Assembly (NCBI GenBank): GCA_002839705.1
Contig: PGYO01000008.1
Span: 1 to 64,000, forward strand
Direction of reading: 5' to 3'
From: Methanobacteriales archaeon HGW-Methanobacteriales-1
Lineage (GTDB): Archaea; Methanobacteriota; Methanobacteria; Methanobacteriales; Methanobacteriaceae
DNA: 64,000 bases
A model generated the notes under the pieces. The model did no database searches. It worked only from the letters and a program-made list of their open reading frames with translations, and was not told the origin of the DNA. Both the position numbers and the translations under genes were made by a program. Of the stretch, positions 1 to 64,000 are shown one piece after another. The first letter of the stretch is position 1. Each line of letters begins with the position of its first letter.

Positions 1-319
1 AACTAGGTTAATTTTGAATTAGAGTCTATTAAAATCCAGAAAATAATATTTTCAAATATTTTTTTCAAAAGTTCCAACACCCCTAAACTTTACAACCCCG
101 ATTAAATTTAATGGTGAAAATAAACTAGTGTAATTATATTAAGGATACTTTATAAGATTTTAGTTGAGTAATCATAACAAAACAATAACTAAAAATAATA
201 GGGACTTCACATATCAAACATTCGACATATTATAGATATTAAAACCTGGAATCATCCTATTACTTCATATTTTAATCAGATAATAAATAAATTCAAAATT
301 ATAATTGGGAAGTAGCTAA
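1..319. other. AT-rich intergenic region at the window edge
   Basis: This stretch is very AT-rich with several TATA-like runs. No convincing ORF, tRNA or hairpin is visible. It probably holds the promoter of the YdjM-like gene starting at 320, but the exact box cannot be chosen among many candidates. Confidence 0.5.
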
Positions 320-991
320 ATGTCATCTTATAAAAAACACGCCATTTTTGCCCTTATATTGACTTTACCTTTTTTTCCCAATGTTTTTTCTCTGGCTCTG
401 GCCTTAATTGCAGCATCATTTCCGGACTTTGATCACAAAGTTAAAAAGAAAAATATTACTCTACTGTTTATTATAGGGACCATACTCACTATAATTTTAT
501 ATATTTTTAAATTACCTTACTTGGTAGGCATAATTTTAATTACACTCGCCCTAATATTTTATTTATCAGAACACCGCGGATTTACTCATTCTTTATTGGG
601 AATAGTTTTACTTTCGATTATTTTAACGGTATTAGTTATTTCATCTTACTTTTTCTTTTTTGGCCTGGGAATCAATGAACAAGGTACTCTAGCAGTAATT
701 TTAATATTATTGGGATCATTATCGATTAATAGGAATATAATGCTTCCTTTTATATTTATCGGAGTTTTAGGCGTTTTATTAACTCCATTTCCTCACCCAA
801 ATCTGTATAATGTCATGGGTGCTTTTTTCTTGGGATTTATCAGCCATATTATTTTAGATTCTTATACTCCGCATGGTGTAGAGTTTTTCCGACCTTTCTA
901 TTCAAAAAGGCTTAAAAAAGGTTTTGGAATTTCTTTAATTATTTTATGGATTCTAGGAGCTTCTTATTATGTGTTTAACTTTATTTTATGA
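320..991 (+). CDS. YdjM-like membrane-bound metal-dependent hydrolase family protein
   Basis: The 223-aa product is very hydrophobic with about six or seven membrane segments. It carries the two signatures of the YdjM/DUF457 family: an N-terminal FPDFDHK motif near residue 34 and EHRGFTHS near residue 84, followed by a late SHIILDSYTPHG motif near residue 175. The His and Asp residues would bind metal close to the membrane face. Family members are annotated as predicted metal-dependent hydrolases, but the substrate is unknown. The ATG at 320 follows GGGAAGTAGCTA. The gene stands alone about 260 bp upstream of ehb and need not be related to it. Confidence 0.75.
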   Translation: MSSYKKHAIFALILTLPFFPNVFSLALALIAASFPDFDHKVKKKNITLLFIIGTILTIILYIFKLPYLVGIILITLALIFYLSEHRGFTHSLLGIVLLSIILTVLVISSYFFFFGLGINEQGTLAVILILLGSLSINRNIMLPFIFIGVLGVLLTPFPHPNLYNVMGAFFLGFISHIILDSYTPHGVEFFRPFYSKRLKKGFGISLIILWILGASYYVFNFIL

Positions 992-1167
992 ATTGCTTTT
1001 TATTTATTTCTAAAATAAGAACTTTATTTTTAATATGCATTTATAATTTTAGATTATACTTTTATTTGATTCAAATAGGGCATTTATTAATTGGTGAAAT
1101 TGAATTTATAATCTATAAAAATTTAATATAGAAACATTTATATTATCATAAATAATCATGTTAATTA

Positions 1168-1177
1168 TCTATATATG
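1168..1177 (+). promoter_or_regulatory. TATA-box candidate for the ehb operon
   Basis: A TCTATATATG box lies about 80 bp upstream of the first ehb start. With usual archaeal spacing, transcription would begin near 1200 and leave a leader of about 55 nt. A second TATA-like stretch lies near 1135-1145, so the assignment is tentative. Confidence 0.35.
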
Positions 1178-1254
1178 TCATTCATATTTATCATGGTGAA
1201 GAAATGAATCATCAATTTATTGACGGTAATTAGAAACTTAGGAGTTAACTCAAG

Positions 1255-1566
1255 ATGTTTATCACTAGAATTTTCTATGGAATAGCTTATTTCGTTGTTT
1301 TAATCTATGAAATAATTAAAGCCATATTGGATGTCACCTTAAGAACAGTTAATGGTGATGTAGAACCAGTAATTATGGAAATTGAAACTGTATTGGAGAG
1401 ACCAATTTCTCAAACTATTCTGGCTAACAGCATTACACTTACTCCCGGAACTTTATCTATTGATCTTGATTCTGAAAAAAGAATATTAAAAGTTGCTACT
1501 ATTGTTAAAAGAGATAAAGAAGCAGTAATTCCTTTTGAACCATATATAAAAGGAATGCTAGAGTAA
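1255..1566 (+). CDS. ehbA: Energy-converting hydrogenase B subunit A (MnhE-like)
   Basis: The 103-aa protein has one or two N-terminal membrane segments followed by the MnhE-type core, including LANSITLTPGT near residue 56. MnhE is a small subunit of Mrp Na+/H+ antiporters and of membrane-bound hydrogenases. As part of Ehb it would belong to the ion-translocating membrane arm. The ATG follows TTAGGAGTT. The letter A is inferred: the 17-letter ehbA-Q scheme fits the genes here only if this MnhE-like gene is A and the two tiny ORFs at 3029 and 4659 carry no letter. A gap of 314 bp separates it from ehbB. Confidence 0.75.
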   Translation: MFITRIFYGIAYFVVLIYEIIKAILDVTLRTVNGDVEPVIMEIETVLERPISQTILANSITLTPGTLSIDLDSEKRILKVATIVKRDKEAVIPFEPYIKGMLE

Positions 1567-1880
1567 ATTCATGATTAAATTATAATGATAATAATTTAAA
1601 TTTAATAATGATCTGGATTTTTAATTAAATACTTATCATCAATAAATTTCATAAAATTTTACTTATTGGGTTACAAAAAATCAAAAAAACAGCATAATGA
1701 TTGAAATATTAACAACTAATAAATGACCCAAGCATAACCTGAGAATTTAAATTCTAATAAATCACAGTGAATTTATTTAAAGCTTTTTAAAAATGCTTTA
1801 ATTGATCTTAAATTAATTAAATATTAACAATATTTTAAAAAATTAATAGCGATAATCAAGCTGCAGGAAAGGGATGTTTA
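1567..1880 (+). promoter_or_regulatory. ehbA-ehbB intergenic region with a hairpin
   Basis: No ORF is supported here. The region holds a 12-base palindrome (GAATTTAAATTC, about 1743-1754) and a hairpin at 1777-1801 with a 7-bp stem, TTAAAGC pairing with GCTTTAA around an A/T loop. It could attenuate or process the transcript after ehbA, or carry a second promoter for ehbB onward. Confidence 0.35.
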
Positions 1881-2138
1881 ATGGACATATTATTGATTTC
1901 GGAATATATTCTTATGGCTTCTCTGGCCATTTTTGCTATTGCTTCAGTTAGGATTGCTACCAGAAAGACCACAGGAATGGGTCTGGTGGGAGTATCTGGC
2001 TTGAGCATAGCTGTGGCTACACTTTTAATATTGATTCAAGACATTTACGGCATAGCATTTTGTAAAGATATTGCCTATGCGTTGGTTGTATTAGGCCCAG
2101 TTGGAACTATTGCCTTTGCCAGGGTTTTGAGGGGATGA
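1881..2138 (+). CDS. ehbB: Energy-converting hydrogenase B subunit B (MnhF-like)
   Basis: The 85-aa protein is almost entirely membrane-embedded, with three predicted helices and the basic connecting segment RIATRKTTG that resembles the MnhF family. MnhF-type subunits belong to Mrp antiporter modules. Here it would be a small subunit of the Ehb membrane arm, which uses the ion gradient to drive ferredoxin reduction with H2. The start follows GGAAAGGGATGTTT. Only 4 bp separate it from ehbC, so the genes are cotranscribed. The family match is by size, position and pattern; the operon role is well supported. Confidence 0.75.
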
Positions 2139-2142
2139 TGGA

Positions 2143-2418
2143 ATGTTGGACGCACTTACACTTATCAGATCAGCAATTTTTATCATTGCATCTATTTTAG
2201 TACTCTTAACTGCAATTGGTATCTTAAGATTTAAGGATGACTTGGATAGGGTCGTTTATGCTAGAATACATATTCTCGGATTGGCAGATATGGGCTGTAT
2301 CATAGCTCTCTTTGCTCTTTTTGATCCTCTTTTAGGTGCTACTTACTTTATATTATCACCTTTTGCAGCACATGCTATTGCTAATGCCTACTATTATGGA
2401 GAGGAAACCCATGATTGA
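2143..2418 (+). CDS. ehbC: Energy-converting hydrogenase B subunit C (MnhG-like)
   Basis: The 91-aa protein has three hydrophobic segments and the MnhG/PhaG-like pattern [18 protein letters not shown] near residues 26-43, where classical MnhG has a short-chain LRLPDxYxRLHA motif. It is a small membrane subunit of the antiporter-like module of Ehb. Its last eight bases overlap the start of ehbD (ATGATTGA), which indicates translational coupling. Confidence 0.8.
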
Positions 2419-2644
2419 ATATATTTTAATGATAGTAGCTGTTTTAGGAGCATTACTGGCTTTAATGCAGAAAGATCTCTTAAAAGCAGCTATTTTAACC
2501 GGAATACCTGGTGCAGCTATAGCTTTCCTTTACCAATTTTTACTGGCTCCTGATGTAGCGCTTACCCAGGCTATTGTTGGTTCTGCGATAATTCCAGTAT
2601 TTTTTGCTTTAGCAGCTTACAAAACCAGGAGAATGGAGGAATAA
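2411..2644 (+). CDS. ehbD: Energy-converting hydrogenase B subunit D (DUF4040/MbhD-like)
   Basis: I place the start at the ATG at 2411, giving 77 aa. A start upstream at 2336 would add residues read out of frame from inside ehbC. The chosen start follows GGAGAGGAAACC and overlaps the ehbC stop by eight bases. The protein has about three helices and the segment [16 protein letters not shown] near residues 43-58, typical of DUF4040/MbhD domains that correspond to part of the MnhA C-terminal region. It belongs to the membrane arm of Ehb. ehbE begins 2 bp after its stop. Confidence 0.8.
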
Positions 2645-2645
2645 T

Positions 2646-3008
2646 ATGATTATTGACGCTCAACTCGCATCGTTTTTCACTGCAGTAGCACTGATAATAC
2701 TGGGACTGTATGCTGCGCTGTTTCTGGATAATTTAATTAAGAAAATAATTGGTCTGGCATTTATTGGTGATGGAGCAAATCTGTTCTTAATTACCATGGG
2801 TTATAAACCCGGTGGAATAGTCTATATTTTCTTACAAGGAATGGCAAGAGATTGGTTCGCCCAAAATGCTGCTTATCCATTACCTTTTGCTCTAGTACTG
2901 ACCAGCATTGTTATTGGAGCCAGTACCTTAGCAGTGATGTTAGGAATTGTTATAATGCTTTATAAAAAACATGGCACTTTAAGTGCTTCAAAAGTGTTGA
3001 AAGAGTGA
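2646..3008 (+). CDS. ehbE: Energy-converting hydrogenase B subunit E (MnhC/NuoK-like)
   Basis: The 120-aa product has three membrane helices in the arrangement of NuoK and MnhC, with the family-like stretch [21 protein letters not shown] near residues 32-52 and a late [14 protein letters not shown] segment. NuoK/MnhC subunits form part of the proton or sodium path next to the MnhD-like subunit, which is encoded downstream as EhbF. The ATG lies just after the ehbD stop (GGAGGAATAATATG), so translation is probably coupled. Confidence 0.85.
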
Positions 3009-3028
3009 ATGGGAGGCAGGAGACTAAA

Positions 3029-3166
3029 ATGATGACTTTAAAAATTTTAAACTCACTTTTAAATTCAAATGATGCCCAGCATTCATATGAATCTTCAAAA
3101 TTCTTATTGAAAACTGAATTATCACAATATGGAACACAGGTTGAAACATTGGGGGATGATATATAA
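3029..3166 (+). CDS. Small hydrophilic ORF between ehbE and ehbF
   Basis: This 45-codon ORF begins with two consecutive ATGs (3029, 3032) after a strong GGGAGGCAGGAG ribosome site. It ends in TAATG, where its stop shares one base with the ehbF start. The product is hydrophilic and mildly acidic, with no membrane helix and no cysteine, unlike every neighbour in the membrane arm. The ribosome site and the coupled junction argue that it is translated. I do not recognise a family. It may be an assembly factor or small accessory subunit, or it may only serve coupling. If the letter E in the literature belongs to this ORF, the ehb lettering before it shifts by one. Confidence 0.6.
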
Positions 3167-4659
3167 TGAACCCTCTTATTCCGATAATGGTTATATTGCC
3201 CATTGCATGTGCTTTGCTTTTGAATTTATTCCATGGTAAAGATAAAACTATTAAAACACTGGCTATTTTAGTGGGTGTAGTTCTACCAATCATTCCTTTG
3301 GTGGCCAGCTATGGACTTCATTATTTTGGAGGTTATGCTCCATTAATTGATGATCCTACAATAGCTCAGGGCCTACCTGCTTCTATAACCAATACTGCTT
3401 TGAATTTATTCCACCCGGCAATTACTTATTCCTTTGCCAGTGCACAGCAGTTATTTATATTTATACTGGGAATTGTAGCATTTTTTGCTATTTTCACTTC
3501 TTTAAGTGAAACAAAAAGGGTTTCTGGAGTTTACACATTCCTCATGTTCATGGGAACAGCTTCCGTAACTGCTATTCTATTATCTGACGATATATTCAAC
3601 CTTTATGTATTTTTTGAAATTGCGGCCTTAGCCCAGGTAGGAATTATTCTATGCTCTGGTATTGAGAGAAATTATGAAACTGCCTTAAAATACATGATTT
3701 TAGGAAGTATTGCTGCTCCAATGCTTTTATTGGGTATTGCAATCCTTTTAGGATTAACTGGTAATGTAAATATCACGGATATAATTTATAGCATAAACAA
3801 CGGTCTGGTAAATCCTCAAAATCCATTAATGTTCATGGCTTGTGGATTAATATTATTTGGATGGCTATATGGATCTGGTCTGCCACCGTTCCATACCATA
3901 AAATCGGCGGTTTACAGTAAAGCGCTTCCACATGGTGCAGCATTACTTCAAGCATTTTCCGTATTTACTTTCGTAGCATTAGGAATTATCATTATTAGAA
4001 TCTTCTCTTACTTGCCCCTAACCCAGTGGGCCATAATATTCTTCTCATTACTGGCCATGGTGTTGGGAATTACTATGGCACTTATGCAGACTGATTTCAA
4101 ACGTATCATCGGATTTTTGGCTGTGGGGGAGCTCGGATATATTGGTTTAGGTCTGGGTATGGGAACTGCATTTGGTATAACTGCTGGTCTTTTCCAGGCA
4201 GTAAATGAGGCCATTATAACCGCCTTCCTTTTCATTGGATTTGGAACAATTCTTTACAAAACAGGAATCAGTGACACCAATAAATTAGGTGGCCTATTGG
4301 CTGAAAATCCATGGGTGGCGGGATTAGTGTTAATCGCTGGTTTTGCTATGGCGGGAGTTCCACCATTCAACGCTTTCCAAAGTAAACTTCAGCTCGTTCA
4401 AGCATCAATAAGTGCAGGATTGCCTGAATTGGGTATATTAATGGTTTTATTGAGTATAATAACTTTCATGACTTTTGTTAAAGTATTTTATACTATTTAT
4501 TTAAGGCCACGCCCTAAAGATCTGGAAATCATAAATGAAAAAATACCAAGGGCTACCATCATTTCCCTGGTGGCATTTTTGGTTATTTGTCTGGTATTAG
4601 GACTTTTCCCACACTTAGCCACAGATAATCTGGCACAACTTGCTCAGGGGCTGGTATAA
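3166..4659 (+). CDS. ehbF: Energy-converting hydrogenase B subunit F (MnhD/NuoN-like antiporter subunit)
   Basis: This 497-aa polytopic protein has about 14 membrane helices and belongs to the NuoL/M/N and MnhD proton-pumping family. It contains the conserved [17 protein letters not shown] region near residues 148-164, where the glutamate is the usual charged residue of the channel, and a [19 protein letters not shown] segment near 245. It is the main ion-translocating subunit of Ehb. Its length fits the family. It overlaps the preceding small ORF by one base (TAATG) and the next small ORF by one base. Confidence 0.9.
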
Positions 4660-4823
4660 TGAAGGAATATGTTGGAAGAAAAGAATTTAATAATCTTAAA
4701 TTAGAATTAGAGCTTTTAGAGTCGGAACTATTAAAAAGCTTGAAACAGCCAACCCCTTCTATTGATGGTTTAACAAAAACCTACAATTTAATTGAAAATA
4801 GGTCGTTTAGGGGGATTTTATGA
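4659..4823 (+). CDS. Small Leu/Glu-rich ORF between ehbF and ehbG
   Basis: This 54-codon ORF starts at the ATG created by the ehbF stop (TAATG) and ends in ATGA, overlapping the ehbG start by four bases. The peptide is hydrophilic, with an amphipathic leucine/glutamate-rich helix over residues 10-30 and no membrane segment. Both junctions are of the translational-coupling type, so it is very likely translated. I do not recognise a family. Like the ORF at 3029, it fits between membrane subunits but is not one. It would be the eighteenth or nineteenth gene in a cluster usually described with seventeen letters. Confidence 0.6.
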   Translation: MKEYVGRKEFNNLKLELELLESELLKSLKQPTPSIDGLTKTYNLIENRSFRGIL

Positions 4824-5158
4824 ATCTTTATGATCTAATAATTGGTAAGATACAACAAATTCAAGATAAAGCTAAAGAAGAGGAACCAGTTACAAATATG
4901 TCTGCTTCAGCTGTTCTAGCTGCTGAAATAACATTGATATCATCTGTTATTATTGCAGCTATTATGCTAAGAAAAATAAGTGATGTTTTGATGGTGGTTG
5001 TTGTGCTGGCTCTTTTCTTCATTATGGTGACGGCCATGCCTATTATTCCTCGCCTTAAGAGAGAACAGAATGATTCAATTGATAGCATGACTTTTTATGT
5101 CATTTTGACACTGGCTGTGCTCATAACATTATTCTACTGGGGGACAACTCATGTCTGA
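4820..5158 (+). CDS. ehbG: Energy-converting hydrogenase B subunit G
   Basis: The 112-aa protein has a hydrophilic, charged N-terminus of about 27 residues followed by about three membrane helices. It lies in the stretch of the operon that replaces the MnhA C-terminal/MnhB part of Mrp antiporters. I assign it by position, since the sequence alone gives only a small membrane protein. The ATG overlaps the previous stop (ATGA) after TTTAGGGGGATTTT, and its own last eight bases overlap the ehbH start. Confidence 0.7.
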
Positions 5159-5429
5159 AGGTATAAGAAATTTGATAGCCTCTATTGCATTGGCATTATT
5201 CGGTATAACTTTATTAGAATCCATGGTTGGTTTTAAAGAGGCTCTAAATCCGGGAATAAATCAAATATATTTATGGGTCGGTACAGAAATAGCTCCTAAT
5301 ATGGTAACCAATGTAGTTTTCGACTTCAGAGGATATGATACTCTGGGAGAAGCCCTTATCCTTGTTACGGCTGTAGTTATAACTCTTCTAATATTTGGAA
5401 GAGGAAAAGTAGAAATGGGGGGCAAATAA
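5151..5429 (+). CDS. ehbH: Energy-converting hydrogenase B subunit H (MbhE/MnhA-C-terminal-like)
   Basis: The 92-aa protein has two or three membrane segments and the motif [14 protein letters not shown] near residues 54-68. This is characteristic of MbhE and of the C-terminal region of MnhA, where it reads VDFRGFDTxGE. It is a membrane subunit of the ion-translocating module of Ehb. It overlaps ehbG by eight bases (ATGTCTGA), and ehbI starts immediately after its stop. Confidence 0.8.
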
Positions 5430-5921
5430 ATGAGTACCATACTTAAAATATTCGTATTCCCTGCCGCAATGCTTATAATGTGTTTGGGAGTTTTAACAAT
5501 TCTCGGAGGACACATCACACCTGGAGGAGGATTTCAGGGAGGGGCTATGATCGCCGGAGCATTTATTTTCTGTGCTGTAGTTTACGGATTAAAAGAAAAC
5601 CCTTTCCATTTTTCACATGATTTTATGGCGGCTATGGAGAGTGCGGGTGCATTAATTTATGTGGGTCTGGGATTAGCCGGATTGATATTCTCTGGATTTT
5701 ATTTATACAACCTAGGAGTAGATTTATATAGTATAGTTCCTACCTTCATAAAAAATATATTTGACTATCCTGATCCAATACACGCAGGTATTATCCCTTA
5801 TTTGAATATAATGGTTGGTTTAAAAGTTATGGTTGGTTTAAGTGCAGTAGTGATAGCATTTATGCAATTCAACCATGATGATGAAAACAACGATGCTAAT
5901 GGTGAATCTGATGGTAAATAA
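5430..5921 (+). CDS. ehbI: Energy-converting hydrogenase B subunit I (MnhB-like)
   Basis: The 163-aa product carries the MnhB signature [20 protein letters not shown] near residues 26-45, followed by further membrane helices and an acidic hydrophilic tail ([13 protein letters not shown]). MnhB-domain subunits belong to Mrp antiporters and to membrane-bound hydrogenases. It begins directly after the ehbH stop after the GGGGGGC-type sequence, without an intergenic gap. Confidence 0.85.
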
Positions 5922-5963
5922 TCATCAGAATAATTTAATGAAAAACATAAAAGGAGAATGGAA

Positions 5964-6227
5964 ATGTTATATTTAGGCCCAACATTATTCGGATTTCTGC
6001 TAGGATTTATATTGGGATCAAGAATTAAAAATAATCCTGAAAGTGAAATGCACTTTCCTTATTCGTCATATATTGTAGTCATAATTGCTGCATTATACAT
6101 GGCTTGGCAACTGGGTCCTTTCCCTTATTATGTTGATTCACCTTTAGCCAGTGGATTTGTAGTGTGCATTATTGGTATATTTGCAGGAAAAATCGTTTTC
6201 GGCCATCAACCTACGAAACATAGTTAA
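5964..6227 (+). CDS. ehbJ: Energy-converting hydrogenase B subunit J
   Basis: This is a small membrane protein with two or three helices and no recognised catalytic motif, assigned by position between the MnhB-like subunit and the polyferredoxin. I prefer the ATG at 5964 (87 aa) to the ATG at 5958, because AAGGAG is seven bases before 5964 and only two before 5958. A gap of about 150 bp before ehbK is AT-rich and shows no ORF. Confidence 0.7.
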   Translation: MLYLGPTLFGFLLGFILGSRIKNNPESEMHFPYSSYIVVIIAALYMAWQLGPFPYYVDSPLASGFVVCIIGIFAGKIVFGHQPTKHS

Positions 6228-6380
6228 AAACCATAGTATTAAAATCATTAATCAAACCAATTATTACGGGAATCATTAATTTAAACCATATAATTTGTTG
6301 ATATAACTAATAGGAAATTAATTAATATAATTACATAATATTGTGTATTAATACGGTAAATAAATCTAGAAGGAATTATC

Positions 6381-7781
6381 ATGTTTTTATCAACTAACAA
6401 GTGCGAGGGTTCAGGGGAATGCATAAAAGAATGTCCCACAGAAGCTATACGTCTGATCGATGGGAAGGCTTTTAGCTGCATTACTTGTGGGGCATGCGCG
6501 GATGCTTGTCCTAATCGGGCAATATTCAAAAATAAATATGGTGGTTATGTTGTAGACCGAGCCCGATGTAATGCATGTGGTGTTTGTGAATTCACCTGCC
6601 CAGTTAACAGTATAAAAATAGAGAATGGTGTTACTAAAGGTATATGTGCTCGTTGTGGAATTTGTGTTGATGCTTGTCCACAGGAGGCCAGAGTTGATGC
6701 CTTTGACATCATCGAGGATCGCCAGCTACAATTTTTAGAATCTTTAAATCTGACCATACAGGCTCCTAAAAGAGTATCTGTAGAACATGATGAGGTGGAA
6801 CGGGTAAACGTAGTCACTGAACTGGATAAATGTACTTTATGTCGTAGATGTGAGTACTACTGTCCTACTGAGGCTATAATAGTTAATGTTGATCAAAATG
6901 GAGTTTGCACTGAGTGCCGGGTCTGTGAAGATATCTGTCCAGCAGATGCTATTAAAGACACCACAATTGATAATGAAAAATGTACTTTATGCCTGAAATG
7001 TGTGAAAGAGTGCCCTAACAGTGCTATTTATATAAAAGACTTCCAAGTTTCTATTAAAAAGCCAGAAGATATGAATGGCGAAAATATTGAAACTAATGAA
7101 TCTCCTGGAACTTCAAAAATCACAGGAAGTATTGTATCTTGTCTAAACTGTGGTTTATGTGCCGATGCGTGTGAAAATGATGCTTTGAAAATGATTGATG
7201 GAAAACTAAGATTTGATCCTTCTATTTGCTTTGAATGTGAAAACATGGATTGCATGTCTGTCTGTCCAGTGGGAACACTAAAACCATCAGAAATCTCAGG
7301 GATGGGACTAAAAGGGTACTGTGTTTCTTGTGGTCGGTGTGTAAAGGTCTGTGATATAAATGAGGCTCGGAACTTCAAAAAAGTTACTTGGGATGGGAGC
7401 ATTTCTGATGACTGTATATCTTGTGGTATTTGCGCTGAAATATGTCCTAAAGAGGCCATAACTCTTAAAAGAGGAACCATTGATGTGGATAAGGCCAAAT
7501 GTATTTTATGTGAAAAATGTGGTATTCACTGTCCGGTCGATGCTATACCCAAAACCACCATGCGTAAAAAATCTATCAAAGACGGATTTACATTTATAAA
7601 TGATAAATTGTGTATGCAATGCCATCTATGTGAAAAAATATGTCCAGAAGAGGCCATATCTGAAACAGAAGATGGAAGATTAGTAGTGAATGAAGATAAA
7701 TGTATATATTGTGGGGCCTGTTTTAATGCCTGCCCTGCCAGAGCAGTAATGTTTGAAAGAGAGTTTGAGGAATCAGTATGA
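6381..7781 (+). CDS. ehbK: Energy-converting hydrogenase B polyferredoxin subunit K
   Basis: The 466-aa protein contains 14 successive ferredoxin-type cysteine motifs of the form CxxCxxCxxxC. It would carry a long chain of [4Fe-4S] clusters from the hydrogenase to electron acceptors for CO2 and acetyl-CoA assimilation. Motif 1 is degenerate: C8-x5-C14-x3-C18, with Ser11 where the second cysteine is expected. Motif 8 lacks the usual proline after the last cysteine, and motif 9 has an enlarged spacing ([13 protein letters not shown]). The stop overlaps the ehbL start (ATGA). The start follows AGAAGGAATTATC. Confidence 0.92.
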
Positions 7782-8263
7782 AAAATTTAATTAGGATAAT
7801 CCTGGAAGGGGCTTATACCAATTTTAAAAGGATAGTTTTTGCCTCAGACCGGGTTACTGACATGGAAATGAGAAGTCGAATTCTGGAGGGCCGTGTTCAA
7901 CCCACAGATAAAGTGGCTGAAGTGGCATGTATTGGTTGTGGTGGATGTTGTAATGCTTGTCCAACAGAAGCGGTGGAGATGAAGAATCTGGAAGAGCCAG
8001 TAGAACTAATGGAAGGGCTTGTTAAAACTCAAATTCCAGTTCTAAATAGTGAGAGATGTGTACACTGTTATTACTGTCACGATTTTTGTCCACTATATGC
8101 GTTATTTGGTGAAAAAGGTACTATTCATCCGAATGATGTAGGAATTGTGGAATCAGATATTAACCAGTTAATGGATAAACCTTTCAAAATTTCAGATGAT
8201 AAAATTGCTTTTATAGCTCAATTTTTAGCAGATAAAAGCATTTTAAAGAAAAAAAAGATTTAA
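7778..8263 (+). CDS. ehbL: Energy-converting hydrogenase B ferredoxin subunit L
   Basis: The 161-aa protein has two cysteine motifs, [12 protein letters not shown] and [12 protein letters not shown], so it should bind two [4Fe-4S] clusters. It links the hydrogenase small subunit to the polyferredoxin. The N-terminal 45 residues are basic and partly hydrophobic and may dock on the membrane arm. It overlaps ehbK by four bases. Downstream lies a 67-bp gap containing the direct repeat AATTAAATTATAAA twice. Confidence 0.9.
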
Positions 8264-8330
8264 TCTGAAATTTTAACCTAATTAAATTATAAAAAAACAT
8301 AATTAAATTATAAATTATGAGAGTGATCAA

Positions 8331-8777
8331 ATGAGCCTCAAATCATATTCAAGGGCGAGAGCTGTTCATGCCATGCTAGTATATACTGGGGGATGTAATG
8401 GTTGCGATATAGAAATCGTAAATGCTGTTTTTTCTCCTAAATTCGATGCAGAGCAATATAAAATCTTCTTAACTTGGAACCCCCGGGAGGCAGATGTTCT
8501 CATTGTCACCGGCCCAGTTACTAAACACAATGAAAAACCTTTAAAAGAGATATATGATGCAATACCTGAACCTAAAGCAGTTATAGCTGCAGGGGCCTGT
8601 GCTTTAATGGGTGGAGTTTATAAAAACATCCATGGTGATATACCCTCTGAAGAAATCTCGGGACCTGTGGATAATATTATACCTGTGGATGCAAAAGTTC
8701 CAGGATGCGCAGTAAGGCCGGAAGATGTGCTGGCTGGCGCAGTAGCTGCTTTACCTAAACTTTTAGATGCGGATTAA
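8331..8777 (+). CDS. ehbM: Energy-converting hydrogenase B small subunit M
   Basis: The 148-aa product belongs to the NuoB/[NiFe]-hydrogenase small subunit family and carries the proximal [4Fe-4S] cluster. The four ligands are visible as C22 and C25 (GGCNGCDIE), C90 ([10 protein letters not shown]) and C126 ([10 protein letters not shown]). The length fits the short small subunits of energy-converting hydrogenases. The start follows GAGAGTGATCAA. An inverted repeat lies just downstream, before ehbN. Confidence 0.92.
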
Positions 8778-8782
8778 TTGCA

Positions 8783-8804
8783 GTTATGCTAGCTAATACA
8801 TAAC
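8783..8804 (+). promoter_or_regulatory. Hairpin between ehbM and ehbN
   Basis: A perfect 6-bp stem (GTTATG and CATAAC) encloses a 10-base loop in the 162-bp gap between the small- and large-subunit genes. There is no U-run directly after it, so it is more likely a processing or stability element than a terminator. The remainder of the gap is AT-rich. Confidence 0.35.
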
Positions 8805-8939
8805 ATGTTCATTCAGTAGCAAAAAAATTTCAAATAATTATTAAAATCAAGTATAAAATTCAATCTAATTAATCATTTAAGTGAATATTTATAGATCATA
8901 ATTAATCTAAATCACCAAAAAACTTTACAGGTGTTATAA

Positions 8940-10079
8940 ATGGATGAAAATAATAAACCAAAAAGGCAAGAAGTAATAGAGACGGAAGTTACCATGGGAA
9001 CCGTCCACTCTGCTGCCATTGAGCCTTATCGGGTTAGGCTCTTTGTGGAGGACGAAATTGTCCGAGACGCAGAGATAACCGTAGGTCTGAATCACAGGGG
9101 TATTGAGCGTATAATGGAAGGGCTACCTGTGGAAAAGGCCAATAGCTTAACTGAAAAGATATGTGGAATTTGTTCCAACAGCCACATCTGGAATTCAGTA
9201 ATGGTTGCTGAAAAGGGCCTGGGTATTGAAATTCCGGAAAGGGCCACCTATATTAGAATAATTATGGGGGAGCTGGAAAGATTACACAGCCATTTGCTTT
9301 ATTTGGCTCATGGAAACGAAGTTTTAGGTCATGAAACATTTGCCATGCGGATTTTTTACATAAGAGAAACAGTAATGGAACTTTTAAGGATGATTGGAGG
9401 CAACCGAGTACAATATGGTGTTTCTATCATTGGGGGGGTCAGACCACGCTGTGAACTTGATTTAATGAGAATCCAGAAAATCAGTGAAGGTATGGATCTT
9501 ATTGAGAAAAAAATAACAGAATTTGCAGATAGATTTGTATCAGATCCTATGGTAATGTCCAGAATTACTGGTGTTGGTGTTTTAACTAAAAAAGATGCTT
9601 TAAGACTAGCTGCTACAGGCCCGACTCTTAGATCAACTGGCGTGGATTTGGATCTTCGCCGTGATATGGAAATTTACGATCCCTTTGAATTTGATGTCAT
9701 TACACAAGATGATGGAGATGTTAAATCCAATCTGCTTATGAGAGTTCTTGAGATACCAGAATCAATTAAAATCATTAGACAAGCCATTAAAAACATTCCA
9801 GCAGGCCCCATTACTGACCGCAGTTGGGAAATGCAGGATACGGGCATTATCAAAAGTTACATAGAAGTACCGCGAGGAAAGCTTTTACACTCTTATGCAT
9901 TAGAAGAAGGAAGAGTAAGAGGATCTATAGTAAGAACACCATCTATAACTAACATAGGGGCCATGCAGCAAGCATGCATTGGTAACCATATTAGTGATGC
10001 TCAACTGGCCATTGTACAATGTGATCCCTGCTTTACTTGTACAGATCGTGCTATAAAGATAACTCAAATTCAAATTTAG
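8940..10079 (+). CDS. ehbN: Energy-converting hydrogenase B large subunit N
   Basis: This 379-aa protein is the [NiFe] large subunit. The N-terminal nickel ligands are C75 and C78 in [11 protein letters not shown], and the C-terminal pair is C364 and C367 in [10 protein letters not shown]. It oxidises H2 and feeds electrons to EhbM. The coding region continues 12 residues after the last ligand, as expected for group 4 enzymes, which lack the long cleaved tail. The start follows AGGTGTTATAA, and ehbO begins 11 bp downstream. Confidence 0.95.
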
Positions 10080-10090
10080 GAGATTAAGTC

Positions 10091-11089
10091 ATGGAAGCTT
10101 CTATTATCATATATTCAACAGCAGCAGTGATTGGGACTTTAATCGTGGCCTTATTTGTGGGCCTATGGCTGCCAGGAATTGAGAGAAAATTTATACATGC
10201 GAGAATACAGCAGAGAATCGGACCTCCAATTTCCAGTCCTGGATTTATGGCTCCTTTGAAGTTTTTTTTCAAAGAGACCATAATTCCTAATTCCCCATTA
10301 CCTCGCCTTTACAATGCACTGCCTTTAGTAGGTTTAGTATCTATATTTTTCATATTACTGTTCTTAATACCTCAAATGTACTTTGTAGGTGCTTTAGCAA
10401 GTGTCATAGCAATTTTGGGACTTTTAAAAATTGAAGAAGTCGTATATGTATTCATGGGATCTTTATCTCGTTCCATAATGTCTTTGTCTATGCCTTTTCC
10501 AGACATTGTTAAGGGTGCTAAACATCCTGATGTACCTCGGTCATTTTTAGAAGATTTAAGTGCAGTGAGGGCCTTTAGACTCATTGCTTTTGGATCATTC
10601 CCTATATACATTGCCTTATTTATACCGGTGGCTATGGCCGGCAGTGTATTCTTGAGTGATATAATCTCTTATCAGCATATACATGGTCCAGTTTTATTCA
10701 CTTTAGCTGGAGCTTTGGGAGCTTTGGTATTTTTCATCGGATACATGATTTTACTAAATGAATATCCATTTGCTATCCTTAAAACTAAAGCAGATGTAAT
10801 AGAAGGCCCATATATGGAATACGCCTCAAAATACAGATCTTACATATATATCACTAGAGGCTTCCTCATGTTCACATTAGGAGCTATATTTTCAGTACTT
10901 TTCCTGGGAATGCCTCCTAACATTTTAAGCTGGTCTATCCTGGTCAATATTGCTGTGGCATTAATATTCCCTATATTCATGGCCATATTTAGTGCATTTG
11001 CTCCAATATTCACTTTCAAGCAATTTTATCCAGTTGTCATCGGATTTTCACTTCTAGGGGTCCTAGCTGTTGTTATTGCACTTTTCTAG
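10091..11089 (+). CDS. ehbO: Energy-converting hydrogenase B subunit O (NuoH-like)
   Basis: The 332-aa membrane protein has about eight helices and resembles NuoH/HycD. It shows the conserved first-loop region [18 protein letters not shown] near residues 27-45 and later [19 protein letters not shown]. This subunit anchors the hydrogenase module in the membrane and couples redox chemistry to ion flow. The start follows TTTAGGAGATTAAGTC. ehbP follows after 69 bp. Confidence 0.93.
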
Positions 11090-11158
11090 GTAAATAGATT
11101 ATATTTAATTAATATAATTGGAATCAAATAATTAAATTAAAATAAATTAGGTGATCAA

Positions 11159-11422
11159 ATGAAATTTGTGGTTAGGCCTCATCATATAATCAGTACGGGC
11201 GGTTACATTGTAGAGGTGGACTTCCCTTACAGAAATCTTATTGTTGTTAATCCCACTTCTGAACCTATTAAAATAGATGTACCTATTTTTTCAGAGGATT
11301 GGATTGATGAACACAGGGCTTTGGGTTTGAATATCACTCCGGTTAAGGAGGAAGATAATTTTCTCAGTTTATTTAGAAAAGAGCAGATAAGATTGGATAA
11401 AATTAAATCTGAGCTAGAATAA
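11159..11422 (+). CDS. ehbP: Energy-converting hydrogenase B subunit P
   Basis: This is a small soluble 87-aa protein with no membrane helix and no metal-binding motif. Its N-terminal half contains a run of short hydrophobic beta-type stretches. It is assigned by position after the NuoH-like subunit. The start follows TTAGGTGATCAA. Its function in the complex is unknown, and nothing in the sequence suggests catalysis. Confidence 0.75.
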
Positions 11423-11647
11423 TTTGATTTTTTATCCTATTACTCTTTAATTTATTATCCTGATTTTTTTAAAAATTCTAATATCTATTTTTATTAACAT
11501 AATAATTAATTTCAAGTTGAACTGGTTTGAATAAATTAAGAAATACACAAAAAATTTTTATGGGCGTTAGGTAAATCTATAAATTTATTATCTAAAAATA
11601 CCATAATTATTTTAATTACAGTTTATCATGTTAATGGAGATTATTTA

Positions 11648-12304
11648 ATGAGTAAAGTTGCTATTACCATAAAAACTATTGAACGACCAGGGGTTTTAAG
11701 TCAAATCACTGACATGTTTGCTTCAGATGGAATTAATATCACTTACACTCATTTATTCGTAGAAAAAGATGGTTCTGGTTCTATTTACTTGGAATTGGAG
11801 GACGTTAGGGATGTTGATAAATTAGTTAGTGCTATTAACGATTCAGAACCCGTTTTAGAAGTTAAAGTTCATAAATCTCTGGATGATATATATGGAAAAA
11901 GGATAATTATCATTGGGGGTGGTGCGCAAGTGGCTCATGTGGCCATGGGAGCTATTAGTGAGGCTGATCGCCATAATATCCGGGGCGAGCGGATTAGTGT
12001 GGATACTATACCTCTGGTAGGCGAAATGGAACTTGCAGAAGCAGTTTTCGCTGTTGGTAGGCTCCCCCGAGTTGGTGCTCTTGTTTTGGCTGGATCTTTA
12101 ATGGGTGGAAAAATCACTGATGCTGTGGAAAAAGTTAAAAACGAGCATGATCTAGTGATAATTAGCCTTAGCATGCCAGGCAGTGTCACTGAAAAAGCAG
12201 ATTTGGTGGTAACAGATCCTATACAGGCAGGAGTGATGGCGGTAATGGCAGTCGCTGATACTGCAATTTTTGATATTAAAAAAATCTCTAAAAAAAGGTT
12301 TTAG
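11648..12304 (+). CDS. ehbQ: ACT-domain protein, energy-converting hydrogenase B subunit Q
   Basis: The 218-aa protein begins with an ACT domain (residues 1-75, containing [15 protein letters not shown]). A second, Rossmann-like domain follows with [18 protein letters not shown] near 88-105 and a [15 protein letters not shown] stretch. It corresponds by position to the protein called EhbQ. ACT domains bind amino acids, so a regulatory role is likely rather than a structural role in the complex. It is set off from ehbP by 225 bp containing a TATA-like TCTATAAATTT near 11575, so it may have its own promoter. Confidence 0.75.
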
Positions 12305-12309
12305 AAAAG

Positions 12310-12324
12310 TGAGTTATTTACTCA
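12310..12324. terminator. Hairpin between convergent ehbQ and a minus-strand gene
   Basis: A perfect 5-bp stem (TGAGT and ACTCA) with a five-base TATTT loop lies 6 bp after the ehbQ stop. The surrounding sequence is AT-rich. It is suitably placed to end transcription of the ehb operon. Confidence 0.35.
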
Positions 12325-12407
12325 AGATATTATAATTTCAAAATCCTTTAAAAATAAATATTAAAATTAAATAATTTAATAATTAAAATAATATTTTTAT
12401 TTATAGG

Positions 12408-12683
12408 TTAACTCATTTCTATGGCTCTAATAATCCTGCTGGCAGCGTTTTTCAGCTCAGGATCTTTTATATCTCCACTTTCACGCACTTTTAATGCTAA
12501 TTGCAGCACTTTTGATACGTCGGCAGGTTTTAAGTTTTCAGCCATTCCTAAATAAGTCTGACCTTTTTCGTCTTCTATTTTGACTTTTTCTTTGTCCATT
12601 AGCTCCAGCATTACTCTGCAAGCACCCATCACACTGGAATCTTCCATTCCTTCGCATTTTTTCATGAGTTCATCTTGTTTCAT
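12408..12683 (-). CDS. Small conserved-looking hypothetical protein
   Basis: The 91-aa product is soluble, helical and charged, with three half-scattered cysteine and methionine residues near the N-terminus (KKCEG, GACRVM). The ATG follows AAGGTGATAAA, a strong ribosome site typical of this genome, so it is a genuine gene. I do not recognise a family. It is convergent with ehbQ and lies directly downstream of the Cas4-like gene, separated by 84 bp, so the two may share a transcript. Confidence 0.65.
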   Translation of the reverse strand: MKQDELMKKCEGMEDSSVMGACRVMLELMDKEKVKIEDEKGQTYLGMAENLKPADVSKVLQLALKVRESGDIKDPELKNAASRIIRAIEMS

Positions 12684-12767
12684 TTTATCACCTTATGATT
12701 TTATATATAACTTTTAATAGTTTTATATTTTGGGATAAAGACTTTTTTAGGGTTTAATGCATTCTTT

Positions 12768-13595
12768 TCATGAAAAATCAAGATTTTGATGGCATATTTC
12801 CATATAACTACATGTTTCACATTTTTTTGGATTTATATTTACTTCAGGAAGATCTCCCAGATTAATAATTTCTCGAATAGCATCTATTACTATAAAAAGT
12901 CCTTCTCTAAGTTCTGAATCAATAACTACGGGTCTTCTTTCTCCTAAACGCTCATAATCTACAAAACCTACCATTACCTCGGTATCAAATTCTCTTTCTA
13001 CTAATAATCCATAAGCAGCCATTTCTAGAGCATCTGAGTCCCATACTCCTCTAATGGGCGGATTTTTTAATTTTCTACTTATGGGATAATATTTTCCATT
13101 AACTATCTCAATTTTATCTATGTTCCCAGTTATTTCCAGGCTTTTATCTCTTATTAAATAACTTTGTAATGATGGCGGAAAAATCATTTCTACTATTTGT
13201 CCAGCGTCTTTTTTTGTTTTTATTAATATTCTGTGTATTTTCAATGCTATAATGGTATTTTCAACTTTTAAATCTTTTTCTAACTCATTAAAAAGTAAAT
13301 TTTTATCATTTTCACCATTAAATTCATAATTTTCCAGAGATTTTTTTAATAGATATGGAACATCATTAAAAAGTGTTTCACTAATTTGGGCAGCACCCAT
13401 ATCTTTGTTTACATTTATCAAATTTCTTCTCAGGATATCTCTAAAATCATTATTTAACTGGCTCAAAATCTTATTGTAGTTTTTATTTTCGGTTGTTTTT
13501 TCATTTTCAATTTCTTCAAGCTCTAAATGATTTTTTAAATATAATTTCAAGGGACAATACAAATATTCATTTATTGAAGAGACTTTAATTGTCAT
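12768..13595 (-). CDS. Cas4/RecB-like PD-(D/E)XK domain protein with altered active site
   Basis: The 275-aa protein has the architecture of Cas4-type nucleases: Cys14 in an early YLYCPLKLYL motif and a C-terminal cluster C259, C262 and C268 (CETCSYMEIC). Together these would hold an Fe-S cluster. The core segment GNIDK (Asp160) is present. The expected E-x-K reads Ser173-Arg174-Lys175, and the Q-x3-Y motif reads Glu191 with Tyr195. It may therefore be non-catalytic or use a different residue. No CRISPR array or other cas gene is in the window. Its neighbours are a small unknown gene and hom. DNA or RNA repair is one possible role. Confidence 0.7.
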   Translation of the reverse strand: MTIKVSSINEYLYCPLKLYLKNHLELEEIENEKTTENKNYNKILSQLNNDFRDILRRNLINVNKDMGAAQISETLFNDVPYLLKKSLENYEFNGENDKNLLFNELEKDLKVENTIIALKIHRILIKTKKDAGQIVEMIFPPSLQSYLIRDKSLEITGNIDKIEIVNGKYYPISRKLKNPPIRGVWDSDALEMAAYGLLVEREFDTEVMVGFVDYERLGERRPVVIDSELREGLFIVIDAIREIINLGDLPEVNINPKKCETCSYMEICHQNLDFS

Positions 13596-13748
13596 TTTAT
13601 CACTTATTATCCATTTATTCTAATTTTACTGCACTTTATCGTATGGGCCTTAATTTAATAAATCACTATTATCTCTATTTGTTATATTAAGTTTATATTT
13701 TTTTTTATTTTAGTATTACTATGATTTAAAAAAATAATTTTAAAGAAT

Positions 13749-15041
13749 TTAATCCTCTAAAATTCTGATTAACATGCATGGGGCTTTTATTTCTGGTAAC
13801 TGGTCTATTTGGGATATGGCATCCATAATATTTTTTTCTGATGCTTTATGAGTTACCATAAATATGGGAATGGGTTGATTTTCATCATTTTTCTCTTGAT
13901 TAACAAATTCCAGACTAATATGGTACTTACTAAAAATCCCCGAGATTTTATGAAGTACTCCTGGTTGATCAAGAGCTTTTAAACGTATATAATATTTAGA
14001 AACCATTTCAGCCATATTTTTGATAGCTTTTTCTTGATTTTGTGGAGGCCCATAAGTTATTTCTTTTTCAGGATTACTGATTATGTCAATACAATCCCCT
14101 ACTATGGCACTTGCGGTGGGCATCATCCCAGCACCTTGTCCATACATCATAACTGGACCTACTGCATCTCCAATCATGTAAACTCCATTGAAAACGTCAT
14201 TTACTGAAGCCAATAGATGATCATGGGGAATTAATGTGGGGTGCACTCTTACTTCTAATTCATCTCCCACTTTTCTAGTGATTCCCAGAAGTTTAGTAAC
14301 ATATTTCAGTTTTTTGGAAGTAAATTCAATATCTTGAGGAGTAATTTTTGTTATTCCTTCTACATGGAACTTTTCCTGAGCAACATAAGTTCCAAAACCC
14401 AGTATAGTTAAAATTATCAGCTTTTGAGCGGTATCATGACCCTCAATATCGAAAGTAGGGTCTTGTTCTGCATAACCTTTTTCTTGAGCTTCTTTAAGAA
14501 CATCATCAAATTTTAACCCTTCTTCACTCATTTTGGTGAGTATATAATTAGCAGTTCCATTTATTATTCCATAAATACCTTCAAAGTTATTAGCTGCCAG
14601 AGATTCATTTAATGGTTGTAAAAGAGGTATTCCTCCACCTACACTAGCTTCGAATGAAATTCTCACATTATTTTTTTCAGAAACCGCGGTTATTTCTTTC
14701 CAGTGTTTTGCTAAAAGTGCTTTATTGGCAGTAACTACATGTTTTCTATTTTCCAAGGCCTTAAGAATAAAACTGAGTGCAGGTTCATATCCTCCAATTA
14801 GTTCGATAACAATAGATATTTCTGGATCTTCTAAAATGTCATTAACATCTGTAGAAAGTTTTTCAGAGCTGATTTCAACTCCTCGATCCGTGTTTATATC
14901 TAAATCAACTACTTTTTTAAGATTAACTTCTTTACCAACTTTTTTTTCTATTAAATCAATATTTTGATTGAATATTTCTATTACACCGGATCCAATGGTT
15001 CCAAAACCAATCAATCCAATATTTACGGGTGCTTTATTCAT
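13749..15041 (-). CDS. hom: Homoserine dehydrogenase with C-terminal ACT domain
   Basis: The 430-aa enzyme reduces aspartate semialdehyde to homoserine in threonine and methionine synthesis. The NAD(P)-binding motif [12 protein letters not shown] lies at residues 9-20. The catalytic domain includes [11 protein letters not shown] and [14 protein letters not shown], and the GxTNYI-type segment reads [14 protein letters not shown]. Residues about 350-430 form an ACT domain ([14 protein letters not shown]), which points to feedback control by an amino acid. The start follows GGAGGATTTTT. It is transcribed away from the nucleotidyltransferase gene. Confidence 0.95.
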
Positions 15042-15403
15042 AAAAATCCTCCAGGATATTCCAGGACATTGATATTCATCGAGATTAATTAAAGATAATT
15101 AATATTACAATTGTTATAATTCACTTATTTAATATAATTCTATTAATTTAATTTATCTATTATATCTATACAATTAAATTGATTATTTAAATTAAATTAT
15201 TTTTCAAAGGTGAATTGTTAATACCATATTATTCCTATTGGATTTGTAATACTTATATAGTTTTTTATTATTACTATTTTATACTGTTTTGAATTAATTA
15301 GATGGGATTAAAAACTCTATTAAAATAATGTATTTTAAATTTCAAGATTAGTTAAAATAATTTTTAAATTGATTTGAAATAAATTGAAAAAAATATATTA
15401 AAA
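15042..15403. promoter_or_regulatory. AT-rich intergenic region upstream of hom
   Basis: No ORF of note is present. A TATA-like CTATATAAGT on the minus strand (15251-15260) would place a transcription start about 190 bp upstream of hom and produce a long AT-rich leader. Other minus-strand boxes lie closer to hom near 15120-15135, so the promoter is not settled. Confidence 0.35.
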
Positions 15404-16528
15404 TCAATTGATGATCTTGAGGGTAGGGCTTCTTTTAGGGTTAGATGTTATCGGATTCTCTTTAAGTTTTATAAATTCGTTTAAAGATTCTCTGGTAGTT
15501 CCTACAACAACCCTATAACTTTCTTTTTCACCTATAACTTTTTCCAGTTTACCTCTTGCCATAGTCCTTTCTCCTTCCAGGGCCTGCCCTGAGTAAGTAT
15601 GGGTGAAAGAAGCTATTTCACTAATTTCTATGTTATTCGGAGTATTATCTAATGAATCAAATCCACTTTCAATTATTTTGACGTCATGGACTTCATAAAC
15701 TGCTGGATTATCAAATGATGCTAGAGCATTGGATACAGTACATTCCACAGTCATTTGGCCCAGTGGTTCATAACGAGTGTCACCCCATGTTCCATAAATT
15801 TCGTCCCATTCACGGGTGGCCAGTATGTCAAATAAAGTTCCATCGACAACTCCTCGGTTGTTTTTTCTTTTTTCATACCAACAGAATTCTTCAAAACTTA
15901 ATGTGGAGTCGTTAATCCGTTTATCATAAACTTTTCTCCAGTAATTATCATCAATACTTTTAAATGATTTGTTTTCTGCAGTATCTTTAATTTTCCCGAA
16001 TAAATTCATGGCTCGACGGTGATTAGCCATACCATAAATTACAAAATCTATGTCTGAACTTTGAGAGTCGTATAATTTGGGTAATATTGATCCGGATATT
16101 CCCATGCTTTCATAGGGTATATGTGCACCTTCATGGAATGTGTCTGCAACTTTAATAACCTTATTTAAAAGATGATTTTCATTAAATTTATCATCTGCCC
16201 TTTCACTATTAATATAATCGTTTCTGATTTCTTTTAATCTTTCATTAGGCCTTAAAATTTCTTTAATCTTAGTTAAAGGTACACCCATCATCTGCACATT
16301 TGTATTATTGCAATCATATAAATAATAAGGATAATTTTCTTTTAAAAAGCTGTAAGCTTCTTTGGAACCAACTTTAGTGTATGTTTTACCATTTTTTATT
16401 CGTTCACCTTCAGGATCCGGGATGTAACGTAAAAATGCCAGAATCCGGTCTTCAGGATGTATATAAGATGTAGTTGCAAAAAACAAATCATCTGTCGTAT
16501 ATATGAAATCTCGGGTTCTGGCTCTCAT
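15404..16528 (-). CDS. Nucleotidyltransferase-domain protein
   Basis: The 374-aa protein carries a polymerase-beta-type nucleotidyltransferase core in its middle: Gly146-Ser147 followed by Asp159-Ile-Asp161 ([16 protein letters not shown]). A likely third acidic residue is in the [14 protein letters not shown] segment near residue 243. About 140 residues precede the core and 120 follow it. The C-terminal part, rich in beta strands ([22 protein letters not shown]), could bind nucleic acid. The family is annotated only as predicted nucleotidyltransferase and I cannot name the substrate. No clear ribosome site precedes the ATG, so translation may be leaderless. Confidence 0.7.
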
Positions 16529-16743
16529 ATTTAATTAAATGGTTAAATAAACTATTAAAATGTTAGCTCATATTTTAAATCTTGATTCATAAACCTAATT
16601 AAAAGAACCAAAATAATTTATCTAAGTCCATAAGATAATTAATTAGTTTTAATAATATTTTGAATAAAATAATTTTTATCTATCAATTGGCAATCATATA
16701 ATCAATTTAACATTCAATAATTATTATGCAACGGAAGATTTCT

Positions 16744-17319
16744 ATGAAAATGATTAATCACTTTGTTCAAGAAAACACATGTTACGACGGGAGCCAGATA
16801 CAGCCTTTATGGGGTCTAGACCAAATAGGAATAAAAGGTTCTAGTATAGTTTCTTGGATAGGATCTATGGAAATTGACCCATCGAAAATTATTGATGTGG
16901 AAGATGTTGGTTTAGAAATTAAATCAAATGAAATGATTCATTTTATTGTAGAACATTTTGATTGTCAGCCTACTAATATCAAACTTTGTTATCATCGCCA
17001 GAGGATTTTGGTAATGATATTAAAAGATGAACTGGCCCAGTGGGGAGTTCAATGTAATCGTAGTGGTGATGATTTGTTTATAGGAAATGGAAAACTAACG
17101 GTTTCAATAGCCACTATATCAGCAACCAGCATGAAAATTCACTTGGGAATCAATATAACTAGTGATGGGACTCCAAAAGATGTTGAAACCATTGGTATTT
17201 TAGAAACAAAAAGCATTAGCAGAAATGATTTATTTAAAATTATTAATAATATTTCTGAAGCATATATTGAAGAAATAGAGTCAATTGAAAGAGATATATC
17301 TAAAACACGTGCATTTTAA
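16744..17319 (+). CDS. DUF366 family protein
   Basis: The product matches the archaeal DUF366 family. The shared pattern is an early CYDGSQIQPLW, then EMIHFIVEHF, LAQWGVQCNRSGDDLFI, KLTVSIATIS and MKIHLGINI. I recognise the same series in the Pyrococcus protein PH1223, whose function is unknown. I choose the ATG at 16744 (191 aa) over that at 16726 because it gives the family length. A TATA-like CATATAATC near 16694 puts the transcription start close to 16722. The gene precedes queD and queE in the same direction, which suggests a role in 7-deazaguanine or related metabolism. A CATCC/GGATG hairpin with a T-rich tail follows it. Confidence 0.75.
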   Translation: MKMINHFVQENTCYDGSQIQPLWGLDQIGIKGSSIVSWIGSMEIDPSKIIDVEDVGLEIKSNEMIHFIVEHFDCQPTNIKLCYHRQRILVMILKDELAQWGVQCNRSGDDLFIGNGKLTVSIATISATSMKIHLGINITSDGTPKDVETIGILETKSISRNDLFKIINNISEAYIEEIESIERDISKTRAF

Positions 17320-17547
17320 GTTATTTTTATAGCCATCCCACTAGTTATTTATAATTTATGGATGTTTTTATTTTATTTTGAAATAAATAAATAACCCATA
17401 CTTAATTAAATTAAGATATTTAAAATAAATACAATTCTATTTAATTTATTTTATAGAAAATTCATTAATGAAATTCAATGCATTAAAAATATTTTTATCT
17501 TATTAATTTATTTAAATTAAGACTAAAGGTTAATTAAAGGTTAAATC

Positions 17548-18027
17548 ATGAAAATTGTTATTAATGGTATTCACGCTAATTTAAGATTCTCTGCAGCACA
17601 CATGATTCCCGAGCATGAATCGTGTGGATGTATACATGGTCACTCGTATATAGTGGATGTGCAGGTAGAAGGAGAACGCAGTGGAAAATTTGGCTTTGTA
17701 GCTGATTTTAAGGAAGTTAAAGGAGTTGTAAGAGATATATCTTCTACACTAGATCATAAAGTATTGATTCCGCTACAAAACGACCTAATTAAGTTTAAAT
17801 CTACTGAAGGTTCAGTAGAATTTGTTATTCAGGGAAAAGAATATAAATTACCAGCAGAGGATTGTTTACTACTTGATTTGAAATCTACTTCGGCCGAAGA
17901 TCTGGCAGAGTACTTTGCTGAACGTGTATTTAATAAGTTAAAGAAAAATGGGGCTAAAATTTCCAGCGTGGAGATATGTGTCAATGAAGGTATCGGACAG
18001 GGTGCTTTTTTCACTAAAAGCGAATAA
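17548..18027 (+). CDS. queD: 6-carboxy-tetrahydropterin synthase-type protein (QueD/PTPS family)
   Basis: The 159-aa enzyme has the QueD/PTPS zinc ligands His18, His30 and His32 (CIHGHSY), with Cys26 four residues before the HGH as in QueD. A later LDHK motif and the C-terminal EICVNEG glutamate complete the set. It would convert dihydroneopterin triphosphate to 6-carboxytetrahydropterin, the second step toward preQ0 and archaeosine. It is about 16-20% longer than a typical bacterial QueD because of an insertion around residues 80-105. The start follows AAAGGTTAAATC. queE lies 145 bp downstream. Confidence 0.85.
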
Positions 18028-18172
18028 TATGTTTATTTTTTAAAATTTTTGACAAATATGGGATTATAATTCAAAAATAAGCACATTAATGTCTGTTAAA
18101 ATGTAAAAAACACAATACAATTACTGCCATAATAAAACTAAAATTTATAAAACTAAAATTTCAAGGATTTTT

Positions 18173-18883
18173 ATGAAAGCACCTATAATCGAAGTTTTTT
18201 CCAGTATTCAAGGGGAAGGTATATTAATTGGCAGAAGACAAATTTTTGTTCGCTTTGCAGGATGTAATTTGAATTGCAATTATTGTGATACTCCCGAAAG
18301 CAGAAAAAGTACTGCTGGTACGAATACAACGGTGGAAGAACTTTTTCAAACCATTGAAACCATTTTAACTCCTGATTTCCACTCAATTTCATTTACTGGT
18401 GGCGAACCTTTACTTCAAGCAGATTTTATAAAAGCTTTTTTGGAAAAATATCAAAAAAATAAATTCAAATCTCTCTTAGAAACCAATGGTTCTCTCCCTA
18501 AAGAAGTTGAAAAGATTGCAAATCTAATTAATCATGCATCAGTAGATATAAAACTCCCAGAACATTTTTCTAGCCACACTAAGGACGATCTTATAGAACG
18601 GGAGATAGAATCCCTAAACATATTAATATCAAGAAGGGTAAATGTATATTGTAAAGTGGTAATGTTGCCCTCAACAAAAGTGGAAACTTTAGGACATGTT
18701 GCAAAAACCATAAAAGAAAATATTTCTGATCCTTCCAGGATCCTTATGGTGCTTCAACCGGCCAGTCCACTAGAATATTGGGTTCAACACACTCCTAAAC
18801 TATTCAGAATGTCTGAAAAGGTAGGAGAACACCTAAATGTACTGACCATACCTCAAGTACATAAACTTCTAGAAGTCAGATAG
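18173..18883 (+). CDS. queE: 7-carboxy-7-deazaguanine synthase QueE
   Basis: The 236-aa radical SAM enzyme has the CxxxCxxC cluster motif at Cys31, Cys35 and Cys38. It is preceded by the QueE signature EVFSSIQGEG, with FVRFAGCNLNC leading into the cluster. The TGGEPLLQ motif lies near residue 80. It makes 7-carboxy-7-deazaguanine from the QueD product, on the route to preQ0 and then archaeosine in tRNA. Its length fits the family. The first CBS gene starts 11 bp after its stop, so queE may be cotranscribed with the CBS cluster. Confidence 0.92.
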   Translation: MKAPIIEVFSSIQGEGILIGRRQIFVRFAGCNLNCNYCDTPESRKSTAGTNTTVEELFQTIETILTPDFHSISFTGGEPLLQADFIKAFLEKYQKNKFKSLLETNGSLPKEVEKIANLINHASVDIKLPEHFSSHTKDDLIEREIESLNILISRRVNVYCKVVMLPSTKVETLGHVAKTIKENISDPSRILMVLQPASPLEYWVQHTPKLFRMSEKVGEHLNVLTIPQVHKLLEVR

Positions 18884-18894
18884 GAGGTTTTTAG

Positions 18895-19458
18895 ATGGAA
18901 ATGGAAACTAAAGTCACCGTACACGATGCCATGACATCAAATGTGGTTACAGTAGACCCTAAAATCAGCGTTACCGAAGCAGCAATACTTATGAATCAAA
19001 TTAAAGTGGGTAGTCTAATAGTTAAAAGTAACTCTGAACCTGAAGGACTAATCACTGAAAGTGATATCATTAGAAAAGTAGTTTCCAAAGATTTGAAAGC
19101 TAGTGATATAACTATTGGTCAAGTAATGACTAAAAATCTCATTAGCATTGGACCTGGGAGAGAATTAAATGAGGCAGCTCGTTTAATGGCTAAAAATAGC
19201 ATTAGGCGTCTTCCGGTGGTTAATGGCGGTGCTCTAGTTGGTATATTAACATCTACTGATGTAATGGCAGTTTCACCTGAACTTACTGAAATTCTGGTAG
19301 AAAATGCCCGCATTACAGAAAATCAAGTGGGTTATCCATCTGGCGATAGGCCCGTTCCTGGTGCCTGTGAAGCATGTGGAAACTTTGAAGATTACTTGGA
19401 TGAAGTAGATGGCAAGTATTTATGTGAGGAATGTAAAGAGGATTTAGAAGGTGAATAA
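18895..19458 (+). CDS. Two-CBS-domain protein with C-terminal zinc ribbon
   Basis: The 187-aa protein has two CBS modules (about residues 8-65 and 72-130) with typical [14 protein letters not shown] and [14 protein letters not shown] starts. A four-cysteine zinc-binding knuckle follows, with C158, C161, C177 and C180 (CEACG, CEEC). CBS pairs usually bind adenine nucleotides. The zinc ribbon could contact nucleic acid or a partner protein. A strong TAGGAGG ribosome site precedes the ATG. It is the first of five consecutive CBS genes, and its stop region carries the ribosome site of the next. Confidence 0.85.
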
Positions 19459-19459
19459 C

Positions 19460-20269
19460 TTGATTGTGGAAGAGATAATGACCTCTAACCCGGTCACCGT
19501 TTCTGTAAGCACCGCTGCTACCAGGGTGCGATCTATATTCCGGGACGAGGACTTCCGTTGTATCCCTGTGGTTCAGGAAGGCCACTTAAAAGGTTTAATT
19601 ACCCGGGGGGATATGCAAAATATTTCTGCCAATAAATCTAATATTGAAGCTAGGGGTATAATGGAGCGGCCTAAACTTATTTTTACTCCAGAAATGGACT
19701 TAATCGATGCCGCCCATAATTTATTAAATTCTGAAGAGATTCAGGGCCCTGTGGTAGAATCCAGCGATAATTTTAAACTGCTGGGAATTTTAAGTGTGTT
19801 TGATATTTTATTAGCTCTTTTAGAAAATGGAGCTAATCCTCCCCAAAAAACTTTGGGAGATATTAAAACCGAAAACGTTGTAACCTGCGACTACCAGGAT
19901 TCCATTTCTACTTTGTGGAATAAAATGGACGAATCTGGTTTTTCTGGTTTGCCTGTCTTAAAAAAAGGTATGTTAATTGGAATTGTTACTCGTAAGGACC
20001 TTATCAATTCGAGAAATAATTTGACTGGTATGGGTTCTGGTGATGTAAAACGAATTCCTGCAGAAAAGATCATGCAGACTCCACCTATAGTAGGCACATC
20101 AGATATGTCTTTGGAAGAAGCTGCAACTTTAATGGTTCAAAAAGACATCGGGCGTTTACCTGTGGTTGAAAACCCCATGTTTATTAAAAAAGAACCTTTT
20201 AGAGCTAAAAAGGCTGATTTGATAGGTATAGTTGCAAGAGAAGACGTTTTGAGGTCGTATATAAGTTGA
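19460..20269 (+). CDS. Four-CBS-domain protein (second of five)
   Basis: The product is made entirely of four CBS modules, beginning near VEEIMTSNPVTVS, ARGIMERPKLIFT, LGDIKTENVVTCD and AEKIMQTPPIVG. I place the start at the TTG at 19460 (269 aa). The GTG at 19451 lies inside the AGGTGA ribosome site and cannot be served by it. Module 3 is divergent, with KTEN where IMT is usual. Without an attached enzyme domain, the protein probably acts as a ligand-binding regulator. The preceding stop at 19458 lies within the ribosome site region, so translation is coupled. Confidence 0.85.
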   Translation: MIVEEIMTSNPVTVSVSTAATRVRSIFRDEDFRCIPVVQEGHLKGLITRGDMQNISANKSNIEARGIMERPKLIFTPEMDLIDAAHNLLNSEEIQGPVVESSDNFKLLGILSVFDILLALLENGANPPQKTLGDIKTENVVTCDYQDSISTLWNKMDESGFSGLPVLKKGMLIGIVTRKDLINSRNNLTGMGSGDVKRIPAEKIMQTPPIVGTSDMSLEEAATLMVQKDIGRLPVVENPMFIKKEPFRAKKADLIGIVAREDVLRSYIS

Positions 20270-20457
20270 TTCTCAATTCAAATTGCATAAATGTGCCTTG
20301 TTCCAGGGTGATCATAGAAGGTTTGTGCAAGAATTCTTTTTCAAAACAATTATGAAATATCACTGCACATTGATATGAAAAAAAACACAAAAATTATTAA
20401 TCTTAGAATACAAAAGTTCAATAAGAATCTCAGAGGATTTAATTCTTTTAAATTCTC

Positions 20458-20467
20458 TTATATATTA
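20458..20467 (+). promoter_or_regulatory. TATA box upstream of the third CBS gene
   Basis: TTATATATTA is one of the best TATA matches in the window. The predicted transcription start is near 20489, downstream of an in-frame ATG at 20479, which supports the later start at 20563. The 290-bp gap before it also holds an AAGAATTCTT palindrome followed by T residues (near 20330) that could terminate the preceding transcript. Confidence 0.5.
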
Positions 20468-20562
20468 TCTAAATTGCTATGCGTGTGTTAAATTCATTTA
20501 AAATATTATTTAAATTTCATTCAAATTACATAAGTAATCATATCTCCGAGAGAGGTGTATGG

Positions 20563-21504
20563 ATGAGAAGAAAAGACACCATAAATATCGTAAAATCTAT
20601 GGACCGCGGGCCCATAGAATTTGGAAGCAGAAATTTTGAACACGAAGGCGATATTATGACCGTCGCCAAAAAAGAAGTGGTCACTATACCACAAACTGCC
20701 AGCATTAAAGAAGCTGCGGTTATAATGGTTAAAAACAAATTCAGGAGATTACCCATTACAAATCCTGGAACTGGGAAACTTATGGGTATCGTAACTTCTA
20801 TGGATATACTGGACTTCCTGGGTGGAGGAGACAAATTTAAAATCCTGGAAGAAAAATATCACGACAATTTTTTAGCAGCCATCAATGAGTCTGTTAAAAA
20901 AATAATGACTCGTGATGTCCATTATTTAAGCTACAAAGACTCCCTAAATACTGCAGTTGAAAAAATGTTAGAATATGGGGTAGGGGCTTTACCAGTTATT
21001 GACTCTGACGATAATATAGTGGGTATTGTTTCTGAAAGAGATTTAGCTCTTTTATTATCTGGAGTTCTCACTGATGAGTTAGTAGAGGATTATATGACTA
21101 AAAAAGTTATAACTACCACTCCGGGAACACCCATTGAGAGTGCATCTAAAATAATGGTGAGAAACAAACTGAGAAGGATACCTGTGGTGGGAGAAGAGAG
21201 AAGAACTTCTCACCCAGAAAAAGAGAAACTGGTAGGCATAATCACTTCCACAGATATTCTGGAAATTTTAGGCCAAAGTAAAGTCTTTAACAATATGACT
21301 TCCAATAGTGCTGAGGAAATTCTTAACTCAAAAATCACGGAGATAATGGAAAAAGAAGTCATAAGCACCACACCAATGACTCGTTTAGGCGATTTATGTG
21401 AATTGATGCAAAATGAAGGAATTGGCGGATTACCAGTAATTAAAAATGGGGAGTTAGTGGGCATTATTACTGAAAGAGACTTATTAAAAGTCATAAAACA
21501 GTAA
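20563..21504 (+). CDS. Four-CBS-domain protein (third of five)
   Basis: The ATG at 20563 is preceded by GAGAGGTG and gives 313 aa. The longer reading from 20479 starts upstream of the predicted transcription start and adds 28 residues unlike the family. After about 30 leading residues come four CBS modules starting near GDIMTVAKKEVVTI, VKKIMTRDVHYLS, VEDYMTKKVITT and ITEIMEKEVIST. Module 1 and module 3 each end in the FRRLPI or LRRIPV type loops usual in ligand-binding CBS pairs. No catalytic domain is attached. Confidence 0.85.
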   Translation: MRRKDTINIVKSMDRGPIEFGSRNFEHEGDIMTVAKKEVVTIPQTASIKEAAVIMVKNKFRRLPITNPGTGKLMGIVTSMDILDFLGGGDKFKILEEKYHDNFLAAINESVKKIMTRDVHYLSYKDSLNTAVEKMLEYGVGALPVIDSDDNIVGIVSERDLALLLSGVLTDELVEDYMTKKVITTTPGTPIESASKIMVRNKLRRIPVVGEERRTSHPEKEKLVGIITSTDILEILGQSKVFNNMTSNSAEEILNSKITEIMEKEVISTTPMTRLGDLCELMQNEGIGGLPVIKNGELVGIITERDLLKVIKQ

Positions 21505-21638
21505 TGTCCATATATTTTTAATATTTCTAAATTAATCTGGTATTTCATAAATAATGGGGATATCGATGATTTTGAATCAAAAACACGGTAAATACATAGA
21601 ATTATTAAACCTCTATTTAGTATACCGCAGGTGATTTG

Positions 21639-22478
21639 ATGAAAATAAAAGATATAATGAGTGAGGAAGTAGTGGTAATTCAAGATACAGAACAAGTAGC
21701 TTATGCCCGTAACCTCATGCTCAAAAATGGAATTGGTCGCGTAGTAGTAGTTGACCACGATGGAGATCCGGTAGGAATAGTAACTGATAGAGACATTACA
21801 CACAAACTAAGTGGCAAAGGACCGGCTTGGAGAAGAAGACCTATTGACAAAATTGCTGTAAGGAGAGTAATGAATAATAATTTAATTACTGTAGCTCCAG
21901 GATTAAATTCAAAAGAAGCAGTTGAGTTAATGTTAAAAAATGATATTGGTTCACTGCCTGTTGTTGATCAAGGTGAATTAGTTGGTATTATAACCAAAAC
22001 AGATCTCATGAAAGTTTACGAAAACAAATTCAGAGGTAAATGGAGAATTTCAGAGTTAATGAGTTCTAAAGTGGTCACGGTAAACGAAAATCACGCCATT
22101 TCTCATGTTATCAACATAATGGAAGAAAATAAAATTGGTCGTGTTGTAGTAATAAGAGATAATGAACCGGTGGGGATTATAACCTCTGAAAACATTTCTT
22201 TTGCCCAAATTGAAGATCCTGGAAAAGGGATTAATGTGGAGAGAATATACTTTGTTCGTCCTGTTGAAGGAGAAGGAAAAAGAAATGTGCGTATGATTTC
22301 CATGATGACTGCGGGGGATATTATGACTGATCGCGTTGTCAAATTAAGCTCAGCAGATGATGCTTCAGAAGCAGCTAAAGTCATGATGGAAAGTGAGATT
22401 AGCGGAATTCCAGTGGTTGAAGATGATGAACTAGTTGGTATCATCACTAAAACAGATATAATTAAAGCCATTCAGTAG
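21639..22478 (+). CDS. Four-CBS-domain protein (fourth of five)
   Basis: The ATG at 21639 (279 aa) follows GCAGGTGATTTG. The TTG just before it is less likely. Four modules begin near IKDIMSEEVVVI, VRRVMNNNLITV, ISELMSSKVVTV and AGDIMTDRVVKL. Between modules 1 and 2 is a basic insert, GPAWRRRPIDK, and a 20-residue linker precedes module 4, with a GEGKRNVR segment. It is most similar in layout to the fifth gene, which suggests a tandem duplication. Confidence 0.85.
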   Translation: MKIKDIMSEEVVVIQDTEQVAYARNLMLKNGIGRVVVVDHDGDPVGIVTDRDITHKLSGKGPAWRRRPIDKIAVRRVMNNNLITVAPGLNSKEAVELMLKNDIGSLPVVDQGELVGIITKTDLMKVYENKFRGKWRISELMSSKVVTVNENHAISHVINIMEENKIGRVVVIRDNEPVGIITSENISFAQIEDPGKGINVERIYFVRPVEGEGKRNVRMISMMTAGDIMTDRVVKLSSADDASEAAKVMMESEISGIPVVEDDELVGIITKTDIIKAIQ

Positions 22479-22535
22479 AAAATAAGTGAAAATCGCAGAA
22501 TTTATAAATGAAACCTAAAAAGAAAGGGGATTTTA

Positions 22536-23360
22536 ATGCGAGTAAAAAATATAATGTCAGAGGATATTGTTTCCATAGATAAAGACCAGAACATTTGTGA
22601 TGCTCTCCGAGTCATGAAAAAACACAAAATGTCTCGGCTGGCAGTTATCAATACCAACCAGGATAATGTTAAAGAGATGGTAGGTATGATAACTGAAAAA
22701 GACATTGCCAATAAACTGGGGTCATCTAAATATGGAAACTTACCCCCTTCCCATTTTCATGTTTCTACGGTAATGACTAATGAGCTCTTTGCAGTGGAAA
22801 CTGAAACGGATATCGGCTATGCAGCCAACTTAATGCTGGAAAATAATATTGGTGGAATTCCAGTAATGGCTGATGGCGATGTGATTGGCCTGGTTACTAA
22901 ATCCGATCTCATAGACACTTGCCGAGGTAAAGCATATGAAAACAAGTCTGTTCAGAATTTAATGAGTGAGGATCTAATCACGGTTTCTCCTTCTGACAGA
23001 CTAGTTCATGCCCGGAGGGTCATGATGGATGCCAAAGTGGGTCGGCTCCTGGTAATGGAAGAGGGAAACTTAGTGGGATTAATAACATCTAAAGATATTT
23101 CCCGAGCCATGATATCCTTTAGAAAAGTTGTTCCAGATAAACACAAATCTGCCAGAATCAGAAATCTTCTGGTGGATGATGTAATGTCTCAAGGAATTCG
23201 TATGGTTTCTATGACGAGCTCCATTCCTGAAGTGGCACAAATGATGCTGGATCAAGGTATAAGTGGATTTCCAGTAGCAGATGAGAATAAAAATACGGTA
23301 GGCCTAATAACAAAAACAGATCTGCTGGATTTAATTGTTGAAATGGAGGGGGTTAACTAA
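22536..23360 (+). CDS. Four-CBS-domain protein (fifth of five)
   Basis: The 274-aa product starts at an ATG preceded by AAAGGGGATTTTA. Its four CBS modules begin near VKNIMSEDIVSI, VSTVMTNELFAV, VQNLMSEDLITV and VDDVMSQGIRMV. The arrangement of linkers resembles the fourth gene, with a basic KVVPDKHKSARIR linker before module 4. It ends 78 bp before the preferred RNA ligase start and in the same direction, so ligase and CBS proteins are probably expressed together. Confidence 0.85.
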   Translation: MRVKNIMSEDIVSIDKDQNICDALRVMKKHKMSRLAVINTNQDNVKEMVGMITEKDIANKLGSSKYGNLPPSHFHVSTVMTNELFAVETETDIGYAANLMLENNIGGIPVMADGDVIGLVTKSDLIDTCRGKAYENKSVQNLMSEDLITVSPSDRLVHARRVMMDAKVGRLLVMEEGNLVGLITSKDISRAMISFRKVVPDKHKSARIRNLLVDDVMSQGIRMVSMTSSIPEVAQMMLDQGISGFPVADENKNTVGLITKTDLLDLIVEMEGVN

Positions 23361-23437
23361 TTTCTAAGGAATATAAGTCTAATGGACAAAAATCTGAGGA
23401 TTCTAGATCCAAAATACTTAAATCACCTGGAATTGAA

Positions 23438-24772
23438 TTGCCCGAGGTAAATTGTCCTAAATGCAGTTCTAAAATGAGGGTTGATTGGAGGAGAAACAAT
23501 ACCCTCACCCATTTTTTTTATTCTTGTCCATCTTGTGAGCTGGAATCTCAAATCGAGGTTGAAGATTTTCTGGAGAAAAAAATTCAAGAAATACTTGGAA
23601 TTAAATCAGAAAAGCTGGAAGAATCTATTAAAAAAGGAAACACGAAATTTTTCATTTCCATGGGCATTCCTACACTTCTTTTTAAAAAAGAAACTGGTGA
23701 ACTAGAATCTGGGACGGTTATTTATCTCGCAGATGAAATTGAAGTAATTAGAGGATTTCCTAAAATTAGAAGAACTCTTCTTTTGGGGCCTTCCCTTAAA
23801 AATCATTTTCATGATTTAATTGCCGTGGAAGAGAAAATGAATGGCTACAATGTTCGCATTGCCAGTATAAGTTGCAGTGATATATGTCAAGATATTTCTA
23901 AAAATCCAGAAAGTAGCTCAAAAGGATTTGATGAAGTTAATGGAGACATTAAACACGAAAAAATTGTGGCCCTCACTCGTGGAGGATATATATGTCCTTT
24001 TACCACTAAAAAGGCCCAGGAACTAATGGACTTGGATGATTTTTTTGCAGATAATCCAGAACTAGTAATATGTGGTGAAATGGTGGGTACCGACAACCCT
24101 TATGTTTCACAGTATTATCCTGAAATTGGTAAACTGGCCTTTAGAGTTTTCGACATCCGTCATAAGCTATCCAATGAACCATTATCTATTGATGCCAAGA
24201 GAAAACTCTTAAAACAATATAATTTACCTGTTGTTCGTTTATTTGGTGTATTCTCAGCAGATGATGCTCACGAGAAGATATTAGAAATAATTAAAGAAAT
24301 AGGGCTGGAACATAGGGAGGGCGTAGTAATGAAGCACCCTTCTATGGAAATACCACCTTTAAAATACACATCCTCTCAGGCCCATGATAGAGAAATTAAA
24401 TATGCATTTAATTTTCCATTTGACTTCGGAAGGGCCTTTTTTTTCAGTAGAGTTGTAAGAGAAGGCTTTCAAGCCTACGAAATGGAAGATTCTCCAGAAG
24501 AACTCCAAAAAAGAGCTCAAAGATTGGGTGAATCTATTATTTATCCTATGATGGACATAATTAAACAAATAAATGATGGAGAACCTGCTGTGGAAGATAC
24601 TACTATCAATGTGGATAGTAAAAAAGAGGCCGAGGAATTTGTAAGGCATCTGCATGATCTGGGAGTTTCTGCCATGTTAATAGACTATAAGGATGGAAAT
24701 GCAGTTATTCGAAGAATGTATAATGCAACCAATGATAAAATAAAAAATTATCTTAATGGTGGCCTTTACTAA
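23438..24772 (+). CDS. ATP-dependent RNA ligase (Rnl3 family) with N-terminal zinc ribbon
   Basis: The 444-aa protein matches the archaeal Rnl3 RNA ligases such as MTH1221 of M. thermautotrophicus. The nucleotidyl-accepting lysine is Lys133 in EEKMNGYNVR, with later ligase motifs EREGVVMKHP-like (HREGVVMKHPS) near residue 296. It would join RNA ends and can circularise RNA. MTH1221 has its lysine at residue 97, so this protein has about 36 extra N-terminal residues. They contain C6, C9, C30 and C33 (CPKC and CPSC), a zinc ribbon. No ATG exists between the upstream stop and Met13. I take the TTG at 23438, but initiation is uncertain. Confidence 0.85.
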   Translation: MPEVNCPKCSSKMRVDWRRNNTLTHFFYSCPSCELESQIEVEDFLEKKIQEILGIKSEKLEESIKKGNTKFFISMGIPTLLFKKETGELESGTVIYLADEIEVIRGFPKIRRTLLLGPSLKNHFHDLIAVEEKMNGYNVRIASISCSDICQDISKNPESSSKGFDEVNGDIKHEKIVALTRGGYICPFTTKKAQELMDLDDFFADNPELVICGEMVGTDNPYVSQYYPEIGKLAFRVFDIRHKLSNEPLSIDAKRKLLKQYNLPVVRLFGVFSADDAHEKILEIIKEIGLEHREGVVMKHPSMEIPPLKYTSSQAHDREIKYAFNFPFDFGRAFFFSRVVREGFQAYEMEDSPEELQKRAQRLGESIIYPMMDIIKQINDGEPAVEDTTINVDSKKEAEEFVRHLHDLGVSAMLIDYKDGNAVIRRMYNATNDKIKNYLNGGLY

Positions 24773-25022
24773 ACTAATATTATTTATTAAGGAATATTTT
24801 TCTTATATTTTATTAAAATTCTTTTTAGATTCTTAATTAAATCATTTAATTCTTATTTTATTAATTTAGCTTAATTCTTAAATTAAAGAAAAGAAGAATA
24901 TTCAATTAAAAATTAATCTATTAAATATCAATATAATAAACGAATATATTCATATTATACTAATAAATAAAATAACATATTCTAAATTTCATGAAATTAT
25001 AAATCAAATTGATGGATATAAT

Positions 25023-25907
25023 ATGTCACCTCAAAACACTTTAAAAAACTCTAATTCTAATAATAATTCTCTAAACAAGAGCACCGCTGAAAATAAACCA
25101 GACAAGGTCATTGCCTTTTTTGGACCGGCAGGAACATTCACTGAAGAAGCAGCTTCCAGATTAAAAGGGGAATTAGTAGCATTTGATTCTATTATAGAAG
25201 TTTTAGAAGCTGTAAAAACAGACATGGCAAAAAAAGGTGTGGTGCCCATTGAAAACTCAATTGAAGGACCAGTAGGAGTAACTTTGGATCTTCTGGCTCA
25301 AGATTACGATTTAACCATTGAAAAAGAAATAATTCTACCTATAAGTCACAATTTAATGGTTAATAAAGGGGTTAAACTGGATGAGATTGATTCGGTCTAT
25401 TCTCATGCCCAACCACTGGCCCAATGCAGGATATTTTTAGAAAAACTAGGCATAATTACTCATTCCACTTCCAGCACAGCGGCGGCGGCCAAATTTATTA
25501 AGGGTAAGAAAAATGCAGCGGCCATTGGAAATTATAGGGCTGCGGACTTATATGATCTGGACATCATAAAATCAGATATTCAGGACTTTGAGAACAACCG
25601 GACCCGATTCATAGTTTTGGGGAAAAATAAATCGAAGCCTACTGGAGATGACAAAACTTCTATTGTGTTTTCCCTGTATGAAGATCGGCCTGGGGGCCTA
25701 TATGAGATTTTAGGCTATTTTGCAGGGAAGAAGATTAACTTAACTAAAATTGAGTCCCGTCCATCTAAAAAGGGCTTGGGAAAGTACTTTTTTTTCATAG
25801 ACTTTGAAGGCCACCGTGATGATTTGATAGTTAAAGATATTCTAGATACTATTAATAATAATGCTCCTTTTTTAAAGCTATTGGGCTCATATTCTCATGA
25901 AAATTAA
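25023..25907 (+). CDS. pheA: Prephenate dehydratase
   Basis: The 294-aa enzyme converts prephenate to phenylpyruvate in phenylalanine synthesis. The catalytic domain spans about residues 28-205, with FFGPAGTFTEEAA, VPIENSIEGPVG and the TRF motif NRTRFIVLG. A C-terminal ACT domain follows, with EDRPGGLYEILGYFA and the ESRPSKKGLGKYFFFID phenylalanine-binding motif. Feedback inhibition by phenylalanine is therefore likely. The first 27 residues are Asn/Ser-rich and unusual. It stands alone, with 250 bp of AT-rich sequence before it and 236 bp after. Confidence 0.95.
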   Translation: MSPQNTLKNSNSNNNSLNKSTAENKPDKVIAFFGPAGTFTEEAASRLKGELVAFDSIIEVLEAVKTDMAKKGVVPIENSIEGPVGVTLDLLAQDYDLTIEKEIILPISHNLMVNKGVKLDEIDSVYSHAQPLAQCRIFLEKLGIITHSTSSTAAAAKFIKGKKNAAAIGNYRAADLYDLDIIKSDIQDFENNRTRFIVLGKNKSKPTGDDKTSIVFSLYEDRPGGLYEILGYFAGKKINLTKIESRPSKKGLGKYFFFIDFEGHRDDLIVKDILDTINNNAPFLKLLGSYSHEN

Positions 25908-26143
25908 CTAGGAATTAGTTAAAATCTTTAATTTCTTTTATTTTATTTTCTAAACTATTTATGTATGGTATTATTTTCAGACAAATAAATGGGTTAAAAA
26001 GAAAAGGATTTATAATATTTAAATAAATAGATATAGTTAATCATAAGTTATGGATAACTATGGTTATTATTCAAACATCACTTGATGTGTAAAAATTACA
26101 AATATTAATATTAAAATTCAGGCTAATGGCCTGAAATTAGGAG

Positions 26144-26779
26144 ATGATCAAGATTAGTAAAATAGAACAGCTCTTGAAGAATCTCGAGGACTTAGAAAAG
26201 GATTTAGAAGCAGGAAAAATTCCTAAGAAGCAGTATGTATCCTTAAAAAAACAATACACTAATAGGTTAGATACCCTCGAGGCCGCAGAAAGAGTTAAGC
26301 GGATGCAAGGCCGCGGTACTTCTGAAAAGACTTTAGATCATTGGGCATCCAAGAGTAAAATTGAAAAAGATGAAGTAGAGCAAGAAGAGCTCATTAAAAA
26401 ATACGTAACCACTCCCAAACCAACTAGAACTCAAGCTAAAGCAGCATCAGCAGCATCCTCAAAAGGTGGTATTTCCAGATTTGGAATAATTGCTGGAGTT
26501 TTATTAGCTTTAGCTTTCTTTGTAGGAACTGGATTTGGCGTAATGATGCTAAATACTCCAGTAACTGCAGATAATGGTACAGTAACGGTTAATCAAACTG
26601 CTTTTCCACTTATAGAGAATTTAACAAATAATACAACTAGTTCCAACTATACTTCCACTAATACTACAAAGTCCAATAATACCCATGGTGGTTCCAATAG
26701 CACTCCGAAACCTACTCCAACCCCAACCCCAACACCTACTCCGACACCTACTCCAACTCCAGACACTAATACGACGTAA
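26144..26779 (+). CDS. Membrane-anchored protein with coiled coil and Pro/Thr-rich external stalk
   Basis: The 211-aa protein has a charged coiled-coil N-terminus (residues 1-65), a linker rich in Ala and Ser, and one membrane helix (about 111-133, FGIIAGVLLALAFFVGTGF). An exported region follows, rich in Asn, Thr and Ser with several N-glycosylation sequons, ending in a (PT)n tract. The topology would leave the coiled coil inside and the stalk outside. No family is recognised. The start follows TTAGGAG. The two lipoprotein genes downstream suggest a cell-surface cluster. Confidence 0.65.
   Translation: MIKISKIEQLLKNLEDLEKDLEAGKIPKKQYVSLKKQYTNRLDTLEAAERVKRMQGRGTSEKTLDHWASKSKIEKDEVEQEELIKKYVTTPKPTRTQAKAASAASSKGGISRFGIIAGVLLALAFFVGTGFGVMMLNTPVTADNGTVTVNQTAFPLIENLTNNTTSSNYTSTNTTKSNNTHGGSNSTPKPTPTPTPTPTPTPTPTPDTNTT
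26701..26762 (+). repeat. Pro-Thr codon repeat (CCNACN)n
   Basis: About ten tandem six-base units encode the Pro-Thr tract of the preceding membrane protein. Third positions vary (A, C, T, G), so the peptide seems conserved more than the DNA. The tract may still change length by slippage. Confidence 0.8.
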
Positions 26780-26853
26780 TGGTAGTTAATAAATCATGAA
26801 AAACTTAATTTTTTACTACTTCCCTTTTTAAATTTTTAAATAGAGGTAATGTC

Positions 26854-27387
26854 ATGAAAAAATACTTTTTAGCATTATTAGTTCTCTCTTTAGTGGTTTT
26901 TGCCTCTGGTTGTACTTCTAATACTGATACTAAAGACAATCAGACTAAAACTCTATCTCAAAATAATGTTTCATTCACCTATCCGGGCAGCTGGGTCATA
27001 GCCGATTCTCAGGCCAATGATACCATAGCTGCAGTAGCCGATCCAAGTTCAGTGAATGCTCAAAGTGGACTTGCACAAACAGTAGTCACAGTTCAACTTC
27101 AAGACCTTACAGGAACATTTGATTCCATGTATGCTGATAATTACAACTCTTTATTCAGTAATTCCAGCTATCAAAGAGTTTCTGAGGGTAATCTGACTCT
27201 AAATGGTAACACAGTACTTACAAATGTTTATACTGTTGATGCTGATGGTACAACTCTCAAACAAAAGGCCATCTGGATAAATGATAATAAAAAAGTCTAT
27301 GTAATCCTTTGCAGTGCACTTTCCACCCAGTTTGATGCGGAAAAACTGAATTTTGACATGATTATAAATAGTTTTAAAATTTCATAA
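26854..27387 (+). CDS. PsbP-like secreted lipoprotein (first of a pair)
   Basis: The 177-aa product has a signal peptide with a lipobox (SLVVFASGC, Cys20) and a domain resembling the PsbP-related lipoproteins common in methanogens. It contains the typical VSFTYPGSWVIADS start and an LNGNTVLTNVYTV strand near residue 115. Such proteins are attached outside the cell; their role is not known. It is a paralogue of the gene at 27646, sharing the YP-x-SW motif and the closing NFDMIINSFK pattern. Its start follows AGAGGTAATGTC. Confidence 0.7.
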   Translation: MKKYFLALLVLSLVVFASGCTSNTDTKDNQTKTLSQNNVSFTYPGSWVIADSQANDTIAAVADPSSVNAQSGLAQTVVTVQLQDLTGTFDSMYADNYNSLFSNSSYQRVSEGNLTLNGNTVLTNVYTVDADGTTLKQKAIWINDNKKVYVILCSALSTQFDAEKLNFDMIINSFKIS

Positions 27388-27645
27388 GCAATCCAACTTA
27401 GAATAAATCACTGTTTGGACCCGAGTTTTAAAACTATTTTTAATTATTTTCAATAAACCCCAAGCTCTTTTTTTTTAAATTATTTAAAATCTTTATTTTT
27501 ATAATTAGTACTTAATTTTTGCTAAAATTTATTTTAATTGAATATTTTTGTCTTTCTTTAAAATTTAATGATAAATAAAAAAATATAGAAAAATATATAA
27601 TTTTTAAAGGCCATATTATATTCTATATATTATGGAGTGAGCGAA

Positions 27646-28218
27646 ATGAAAAAATATCTTCCAATACTGGCTATAATAGCCTTGGTGGTATTTGTGGCGG
27701 GGTGTGTTGATAGTGGAACTACTAATAACACTACATCTAACATCACTGTACCAGATATCCCATCAAAAACCTATGCTAAGGATGGAATTTCTTTTAAATA
27801 CCCTGAATCGTGGACTAAGAGTAATGTGGTTAGTAAAACTACTAATACTTTGGCAATTGTTGCAGATCCAGATTCTGCAGATTCAAGCGGGAATTATAAC
27901 ACTTTAGCTGCAATTCAAACAGTTGCTTTACCTTCCAACATGACTCTGAAAGAAGCATATGATTCTATTTATTCAAATTATGAGAATGATTCGTCATATG
28001 TGATTGTTTCACAAAGAGTTTTTACTATAGATGGAACTACTGCCTATGAGAATATACATAAAATAAAGGTTAATGGAGTCACAAAAAAAGAAAGAGCAAC
28101 CTGGTTAGAGAAAAACGGAACAATATATGTTATATTGTGTGGAACTCTGCCTAGTGACTTTGATAGTCAACAAACCAACTTTGATTTAATCACTTATTCA
28201 TTCAAAGTTACTGCTTGA
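27646..28218 (+). CDS. PsbP-like secreted lipoprotein (second of a pair)
   Basis: I prefer the ATG at 27646 (190 aa), preceded by GGAGTGAGCGAA, to the GTG at 27637 that lies within the ribosome site. The product has a signal peptide with lipobox VAGC (Cys20 of the mature reading), then a domain with ISFKYPESWTKS and a closing NFDLITYSFKV. It parallels the preceding lipoprotein, so the pair arose by duplication. The 250-bp gap between them has its own TATA-like TTCTATATATTATGG region near 27620, so they may be regulated separately. Confidence 0.7.
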   Translation: MKKYLPILAIIALVVFVAGCVDSGTTNNTTSNITVPDIPSKTYAKDGISFKYPESWTKSNVVSKTTNTLAIVADPDSADSSGNYNTLAAIQTVALPSNMTLKEAYDSIYSNYENDSSYVIVSQRVFTIDGTTAYENIHKIKVNGVTKKERATWLEKNGTIYVILCGTLPSDFDSQQTNFDLITYSFKVTA

Positions 28219-28398
28219 TTAATCAAACTCTTTTTTTATTTTATTTCATTTTTTTAAACATTTAGAACACATTAATATTGAAATTAATAAATTTAAACTT
28301 ATGAAATTCCCCATAAATGAAATAGTTGGGTATAAGTTTATATTCTCAAAATATCAATAGAATTATACTAATGGTCATATAATTAAACTAATCTTAAC
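28219..28398. other. AT-rich spacer before the RNA candidate at 28399
   Basis: No ORF is seen. Minus- and plus-strand T-runs after the lipoprotein stop may terminate transcription. Two TATA-like boxes, AATTATACTA (28361-28370) and CATATAATTA (28376-28385), could drive the hairpin element and the NusA-like gene downstream. Confidence 0.4.
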
Positions 28399-28470
28399 TG
28401 GCCATACCTGTTCATTTTTTCTAGCTCTAAGGCTGTTGATAGGTAATAGTGGGCCATTAAGTCTTTTTAT
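28399..28470 (+). ncRNA. Candidate structured RNA upstream of the NusA-like gene
   Basis: Nested complementary segments stand out in an AT-rich gap. TGGCC (28399-28403) pairs with GGCCA (28452-28456), ACCT (28406-28409) pairs with AGGT (28441-28444), and AGC/GCT close a small apical hairpin (28423-28434). A T-rich run, GTCTTTTTATTAT, follows immediately. TATA-like boxes lie 20-35 bp upstream. It may be a small stable RNA or a leader element of the KH-domain gene 95 bp further on. I match it to no known RNA family, and it lacks C/D boxes. Confidence 0.4.
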
Positions 28471-28564
28471 TATATTGATTTTTAAGAAAAAATTTATTTA
28501 CTCATCTATCAAAATTTCTTTAAAATTATTATTAAATATCACAAAAAAGAGAGGAGGAATGTGA

Positions 28565-29059
28565 ATGGATTTACCAATATGTGATGTCTGTCTACAAAGC
28601 GGGATACTTTGTAAAGGATGTGAAAATAAGCTTAAAACTGGTGAAATAAGCCAAATGGAGCTGGACATTGCAAAAATACTTTACAATCTGGGTGATGGGC
28701 AAATAAGCTTTAAAAAGGCCGTAGATATGGGGAATGTGGCCATAATTATCACAGAAAAGGACCAGGTAGGGAAAGTAATTGGTAAAGGTGGAAATGTAGT
28801 GAGTGCCATATCTAAAGAAATTGGAAAGAATGTAAGGGTTATTGGTGATGAATCTGATCTTAAATCCGTTTCTAAGGATATTCTAGCCCCTGCAAGGATT
28901 TCAGGGATAAATGTAGTATATGGGACTGATGGTGAGCAAAAATTTAAGATAAGGGTGCTGAGGGAAGACGCTCGCAGAATACCCTCGAATTTAGACAAAT
29001 TAAACGAGATTATCGAGTCTTTAACTGGGGAAAAAACCAAAATTGTACTGGATGACTAG
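28565..29059 (+). CDS. NusA-like KH-domain protein with N-terminal zinc finger
   Basis: The 164-aa protein starts with a zinc knuckle, C6, C9, C16 and C19 (CDVC and CKGC). A KH domain with the GKGG RNA-binding loop (VGKVIGKGGNVVSAIS, near residues 75-90) follows, and then a second KH-like half (RVLREDARRIPSN). This resembles archaeal NusA-type factors but with an added zinc finger. It probably binds RNA during transcription or translation. A very strong GAGAGGAGGAATGTGA ribosome site precedes the ATG, and a possible structured leader lies upstream. Confidence 0.75.
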   Translation: MDLPICDVCLQSGILCKGCENKLKTGEISQMELDIAKILYNLGDGQISFKKAVDMGNVAIIITEKDQVGKVIGKGGNVVSAISKEIGKNVRVIGDESDLKSVSKDILAPARISGINVVYGTDGEQKFKIRVLREDARRIPSNLDKLNEIIESLTGEKTKIVLDD

Positions 29060-29199
29060 TAGATCTATAAATGAGCCTTATTTAAATGAATTAAATAATT
29101 ATTTCAGATTATATCCAGATAATTAACTCCTAAATGAGTTAAAACAATTATACTCAAATATATCATACATTAAATAAATAAACCAAATGAGTCGTTATC

Positions 29200-30354
29200 A
29201 TGGAAATTGTACTTTGTGTAACAGGCAGTGTGGCTGCAGTAGAAACGGTTAAGCTTGCTCGAGAACTTCGGCGACAAGGAGCCGATGTAAAATGTTTTAT
29301 GAGTGATGATGCTTGTCATATAATTCATCCTTATGCTTTAGAATTCGCCACCGGCCAGGAAGTAGTTCTGGAACTCACGGGAAAAATTGAACATGTGAAA
29401 TATGCTCAAGCAGATCTTGTTTTGGTAGCACCGGCCACAGCCAATGTTATCAGTAAATTTGCATATAAAATGGCAGATAATCCTATAAATACTCTTCTTA
29501 TAACGGCTTTGGGCCATGATACACCTATTGTAATGGTTCCATCCATGCATGATTCCATGTACCGTTCTATAGAAGAGAATATCCACAAACTGGAAGAAGA
29601 AGGAATAAACTTTGTTCTACCTAGACTGGACGAAGGAAAGGCCAAATTCCCTTATCTGGAGGATATTGTTCTTCAGGCATTGAGACAAATTAATAACTCA
29701 GAAAATGATTTAAAAGGTAAAAAAGTCCTTATCAGTGCGGGAGGGACTTACGAGGCCATAGATCCTATTCGTGGCATTTCCAATCGCAGTTCAGGTAAAA
29801 TGGGCATTGAAATTGCTAAAGAGGCATTTATTCGAGGTGCAGAGGTTATTATGTTGGTGGGTGAGGTTAGCGTACCTGTTCCCCAATCATTTGAGTCTAT
29901 TAAAACAGTATCCAGCAAAGAAATGAATCAAAAAGCCCTGGAAATTATCCCGGAGTTTGATATTTTTGTATCATCTGCTGCGGTATCTGATTTTTCACCG
30001 TCAATTATAGAAAACAGCAAAATATCCTCGGATAATAAATTAGAGTTGGAATTAAAGCCAAATCCTAAAATTATTAATCAAATAAAACATAAAAATCCAG
30101 ATATTTTTCTGGTGGGCTTTAAGGCAGAATATAATATCTCTGAAAGTGAATTAATTGATTCTGCGAAAAAACAGATGGTAAAATCAGGCACGGATTTGGT
30201 AGTGGCCAATGATGTTTCTGTGGATGGATCTGGCTTTGGATCTGACAAAAATAAGGTAATGTTAGTGGATGATGAAGTCCAAAATATTCCTTTAAGTTCT
30301 AAAAAAGAAATTGCTCAAATGATCTGGGATAGAATATTACTTAAAATTGATTAA
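29200..30354 (+). CDS. coaBC: Bifunctional phosphopantothenoylcysteine decarboxylase/synthetase
   Basis: The 384-aa protein joins a CoaC flavoprotein domain (residues 1-165, with CVTGSVAAVE and the PATANVISKFAYKMADN motif holding the catalytic Asn) to a CoaB synthetase domain (about 170-384, with KVLISAGGTYEAIDPIRGISNRSSGKMG). It turns 4'-phosphopantothenate and cysteine into 4'-phosphopantetheine for coenzyme A. The domain order and length match the standard enzyme. The gene has its own AT-rich upstream region and no close partner. Confidence 0.93.
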   Translation: MEIVLCVTGSVAAVETVKLARELRRQGADVKCFMSDDACHIIHPYALEFATGQEVVLELTGKIEHVKYAQADLVLVAPATANVISKFAYKMADNPINTLLITALGHDTPIVMVPSMHDSMYRSIEENIHKLEEEGINFVLPRLDEGKAKFPYLEDIVLQALRQINNSENDLKGKKVLISAGGTYEAIDPIRGISNRSSGKMGIEIAKEAFIRGAEVIMLVGEVSVPVPQSFESIKTVSSKEMNQKALEIIPEFDIFVSSAAVSDFSPSIIENSKISSDNKLELELKPNPKIINQIKHKNPDIFLVGFKAEYNISESELIDSAKKQMVKSGTDLVVANDVSVDGSGFGSDKNKVMLVDDEVQNIPLSSKKEIAQMIWDRILLKID

Positions 30355-30621
30355 GGTGTTTGTTATAATGCATGATGATAATTTAGTGAAACATCAGGTC
30401 ATTATTAACCATTTAATTTATTTTTATTTTAATTAATTTTCTAAATTTTCATAAAAATATCTGCTAAATTTCAAAAGATAAACTAAACTTAATTATAACT
30501 AAATTTAGTAAATAATTTTTTCAAAATTTATTAATTCCATAATTTATTTAAAAATAATATTCATTCAAATTCATTAAAATAAAATAATAATGTTCAAATT
30601 CCTTTTAAAATCAATAAAATG
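30355..30621. other. AT-rich spacer between coaBC and the RNA candidate at 30622
   Basis: No ORF is supported. A CATGATGATAA stretch near 30371 resembles a box C but has no matching box D at a sensible distance. The rest is very A/T-rich, up to a sharp rise in GC at the structured element. Confidence 0.4.
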
Positions 30622-30741
30622 AGGTAAGTATTCACCTTCCAGAGTTTTGCCGCTTGTGGGAGTAGTAATTAATATAAAGACAAATACTCTGGAGGTGATA
30701 TTATGGCCACATGTTAGATAATGTGTGGGTAATTCCTACCT
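30622..30741. ncRNA. Candidate three-way-junction structured RNA
   Basis: This GC-enriched island in a 561-bp gene-free gap can fold into three helices. P1 pairs 30622-30628 with 30735-30741 and closes the whole element. P2 pairs CCACA (30707-30711) with TGTGG (30724-30728). P3 is a 12- to 13-bp stem pairing 30633-30645 with 30686-30697, with one bulged base and a 40-nt loop. P1 has an A-C mismatch if read on the plus strand but a G-U pair on the minus strand, which favours minus-strand transcription. A minus-strand TTTATATTTT box lies at 30754-30763. No known RNA family is recognised. The location next to the fibrillarin/Nop5 genes is suggestive only. Confidence 0.5.
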
Positions 30742-30915
30742 TATGTATTTTCTAAAATATAAAGTTTACACTTAAAATTAAAAAAGATTTTAAAATAATT
30801 TTATTAAAAAATTCGGGCAATAATCGTAATTATTTTTGAAAAATGGACTTTAATATCCAATTAAAATATTATTGGAATCAATAAGAATTCAATCAAAAAT
30901 CACCAAATTTCAACT
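30742..30915. other. AT-rich 3' region of the fibrillarin gene
   Basis: Between the RNA candidate and the end of the fibrillarin gene lies A/T-rich sequence with no ORF. It contains the minus-strand TTTATATTTT box at 30754-30763, the possible promoter of the candidate RNA, and T-rich runs suitable for ending the minus-strand operon. Confidence 0.35.
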
Positions 30916-31581
30916 CTAAAAACTTCTCTCCACTACTAGGCCCAGATGGTCTTTTTCATAGGGTTCTAATTTGATTTTTTCCACTATATTAAATCCATGG
31001 GTTTTTAATTTTGATTCTTCTTCTCTGAAAATCTTTTGCGGCTTTTTAGTCACATCAATACTTCTGGCCTTAATCATGAGCATTCCTTGACCTTCTTCTT
31101 TTAAAAATAATCTCATATTATCCATGAATAATTCGCTCTGTTGTGGTTGGGCCACATCACAGTAAATAAAATCCACTTTTTCAACTAAATTCAAATAACG
31201 ATTTGGCCGAGTAGCATCGTCCAGTAAAGGCACCATATTTTCCCTTTTTTCACATACTCTAACCAGTTCTCTCATCATCCTGGGAGAAAATTCCAGACAA
31301 TAAATTAAACCTTCAGGAGCCATATCCGATATGTGGGATGGGGTAGTACCAGAAGAAGCTCCTAAATAAAGAACTTTAGAGTCAGATGATAGTTTTAAAT
31401 TCTCCAAACCATTTAAAATCGCTGCTCCTAATTTAGAACGGCGCGGGTCCCAAACACGATATTCTTTACCTTCCCAATCAAGAAGCTTTTCTCCATATAC
31501 CTTGTATTCTGGACTAAGATTAGGGGTTACCAGTGAATGATCCATAAGATATACTCTATTTATTCCCTCTATTTTTTCCAT
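30916..31581 (-). CDS. flpA: Fibrillarin-like rRNA/tRNA 2'-O-methyltransferase
   Basis: The 221-aa enzyme is the methyltransferase of archaeal C/D-box RNPs, acting on rRNA and tRNA at sites chosen by guide RNAs. The SAM-binding region shows VLYLGASSGTTPSHISD near residues 70-86, LIYCLEFSPRMMREL and the DVAQPQQSE motif. Length and motifs are typical. It lies downstream of nop5 in the same direction, but a small membrane-protein gene separates the two, whereas they are usually adjacent. The ATG follows ATGGTGTTAAT. Confidence 0.95.
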   Translation of the reverse strand: MEKIEGINRVYLMDHSLVTPNLSPEYKVYGEKLLDWEGKEYRVWDPRRSKLGAAILNGLENLKLSSDSKVLYLGASSGTTPSHISDMAPEGLIYCLEFSPRMMRELVRVCEKRENMVPLLDDATRPNRYLNLVEKVDFIYCDVAQPQQSELFMDNMRLFLKEEGQGMLMIKARSIDVTKKPQKIFREEESKLKTHGFNIVEKIKLEPYEKDHLGLVVERSF

Positions 31582-31614
31582 ATTAACACCATGATTAATT
31601 AAACTTAATTTAAA

Positions 31615-31914
31615 TTATTTTACTTCCCTTTTTTTTGAGTTAGACATTTTACAATTCTCTCGCATATCCTGTAGTGTTTCGTGAATTTCGGTCTGGGTCT
31701 GATAGACCACTGACTGGATATTTCCTGATTCCTGATTAATATTGTCTATCAATTCTTCTGTCATTTGATGCTGGAGTTCTATCAAGCTCTTAAGATTCAT
31801 AAAATTCTGTTTCAATCTTCTTTCAACGCTTAAAGAGAACCATATGGCAGTAATAGCCAGAATAATGGATAAAATACTGGAAACAGTATAAATTATGGGT
31901 AAAATATCTAACAC
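31615..31914 (-). CDS. Small membrane coiled-coil protein between nop5 and fibrillarin genes
   Basis: The product has one N-terminal membrane helix (about residues 8-30, IYTVSSILSIILAITAIWF) followed by a cytoplasmic coiled coil (RRLKQNFMNLKSLIELQHQM and onward) and a basic tail. I place the start at the GTG at 31914 (99 aa), 4 bases after AGGTGAT. The GTG at 31923 lies within that site. The gene is 22 bp from nop5 and 33 bp from the fibrillarin gene, so all three share a transcript. I recognise no family. Confidence 0.65.
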   Translation of the reverse strand: MLDILPIIYTVSSILSIILAITAIWFSLSVERRLKQNFMNLKSLIELQHQMTEELIDNINQESGNIQSVVYQTQTEIHETLQDMRENCKMSNSKKREVK

Positions 31915-31936
31915 AATTATCACCTATTATTAATCC

Positions 31937-33142
31937 CTATTTTTTCCTTTTTTTCTTCTTTTTCTTTTTAGAATATTTTTTATATTGTTTTGGACTTGAT
32001 TTAGTAACCTTTTTAGATTTGGTAACTCTTTTAGGGAATGGATTATCTTTATTAATAGTTTCTAATCTTTCCAGATAACCTTCTTTAATACTATGGTCAA
32101 ATTCACCAGAGAAAAGATCTTTACGCGCGGCCAGAGATAATTTAGCAGCTAATGTCCGGGCAATTTTTCCCCTTAGCCACCATTTGCCCCCTCTAATATC
32201 GGGATGCTGATATATGAGTCCGTGCTTGGGAGGTCGCTCGCCGGTCTTTAAATGTCTGAATAATGCCTTTTCAGCCCCCATAATTTGGATAGTACTGGAA
32301 GGGAAGAGTGCTAATTGTTTTATGCTTCCGGCATGAGCAATCAATTTAGCACCAAGAGAAGCACCTGCCAAATCTCTTAGATTAGGGGCAATTTTCTCCA
32401 TTTTAAAATCTACATAAGTTTCTATGGATTGGCGAGATTCTTGTAGTGCTTTGAGGGACTTAGCAAATCCTTGAATTATTAAAATATCTTCTTCTTCAAT
32501 ATCGGCCCCCATACTACTATCTATTTCCAGATTATGTCCACTTAAGTCTTGCTGGATTATTTGATCGCGGTGGCCGTGCTGGGCCACAAAGCTCACATAG
32601 ACCTCGTGATTTCGCACAAAATCCAATTCTGGAAAATGCACACCGTACCATTCTCTTATTCTTTCAGAGAGTTTTCCTATGGATTCATCCAATTCATCTA
32701 AAGAACTTATGGCTTGTATTAAAAGCTTATCCTCTGCTTCAGACGATTCCCTTATTTGATGGAGAGTAACATCCAGGTAAATATCATGTATTCTTGGCTT
32801 AAATTCTTCTTCAGTGTTTATAAAGCCAATTTCTAGCAATATTTGCGTTAAATTGGAGCGAAGGTGTTCTCCACCAGGATTTGGATTTTTAAATTCGAAT
32901 TTTTCACTATTTTTTAGATGTTGGTAGTTGGAACTACCTTTGTTGGTCTCTATGATGATGGATTCGTATTTTTTCCCGATTCTATTTAATAATGCTTCTT
33001 CTTCTACCAGTAAAACTCCTTCTCGAATTTTTAAAAGCCGGGAAGAAATTTTACTCGGTGGGAAAAGTTCATAATCCAAAAGAGTCAAATCTTCATTAAA
33101 GACCATGAAACCGGCCAGACAATTAGTAAGATAACAATTCAT
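31937..33142 (-). CDS. nop5: Nop5/Nop56-58 C/D-box RNP scaffold protein
   Basis: The 401-aa protein is the core scaffold of C/D-box RNPs and links guide RNA with L7Ae to fibrillarin. The long central coiled coil is followed by the Nop domain with ASLGAKLIAHAGSIKQLA near residues 262-279 and the ALFRHLKTGERPPKHGLI motif that contacts RNA. A lysine-rich tail (KKYSKKKKKKKRKK) closes the protein. It heads the minus-strand operon with the membrane gene and fibrillarin and is divergent from pyrD. Confidence 0.95.
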   Translation of the reverse strand: MNCYLTNCLAGFMVFNEDLTLLDYELFPPSKISSRLLKIREGVLLVEEEALLNRIGKKYESIIIETNKGSSNYQHLKNSEKFEFKNPNPGGEHLRSNLTQILLEIGFINTEEEFKPRIHDIYLDVTLHQIRESSEAEDKLLIQAISSLDELDESIGKLSERIREWYGVHFPELDFVRNHEVYVSFVAQHGHRDQIIQQDLSGHNLEIDSSMGADIEEEDILIIQGFAKSLKALQESRQSIETYVDFKMEKIAPNLRDLAGASLGAKLIAHAGSIKQLALFPSSTIQIMGAEKALFRHLKTGERPPKHGLIYQHPDIRGGKWWLRGKIARTLAAKLSLAARKDLFSGEFDHSIKEGYLERLETINKDNPFPKRVTKSKKVTKSSPKQYKKYSKKKKKKKRKK

Positions 33143-33338
33143 AAAAACTAATTTGTTTGATGTGATTTAAATTATTTGACTTTTTAGAGAGATATTTATA
33201 AAAGAATCTTAGAAAAAATTATTTACAAAAATTAAATTTAAAATAAATTACGATTTAATATAATGACTAAAACCATTGGTAACAAAACAGTAAATTAATC
33301 TGCTGATTTGAGCAATATAAATTTTTAGAGGTTTAAAA

Positions 33339-34244
33339 ATGATGGAAATCGAATTATTCGGGATTAAAATGAAAAATCCTACCATGTTGGCTGCAGGGGT
33401 AATGGGCAGTACCGCAGCATCACTAAATTGGGTATCTCGATGCGGGGCCGGGGCAGTGGTAAGTAAATCATTCTCTAAAATGCCTAATAAAGGATATAAA
33501 AATCCCACCACAGTGGAAGTTAATGGAGGAATTATAAATGCCATAGGCCTTTCCAGTCCTGGTGTAGAAACGTTTAAAAAAGAGCTGGAATCTCTCAATG
33601 GTTATGTGCCAAAGATCGCATCAATTTATGGGGCCACTCCTGAAGAATTTTCTCAAATCGCTGGTGAAATAGAAGATCTGGTTGATTTAGTTGAGTTAAA
33701 TGTATCATGTCCTCATGCCATGGGTGGCTGTGGGGCGGCCATAGGTCAAGATAAGGATTTAACATTCAATGTGGTTAAATCGGTTAAAGATACAGTATCA
33801 GTTCCAGTGATGGTTAAATTAACTCCCAATGTGACTGATTTAACAGAGATTGCACTTAGTGCTGAAAAAGCCGGCTGTGATGGATTAACTTTAATCAATT
33901 CTCTAGGTCCTGGTATGAAAATTGATTTAGAAACCGGCCGCCCGATATTATCTAATAAATTTGGAGGAATGTCTGGGCCTGCCATAAAACCTATTGCTCT
34001 TAGATGTGTATTTGAAACATATGCTGTGACTAATGTGCCTTTGGTGGGAGTGGGTGGAATATCCAATGCTCAGGATGTTGTAGAATTTTTATATGCTGGG
34101 GCCAGTGCGGTACAAGTGGGAACCGCCATAATGGAAAAAGGCCCGGAAATTTTTGCAGAAATTTGCACTGGCCTTGAAAAATTCATGAAAGAACATGAAT
34201 TCAATTCCATATCTGAAATGGTGGGTCTGGCTCACAAATTTTAG
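33339..34244 (+). CDS. pyrD: Dihydroorotate dehydrogenase, catalytic subunit
   Basis: The 301-aa class 1B enzyme oxidises dihydroorotate to orotate in pyrimidine synthesis, using FMN. The motifs are AAGVMGSTAASL near the start, NGGIINAIGLSSPGVE, ELNVSCPHAMGGCG (with the catalytic cysteine region), NSLGPGM and the late VGVGGISNAQDVVEFLYAGASAVQVGT phosphate site. A second ATG follows at 33342. The electron-transfer subunit PyrK is encoded 96 bp downstream, which fits a two-subunit NAD-linked enzyme. Confidence 0.95.
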   Translation: MMEIELFGIKMKNPTMLAAGVMGSTAASLNWVSRCGAGAVVSKSFSKMPNKGYKNPTTVEVNGGIINAIGLSSPGVETFKKELESLNGYVPKIASIYGATPEEFSQIAGEIEDLVDLVELNVSCPHAMGGCGAAIGQDKDLTFNVVKSVKDTVSVPVMVKLTPNVTDLTEIALSAEKAGCDGLTLINSLGPGMKIDLETGRPILSNKFGGMSGPAIKPIALRCVFETYAVTNVPLVGVGGISNAQDVVEFLYAGASAVQVGTAIMEKGPEIFAEICTGLEKFMKEHEFNSISEMVGLAHKF

Positions 34245-34340
34245 ATACAAATCTGAAAATTAATTAGAAAAATTAAAAAAAGTATTTAAAAATTGAATTA
34301 TTATCATTAGTTTTATCTCAATTTGATGTTTGGTGGAAAA

Positions 34341-35150
34341 ATGCATGTTCCAAAGGTTTTAGAAATAAAAGAGGTTTTTGAAGAATCAGAAACTGTAAAA
34401 ACATTTATATTTGACTGGGATATGAATTCAGAGGATATGATTCCTCAACCTGGTCAGTTCATGATGTTATGGGATTTTGAAGATGAAAAACCCATGTCCA
34501 TTTCATCTATAGATCCAGTTAAGGGAGAATTAGGAATATCTATTAAGAAAGTGGGAGAATTCACTTCTAACGTCCATAAACTTGAAAAAGGTGATAAATT
34601 AGGCCTTCGAGGACCTTATGGCAGAGGATTTGATTTAAAAGGCTCTAAAATACTGGCAGTTGGGGGCGGAATAGGAATGGCACCTATTGCTTCTTTGGTG
34701 AATCATGCCTTAATTAGAGGCGTGAAAGTTGATGTGGTTAGTGCATCACTTACCTTAGACGAATTATTGTTCGTAAATAGAATGAAAAAAGCAGGGGCCA
34801 GTGTTTTCACCTGTACTGATGATGGAACCTGTGGATTCCAGGGATTTGCCACTGATCGAGTAGAAGCAATCTTAATGGACCATTACTATGATATGATTGT
34901 AACCTGCGGCCCAGAACTAATGATGAGTGGAATTCTGGAAATGGCCAAAAAACATGAGATTCCCGCCCAGTTTTCCATGGAGCGTTGGATGAAATGTGCC
35001 ATGGGAATTTGTGGCCAGTGTTGTGTAGATGATACTGGATGGAGAGTTTGTGTCGAGGGGCCTGTTTTCTGGAGCCATGAGGTGAATCTGATTAAAGAGT
35101 TTGGTGAATACCGAAGAGACTCATCAGGGACTCGAAATTACTATAAATAG
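34341..35150 (+). CDS. pyrK: Dihydroorotate dehydrogenase electron-transfer subunit
   Basis: I choose the ATG at 34341 (269 aa), preceded by TTTGGTGGAAAA, over upstream TTG/ATG codons that fall before this ribosome site. The protein has an FAD-binding ferredoxin reductase-like domain (PGQFMMLWDF, KPMSISS, GDKLGLRGPYGRGF), an NAD-binding region (ILAVGGGIGMAPIASL) and a C-terminal [2Fe-2S] cluster, CAMGICGQCC with a further cysteine in RVCVEGPVF. It passes electrons from PyrD to NAD. Confidence 0.93.
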   Translation: MHVPKVLEIKEVFEESETVKTFIFDWDMNSEDMIPQPGQFMMLWDFEDEKPMSISSIDPVKGELGISIKKVGEFTSNVHKLEKGDKLGLRGPYGRGFDLKGSKILAVGGGIGMAPIASLVNHALIRGVKVDVVSASLTLDELLFVNRMKKAGASVFTCTDDGTCGFQGFATDRVEAILMDHYYDMIVTCGPELMMSGILEMAKKHEIPAQFSMERWMKCAMGICGQCCVDDTGWRVCVEGPVFWSHEVNLIKEFGEYRRDSSGTRNYYK

Positions 35151-35270
35151 AATATAACTCCAAATTATTTCTCAAATTTTATCTCTTAAATTTATTTAAT
35201 GCGCTTATCCATCATATCCATTTCAACTGGAAACCAATTAAAATGATAATCTAAGTGATGAAGGAATACA

Positions 35271-36317
35271 ATGATCTATAAACTAAAAGGAACACTGACC
35301 TCCGCCATATTCGTGGTTTTAATTTTGATAATAGCTTCGTTTTTTGTTTTATCTCCATTTATAAGCATGATAATATTGGGAGCCATTTTTGCCTATGCTA
35401 TACGACCTATATCCAGTAGAATGAACCCTTATCTTAAATTTGAATCAGTTTCCATTTTCGTGGCTATGATACTGGTTATTACTCCATTAATTTTAATAAT
35501 AGCCTTCAGTATAAGTACTATAATTGATTCTGCACCAGTTATTATGGGTGCGGCAAGTAATGTAGATGCTGGAAGTTTAAATCAGACTATTAACCAAACA
35601 TCAACCCAAATTGCAAGTTATATACCTGGTGCTTTCCAGCCATCAGCTAATTCTATCATTAATGGCTTTAAAAGTTTAATTAATGCAGGGTTGAATGTAG
35701 TTTTAGGTTATGCGGGGGATATAGTTCAATCGATACCTATGGTTGCTTTACAGCTATTTATATTCACTGCTTCTACATTTTACTTGGCTAAAGATGGTGA
35801 TAAAATATTAGAATACTTAAGATATGCTTTACCTCAGGAGAGAAGGAGTTTTTTCCGTAAACTGTCTGAGGAAGTAGAAAGAGTTCTAAAGAGCATATTT
35901 TATGGTCATTTTTTGACGGCTTTAATCATTGGAATAATGGCGGCACTGGGTTTCTATATTTTAGGATATCCTTATGCTCTATTTTTAGGAATATTGACTG
36001 GATTTTTGCAGCTCATACCAATTATTGGTCCTTGGCCAACCTATACTGCTCTTGCTATCTATGATTTTGCCACCGGCAATATTCCAAGAGGCATAATAGT
36101 GTTATTGTTTGGATTTTTCCTTAGTGGTAGTGATATTTACATCCGTCCTAAATTATCAGGAAAATATGCCGATATTCATCCCCTAATTTTTCTTTTAGGA
36201 TTTTTAGGAGGCCCCCTAGTATTTGGTATTGTTGGATTCATTTTAGGACCTTTAATTTTGGGAGTAACTTATGCTGCACTACTGGCCTATAAAAATAATG
36301 ACCCAAATGAGTCTTAA
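35271..36317 (+). CDS. AI-2E family transporter (PerM-like)
   Basis: The 348-aa membrane protein has about seven or eight helices and the AI-2E/PerM pattern: SPFISMIILGAIFAYAIRPIS near residues 27-47, a large loop of about 70 residues, then FYLAKDGDKILEYL, a central GHFLTALIIGIMAALGFYILG and a closing FGIVGFILGPLILGVTYAAL. Members export varied small molecules or ions, so the substrate cannot be read from sequence. The ATG follows AGGAATACA. It is convergent with the secreted protein at 36477. Confidence 0.85.
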   Translation: MIYKLKGTLTSAIFVVLILIIASFFVLSPFISMIILGAIFAYAIRPISSRMNPYLKFESVSIFVAMILVITPLILIIAFSISTIIDSAPVIMGAASNVDAGSLNQTINQTSTQIASYIPGAFQPSANSIINGFKSLINAGLNVVLGYAGDIVQSIPMVALQLFIFTASTFYLAKDGDKILEYLRYALPQERRSFFRKLSEEVERVLKSIFYGHFLTALIIGIMAALGFYILGYPYALFLGILTGFLQLIPIIGPWPTYTALAIYDFATGNIPRGIIVLLFGFFLSGSDIYIRPKLSGKYADIHPLIFLLGFLGGPLVFGIVGFILGPLILGVTYAALLAYKNNDPNES

Positions 36318-36376
36318 GATGAAAAATTGATAAGTTAATTGAATATTTTGAAATTTTAAAAAAATAAAAAAAGATT

Positions 36377-36454
36377 AGGTTCAAATTAAGATCTGATAAT
36401 TATTCAAAATTAACAGGATTTAAGATTTACAAGTCTTAATTATTCTATGAACCT
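36377..36454. terminator. Inverted-repeat region between convergent genes
   Basis: AGGTTCA (36377-36383) is complementary to TGAACCT (36448-36454). Inside this, AATTAAGA near 36384 and TTAAGA near 36420 both can pair with the single TCTTAATT near 36434, so two exclusive folds are possible. It lies between genes that end toward each other and probably serves as a bidirectional terminator. Confidence 0.4.
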
Positions 36455-36476
36455 ATTTAACTTGTTTTTTCATTTA

Positions 36477-37046
36477 TTATCCACTTTGAGGCATAATCAA
36501 GTTCTGAATATACTGCATTATGGAATAAAATAAATTCATTATTTGTTGTATTATACCATCTTGGCTGGCATCTGTAGTTCCATTACCAGAAGCAACTTGA
36601 GTTATGTTTGCAGGTGTAGTGGTATTAGTAGATTTACTTGAAACTAGAGGTATGCTAATGGAGTTGGAATTAATTCCGAATGTTTTTCCTGAAGCATCCT
36701 GATAAGTTACTCCCACACCACCAATAAAGAATGGATTTGAAACAGTGGCATCACTACCAAAGTCTGCTTTTACTTCCTTGTCTGTTGGAATATAAACTTT
36801 TTCAGTGAAAATTTTCTTGGAACCTGCTTTCATGGTTCCTATAAACTTGTAGAAGTTTTGATCGGCCACACTTACATTGTATATGTTGTTATTCCCATTA
36901 TTTTGAATGGTATAGGTTATAGTGACATTTTGGCCTTTTTGAGCTTGGGATGGTCCTTTTTGAGTGACTACTATGCTCTGTGCATATGCAGCACCCATGG
37001 ATATAAGGAACATCGCTAGAAGCATTATTATAATACTTTTTTTCAT
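36477..37046 (-). CDS. Secreted or surface protein with CARDB-like domain
   Basis: The 189-aa product has a clear signal peptide (MKKSIIIMLLAMFLISMGAAYA). A beta-rich domain with an NVTITYTIQNNGNNNIYNVS pattern follows, typical of CARDB/COG1361-like surface domains of archaea. A Thr/Asn-rich linker and a hydrophobic C-terminus (IMNLFYSIMQYIQNLIM, residues about 167-184) could anchor it. The start follows GAGGGATGAT. The function is not known; adhesion or protein binding is usual for such domains. Confidence 0.7.
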   Translation of the reverse strand: MKKSIIIMLLAMFLISMGAAYAQSIVVTQKGPSQAQKGQNVTITYTIQNNGNNNIYNVSVADQNFYKFIGTMKAGSKKIFTEKVYIPTDKEVKADFGSDATVSNPFFIGGVGVTYQDASGKTFGINSNSISIPLVSSKSTNTTTPANITQVASGNGTTDASQDGIIQQIMNLFYSIMQYIQNLIMPQSG

Positions 37047-37303
37047 ATCATCCCTCGTTCTTTTTTAAATATTACGAAGTTACTATGTATATGATTATAT
37101 AAACATTTTCCTTTAAGAATATGTATAAATGCCTTATTAATTCTATAAATCACTTTTAGGGAATTTTAATAAATAATAAAAGAATAGATAATAAAAAAAT
37201 CAAGAAGAATTTTTTTGGAATTTCCTAATGATATTATTAAAACTCATTTCATGATCATAAAATTACTTAATTATATTATCCGGTTAGAATAAACTAAAAT
37301 TGT

Positions 37304-39229
37304 ATGGAAACCAAAAATATGGTACTTCTGGACATTGACTATGTCACAGAAAAAGATAAGCCAGTTATACGTTTATTTGGCAAAGAAAAAGGATCTGATG
37401 ATGTTAATCATATCATAGCTATTGACAGGACTTTTGAACCTTACATATACGTTATTCCACAGGATATGGGTGGTGCACTGGAACAATTGGAAGAAATTGG
37501 CCTGGAAAATACTCAAAAAGTTCTTAAAAAAGATCTGGCAAAGGAACTAGAATTTATTAAGGTAACTTTAAAACATCCTCAAGAGGTTCCCAAGCTTAGA
37601 GATAAAATACTAGGCTTAAGTATGGTTAAGGATATTCGGGAACATGATATTCCTTTCTATAGGAGATATTTAATAGATAAAGGCCTTTTTCCAATGTCGG
37701 AAATAGAAATTACAGGAGAAGCAGTGAATGAATCAAACTGTGTTTCTTCAAAAGCTAAAAATGTGAATATAATAAATCTGGAAGAATCTCCCCTACCTTT
37801 AGAGTCAGAATTCCCAGAATTAAAAATATTGAGTTTTGATATTGAGGTAAGAAATCCTGATGGTATGCCTAATTCGGATAAGGATGAGATTATCATGATT
37901 GGCCTAGCAGGAAATTTTGGTGTAGAAAAAGTCATATCTACCAAAGGAGAGCATCTGGATTATGTTGAAAAAGTGGAAACAGAAAAGGAAATTATACAAC
38001 GCTTTGTAGAAACTGTAAAAACTCACCAACCGGATGTGATTGTGGGATATAATTCGGATAATTTTGATTTTACCTATATTCGCGAGAGGGCCAAACTGCT
38101 GGGTGTTCGCATGAATATGGGGATTGATGAATCTGAATTAAAGTTTATAAGAAGGGGTTATACTAACGCCGCGACTATTAAAGGCATGATACACGTTGAT
38201 TTATATTTGGTCATGCGCCGTTATATGAATCTGGATAGATATACTTTAGAGAGGGTTTATCTGGAATTATTTGGGGAAGAAAAATTTGACTTGCCTGGTG
38301 ATCGACTATGGGAATACTGGGACAGTGATGGTGATAAACTTGATGAACTATTCCGTTATTCTTTAGATGATGTAGTGGCTACTTTTAAAATTGCAGAAAA
38401 GATTTTACCTCTAAATATGGAACTTACTCGTATAGTAGGCCAGCCTTTGTTTGACATGGCTAGAATGGCTACGGGTCAACAAGTGGAATGGTTTTTAATG
38501 CGTAAAGCTTATGAATATGGTGAAGTTGCCCCGAATAAACCTTCCAGCTCCCAATATTCTGAAAGAAGGGGAAAAAGAGCAGTTGGTGGATATGTTAAAG
38601 AGCCAGATATTGGGCTTCATGAGAATATTGTTCAATTCGATTTTAGAAGCTTGTATCCTAGTATCATTATCTCCAAAAACGTTTCTGTTGACACCTTAGT
38701 AAAAGAAAGTGTACAAGGGGTCATTGAATGTATTGATGAGGAGATTGACATTCAAGAGAAAAGGGACATTAGTAATGAATCTAAGGGAGATATAAATAAT
38801 AATGAGTTCCATGTAGCTCCCGAATTTGGTTATAAATTCTTAAAAGAACCACAAGGTTTCATCCCTTCAGTCATTGGTCAGGTTTTGACTGAAAGATCAC
38901 GATTAAAAAAGAAAATGAACGATTCTGAAGAACCAATGGAGAAGAAAATTCTTAATGTACAACAAGAAGCCTTAAAAAGGCTGGCCAATACTATGTATGG
39001 AGTTTATGCCTATTCTCGTTTCAGATGGTATTCTATTGAATGTGCAGAGTCAATTACTGCATGGGGAAGAGATTATATAAAAAAAACAATGAAAAAAGCA
39101 GAAAGATTCGGTTTCCACAGTATTTACGCAGATACAGACGGTTTTTATGCTACTTATAAACCAGAACTATTAAAAGAAAATGCTAAAGAAGATATTGATG
39201 TTTTAGAACCTGAAAATGATAATTATTAA
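37304..39229 (+). CDS. polB1: DNA polymerase family B, N-terminal part (split polymerase)
   Basis: The 641-aa protein carries the proofreading exonuclease (FDIEVRN, Asp179 and Glu181; [17 protein letters not shown]) and the first part of the polymerase domain. Motif A is DFRSLYPSI (Asp446), motif B is [13 protein letters not shown] and motif C is YADTDGF (Asp610, Asp612). It stops 29 residues after motif C, without the thumb. This matches the split PolB of M. thermautotrophicus, where MTH1208 and MTH208 together form the enzyme. The thumb gene must lie outside this window. The TAA stop is followed by T-rich sequence and convergent comE. Confidence 0.9.
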
Positions 39230-39274
39230 ATACTATTTTATTTCTTTTTCTTTATTTTTTCGATTTATTTATTC

Positions 39275-39820
39275 TTATTTTATTTCTTTCATAAATCTAT
39301 TTATAATCTCTTCAGGAGTCATATCAATAATAGGAACATCTGCATTACCGGCTTTTACTTTCAAATGGACAAAAATAGGCCCTTCTGCTTCTAAAACAGG
39401 CTGAAAGTTAATTTTCGCTGATCCTGAAAATTTAAAATTATTTTTAAATCCTATGGACTTTGCCACCTCTCCCAGGTCTACGGTACTGGCATAGGTACAT
39501 TGTGACCCAGTAGAACCATAACATTCGTTATCAATAACCACCAAAATCAGATTTTCCGGGGCCTGATTATAAATAGTGACCAGACTGCCTAAATTCATTA
39601 AAACAGACCCATCACCGTCAAAGACGATTACTTTGCGCTCCTGGGCCATGGCCAGTCCCAGTCCGATAGATGAGGCCATACCCATGGATCCAAGCATGTA
39701 AAAATGATTTGGGGAATCCTTAACCTGGTATAATTCTCTGGAAGGAAATCCAATGTTGCAAACTACCAGTTCATCATCAATTTGATTGGCTATGGTTTTA
39801 ATAGCATTAATACGTTCCAT
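39275..39820 (-). CDS. comE: Sulfopyruvate decarboxylase, beta subunit
   Basis: The 181-aa subunit carries the thiamine diphosphate-binding region with the [18 protein letters not shown] motif near residues 72-89 and a later [11 protein letters not shown]. With ComD it decarboxylates sulfopyruvate to sulfoacetaldehyde in coenzyme M synthesis. The protein is half of a typical ThDP enzyme, which is why two subunits are needed. The start follows GAAGTGAGACA. The upstream comD stop lies 39 bp away, so the two are cotranscribed. Confidence 0.93.
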
Positions 39821-39859
39821 TGTCTCACTTCAATTTTTATTCTCGAAATCTTAAAATCA

Positions 39860-40351
39860 TTACCAGAACGTAATCTCCAGCAATATTCCCACAGGAACTC
39901 CCTCAGACTCAGCTATTTCCCATGCTTTTTTAATATCTTTTAAAGCGTTTTCAGGGGTGCTGGGTTTGAAGTAAGGCAGTTCCAGAGATTCTAAAATTCG
40001 GGGGGTGGCCTTACCCATGGGTATTTGGGCGCTCATGAATTCGCCTTCTGTCCCGCGATGGCTCATAACCATGAGAATTGGTATTTTATAAAGTTGATAA
40101 AGTGAGGCCAGTACATTGACTGAATTTCCCAGTCCGGAATTTTGCATGAGAATCGCTGGTTTCATACCACCCATATAGGCTCCAGCAGCAATTCCAAATC
40201 CTTCTTCTTCTCTGGTAACAGGTAAATGTGTTATTTCACGGTCACATTCCACCATTTCCAGCAGCTTACCTAAATTAACACAGGGAATACTTACTATGAA
40301 ATTTATACCTGCTTCTTTAAGTGCCTGATAAACTGCTTGTGTACTGTCCAT
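39860..40351 (-). CDS. comD: Sulfopyruvate decarboxylase, alpha subunit
   Basis: The subunit provides the pyrimidine-binding half of the ThDP site; the essential glutamate is in [17 protein letters not shown] near residues 46-62. I prefer the ATG at 40351 (163 aa), 5 bases after GAGGG, to the ATG at 40363 that has no ribosome site. It works with ComE. Neither gene contains a full ThDP enzyme alone. comC lies upstream on the same strand but is separated by 262 bp of AT-rich sequence. Confidence 0.9.
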
Positions 40352-40613
40352 TATTACCCTCATTTCATTGATTAAATTTAATAAAATCTAAATAAAATTA
40401 TAGAATGCCTTAATGGAATATTATTTAAGGTTTTTTTACTTTTTCTAATACCTGTTTTAAATAATTTATTTCTTAATTAATATTCATTTATTAGATATTT
40501 ATCAATTATTTATTTGTTTAAGATAATATCTATTCTATTCCTTTTATTCATTATTTTTTAAGGAATATTATAAAAATGTAAAAAAAATTATTTAATTAAT
40601 TAATAGAATTTAT
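40352..40613. other. comC-comD intergenic region
   Basis: This AT-rich gap has an inverted repeat, AGATATT with AATATCT (about 40493-40526), and a repeated GGAATATTAT motif at both ends. It probably separates the comC transcript from a comDE promoter. No ORF is visible. Confidence 0.3.
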
Positions 40614-41636
40614 TTAAAAAATTCCATCTAAATCCAGATCTAATTCCTGTGAAATATCTTTAAACTGCTGAGCTAGAATATCATCAATTTCAATTCCATT
40701 GGCTTGGTGTTTTTTGATATTCATTACTTCCATGTCTCCTGGGATAAAAACATTATCCGTGGATTTAACTTCACCAATAAACGCATCAACTTGATCTTTG
40801 AAAATTTCAAGATCTCCCATATGCGATGGGTCTATGGCCATCATTAAGTCACCTTTAGTACACATCTCGGATGGATTAGCTGTTCCCTTTACTCCAGTAC
40901 CAAATGCGGCTTTTACCAGAGGCCCGGCTAAAATTTCAATCATAAATGCTAAAGCATAACCTTTATGTGCCCCAAATGGTAAAATAGATCCTTTTAATGC
41001 CTCTTTAGGATCAATAGTTGGCCTTCCTTCACAATCCAGAGCCACATTTTCTGGTATGTCTTCTCCCCTTCGTACAGCTTCTAATAATTTTCCTCTTGCT
41101 GAAGCAGAAGTGGCCATATCCACGGAAACATAATGATTATTAGATGGCACACCTATGGCTATGGGATTAGTTCCGAGAATAGGGATCTTACCACCAATAG
41201 GGGCCACGGCAGGTTCTGTATTGGCGGTTACTATTCCAATCAAATCTTGTTCAATGGCCATATCAGAGTAATATCCTGCCACACCAAAGTGATTGGAGTC
41301 GTGAATTCCCACCATACCTATCCCGTTTTCTTTGGCTTTTTCTATAGCTAGTTTCATTCCTTTATATGCCACAAAATGCCCAAAAAGGTGATTTCCATTT
41401 ATAAGAGCAGTTGAAACAGTTTCACTTTCTATTTCAATGTCTCCCTGAGTTTTAATCGTTCCAGATTCAAGTCCTTTTACGTATTGAGGGAATCTGCCTA
41501 TTCCGTGGGAAGTAAAACCTTTAAGATCGGCGTCTAGGGTCACCTCAGCAACTATTTCTGCATGTTCTTTAGAAACATCCAGTCTGGTGAGTATCTCTGT
41601 AATTATTGATTTTTCTTGTTCAGGGGTTATTTTCAT
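40614..41636 (-). CDS. comC: L-sulfolactate dehydrogenase
   Basis: The 340-aa protein belongs to the malate/L-lactate dehydrogenase family that includes ComC. The nucleotide-binding part shows [21 protein letters not shown] with the catalytic His, and [20 protein letters not shown] and [20 protein letters not shown] follow. It oxidises L-sulfolactate to sulfopyruvate, the substrate of ComDE encoded next to it. The context resolves which dehydrogenase of the family it is. The start follows AAAAGGTGATTTC. Confidence 0.9.
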
Positions 41637-41841
41637 GAAATCACCTTTTTTGAGATTTGATTGATTAATAGATTTACATAACTTTTTTTTTCATTTATAA
41701 ATTTATTAAAAAATTATATTACACTTTAATTGAGTTTTAAATCAAATTATTCAATATATTATTTTATTTTAAAAATTTAAAATAGAATAAATTATTTATA
41801 TTCTAATTATATTCCTATTCAAGTATTTACATCCCAACCTA

Positions 41842-42867
41842 TTACATTTCCAGCTCTTGCCCATCAAAAGTTTTTATGCTGACTTTTTCTGCATCAGCAG
41901 TTACCTTACCAATTAAATGAACTTTAACATGTTTATTAAGAATTTCCATGGCTTTTTCTGCATTCTCTTCTTTTAAAATTACTACAAAACCTATTCCCAT
42001 GTTGAAAACACGATACATTTCTTCTAAGGGTACTCCCAGAGAGTATATTGATCTAAAAATTGGTTGAGGTTCTGGAAGATTTGATATATCATAACCAACA
42101 CCTTTTTTCAGGCGTTTAAGGTTATTAAATCCGCCACCAGTGATATGGGCCAGGCCACGTATTTCTAAAGAACTTTTTAAAAGTTCAACTACTGGCTGAA
42201 CATAAATGGCCGTTGGTGTTAAAAGTTCTTCTCCCACTTTTAAATCAGGAAAACCGGGAAGGGGATCATCAATTGCCAATTGACCTTCTTCAAATAAAGC
42301 CTTCCGGGCAAGACTCAGCCCGTTACTGTGAATACCACTGCTTTCTATTCCAATAAGGACATTACCTTCTTTGATCTTTTCACCAGTAATTATTTTGTCC
42401 ACATCTACCAGGCCAATTCCGGTTCCAGCCAGGTCAAAATCATTTATTATTCCGGGTAGTGAAGCCGTTTCTCCGCCAATAATGGCTATTTTTGATAAAT
42501 TAGCTCCTTTAACCAACCCTTCTCCGATTTGAGTAGCTACTTCGGGGTCAGGTTTTTCCACGGCTAAATAATCTACTAGCGCAAGGGGTTCGGCCCCTAC
42601 ACAGAGTATATCATTAACTACCATGGCTATGCAGTCAATTCCGACAGTGTCGTACTTTTCCATCATTTTAGCTACTAAAATTTTACTGCCAACACCATCA
42701 GTACTCATAGCTATTGCTTTATCACCTAAACGTACAAGGGCCGCAAAATGACCACTTTCTGTGATAATATCTTGCCATTTAAGCGTTTCTTTTAGTTTTG
42801 CAGTTAAATGAGAAACGGTTATTTCTTCTAAATCTATATCCACACCTGAATCAGAATAGGTTACCAT
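41842..42867 (-). CDS. purM: Phosphoribosylformylglycinamidine cyclo-ligase
   Basis: The 341-aa enzyme makes 5-aminoimidazole ribonucleotide in purine synthesis using ATP. The motifs are [44 protein letters not shown] and [13 protein letters not shown], all characteristic of PurM. Length is standard. The start follows ATTGGTGATTAA. It lies between comC and the aCPSF1 gene on the minus strand, with AT-rich gaps of about 100-200 bp, so it may be transcribed alone. Confidence 0.95.
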
Positions 42868-42965
42868 TTAATCACCAATTTTATTTAGTATTTAATTTGA
42901 TATTTTTTATATTTATAAAATAGATTCATTAAACTCTAGTTCTGTTTATTATTCAAAATTCAATT

Positions 42966-44873
42966 TCATTGAATTCGAACTGTTTCCAGATTCATAGGTG
43001 TTTTTGTTTCTATTTTATAGCTTCTGTAAATACTGGAAGCTAAATCCAGAGTTTTATAATTGTCACCATGACAAATTAGTATTTTCTCCGGTTTCGGGGT
43101 TAATCTACGTACGTAATCCATTAACTGACGTCTGTCAGAGTGTCCACTAAATCCTTCAATAGTTTTAATGTTCATTTTGACATGATGGACTGTGGTTTTG
43201 CCGTCTTCTTTCAGAGGTATTTCCTTCCAGCCTTTTTGTATTCTTCTACCTAATGAACCTTCAGACTGATATCCTACAAAGACCAGGCAGTTTTTCTCGT
43301 CTCCACATAACCATTTGAAGTATTCTACTGAATTTCCACCAGTAAGCATTCCGGATGTGGATAAAATAATGGCTGGTTCGCCTTCCACGATTTCTTTTCT
43401 TTCATTGGTACCATTTACTTTATGGAAAACCTCAGAAATAAAAGGATTACGCCCCATATGGAAAATTTGATCCCTTAAATCTTTACTCAAGTATTCGGGC
43501 CTAGCAGTGTGAATGGCAGTTGCTTCCCAGATCATTCCATCAATGTAAATAGGAATTTCATCAATTAGGCCATTTCTAATGTACTCTTCTAGCACAATCA
43601 TCAATTCTTGGGCCCTACCTACTGCAAATACTGGAATTAAGATCTTTCCTCCTCTTTTCAAGGTGTGGTAGATAGTTTTAACCAGTTCTTTTTCTGCTGA
43701 ATTACGGGAAGGCTGAACATCTTCGTGTCCACCATAGGTACTTTCCATAATTAGGGTTTCTATTCGAGGGAATTTAGTAACTGCTGGTTCTAAAAGCCTA
43801 CTTCGTTCATATTTAAAGTCCCCTGTGTAAACCAAGTTGTGCTGGCCGTCTCCAATGTGCATATGGGCCATAGCAGACCCTAATATGTGACCTGCATTGT
43901 GTAAGGTTAACCTGATATCTGGGGCGATATCTGTTACTTCACCATAATCGAGAGTAATTGTATGCTTAATACTCTTTTTAACGTGTTTAACATTGAATGG
44001 AAGCGGATCATCCTCTCTGTGAGCGATATCAATGTGATCCAACTGTAAAAGAGTCATTAAATCTCTGGTAGGGGTGGTACAATATACTGGTCCTTCATAT
44101 CCATAGTGGTATAGATAAGGTAAGAAACCAGAGTGATCTAAATGTGCGTGAGTTATGACTACTGCGTCTAAATCACCTAAAACAAATTCAGGAACATTTA
44201 AAAATGGATATGAACCTTTTTCATCTCCTCCAGCTACATTAACACCACAATCAAGAAGTACGCGGCTATTAGGAGTTTGTAAAAGTGAACAAGAACGTCC
44301 TACTTCTCTAAACCCTCCCATGGAAGTTATACGGGTCCAATCATTGTCGTATTTAATTTCCTGATGGATTCGATGTCCTAATTCTTGTAATATTTTTTTG
44401 CGTTCTTTGCTGTTCTTTCTGAGAGTTCTTCTAATCCTCTGAATTATTTCAGATGAAATTGGTGGTGTTCTTAATATTTTTGGAGCCCAACCAATTCTTT
44501 TTACAATTTCACGAGAAGTAGCACCATACTTACCAATAACTAAACCCGGTTTACGGGCTTCAATTATTACTTCGCAGGTAACTTCATCAAATGAAATATT
44601 AGTAATATTAGCTTCTTCAGGGACAGTTTCATGGATCTTATTTATTGCTTTTTCTGGATCCGCTAAAACTGAACGATCTGAACGTATAATTATTCGTTTT
44701 CTTATGTCTTTAGCCAAGTCTCGAATCAAATCTCCGTTTTCGGTAATTATCTCTGGATTTTTAGTGTAGATAACTACTTCCGGACCTTCGAATTCTACTT
44801 TGGCCACTTGTACTCTAGGGGGTAATCTGTGTACTATTGTCTTTTTGATTTCTTCAAGAATCTCTGAAACCAT
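42966..44873 (-). CDS. Archaeal CPSF ribonuclease aCPSF1 (FttA), beta-CASP
   Basis: The 635-aa protein has two N-terminal KH domains (about residues 1-150, including [15 protein letters not shown]), a metallo-beta-lactamase domain with the [13 protein letters not shown] motif near residue 240, and a beta-CASP domain. The C-terminal [11 protein letters not shown] and ICHGD motifs hold further metal ligands. This is the archaeal transcription termination factor and 3'-end nuclease; MTH1203 is the M. thermautotrophicus member. It cleaves RNA at U-rich sites and ends transcription. The start follows AAGTGATTTT, and psmB lies upstream on the same strand. Confidence 0.94.
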
Positions 44874-44975
44874 AAAATCACTTCGAAAAAATAGAAAATG
44901 TAGTAAACTTAAGTTTACTTAATTTAGAAGTCGATATTTAATTAATAAATGGTAGAAAAAAGAAAGAATTTAAAA

Positions 44976-45605
44976 TTAGATAATTTCTTTTAATCTTTTT
45001 TGAACCTCTTCTTCGTCGAGCATTCGATATCCTTCTTCTGTTACTATGGCTATTAATATGCCGTTTCCAGAATAAGTATCTCTTTCCATAGCAGATTTAA
45101 TTGCTCGAATGGCTATGTCCACACCTTCTTCAACATATATATCGTCGGTGTATCTGTCTTCCAGGACACCATAGGCGAAAGGCGAACCAGATCCAGTGGA
45201 TATGAATTTATCTTTAATCATACCTCCGGCAGGATCTAAGGAGTAAATTTTAGCTCCATCTTCGTCAACTCCTCCAATTAATGTTTGAACAAAGAATGGG
45301 TAAAATCTGGATGAGTGTAAAATATTTGCGGATAATGCAGAAGCAGCTTCAATACTGATTTGCTCTCCGTTTCTCATTTTGTAAAGTGCTACTTCAGCAC
45401 GTATATATTTCATTAGGCTCTGTGCATCGCCAACAGATCCAGCTATGGTGGTTGCTATATGATCATCAATTTTAAAGATTTTTTCTGCAACCTTGTGGGC
45501 GACTAAATTGCCCATACTGGCTCTTCTTTCGGTAGCAAAAACCACTCCGTCTTTGCAAGTTATACCGACAGTTGTAGTGCCTTTTAATGTGTTTTTATCA
45601 TTCAT
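44976..45605 (-). CDS. psmB: 20S proteasome beta subunit
   Basis: I choose the ATG at 45605 (209 aa), 7 bases after GAGGTGTT. A longer reading from 45638 begins upstream of this ribosome site. A nine-residue propeptide, MNDKNTLKG, precedes the catalytic Thr (mature Thr1) in TTTVGITC. The catalytic Lys lies in FATERRASMGN and the Asp at VVFATER. It forms the inner rings of the proteasome and autocleaves after Gly9. The gene stands upstream of aCPSF1 in the same direction, about 100 bp away. Confidence 0.95.
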   Translation of the reverse strand: MNDKNTLKGTTTVGITCKDGVVFATERRASMGNLVAHKVAEKIFKIDDHIATTIAGSVGDAQSLMKYIRAEVALYKMRNGEQISIEAASALSANILHSSRFYPFFVQTLIGGVDEDGAKIYSLDPAGGMIKDKFISTGSGSPFAYGVLEDRYTDDIYVEEGVDIAIRAIKSAMERDTYSGNGILIAIVTEEGYRMLDEEEVQKRLKEII

Positions 45606-45900
45606 AGAATAACACCTCAGGAAAAAAATAATAGTCAAAAATCAGTTCTATCCCTACATTATCCCTCATGTTATATAAATATTATTGACTTATTCTTAAC
45701 TTTTTAATACAAAAAAACTAGCATATAATCTTTAAAATTATATATTAATTCTATATTTCGTTTAAATAATTTCTTGTTAAAACTAAAATTTTTTAAAATT
45801 CTCAGAATTAAGTAAATATTAATATATTATTATTTGCAACATTATATTTTTTTATTTTTATTATACATATTTCTATAGATTTCATCATGACATTTGCAAA

Positions 45901-46614
45901 TTAGTTAGAAACAATTATCCCTATTCCTAATAATACCAAAACAAAAGGAAGAATCATATGTCCATATTTTTCTATTTTAATTCCTAAAATCTGATTTTTT
46001 GTAATTAAATGCCCCATAAAACACCAAATTCCAGTCATAATCAAAAATATTAAAATAGTTAATAAAATTTCCATCTGATTCAAGGTAGAAAATAATGGAG
46101 CATAAACTCCTATATTGTCTGATCCATTGGTAATGGTTATTAAAGCTACAGAAAACCAGGTTAAACTGCTATAATTTCCTGAATTTAGGTGATCCTCTTT
46201 AAAAAAACTTTGTTGATCAATTTCATTAACTAAAATCTCATCATGAGCATTATTAGTATTATTATCTAAATTTCCACTAGAATTAATACCCTCGGAATTA
46301 ATAAATGAACTTCCATTTGAAATAGGGATTATTGGTTTTGTTTTATGCCTATAAAGATCTATAATTTCCTTTAATCCTATTAAAATGGGTATAAAACCCA
46401 TTAAAACCATGAAAAAATCTGGAATAGATGATTTGAATATAAAAATTGGAATACTTATTAGTATCAATGAAATAATGCCTAAGTATTGGCCCATAATCAC
46501 TGAGGGAGCATTATATTGGGGATGGGCAAAAAATATTATTAAAAGAAATAAATCATCGATATTGGTCGCTATAAATACTGCTATAGCCACTGAAATAATT
46601 ATTAAAATGTCCAT
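45901..46614 (-). CDS. CadD-like cadmium resistance family permease
   Basis: The 237-aa protein has six or so membrane helices and begins with the CadD pattern AVFIATNIDDLFLLIIFFAH near residues 13-32. Its centre is a long hydrophilic loop rich in Asn, Ser and acidic residues (about 100-150), larger than in usual CadD proteins. A second family segment, TITNGSDNIGVYAPLF, lies near 162. The family is linked to metal (cadmium) efflux, but the substrate here is unknown. The strong Asn/Ser bias in the loop suggests it is fast evolving. Confidence 0.8.
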   Translation of the reverse strand: MDILIIISVAIAVFIATNIDDLFLLIIFFAHPQYNAPSVIMGQYLGIISLILISIPIFIFKSSIPDFFMVLMGFIPILIGLKEIIDLYRHKTKPIIPISNGSSFINSEGINSSGNLDNNTNNAHDEILVNEIDQQSFFKEDHLNSGNYSSLTWFSVALITITNGSDNIGVYAPLFSTLNQMEILLTILIFLIMTGIWCFMGHLITKNQILGIKIEKYGHMILPFVLVLLGIGIIVSN

Positions 46615-46687
46615 GATGAATTCACTTAAAATTAAAATTCATATTGAAAAGATTTAAAATGAAATTTAAAGAAAAAAAATATAGAAA

Positions 46688-47779
46688 TTAGGTGATTAAA
46701 TCATCTAGTTTGTCTTCAGAAATCGCAGTTTTAATTTCCCGAGCAATTCTTTGACCCATACTCATTTCTTCTCCAAATAATAAGTGGCTGTATGCAGAAC
46801 CATTCATAAATGTGTTGGTTCCTCCATCTATACGTGCACTCATTTCAAAGGTCACTATTTCCAGATTATCTGTGCACATGGTCTGTAAACAGAATGGACC
46901 ATTCATTCCAGGGTTTACTAATTTTTTAGCAGATTCAACTAGCTTGTCCCCAATTTCAAAAACTTGAGGGAGCAGGGATTCTCGCATTACCACGGGGTGG
47001 TTACCAGTTATAACGTAAGATGGGTCCAGGCCGATATCTAATTGGTCTTTAGCGGGTATTCTTACCAGGCCATCAATGTTGGATTCAAATCGACTGTCCA
47101 TACCTAAAAGTTCCACTTCATCATTTAATGCGGAATAGAAATAGTGAATACAGAAATTGGTACCAGAAACGTATTCTTCGATGTGGGCGTTAGGAACATC
47201 TTCTTCTTCAATCCATTTGCGCTCTAACATATTGGCTATTTTAGCATTAAATTCTTCTTTAGAAGATGCTACAAAGTATCCTTTTCCTCCACGAGCACCT
47301 GGGAATTTAACCATAACTGTACGATCAATATCGTCGGAGTTGTCAAATTTTAGAGGCATTCTTATATCGGATTCCATCATCATCTGTCTTTCCAGATCTC
47401 TTTCAGCTTCCCAGCGTAAAATATCTCGATTACCAAACATAGGGACATTAAAATCGTTTTCAATCCTATCCAGGCCAGCATATGCCACAAAAGACCCGTG
47501 AGGGATTACAATGCTGTTCATGGCTCGAAGTTGTTCTTGAACCTCTTCATTTACAATATCACTGAATTTATCAACTATTATGTATTCATCGGCCACTTTA
47601 AATCGTTGATATGGAACTTCTCGTCCTTTTTCACAGACTACTGCAGTTTTAAATCCTTCGTTTTTAGCTCCTTTTAAAATATGAAGGGAAGTGTGACTTC
47701 CTAAAGTAGCAATTGTAATGTCTTCCTTGTCATATTTGGCAAGGATACTTAAAATTTCATCTCTGTTTACTTTACTCAT
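46688..47779 (-). CDS. purP: 5-formaminoimidazole-4-carboxamide ribonucleotide synthetase PurP
   Basis: The 363-aa archaeal enzyme formylates AICAR with free formate and ATP in purine synthesis. It is an ATP-grasp protein; visible segments are [21 protein letters not shown] near the N-terminus, [14 protein letters not shown] near residue 150 (ATP-binding) and the late [20 protein letters not shown]. Length fits. Methanogens use PurP in place of the folate enzyme PurH. The start follows GGGGAGTTTTAA, and it is divergent from the taw2 gene. Confidence 0.93.
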
Positions 47780-48031
47780 TTAAAACTCCCCGTGAATTCA
47801 TTAAATTAATACTGTTTTCAATAAAATAAATTCTAGAAAATATATTTCTATCTGTTTTTAATATGCATTTGGCCATTTCTTATAGTTATTTTTTTTGTCT
47901 TGAATTTCTTATATTTAAAATAAAAATAAACATTAAATTGATATTTTGCATTAGATTATACTATTAGATTTAATATTAATTATCTACCTATTACATTCAG
48001 AGTATCACATTTAGATATTAAAAACCAGTTG

Positions 48032-48766
48032 ATGTTTATGAAATGGAAAAAGATTGGCCACGTGTTATTAGTGGATAAAGACATTAAAAATCCTCAAAAA
48101 CTTCTTGAAATGAAAGGAATTGAAACTGTGGTTAAGTTAGGTAATATTGGGGGCAAAAAAAGAGAACCAGATGTTAAAATACTCGCTGGCTACAACACCG
48201 AAACTATACATCGTGAAAATATGTGCTTATTCAAGCTGGATGTGGCCCGGGTAATGTGGTCTAAAGGGAATACTAATGAGCGAATGAGAATAGCCAATAT
48301 TATTGAGGAAGGTGAAAGGGTGCTGGATATGTTCGCGGGCATTGGTTATTTCACCATTCCGGCAGCGGTTCACTCTAATGTGGAAATAATTCATTCTATT
48401 GAAATAAATCCGGTGTCTTATGGTTATCTAAATGAAAATGTGTCATTAAATAAAGTTGAGAATATTGTTAGTTCTGTTTTAGGAGACTCTATGGATATTG
48501 CTCCTCAATTTTCTGTAGATAGGGTTTTGATGGGTTATATTGGAAATACTCAAGACTATATTAAATCTGCTGTTGATGCTCTTGATGAATCTGGAATTAT
48601 CCATTATCATGAATCAGTTTATGAAAAAATAAAATTTGAAAGACCAGAAGAGAGAATCCGAAAATCTGCTGAAGGGATGGATGTTGAAATTCTTAATAGG
48701 CGAATTATAAAAAAATATTCGCCTGGTGTTGTTCACGTAGTTATAGATGCTAAAATAACTAAATAG
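48032..48766 (+). CDS. taw2: Class I methyltransferase-fold Taw2-like enzyme of tRNA wybutosine pathway
   Basis: The protein (244 aa from the ATG at 48032; the ATG at 48038 is also possible) has a TYW2/Trm5-type SAM fold with VLDMFAGIGYFTIPAAV near residues 107-123, SIEINPVSYGYLNENVSLN and the motif MGYIGNT. In Trm5 that last position is NLP-like, while MGY is usual in Taw2, so I favour Taw2, which transfers the aminocarboxypropyl group of SAM to 4-demethylwyosine at tRNA-Phe G37. It lacks the N-terminal domain of longer relatives. No strong ribosome site is present. Confidence 0.75.
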   Translation: MFMKWKKIGHVLLVDKDIKNPQKLLEMKGIETVVKLGNIGGKKREPDVKILAGYNTETIHRENMCLFKLDVARVMWSKGNTNERMRIANIIEEGERVLDMFAGIGYFTIPAAVHSNVEIIHSIEINPVSYGYLNENVSLNKVENIVSSVLGDSMDIAPQFSVDRVLMGYIGNTQDYIKSAVDALDESGIIHYHESVYEKIKFERPEERIRKSAEGMDVEILNRRIIKKYSPGVVHVVIDAKITK

Positions 48767-49029
48767 GACACTAATGGTGTTAAATACATATAATCAATCA
48801 TAATCTGGTTAGAAGTATCATCAAATTTTTAAAATCATTTTAATGGACTAAAATTATTTATTTTAAATTTAAACGATTTTAATAAGGGTTAATCATCTAA
48901 TATAATAAATAATAACTAAGATTAAATATTATAAATCATAATAATATTATGGGTATTTATTATTGATTATATTTATAACGGGCTATTGTGGAAATAAATG
49001 CTTTAAAAAGCTTATAAGGGGGTGTTAAT
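48767..49029 (+). promoter_or_regulatory. Promoter region of the first REC-PAS gene
   Basis: A small hairpin, ACAC-TAATG-GTGT, follows the taw2 stop and could terminate it. A TATA-like TTATATTTATAA near 48967-48978 would start transcription near 48999, leaving a leader of about 30 nt with a GCTTTAAAAAGC inverted repeat and a GGGGGTG ribosome site. Confidence 0.45.
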
Positions 49030-51705
49030 ATGCCTGCTGCAAAGATTTTAATTGTAGAAGATGAAGGATTAACTGCTATGGAACTTCAGCGCAAGTTGAA
49101 ATTAGCAGGATATGATGTTCCTACTTTTGCTTTTTCAGGAAAAGAAGCCATAAAAAAAGCAGAAGAGATAAAACCAGATTTGGTTTTAATGGATATTTTT
49201 CTAAAGGGTAAAATCGATGGGATTGACGCTGCTGACGAAATTAAAAAGAATATGGGAGTTCCCATAATCTACTTGACTGCGCATGGTGATAAAAATACAC
49301 AAGAGCGTGCAAAAAGTACAGAACCATTTGCTTACCTTTTAAAACCATTTGATATAGATATACTCCGGCAAAACATCGACCAAGCTTTATATGAACATAA
49401 TCTTGAAAAATTAGGGAATGCTGGTGAAAATGTTTTATCTATAGGCCTGCCGCAACACGATGGCGGAATTTTTGTTACAGATAGTAAAGGAATAATAAAG
49501 TTCACTAACTCGGAAGCATCCTTAATAACTAAAATTACACAGGAAGATGCTATAGGAAAGAATATAACTGACCTGCTTAAAATAAACTCAATTCAAAGTA
49601 GTGGTAGTGTTTCTGATAAAAAACAATTGGATCCAGTTTCATTTTTTTCAAGACCAGATGCATCTAAATCTGAAGATTTAAGTGGTATGACTTGGTTTGA
49701 AACAGATTCAGGACATTTTAAGGCCATAAAATATGTTATGTCTCCATTAAATAACGAAAAAATGGAATTTAATGGATTATCTATTCTTTTTAATGAAATA
49801 AATCTATTAAAAGATCTTGAAATTTCTATGGGGTCTATAGATAATGTTTCGGAGCAATTTCCACAAGAAACAGCAATTTTTGATAATAATGGAAATTTAA
49901 TTCAGGCCAATAATCTTTTCTTAGAATTTTTTAAAACAAAAAGCATCAAAGATTTAAATATTAATTTATTTGATAATTTAGGACTTAATCGTGATGTAAT
50001 TAATTTAAATGATTATGGAGATATAAATCACGAGTCAAGTTTTGATCCCATAAAATTAAATCTAAATCCTGAAATTTCTGTTATAATAAAAAAAGGATTA
50101 TATTTAAGATTAAATGGAAATAAAATCCCTCCTAAAGACAAAAAAAGTTCTAGTGGTTTTCTAATCCACATTAAAAAAATAAAGGAACCAGTTTTAAATG
50201 AAAAAATCCCTAAAAACAAAATAGAAATCCCAATCTCGGATTATGAATTGATGATTAATTCTATTGATGATGTTTTTTTTGCAATTGATTCTGAATTTAA
50301 TTGTGTTCATTGGAATGATGCTGCAGAGAATCTTACAGGGATTGGTTCTGAAAATGCTTTAGGTAAATCAATTTATGTGCTCTTTCCAGAACTTAAAGGA
50401 AGTTTAACAGAAAAATTATATTTGGATGCTTTTAAACAGCAAAAACACTTGAGTATAATAGACCAATATAAAAAATCAAGCAATGAATTTTTTGAAATAA
50501 ATGCGTATCCCTCTAAAAAAGGTGTTTCAGTACTAATTAAAGATGTTACTAATGTTAAAAAATCTGAAAATGATTTGAAAGTGGAAAAAAATCTTTTAAA
50601 ATCATTATTAAATCTTGTTGATGGATCCATTTGTGTTTTTTATGAGGATGGTTCTATTTTCTTTGCAGATGACTTATTTAAAAAATATTCCTCTGATTCC
50701 AATAATTTCATAAGAATGTTTGCAGGTCATGAAAAAAACAGCCTAGTTAAATATATTAATTCTGTAAAAACATCTAAAAATATGCCTAATATAAAAATTA
50801 AGTCATCTATTGATTCTAATAGTCATATAAATTGGAATATAAATCTTTTAACTGATTTGAACAATAAAAACGTGATATTTTGGGCATCTGGACAGATCTT
50901 GAAAAGTTCTTCATTGAGTGCTGAAAAAAATATTAAAGAATCCGATTCTAGTTTGAAAAACGATTCCATTTCTTCTAATTCTTCTACTTCTAATAATCTT
51001 TCGAATTCTGTAAAAACCTTGAATAATATCTCGAGTAATGAATTTGAAAAAATGGCCAATAAAGTCCAGGAAATTGAAATAAGAGAAGCGAATTTAGTCC
51101 AGAAAAACAAGAAACTTCTTGAAAACTTTGATAAAAAGATTAAAGCTCTAGAAAATGAAAAAAATGAGCTTAATTCAAAGATTAAAAAATTCAAAAACTC
51201 TGAAAAAGAGCTAAAAAACAAGTTGAATATTCAAATGGAAATAAATGAATCTTTAACTTTGGATATGGGTGAAGATATATCGTCCTTAGATGACCAGGGT
51301 AATAGTGTCCAAGATAATCAATCTTCTGAAGAGCTTAAAAACTCTTTAATGACTTACAAGCGTCAATATAAAGCACTTTTAGAAGAAAATAAGGGTTTAA
51401 GAGAAAATAAATCTCAGCTTAGAAAACAGGCTAATAAAATTAAAAAAGAGTACTTAGAAATGGAAAAAGAGTTCAATACTCAGATTAAATCCCAAAAATC
51501 TCAGGTAATGAATTTAAGAAAGGCTAATAATTCTTTAAGCAAGGATTATTTGGCATTAGAGAAAAGATCAATATCTTTTAAAGAACATCTTGAAGCAAAA
51601 ATTGTAATATTGGAAAGGGAAAAAAAAGATGAGATCGAAAAATCAAATAGTCTTGAAAAACAGCTTAAAAATCTTAAAAAAGATTTAGATGAATCTAAAG
51701 GTTAG
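49030..51705 (+). CDS. Receiver-PAS protein with long C-terminal coiled coil
   Basis: The 891-aa protein begins with a receiver domain (residues 1-120) with phosphoacceptor Asp55 (LVLMDIFLKG) and Lys in LLKPFD, both intact. At least one clear PAS domain follows (about 402-515, SIDDVFFAIDSEFNCVHWND), with weaker PAS-like repeats before and after it. The last 220 residues are a continuous charged coiled coil. No histidine kinase, HATPase or DNA-binding domain is present. It is Asn/Lys/Ser-rich, unlike the metabolic genes. Its receiver is very similar to that of the next gene, so the two are a duplicated, interacting pair. Confidence 0.8.
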   Translation: MPAAKILIVEDEGLTAMELQRKLKLAGYDVPTFAFSGKEAIKKAEEIKPDLVLMDIFLKGKIDGIDAADEIKKNMGVPIIYLTAHGDKNTQERAKSTEPFAYLLKPFDIDILRQNIDQALYEHNLEKLGNAGENVLSIGLPQHDGGIFVTDSKGIIKFTNSEASLITKITQEDAIGKNITDLLKINSIQSSGSVSDKKQLDPVSFFSRPDASKSEDLSGMTWFETDSGHFKAIKYVMSPLNNEKMEFNGLSILFNEINLLKDLEISMGSIDNVSEQFPQETAIFDNNGNLIQANNLFLEFFKTKSIKDLNINLFDNLGLNRDVINLNDYGDINHESSFDPIKLNLNPEISVIIKKGLYLRLNGNKIPPKDKKSSSGFLIHIKKIKEPVLNEKIPKNKIEIPISDYELMINSIDDVFFAIDSEFNCVHWNDAAENLTGIGSENALGKSIYVLFPELKGSLTEKLYLDAFKQQKHLSIIDQYKKSSNEFFEINAYPSKKGVSVLIKDVTNVKKSENDLKVEKNLLKSLLNLVDGSICVFYEDGSIFFADDLFKKYSSDSNNFIRMFAGHEKNSLVKYINSVKTSKNMPNIKIKSSIDSNSHINWNINLLTDLNNKNVIFWASGQILKSSSLSAEKNIKESDSSLKNDSISSNSSTSNNLSNSVKTLNNISSNEFEKMANKVQEIEIREANLVQKNKKLLENFDKKIKALENEKNELNSKIKKFKNSEKELKNKLNIQMEINESLTLDMGEDISSLDDQGNSVQDNQSSEELKNSLMTYKRQYKALLEENKGLRENKSQLRKQANKIKKEYLEMEKEFNTQIKSQKSQVMNLRKANNSLSKDYLALEKRSISFKEHLEAKIVILEREKKDEIEKSNSLEKQLKNLKKDLDESKG

Positions 51706-51847
51706 GTGCGAGTTTTTTTTGCAGCGTCTTAATAAATTTTTCCATTTTTTTACAAACAGTCTATTTAATTATATTTGCTGATTGATTAATTAATAACTAT
51801 ATTTTTAATCAAAAATATTTTGGGAATTAAAAACATCGGGGTTTTGA

Positions 51848-54478
51848 ATGTCAGGATTTAAAGTGCTTTTAGCTGAGGATGAGAGTATAACTGCTCTCCA
51901 AATAAAAAATAAACTTAAATCCTGGAATTTTGATGTTGTTGCAGTTGCTTCTTCTGGGGAAGATGCAATCGAATTGGCCTTAGAAAAAAAACCGGATATT
52001 GTTTTGTTGGATATTGTTTTAAAGGGTAATCTCGATGGAATTGATGCTGCTGAAAAAATTAAGGATAATTTAAACATCCCTATTATTTACCTCACAGCGT
52101 TTGCTGATGAAAGCACTATGAATCGGGCAAAGCCCACTGAGCCCAGAAATTATATTTTAAAACCTTTTGATGATAATGAGCTCCGCTTTGCATTAGAAAT
52201 GTCAGTTTACAAAAATCAGATTGAAAATGAACTCAAAGCTGCTCAAAATTACCTGGAATTAATTACGGAAAATATGGTGGATATTGTAGGACAGTTAGAT
52301 TTTCATGGGAAATTCCTTTATATTAGTCCTTCTATTAAGAAATTACTGGGATATTGGCCTACAGATATTTTAGGAAATACTTTTTTTGAATTGGTGCACC
52401 CTGAAGATTTAGAAAGAACTATAAATTGTTTCAATAACTGTATAGAAACTGAACGACCTGGAAAAATACGAAAAAGGCTTAAAACAATTCAAGGCAGCTA
52501 TGAATGGATAGAAACAATGATTAGTCCAGTTTCAAACGCAAATGAAATTACGGGCGTGGTTATCAGTTGTAGGGATATTGGGGAGCAGATGAATGTTGAA
52601 GAAGAATTAAAGTCTTCTTTAAACTATTCTAGGAATCTTATTGAAGTTAGCTTGGATCCAATGGTAACTATTAGTGAAAATGGAGAAATAATGGATGTTA
52701 ATGGAGCAACTGAAAATAGCACGGGACTTTCTAGGCGAGATCTTATTGGCACTGATTTCTCACAATACTTTACCAATCCTGAAAAGGCCATGAAAGGTTA
52801 TCAAAAAACTCTCTTTTATGGCTCTCTTAAAGATTATTCTCTTACCCTTCGCCATATTTCTGGCAGAACCATGGATGTATCATTCAATGCTTCGGTATAT
52901 CGGAACATGAATGGAGAAGTGGAAGGTGTTTTTGCCGCAGCCAGAAACATTACTAAACTTAAAAAAGTAAACAACGCCCTTAAACTAAGTGAAAGACATT
53001 TTAGATCTCTAATTGAGAATGCTCTGGATGTTATCATGGTTTTAAATCATCAGGGAGATATTACTTATGCTAGCCCTTCCGTAGAAAAAGTATTTGGATA
53101 TAAGGTTCATGAGTTTTTAGGTTTCAATATATTTGATTTTATTCATAATGGTGATGCACCTGAACTTAAAGGCGTACTAATTAATGATATTAATGGTTCA
53201 GGATCTAATTCTGATTTTGAAGTTCGCTGCCAGCACGAAGATGGTGAATGGCTGACCTGCCAAATTATAGTCCAAAATTTAATTAAAGATCCTGCAGTTA
53301 GGGGAATAGTTCTTAATATTAGGGACTTAACTCCTAGAAAACAGGCAGAAATGGCTCGAAATGATTTAGAGGAAATGTATAGTACTTTAATAACTGCTAG
53401 TCCAGACGGTTTCATTGCTACTGATTTAGATGGTGAAATAAATTATGTTTCTGAAAAGGCATCATTTATGATGGGATGGGATGATAAAAAAAAGCTTGTT
53501 TCAGAGACTATTTTTGATATTTTAATCCCTGAAGAAAAGGATTTATTTTCAAAAAACATGGATATTGTTGTTAAAAGGGGCGCCCTTAGAAATATTGAAC
53601 ATAAATCCCGGAAAAGGGATGGTGAAATTTTTGTGGCTGAAATGAATATGGCACTCACTCAAGATTCTAAAGGGAACTCTAAAGGATTCATTGTAACAAT
53701 TAGAGATGTAACTTATCGTAAAAAAATGGAAAATAAGATTAAATCTTCTTTAAAGGAAAAGGAAATTCTTTTAAAAGAGGTTCATCACAGGGTTAAAAAT
53801 AATATGCAAGTTATTTCCAGTTTAATTGGCCTTCAATCAGAACATGTAGCTGATAAAAGAACAAAAATCATGTTTGAGGATAGCCAAAATCGAATAAGAT
53901 CCATGGCACTAATCCATGAAAAATTGTATGGATCACAGGGTATGGAAAAAGTAGATTTTTCAGAATATGTTAGAAGTTTGATAAGTTCTCTTGAAAACTC
54001 ATATGCTCACCAAAATGGTATTGAGGTCATTATTGATGTAGGGAATGTGTTATTAGATATAGATCAAGCAATAACTTGTGGACTAATTTTAAATGAACTA
54101 ATTTCTAACAGTTTCAAATATGCTTTTCCAGAACAGACCGTTTTAGATAACTATGCTCCATTGGAAATAGTTGATGCGTCTGAAGATGATTCAGAACCAG
54201 ATGAGATATCTCCCTTAAAATCAGCTTCTTTGACTAATTACAACTTACCTTTAGAAAATCCACTTATATCTATTGCAGTTTGTTCTATTGGGGAAGATAT
54301 TATCTTGCAGGTTGGAGATAATGGTGTTGGTCTTCCAGAAGGTCTAAATTTTGAATATACTGACTCATTAGGGCTTCAAATAGTTTGTACTCTGGTCGCA
54401 CAACTTGAAGGAAAAATTAAGCTGGATGAAAGTGAAGGCACTAAATTCATAATCAAATTCAAAGAAGCTGATTCTTAA
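51848..54478 (+). CDS. Hybrid histidine kinase: receiver, four PAS domains, HisKA_2, HATPase
   Basis: The 876-aa protein has an N-terminal receiver with Asp55 (VLLDIVLKG) and four PAS domains (about residues 130-245, 255-375, 385-500 and 510-630). A HisKA_2 dimerisation domain with EVHHRVKNNMQ follows (His646/His647), then an HATPase with ILNELISNSFKYAF (N-box), VGDNGVGLPEG and LGLQIVCTLVAQLEG. The receiver sits before the kinase, the reverse of most hybrid kinases. It is a cytoplasmic sensor without membrane helices. The acidic insert DASEDDSEPDE interrupts the ATPase. It probably phosphorylates itself and its neighbour. Confidence 0.9.
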   Translation: MSGFKVLLAEDESITALQIKNKLKSWNFDVVAVASSGEDAIELALEKKPDIVLLDIVLKGNLDGIDAAEKIKDNLNIPIIYLTAFADESTMNRAKPTEPRNYILKPFDDNELRFALEMSVYKNQIENELKAAQNYLELITENMVDIVGQLDFHGKFLYISPSIKKLLGYWPTDILGNTFFELVHPEDLERTINCFNNCIETERPGKIRKRLKTIQGSYEWIETMISPVSNANEITGVVISCRDIGEQMNVEEELKSSLNYSRNLIEVSLDPMVTISENGEIMDVNGATENSTGLSRRDLIGTDFSQYFTNPEKAMKGYQKTLFYGSLKDYSLTLRHISGRTMDVSFNASVYRNMNGEVEGVFAAARNITKLKKVNNALKLSERHFRSLIENALDVIMVLNHQGDITYASPSVEKVFGYKVHEFLGFNIFDFIHNGDAPELKGVLINDINGSGSNSDFEVRCQHEDGEWLTCQIIVQNLIKDPAVRGIVLNIRDLTPRKQAEMARNDLEEMYSTLITASPDGFIATDLDGEINYVSEKASFMMGWDDKKKLVSETIFDILIPEEKDLFSKNMDIVVKRGALRNIEHKSRKRDGEIFVAEMNMALTQDSKGNSKGFIVTIRDVTYRKKMENKIKSSLKEKEILLKEVHHRVKNNMQVISSLIGLQSEHVADKRTKIMFEDSQNRIRSMALIHEKLYGSQGMEKVDFSEYVRSLISSLENSYAHQNGIEVIIDVGNVLLDIDQAITCGLILNELISNSFKYAFPEQTVLDNYAPLEIVDASEDDSEPDEISPLKSASLTNYNLPLENPLISIAVCSIGEDIILQVGDNGVGLPEGLNFEYTDSLGLQIVCTLVAQLEGKIKLDESEGTKFIIKFKEADS

Positions 54479-54529
54479 TTAACATTAAATGAATTTTAAA
54501 TGAAATTGACTTGAAAATAAAAATTCTTA

Positions 54530-55627
54530 TTAATCATTTAAGTCCATGGATTCTATTTTTTTTAGAATATTTTCACTTAAAAATTCTGAATTGATGAATT
54601 GGGGATATACTGGAAGTCTTTCTTTCATTAAAAATCCGGCCTCAACTGTAAGTTTTTTTAATTCATCAATTTCTGGCCAGGGGGCCTCTGGATTAACATA
54701 ATCTTTGCTTACTGGTGAAACACCACCCCAATCATCTGCTCCGGCTAGAAGAAACATTTGAGTTGTTTCTCGGTTCAAGTTAGGGGGAACTTGAATACTC
54801 ACATCTGGAAAAATAATCTTGGCTACAGCCACTGTTTTTAATATTTCTAAAAGAGAAGGTTCAGGATGGTTTTCCATGGGAATTCCTGGTTTTGATCTGA
54901 AATTTTGGATAATTATTTCTTGAATATGTCCATACTTATTTTGTATACGTCGAAGCTCTAAAAGTGATTCAGCCCGCTCTTCTAAAGTTTCTCCAATCCC
55001 AATTAAGATTCCTGTTGTGAATGGAATTTTTAATTTACCTGCGTTTTCTATAGTTTGTATTCTAAGCCATGGGTTTTTACCAGGACTTTTTTCATGGGCT
55101 TCAGTTTCCATTAATCGAGGATTAGAATTTTCTAACATCATCCCCATGGAAGCATTCACTTCTTTAAGCATTTTAAGCTCTTTTCTACTTATTACTCCAG
55201 GATTACTGTGTGGTAAAAGCCCAGTTTTTTTCAAGGTTTCCTCACAAACATGGTATAGGTATTCACTCATATTTCCAAATCCAAGACGATCTAAAAGATT
55301 TTTAACATCTTTAATTTCATCAGAACGTTCTCCAAAAGTGAATAAAGCTTCTTTACAACCATACTTTTCAGATTTTTTTATATTAGAAATTATTTCAGGT
55401 AATTGCATCAATAAATGATTTCCTAACTGGTCAGGATCTTTACGAAAGGTACAATACCCGCAAGTATTTCTACAAATTTCAGTTAATGGTATGAAAATAT
55501 TTTTTGAAAAAGTAATAACTGACTCTTCTCTTTTAGAACTTCCGGTCATCATTAAATTTAATATATCGTCCCCTTCACAATTTAAAAGTTTAACTAGGTC
55601 TATTTTTGAAAATTGGGATAAATTCAT
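54530..55627 (-). CDS. cofG: 7,8-didemethyl-8-hydroxy-5-deazariboflavin synthase subunit CofG
   Basis: The 365-aa radical SAM enzyme has the cluster motif C52, C56, C59 (ICRNTCGYCTF). It works with CofH to make the F420 chromophore Fo from tyrosine and a pyrimidine. Other segments fitting CofG are GCKEALFTFGERSDE, SNPGVISRKELKML and DDWGGVSPVSKDYVNPEAPWP near residues 300-320. The length agrees. cofH is not in this window. The gene is transcribed away from the two signalling genes and has no close partner. Confidence 0.93.
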   Translation of the reverse strand: MNLSQFSKIDLVKLLNCEGDDILNLMMTGSSKREESVITFSKNIFIPLTEICRNTCGYCTFRKDPDQLGNHLLMQLPEIISNIKKSEKYGCKEALFTFGERSDEIKDVKNLLDRLGFGNMSEYLYHVCEETLKKTGLLPHSNPGVISRKELKMLKEVNASMGMMLENSNPRLMETEAHEKSPGKNPWLRIQTIENAGKLKIPFTTGILIGIGETLEERAESLLELRRIQNKYGHIQEIIIQNFRSKPGIPMENHPEPSLLEILKTVAVAKIIFPDVSIQVPPNLNRETTQMFLLAGADDWGGVSPVSKDYVNPEAPWPEIDELKKLTVEAGFLMKERLPVYPQFINSEFLSENILKKIESMDLND

Positions 55628-55735
55628 GATGTTCGGCCTCTTAATTTCATCAAAGCATCAATTTTTTTGCTAATAATCATTATTTAAAAATAGATTTAAT
55701 ATAAAATAAAATTTTTTTTTTAAATAAATTGATAA

Positions 55736-56176
55736 TCAGTTTTCTGCATTGGCTAGTACAATTTCAACAAAGCAGGGTCCAATCCCACTTTTATCTTTCC
55801 ACATCACAATAAAAAAACCTGCCTTACCGGTTAAACCTAGTTTATATTCGACAAAACAGTTCATAGATTCTAAAGACTCTTTTAAACGTTCGATGCCTGC
55901 AACATCAGTTTCTACATTAATATCAACGCTGGATCTTATCTGTTCATCCATTAAACTGATTAATGCAGTGGATTCTTCAGAAAACATATCAATTTCTTGG
56001 GCATCAATGGAGGCCATAAGTCCATTCAGTTCATCAGCCATATTTTCAGCCTGTAAGCGTTTCCGAGATCTTCCTCGAACAATCAATATTTTATCTGCAT
56101 CTAATGCGGCTCTTGATCCATCAAATGCTTCCAGATACCCCATTATGCTCCCGGCTACTTTGTGTAAGTTTATCAA
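55736..56176 (-). CDS. Conserved methanogen protein, possibly DUF2120
   Basis: The 146-aa protein is soluble, of mixed helix and strand character, with a basic GRSRKRLQAE segment near residue 35 and no catalytic motif I recognise. Length and composition resemble the archaeal DUF2120 family, but I am not certain. The ATG follows ATGAGGTGTTTTATTG. It lies between cofG and mptA, so a link with cofactor metabolism is possible, but the sequence does not prove it. Confidence 0.6.
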   Translation of the reverse strand: MINLHKVAGSIMGYLEAFDGSRAALDADKILIVRGRSRKRLQAENMADELNGLMASIDAQEIDMFSEESTALISLMDEQIRSSVDINVETDVAGIERLKESLESMNCFVEYKLGLTGKAGFFIVMWKDKSGIGPCFVEIVLANAEN

Positions 56177-56409
56177 TAAAACACCTCATAGATTTATCCT
56201 AATGAATAAAATAAATATAATAATTTAATTTTATAAATTATTTCTATTTTAAAGATTTCATTTAATTGGGATTTCCAGTATTTGTCCTGAAATCTAATTA
56301 ATGATAAGTATTTAAATCAATCAATTGAGATAAAAAGTAATTAAAGATTAAAAAAGAATTAAGAACTTTAAATCTTTAAAAAATTCATGAATAAAATCAA
56401 ATTAATGGA

Positions 56410-57372
56410 TTAACCTTCATTAATTTGTTTATCAGTAATTCCTTCAATTTCGTACTTTAATTCTCCCATTGTAGCTACTTTTTCTGCAAATGCATTATGT
56501 CGATGAATACTTTCTTCATTCACTTGTCGAACTGTTACCATGGTGTCATCAGGCAGATGGGAGTATTCATTCACTATTCGATTTACCATATTTCGCACAC
56601 AGTCTTCTACAAACATAGGATTTTTATGGGCCTGCACTACAATAGCGTTTTCATCTGGTCTTTTAAGAAGTTCACAGACATAAGAACTCATAGAATCTTC
56701 TATTATTCTTATAAGGTCTTCAGCTCGAATAGTGTGGTCTTGAGGAACTTCAATCATCACCATTCCTCTGCCTCTTTGGTTGTGTGAAGAAAATGAAACG
56801 GTATCCAGTACTTTTTGTGTAGTTTCTTCGTCTAAAAATTCTAAAAGGTCTTGTTTAGATGATTCTTTAACAGATTCTTGAGCGCAGGGACAAACAGTCA
56901 TTCCCACTACTTCAGCACCAACCATTTTTCTAATTACAACCTCGTCACCGTTTCGGTATCCAATAGCGTCGGCCATGAGTTTGCTCATTTCCTGAGTTTT
57001 ATGTTTAGTAACTGGCGACTTTTTAATGAACATGTAATCGCTTTTCATGCTCACTTCGGCCCTTTTTGCATATTTATGCTTTTTTAGTAGAGAATTAACT
57101 ATTTCTGCACATAAAGATTCTACTTCCACAGCATTATTCTCTAAAGTCTCTTCCAGCACTTCACTAATGGCTTCAGGGTTTCTTGACATATGAATTCCCC
57201 GTTGAGTACTTGGAAGGTCTACAAATGCATCAAATGTTGGTAAAAGAATGATAGGTCTTTTTACATCTCTTTCGATTTTTAACAGCTTTTTTACTCCAGT
57301 AACTCCCACCCGGGTAAGATGGACAGGAATGCTGGGAATGTTATCTTGTGTGTCTGGAAAACAAACTAAACC
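56410..57372 (-). CDS. mptA: GTP cyclohydrolase MptA (methanopterin biosynthesis)
   Basis: The enzyme converts GTP to 7,8-dihydroneopterin 2',3'-cyclic phosphate, the first step of methanopterin synthesis. The family motifs are IPVHLTRVGVTGVKKLL, FDAFVDLPSTQRGIHMSR and VGMTVCPCAQE, with cysteines of the metal site, and a late RHNAFAEKVATMGE. No ATG is available. I choose the TTG at 57372 (320 aa), six bases after GGGGTGG. Starts at 57399 (TTG) or 57384 (GTG) fall at or before this site. A minus-strand TATA box near 57422 predicts transcription from about 57396, which supports the shorter form. Confidence 0.92.
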   Translation of the reverse strand, partial: GLVCFPDTQDNIPSIPVHLTRVGVTGVKKLLKIERDVKRPIILLPTFDAFVDLPSTQRGIHMSRNPEAISEVLEETLENNAVEVESLCAEIVNSLLKKHKYAKRAEVSMKSDYMFIKKSPVTKHKTQEMSKLMADAIGYRNGDEVVIRKMVGAEVVGMTVCPCAQESVKESSKQDLLEFLDEETTQKVLDTVSFSSHNQRGRGMVMIEVPQDHTIRAEDLIRIIEDSMSSYVCELLKRPDENAIVVQAHKNPMFVEDCVRNMVNRIVNEYSHLPDDTMVTVRQVNEESIHRHNAFAEKVATMGELKYEIEGITDKQINEG

Positions 57373-57759
57373 CAAAGTTTCCACCCCGATTAATCCCAAT
57401 AAGTTCTAAATAATCCAAATTATAGAACAGTAGGGCATTTCGTTTCAATTTCGTTTATTTAGATTTAAAGATTATTAATTTATTTGATTATTTAATATGT
57501 GATATGATCTGTATGTATTCAATTTTATTTTGAATATTCATTCAAACAATTACATATGATTCGTGTTTGATACTTTATTGATATTTATTAAATATAAACT
57601 ATGGAGAAGTTGTTTATATTATTTTATATTGAATTATAAAAAAAGAAAAGAAATAAGTTGTTTTAATTTTGATTTGTAGGAATAATATGTTTTATAAATA
57701 AAATAAAAATAATATTAGATATTAATTAATTAATTAAGATTTTATTGAAATGTTTAATT
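57373..57759. other. AT-rich intergenic region upstream of mptA
   Basis: Besides the minus-strand TATA-like TTCTATAATTT (57417-57427) that fits the mptA start, nothing is recognisable. No ORF or repeat is evident in the remaining AT-rich sequence, and the gene at 57760 ends in it. Confidence 0.4.
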
Positions 57760-58446
57760 CTATTTAGGATATTCTAAAAGTATTTCTATGAGCCTATCTG
57801 CACTTATATCTTTTAAATTACTTTCTAAATTTATATGGGCATTGTAAATTTCTTTAGAGCGTTTTCCAAGAATTTCACCATTTATATCTGGCTCTGCTAT
57901 CACTAAAACCTTTTTTAATCCTATATTTTCTATTTTCCGATTTATGTCATTTTTAGTATGTTCAATTTTTTTAGAGATACCTTGTAATGCTGCTTCAGGA
58001 ATTTTAGGGTTAATTTCTTTCATATCTGATACTTCTAGGGGAACTCCGGCTACTATTATCTGTTGAACATCTATTCCCAGTTTTACCAGTGCTTTTTTGA
58101 AGTTATTTTTGGTGGTTACAATTAGTAAGCCTTTTGAAAGGTCAGAAATTTTATTCTCAGTTTTTACTTTTTCCAGGACTCCAAAATCGGCCAAAATTTC
58201 ATTTATCTTTGCGCGGGCATCTAACATTTTTTCTGCAAACAATTTAGAGTCTTCTAAATTTAGTTTGTGTGAAGGTAAGCTGGAATAGATGAAATCTTCA
58301 GCTTCTATTAAATCTTTCAGTGCTTTTTCAAAAACTTGGACATTAATTATACCTTCACGAGGTTCTTTGATAATTTCTGATGAATTACTATTGCTCCCTG
58401 CTTTTTTAATTAGATCTTCTGCTTGATTCAATCTATTTTTCTCCAT
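57760..58446 (-). CDS. Conserved archaeal protein of unknown function (possibly DUF2100)
   Basis: The protein is mainly helical, with charged stretches and a Rossmann-like or Toprim-like alternation in KGLLIVTTKNNFKKALVKLG and QQIIVAGVPLEVSD. A second half follows with KKVLVIAEPDINGEILGKRS. I take the ATG at 58446 (228 aa), preceded by TTGAGGGATTTT, over the TTG at 58458. Length and composition recall DUF2100, but I cannot confirm it. The residues after VIAEPD resemble an acidic metal-binding loop. Confidence 0.6.
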   Translation of the reverse strand: MEKNRLNQAEDLIKKAGSNSNSSEIIKEPREGIINVQVFEKALKDLIEAEDFIYSSLPSHKLNLEDSKLFAEKMLDARAKINEILADFGVLEKVKTENKISDLSKGLLIVTTKNNFKKALVKLGIDVQQIIVAGVPLEVSDMKEINPKIPEAALQGISKKIEHTKNDINRKIENIGLKKVLVIAEPDINGEILGKRSKEIYNAHINLESNLKDISADRLIEILLEYPK

Positions 58447-58558
58447 AAAATCCCTCAAGTATCAATTAAAGTACTAGTTGTATTAATTAATCAAGTTATA
58501 TTAATAATAATCAGATTATTATCAATTATTATATAATTTTAATTTTCCGATTTTTTAT

Positions 58559-59674
58559 TTAAAATTTGAAATATGGTGAAAAATTATCTTTTATTGATGA
58601 TAAAATCTTTTTCACTTCAGGGGAGATATATAATTTCTCCAGATATTCTTTTTCTATTTCTTCTTTGAATTTATATTTTGTTTTGCTTTTATTTATTTGG
58701 AGATATGAAAATTTATCATTAATATTTGATTTTTCGTTTTTATTTTCACTTAAAAATAAATAAGGATCCATAGAAACAATGAAACTAAGACTGGAATTAG
58801 CTAAGGCTTTTAAATCATAGCCTCCTTCCAGTAATGATATTAATCCGGGGTGTTTTTCTATTAGATACTGACCTATCCATGAATAAAAGTCTTCAGTTAA
58901 TTCTATTCTTGAAAGAGGATCATTTAAATGACCATCAAAGCTGGCTTCCGCAAAAACTATTTGGGGATTAAATTCTTTAAGCACGGGCCCAAGTATTTCT
59001 TTTAAAATCCAAATATAATCTGCATTATTAGAACCTGGGGGCAGGGGAATGTTTAAATTATATCCTTTACCATCTGCAGATCCTTGTTCATTAATAAATC
59101 CTTTTCCTGGAAATAATGTTCTTGGATCCTGATGAATAGAGATGTAAAGAACATTAGGATCATTATAAAATATTTCTGCAGTTCCATTTCCATAATGAAC
59201 ATCAAAATCAACTATGCAAAATCTTTCCAAGCCGTAAGTTTTTCTCAAATATTCCACTGCAATGGCCCCATTATTAAATATGCAAAATCCCATGGACTTA
59301 TTTGACGTGGCATGATGTCCGGGAGGCCTTGAAATAGAAAATGCCCAATATTCTCCATTTAAAACTAATTGGGCTGCTTTAATTGCTCCACCGGCAGATA
59401 ATAGTGCTGTTTGGTAACTTTGGGATGTGGCATATGTGTCAAAATCAATGTTGCCTCCTCCATTTTTACAAAATTCATCAATAAAATTGACATGCTCTGG
59501 GGTATGGACGGATAAAACATGATTTAAATCTGCCCTATTGGGAGCTATAATATTTAATTTATTAAAAAAACTTTGCTTAGACAAATTGTTCATTATTGCA
59601 TCTGTTCGGGCCTTATTTTCTATATGGAATTTATCTTGATGTCTGTTGTATTCAGGGGAGTAAACTATCGCCAT
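58559..59674 (-). CDS. HDAC-family deacetylase
   Basis: The 371-aa enzyme belongs to the class II/acetylpolyamine deacetylase family. The catalytic pair is in SRPPGHHAT near residue 115, the zinc ligands in IVDFDVHYGNGTAEIF and in FAEASFDGHLNDPLSR, and an oxyanion Tyr lies in LLEGGYDLKAL near residue 295. The extra C-terminal 60 residues are basic and helical. Substrates could be acetylated proteins such as archaeal histones or Alba, or acetylpolyamines. The start codon is ATG without a strong ribosome site. Confidence 0.88.
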   Translation of the reverse strand: MAIVYSPEYNRHQDKFHIENKARTDAIMNNLSKQSFFNKLNIIAPNRADLNHVLSVHTPEHVNFIDEFCKNGGGNIDFDTYATSQSYQTALLSAGGAIKAAQLVLNGEYWAFSISRPPGHHATSNKSMGFCIFNNGAIAVEYLRKTYGLERFCIVDFDVHYGNGTAEIFYNDPNVLYISIHQDPRTLFPGKGFINEQGSADGKGYNLNIPLPPGSNNADYIWILKEILGPVLKEFNPQIVFAEASFDGHLNDPLSRIELTEDFYSWIGQYLIEKHPGLISLLEGGYDLKALANSSLSFIVSMDPYLFLSENKNEKSNINDKFSYLQINKSKTKYKFKEEIEKEYLEKLYISPEVKKILSSIKDNFSPYFKF

Positions 59675-60114
59675 AAAAACCAGTTAATCATGTTTTTTGC
59701 TAATATTTTACTTATTACTATTTGATAGTATTCATTTTTCTAGCTTTTTTAATTATTGATTTTGTTTTAATTATTATTTTTCAGTTCAATTACAAGCCTT
59801 GAAAATGATACTCTTTAATCATATGATTATTATTTGGAGGTTGTTGGGTATATTTTTGTCTAGAATATTTGCCATTTGTCAAAAAAATGTCCACTTTTTG
59901 AAATTATTTTTATTATAAAATAACATTAGAATAATATTTGCAGTAGAAACTTATTTATTCTTTTGTCACATAACTAACATATACTTTTGAATACTATTTG
60001 ATGGCTAAAAATAGTTTAAAGTTTAAAATAATTTTATTAGATTATTTTAGCTATAAGAATAGGATTTAAATGTAGTTTCTTAATAAGATTAATAATCCAT
60101 ATGGAGGGTGTTTA
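59675..60114. promoter_or_regulatory. Divergent intergenic region between deacetylase and gerW-like genes
   Basis: It contains a CAAAAA/TTTTTG inverted repeat near 59879-59899 and a TATA-like TAGCTATAAGA near 60048 that would start transcription of the GerW-like gene near 60075. A 37-codon ORF at 59805 has no ribosome site and is not supported. Confidence 0.4.
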
Positions 60115-60573
60115 ATGGAAGATGAAAATCCTATAAAAACTACGGTCGAGGAATTGAGGAAATTACTGGAAATTAAGAACTTTGTTGGTGAAGCTATAAC
60201 CACTGAGGATAAGCTTTTAATTCCTGTAATGAAAATGGGAATGGCATTTGGAACTGGTATGGGTGCTGGTAAAGGTCCTGATGGTAGTAGTGGTGGAAAA
60301 GGATCTGGGGCTGGCGCAATTGCTGGTGTAGAGCCCGTTTCCATGGTAGTGGTTACTAAAGGTGTAAATGGTCCTGAAGGTATAAGAGTACTTAACTTAA
60401 CTTCTGGAAGCCAATTAAGTAAAGCAATAGGTGAAGTGGGAACTGTACTTACTGATGTAATGAAAGAAGGTCAATCTTACATGAAAAAGAAACAGGAAGA
60501 AAAAGAAACGCCGAAAACAACTAAAGAAACACCAAAAAAAGCAAAAATCAAAGTGAAAGCTGAGAAAGAATAG
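60115..60573 (+). CDS. GerW/YtfJ family protein
   Basis: The 152-aa protein has the GerW pattern: VEELRKLLEIKNFVGEAI, then EDKLLIPVMKMGMAFGTGMG, a glycine-rich loop (GKGPDGSSGGKGSGAGAIAG) and EPVSMVVVTKGVNGPEG. The C-terminal 30 residues are a lysine-rich tail. In Bacillus, ytfJ (GerW) is a sporulation-linked gene next to ytfI (DUF2953), and here a DUF2953 protein follows directly. The start follows GGAGGGTGTTTA. Its role in an archaeon is unknown. Confidence 0.85.
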   Translation: MEDENPIKTTVEELRKLLEIKNFVGEAITTEDKLLIPVMKMGMAFGTGMGAGKGPDGSSGGKGSGAGAIAGVEPVSMVVVTKGVNGPEGIRVLNLTSGSQLSKAIGEVGTVLTDVMKEGQSYMKKKQEEKETPKTTKETPKKAKIKVKAEKE

Positions 60574-60712
60574 GTTTAAAAATCCTATTAAGGATTATAA
60601 ACCATTAAAACTTAATTAAAATTTACTTAATTATACTTACTCAAATCGAGTGAGTTAATTAAATTTCAACTTTTTAGGACTTAATTTTAAATTAAAACAC
60701 TGGTGGATCTGA

Positions 60713-61360
60713 GTGACCATAATAACCACCCTTTTAATCATTTTAGCAGTATTAGTTACAATTATTCTTTTATTATTGTCAGTGTCATTTCATATTTCCT
60801 TAAAACTTTTTAAAGATGGAGGAATAGTCAAAGGACTGGTTGAAATTCGCTGGTTCAAGATAAGGCTGTTTACCAGAAAATTCCCTGAAGAAAAAGAGGA
60901 GAAGGAAGATAAAGACCAAAAAACTGATTTATCCGTGGAAAAAGAGAAATCAAAAGAGAAAAAACCTTCTAAATCTTCAAAAATAAGTAAATTAAAATGG
61001 GTGGATATAAAAAAAATTTTATCTTTATCTGGAGAATCATTACTTCACTTCATGAAGTTTTTTAAAAGTTTATGGGGATCAATAAACTTGGAAAGATTTA
61101 ATTTTTATCTTATTTTTGGATTAAGTAGTCCTGTAGATACTGCCAAAATTTTAGGATGTTTTTGGGCAGCAGCAGCAGTAATTAACCTCTCACCAAAAGC
61201 AGATATTTTTGCAGAGCCTTCATTTTTGGAGGAAAAAATTGACTTTGAAAGTGATATATCGTTTCAAGTTCGCCTTTTAGGCCCTTTTTTAGCATTATTA
61301 CGCTTATTAACAAGAATATCTGTTCTTAAACTTCTTTGGGAATTTAGGAGGTTTAGATAA
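60713..61360 (+). CDS. DUF2953 family membrane protein (YtfI-like)
   Basis: The 215-aa product has one N-terminal membrane helix (residues 2-28), a beta-rich domain (FHISLKLFKDGGIVKGLVEIRWFKIRLF) and then a long lysine- and glutamate-rich coiled segment (50-90). A second hydrophobic region, LIFGLSSPVDTAKILGCFWAAAAVINL, follows near 145-172. This layout matches DUF2953. The start is GTG at 60713 after GGTGGATCT. It follows the GerW-like gene by 139 bp and overlaps the next gene (TAATG). Confidence 0.75.
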   Translation: MTIITTLLIILAVLVTIILLLLSVSFHISLKLFKDGGIVKGLVEIRWFKIRLFTRKFPEEKEEKEDKDQKTDLSVEKEKSKEKKPSKSSKISKLKWVDIKKILSLSGESLLHFMKFFKSLWGSINLERFNFYLIFGLSSPVDTAKILGCFWAAAAVINLSPKADIFAEPSFLEEKIDFESDISFQVRLLGPFLALLRLLTRISVLKLLWEFRRFR

Positions 61361-61689
61361 TGAATAAAAAAATCTGGGATACGATTCTCACTCAGTGGGA
61401 TACTGTTGAAGAGCTGGCGGTTTCAAAAAAAATTTCCCTAGAGAATAGAGAAATCTATCCAGTGAATAAAATTTCTGTTTTATTTCAAAAATCTGGAAAA
61501 ATAGCTAATCTCAATATAATTCCCTTAGCATGGATAATAAATGAGAAAGAAGAGAATAATCCTGAAAAAAAGGATCATGATTTGGAAACTGATTATTACA
61601 TGGTTTTATTTGATACAGATAATTTGAATTTGGTTGAAGACATAATAAAGGAATTTAAGTCTTTTTATAATCATTCTGATCATAAATAA
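61360..61689 (+). CDS. Small hypothetical protein coupled to the DUF2953 gene
   Basis: The 109-aa soluble protein begins at the ATG of a TAATG junction, so its translation depends on the upstream gene. It has a beta-strand-rich middle (YPVNKISVLFQKSGKIANLNI) and an acidic C-terminus with ENNPEKKDHD. No membrane helix, signal peptide or known motif is visible. The coupling implies a shared role with the DUF2953 protein. Confidence 0.7.
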   Translation: MNKKIWDTILTQWDTVEELAVSKKISLENREIYPVNKISVLFQKSGKIANLNIIPLAWIINEKEENNPEKKDHDLETDYYMVLFDTDNLNLVEDIIKEFKSFYNHSDHK

Positions 61690-61792
61690 AATAATTGGGG
61701 CGAAATATTTATATTCCTCTTTTTAACATTAGCTGTTTAAATATTTTAAATAACATTTTTAATTCCATTTTCAATAAATCCCTTTGAATTCA

Positions 61793-62710
61793 TTATTTTA
61801 AATATTTATCTAAGCTTGATTCAGTTTTTAATGGTTTATATAATGTTTTTCTCTCTGATTCAAGAAGCAATGGCTTTTTTTGAAGAATACATGATGCTGG
61901 CATCACATCCACATTTTCCATTTCATTGATATCATTTATAAACTCCAAACCCTTTTGGTTTCGTAGCAAATGATGATCAACCACTACATGGGGGATTTTT
62001 TGACAAATTTTCTCTAAATTAGCCCGTGCTTTTGTAATATCCTCATGAGATAAGGCGTATCCTAAAAGATAGAGCGGCGGACCACTTAAAATTATCCTAT
62101 CCGGATTTTCATTTAAAATATATTCTAATGCCATATCTGATATAGGCCCCTGGACATCAGAAGCATGCAAAAGTTTTTCACCACTAAAAGTAATGGAAAC
62201 TGCCACAATGTAACCTAAATGACTGTAATCGCTTCCATGGTGCAACGCAGGAGAAAATTTGATTTTGGTTGCTCCTACTTGAAACTCCTGATTATCAGAA
62301 TAAGTTATTTCAATATTATCAACATTTTTAAGATTTTTAAGAAGTTTTTTAGCCCTTGAGGATTGATTTTTATTTATATTGGAATCTGGATTTTTTAAAA
62401 ATATTTTTTTTCCAGAATATATTTCATAGGCTATTTTTGAAGAGGATTCAAGAAATTCATTGCTTTCAAATGGGGTGAAATGGTCATGATGATAATGACT
62501 AATGGTAATTATACTGGATTTTTTTGAATATTCTATAATTTTCTTTCTACTTTCCTTTAAGGCAGTTATTTCTTCTAGGGAAGGAGGAAGTTTGAATCTT
62601 TTGGGAGCGACCGATGTGCCGGGATCAATAAGTATGCCATGATCCGTCTGAACAAAGGTACACATGGAACGGACTCCCAGGCTTTCAAATGCCAGTGGAA
62701 TTATTTTCAT
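61793..62710 (-). CDS. Metallo-beta-lactamase-fold protein (UPF0282 family)
   Basis: The 305-aa protein has the MBL metal motif SHYHHDHFTPF near residue 77, HHGSDYS near 158, HASDVQG near 185 and a late VDHHLLR, all suited to two metals. The N-terminal pattern MCTFVQTDHGILIDPGTSVAP is typical of UPF0282, a conserved archaeal family. It is presumed to be a hydrolase with unknown substrate. The start is an ATG without a clear ribosome site, 176 bp downstream of the Lrp gene on the same strand. Confidence 0.8.
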   Translation of the reverse strand: MKIIPLAFESLGVRSMCTFVQTDHGILIDPGTSVAPKRFKLPPSLEEITALKESRKKIIEYSKKSSIITISHYHHDHFTPFESNEFLESSSKIAYEIYSGKKIFLKNPDSNINKNQSSRAKKLLKNLKNVDNIEITYSDNQEFQVGATKIKFSPALHHGSDYSHLGYIVAVSITFSGEKLLHASDVQGPISDMALEYILNENPDRIILSGPPLYLLGYALSHEDITKARANLEKICQKIPHVVVDHHLLRNQKGLEFINDINEMENVDVMPASCILQKKPLLLESERKTLYKPLKTESSLDKYLK

Positions 62711-62886
62711 GTTCTATTACTCGCTAATTGGGATATAATAATAAATTTTAACGTGAATTGGTCACTATTCACGATTTTTTAGATAATAAAAATTAAAAAA
62801 TAAAAATAATTTGAGATAATCTCTTATCAGGGAACCTTATAAAATATAAGAATTTTTCATACAAGAGGAATAGTTATTAAACTAAT

Positions 62887-63366
62887 CTAAAGGATCTTTG
62901 ATGAGCCCATATCTTCAGTAACTACATTTAATACTGTTTGAGTGTAAGTCCTCTGCACATTTGGTTCTTTTAGTAATTCTTTAATGAACAGATCTAATTC
63001 AGTAGTATCTTTAAATTTTGCTATTAATATGGCATCAAATTCTCCAGTAACATCATAAACTCCAAGAACGTTTTTATTATAAGCGGTCTGGGTTTCCCAG
63101 TTTTTTAAAAATCCGCCTTTAACTCTGACGCCTATGATGGCTGTTAATTTGTATCCTAAGCAGGAATGGTCAATCAGTGGCACAAATTTCCTGATAACTC
63201 CTGTTTTCATTAATTTATCCACTCGGTTATGCACGGTTCCCACGGATATTCCCAAATCCCGAGATATTTTCCGGTAAGACATTCGACCGTCTTCATTAAG
63301 CAGATTAATTATTTCTTTGTCTATTTCGTCTATTTTCACTAGCTCAGGATCAATTTTTATTTCCAT
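62887..63366 (-). CDS. Lrp/AsnC family transcriptional regulator
   Basis: The 159-aa protein has an N-terminal winged helix (about residues 10-60, with DEIDKEIINLLNEDGRMSYRKIS and the recognition helix GISVGTVHNRVDKLMKTGVI). A C-terminal RAM domain (about 75-150, with IIGVRVKGGF and TGEFDAILIAKFKDTTELD) binds small ligands such as amino acids. Such proteins commonly repress their own genes. A 15-bp palindrome overlaps its promoter (see 63400-63414). The start follows ATCGGTGACTAT. Confidence 0.92.
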   Translation of the reverse strand: MEIKIDPELVKIDEIDKEIINLLNEDGRMSYRKISRDLGISVGTVHNRVDKLMKTGVIRKFVPLIDHSCLGYKLTAIIGVRVKGGFLKNWETQTAYNKNVLGVYDVTGEFDAILIAKFKDTTELDLFIKELLKEPNVQRTYTQTVLNVVTEDMGSSKIL

Positions 63367-63682
63367 ATAGTCACCGATTATTTTTCTTGAACAATGTTTA
63401 ACTTAATTTAAGTTATATTTATTATTTGTCCTTTTAATGCTTAGGTGTGTGAACATTATACTGTGAAATCTACTTTTTTTAGTAATTTGAACTCAATTTA
63501 AGAATTAATTAGAAAAAATATTTAATCAAATATATTACTGTATCATGTAGTCTTGATTTTTATTTTAAGGCCATAATTTTGTTATTATTAATAAATAATT
63601 AGAAAAAAAGTGATTTAATTTTAAATTAAAATTAACTTATAAAATAACTTCAAAAAAGAAAAAAGAAAAAATTAGGGATTAA
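63367..63682. promoter_or_regulatory. Promoter region of the Lrp-family gene
   Basis: Besides the palindrome at 63400-63414, it holds a related imperfect copy, AACTCAATTTAAG (63490-63502), and a minus-strand AAATATAAC box next to the palindrome. No ORF is seen. The region may also serve as the 3' end of the DUF4013 gene. Confidence 0.45.
63400..63414. promoter_or_regulatory. Palindromic operator candidate for the Lrp-family regulator
   Basis: AACTTAA-T-TTAAGTT is a perfect 15-bp palindrome centred 41 bp upstream of the Lrp start codon and adjacent to a TATA-like AAATATAAC on the minus strand. Size and symmetry suit an Lrp dimer. Binding here would block the promoter and give autoregulation. 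Confidence 0.55.
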
Positions 63683-64000
63683 TTAATCGTAGGCGTATAG
63701 TAATGCTAGTGCTCTGTAGAAGAACAGCTGTGCGTATGGTACGATTACTAAAATCGCTACTAGAGTTCCTATAATTGGTATTATTTGGACAATTCCAGAT
63801 ATTATTCCAATTATCATGGATATAATGATTATCACAACATACCAAATTATGTAGTCAACCCATCCAATTTGAGAAATAATATTCATTATTTCACCGAATC
63901 GGAAAGCAGCACCTAATTCACTGTCATTATATGCCATATTAGCTAAAGCAATGGTAGCTACTAATCCAAGGATTATAGCTATTATTCCACCGATTAAAAC
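63683..64000 (-). CDS. DUF4013-like membrane protein, 3' part (cut by window edge)
   Basis: The reading frame continues without a stop from 63683 through the right edge of the window, so the start lies outside. An ATG at 63937 is internal, because codons upstream of it encode a membrane helix ([19 protein letters not shown]). The visible 105 residues contain two or three more helices with [23 protein letters not shown] and end with [11 protein letters not shown], a DUF4013 pattern. Function is unknown. Confidence 0.75.

Follow-up and report, generated by a model that had tools for sequence, protein, structure and literature searches.

A conserved intergenic RNA of the Methanobacteriales, predicted to mask the translation start sites of archaeal histone mRNAs

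In the genome of Methanobacteriales archaeon HGW-Methanobacteriales-1, the genes coaBC and fibrillarin converge on a gene-free gap (they end at 30354 and 30916, respectively), which holds an island of DNA able to fold back on itself. All positions refer to the window, i.e. the whole stretch of 64,000 nucleotides analysed here. What does this island encode, and on which strand? A sequence-only reading had proposed a new three-way-junction RNA, closed by a helix P1 and lying next to the fibrillarin/Nop5 operon. The 561-bp gap that it described was borne out, and so were its pairings: P1 comprises six Watson-Crick pairs plus A30627/C30736, which becomes a U-G pair on the minus strand only, as had been claimed; P2 joins 30707-30711 to 30724-30728 (CCACA/TGTGG); and P3 joins 30633-30645 to 30686-30697 in 12 bp, with T30638 bulged. 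The TATA-type box (TTTATATTTT) was likewise found at 30763-30754 of the minus strand. Compared with dinucleotide shuffles, the island folds with a z of -3.8 on the plus strand (1 of 200 shuffles as good) and -4.6 on the minus strand (0 of 200). The pairings of the island exceed chance, as judged from these values and from conservation across six genera, represented by eight genomes; the island is still recognisable in a second family.

The predicted features of the locus are collected in Table 1. Transcription is predicted to proceed from the minus strand and from a dedicated promoter. In type-A genomes the distance from the centre of the TATA element to the GGCC of the conserved core is 49-52 nt and an A-rich BRE-like element is present, while the intervening sequence is unconserved; in G001 the automatic choice fell on a second box, TTTATATT being nonetheless present at the corresponding place. 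Judged by this conserved spacing, the transcript would begin near 30733, inside P1, which explains the "slightly short" TATA spacing remarked on earlier. The U-rich 3' flank is consistent with termination at U-tracts, as described in PMC8716108, and U-tracts follow P3 in most genomes, the one in G136 being weak. The earlier proposal of a new structured RNA on the minus strand, served by that TATA box and outside the known families, is supported; the three-way junction is not, since P1 lies partly upstream of the predicted 5' end and is unconserved beyond the closest relatives.

Table 1. Features of the predicted sRNA locus (positions in the window).
Feature	Position	Strand	Remarks
Predicted sRNA gene	30610..30734	-	about 115-125 nt; 8 genomes from 6 genera share a conserved block
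Predicted archaeal promoter	30756..30769	-	BRE-like GTAAAC (30769-30764) and TATA TTTATATT (30763-30756)
Predicted 5' end	about 30733 (+/-3)	-	from the TATA distance; conservation begins there
P2 (5' hairpin)	30707..30728	-	CCACA/UGUGG in the window's genome
Antisense element 5'-GGCCAUAAUAUCACCUCCAG-3'	30689..30708	-	near-invariant; complements histone mRNAs at Shine-Dalgarno and start codon (CUGGAGGUGAAAUUAUGGCC)
P3	30632..30698	-	stem UCACCU-CCAGAGU / ACUCUGGAAGGUGA, one bulge, inner stem, large loop
Loop motif ACUCCCACA	30655..30663	-	identical in 8 of 8 type-A genomes; unpaired in most predicted folds
U-rich 3' flank (UCAUUUUAUUGAUUUUAA)	30602..30622	-	probable terminator; U-tracts after P3 in most genomes
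Predicted 3' end	in the U-rich stretch	-	inferred from U-tracts
P1 of the sequence-only reading	30622-30628/30735-30741		probably incidental; unconserved beyond the genus, 5' part upstream of the predicted transcription start

Searches for known RNAs with the Rfam 15 covariance models gave no match at the gathering score in the window and the eight homologous loci. The best sub-threshold match, a T-box (16.9 bits where 93 are needed), was regarded as due to chance, as were the other sub-threshold matches. ARAGORN found no tRNA or tmRNA, and the predicted transcript carries neither a C box (RUGAUGA) nor a D box (CUGA). A riboswitch or leader of a neighbouring gene was rejected, because both flanking genes, coaBC and fibrillarin, point into the gap and the RNA gene is relocated in two genomes (G136 and G138). 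A plus-strand pseudoknot between the P3 loop UGUGG and CCACA was also discarded, being broken in G138 and G003.

The stretch is single-copy in its own genome. The two remaining genomes of its genus also have it (98% and 89%), as do G003, G006, G136, G137 and G138, which represent five additional genera, giving eight genomes in all. It resides between coaBC and fibrillarin in five of them (G000, the window's genome, G001, G002, G006 and G137) and beside fibrillarin in G003. G138 has it on a different contig and G136 in another place, fibrillarin and coaBC being only 37 bases apart there with no sRNA between them. These relocations indicate that the sRNA is an independent gene and not an untranslated region of the fibrillarin mRNA; together with the TATA element at a fixed distance, they mark an intergenic gene with its own predicted promoter. 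They also bear on the functional tie to fibrillarin and Nop5 that had been put forward. A three-way-junction RNA acting with these proteins would account for the gene adjoining their operon in most genomes, and yet the gene is found elsewhere in two, the CUGA and RUGAUGA boxes and any Rfam match are missing, P1 is neither conserved nor transcribed according to the prediction, and its sequence suggests histone mRNAs as targets (see below). We therefore give this reading hardly any credence.

In the second family the RNA was first found with a minus-strand model, and a pattern search then located it in all eight genomes. Where the flanks were read, its neighbours are fibrillarin and coaBC and its orientation is unchanged, G151 excepted. 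In G149, one of these genomes, the homologous site is C1:1118606-1118710 on the plus strand. Both families have in common the TATA element, the block GGCCAUAAUUUCACCUCC, a P3 hairpin and the U-rich tail; P2 and the ACUCCCACA loop are not among the common parts. In G151 (L175, 218-1507) a tyrosine-recombinase-like or integrase-like ORF adjoins the sRNA in fibrillarin's usual place, and the sRNA gene may have served as an integration site. Family f2 and G139 possess histones, and no such RNA was found at their fibrillarin/coaBC locus; a predicted helix-turn-helix gene, named by eye from its sequence, fills the place downstream of fibrillarin in these genomes (L242-L245, L251). Covariance-model matches in G057, G072, G011, G100 and others were assigned to chance, as was a match inside a nadC-like gene (L174, G107), and a search of plasmids for the stretch returned chance matches only.

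What might the RNA act on? Its most conserved stretch, GGCCAUAAUnUCACCUCC(AG), running from 30708 to 30689, is antisense to the Shine-Dalgarno sequence and start codon of archaeal histones, and the least variable block across genomes reads GGCCAUAAUnUCACYUCC. Two histone genes, at G000:C2:41652- and G000:C4:57453+ in the window's genome, account for weak BLAST matches of the reverse complement, which fall on their Shine-Dalgarno and start codon. When eight whole genomes were searched with the pattern, allowing up to two mismatches, 20 sites were found besides the sRNA itself. Histone starts account for 12 of these (none with the reversed control), and the remaining eight lie mostly inside genes or are without a start codon. 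In a ranking by ungapped complementarity score (the gapped RNAduplex ranking being noisy), histones 1 and 2 outscored every background start site, with z 8.3 and 6.6 against 372 such sites in the window's genome and z 8.9 and 5.0 against 406 in G149, from the second family. Complementarity to the translation starts of mRNAs encoded elsewhere, covering Shine-Dalgarno and start codon, thus exceeds chance. Where the sRNA and a histone start site differ, the duplex of minus-strand sRNA and mRNA can for the most part accommodate the change as a G-U pair. A third histone (MELPIAPIGRI) shows no match to the antisense element.

The same complementarity could be read from the other side, with the plus strand as the functional one: a histone-leader mimic (GGAGGUGAUAUUAUGGCC), serving as a decoy or surviving as a relic of a histone 5' end. 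This strand does reproduce a histone translation start followed by a tiny ORF, and its fold also beats shuffles. However, the conserved TATA element and U-tracts belong to the minus strand, the fold z is lower there in seven of seven genomes, and the SD-like arm becomes GGAAG in G138 and G136 with P3 pairing retained. The ORF (ATGGCC..TAG), also rejected as a coding candidate, comprises just 2-6 codons and its peptide is unconserved. A functional plus strand is in our view very improbable.

Half of the antisense, UCACCUCC, is identical to the archaeal anti-Shine-Dalgarno sequence at the 3' end of 16S rRNA, and could pair with many Shine-Dalgarno sequences. The RNA might accordingly be a general anti-Shine-Dalgarno molecule, copying the rRNA end and pairing with many mRNAs, with the histone match as a by-product; the window's genome offers 47 GAGGTGN5ATG sites. 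Several observations make this unlikely. The invariant block extends 9-10 nt past the anti-Shine-Dalgarno (GGCCAUAAU), and among those 47 sites GAGGTGA[AT]ATTATG occurs only at histone 1, histone 2, the sRNA locus and one KH-domain gene, its continuation GGC being restricted to the histones and missing from the KH-domain gene. Moreover, the histones outrank all background start sites, and the loops of Methanobrevibacter RNAs (described below) match histone start-codon sequence beyond the Shine-Dalgarno. The KH-domain protein gene (G000:C3:104907; L389; MTTTEYLKIPRERVGVLIGKKGE...) carries GAGGUGAAAUUAUGACCACC, which complements the sRNA at about 17 of 19 positions, making this gene a possible additional target.

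According to the minus-strand folds computed for each genome, the RNA is composed of the 5' hairpin P2, a mostly open linker (GGCCAUAAU), the hairpin P3 and the U-rich 3' flank, with no P1-closed three-way junction. We judged structures from these individual folds, since the RNAalifold consensus retains few pairs because the bulges slide. P3 pairs are exchanged between genomes (C-G/U-A, A-U/G-C, G-C/U-A/A-U), and the P2 hairpin persists in G136 as CCUAUG/CAUAGG and in G137 as GCCCAU/AUG-GGC, with other pairs and in another register. The register of P2 varies, and P2 is absent from the computed fold of G006. The bulge of P3 shifts in position, mostly within the 3' arm, which we take to mean that the 5' arm is under an additional constraint. 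The loop ACUCCCACA matches no histone start site of the window's genome.

Taken together, we consider it likely that the minus strand from about 30734 to 30610 encodes a trans-acting sRNA, with its own promoter and U-rich terminator, that masks the ribosome-binding site of histone mRNAs and thereby represses them. The linker GGCCAUAAU and the 5' arm of P3, UCACCUCCAG, would provide some 18-20 nt complementary to the main histone mRNAs, from the Shine-Dalgarno through the spacer to AUG-GCN. In the proposed mechanism, the open linker would seed on the region of the histone start codon, the duplex would then invade P3 and cover the Shine-Dalgarno, and binding of the 30S subunit would be blocked, lowering histone synthesis. 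Part of the antisense element is locked in P3. In the two genomes tested by joint folding, the full duplex of sRNA and leader formed with histones 1 and 2. The net gain on pairing is about -8 kcal/mol in the window's genome, where 34/200 and 39/200 shuffled RNAs did as well, and in G149 it was matched by only 2/200 and 0/200. It is from sequence that we infer transcription, binding, repression and a role in histone dosage.

Pairing alone does not give the sign of regulation, and the same sRNA with the same targets might instead activate or stabilise histone mRNA, e.g. by protecting its 5' end, in the way that sRNA154 of Methanosarcina mazei stabilises some mRNAs (PMC5867862). We hold this to be improbable, as a duplex spanning the Shine-Dalgarno and AUG is the repressing geometry in sRNA162 (PMC3510493) and in the sRNA154-glnA2 and sRNA41 cases (PMC5867862).

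Other genera, Methanobrevibacter among them, also have a predicted RNA between fibrillarin and coaBC, on the same strand as in the window and made up of a TATA element, a hairpin UUGCUAAUGCAA, a stem and a loop UUCAC..CUCAU..ACUCC(ACA/AUA). These RNAs carry a loop related to ACUCCCACA, namely ACUCCACA/ACUCCAUA. The RNAs as a whole are diverged, and their loops can be matched to start sites of their own histones: UAAUUCACUCAUA with UAUGAGUGAAUUA (G019), CUCCACAUU with AAUGUGGAG (G007, G012, G015 and G018), CUCCAUAAUU with AAUUAUGGAG (G019 and G023) and AUAAUCACUCCA with UGGAGUGAUUAU (G004). The matches are short (8-13 bp) and fall within the best 0.4-2% of background start sites (G015, G021). 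This is suggestive of targeting of the cognate histone start sites with apparent co-variation, and synteny, orientation and the similar loop are likewise suggestive of shared descent with the RNA of the window. We lean slightly towards an sRNA for histone dosage spanning the whole order, syntenic across the Methanobacteriales, in which the histone targets are kept and the antisense module shifts between linker and stem (in this clade and in Methanothermobacter-like genomes) and loop (in the Methanobrevibacter type), co-varying with the histone paralogues.

Masking of ribosome-binding sites by sRNAs is an established mode of regulation in methanogens. The intergenic sRNA162 of M. mazei consists of stem-loops and a single-stranded linker, pairs with mRNA and masks its ribosome-binding site (PMC3510493). 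The RNA described here resembles it in genomic setting and architecture, the masking being in this case predicted from sequence; however, no sequence relation was seen, and the target of sRNA162 is a transcription-factor cistron instead of histone mRNAs. No homologue of sRNA162 was reported outside Methanosarcina (PMC3510493), whereas the sRNA of the window is recognisable across two families. In sRNA154 and sRNA41 of M. mazei, anti-RBS sequences mask the ribosome-binding site (reviewed in PMC5867862), and the one in sRNA154, situated in a loop, is reminiscent of the loop of the Methanobrevibacter-type RNA. These RNAs differ in sequence, belong to another order and act on nitrogen-fixation, glutamine synthetase and ACDS mRNAs, with no control of histones. 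Archaeal C/D box sRNAs, the guides of fibrillarin and Nop5, are of similar size, and our RNA has fibrillarin and nop5 as genomic neighbours, but it is without a C or D box, and the complementarity observed concerns mRNA start sites, not rRNA methylation sites. Among the open-licence papers searched, none was found that describes archaeal histones under the control of an RNA. This would be a new sRNA family of the known RBS-masking kind with a new class of target, histone mRNAs. Little is known of how the amounts of chromatin proteins are set in archaea; a conserved antisense RNA on histone start sites, if true, would link chromatin dosage to RNA regulation and represent an unusually old archaeal trans-acting sRNA.

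Elsewhere in the window, upstream of the KH and coaBC genes, two similar predicted lipoproteins of 177 and 193 amino acids are encoded in tandem (26854-27387 and 27637-28218).
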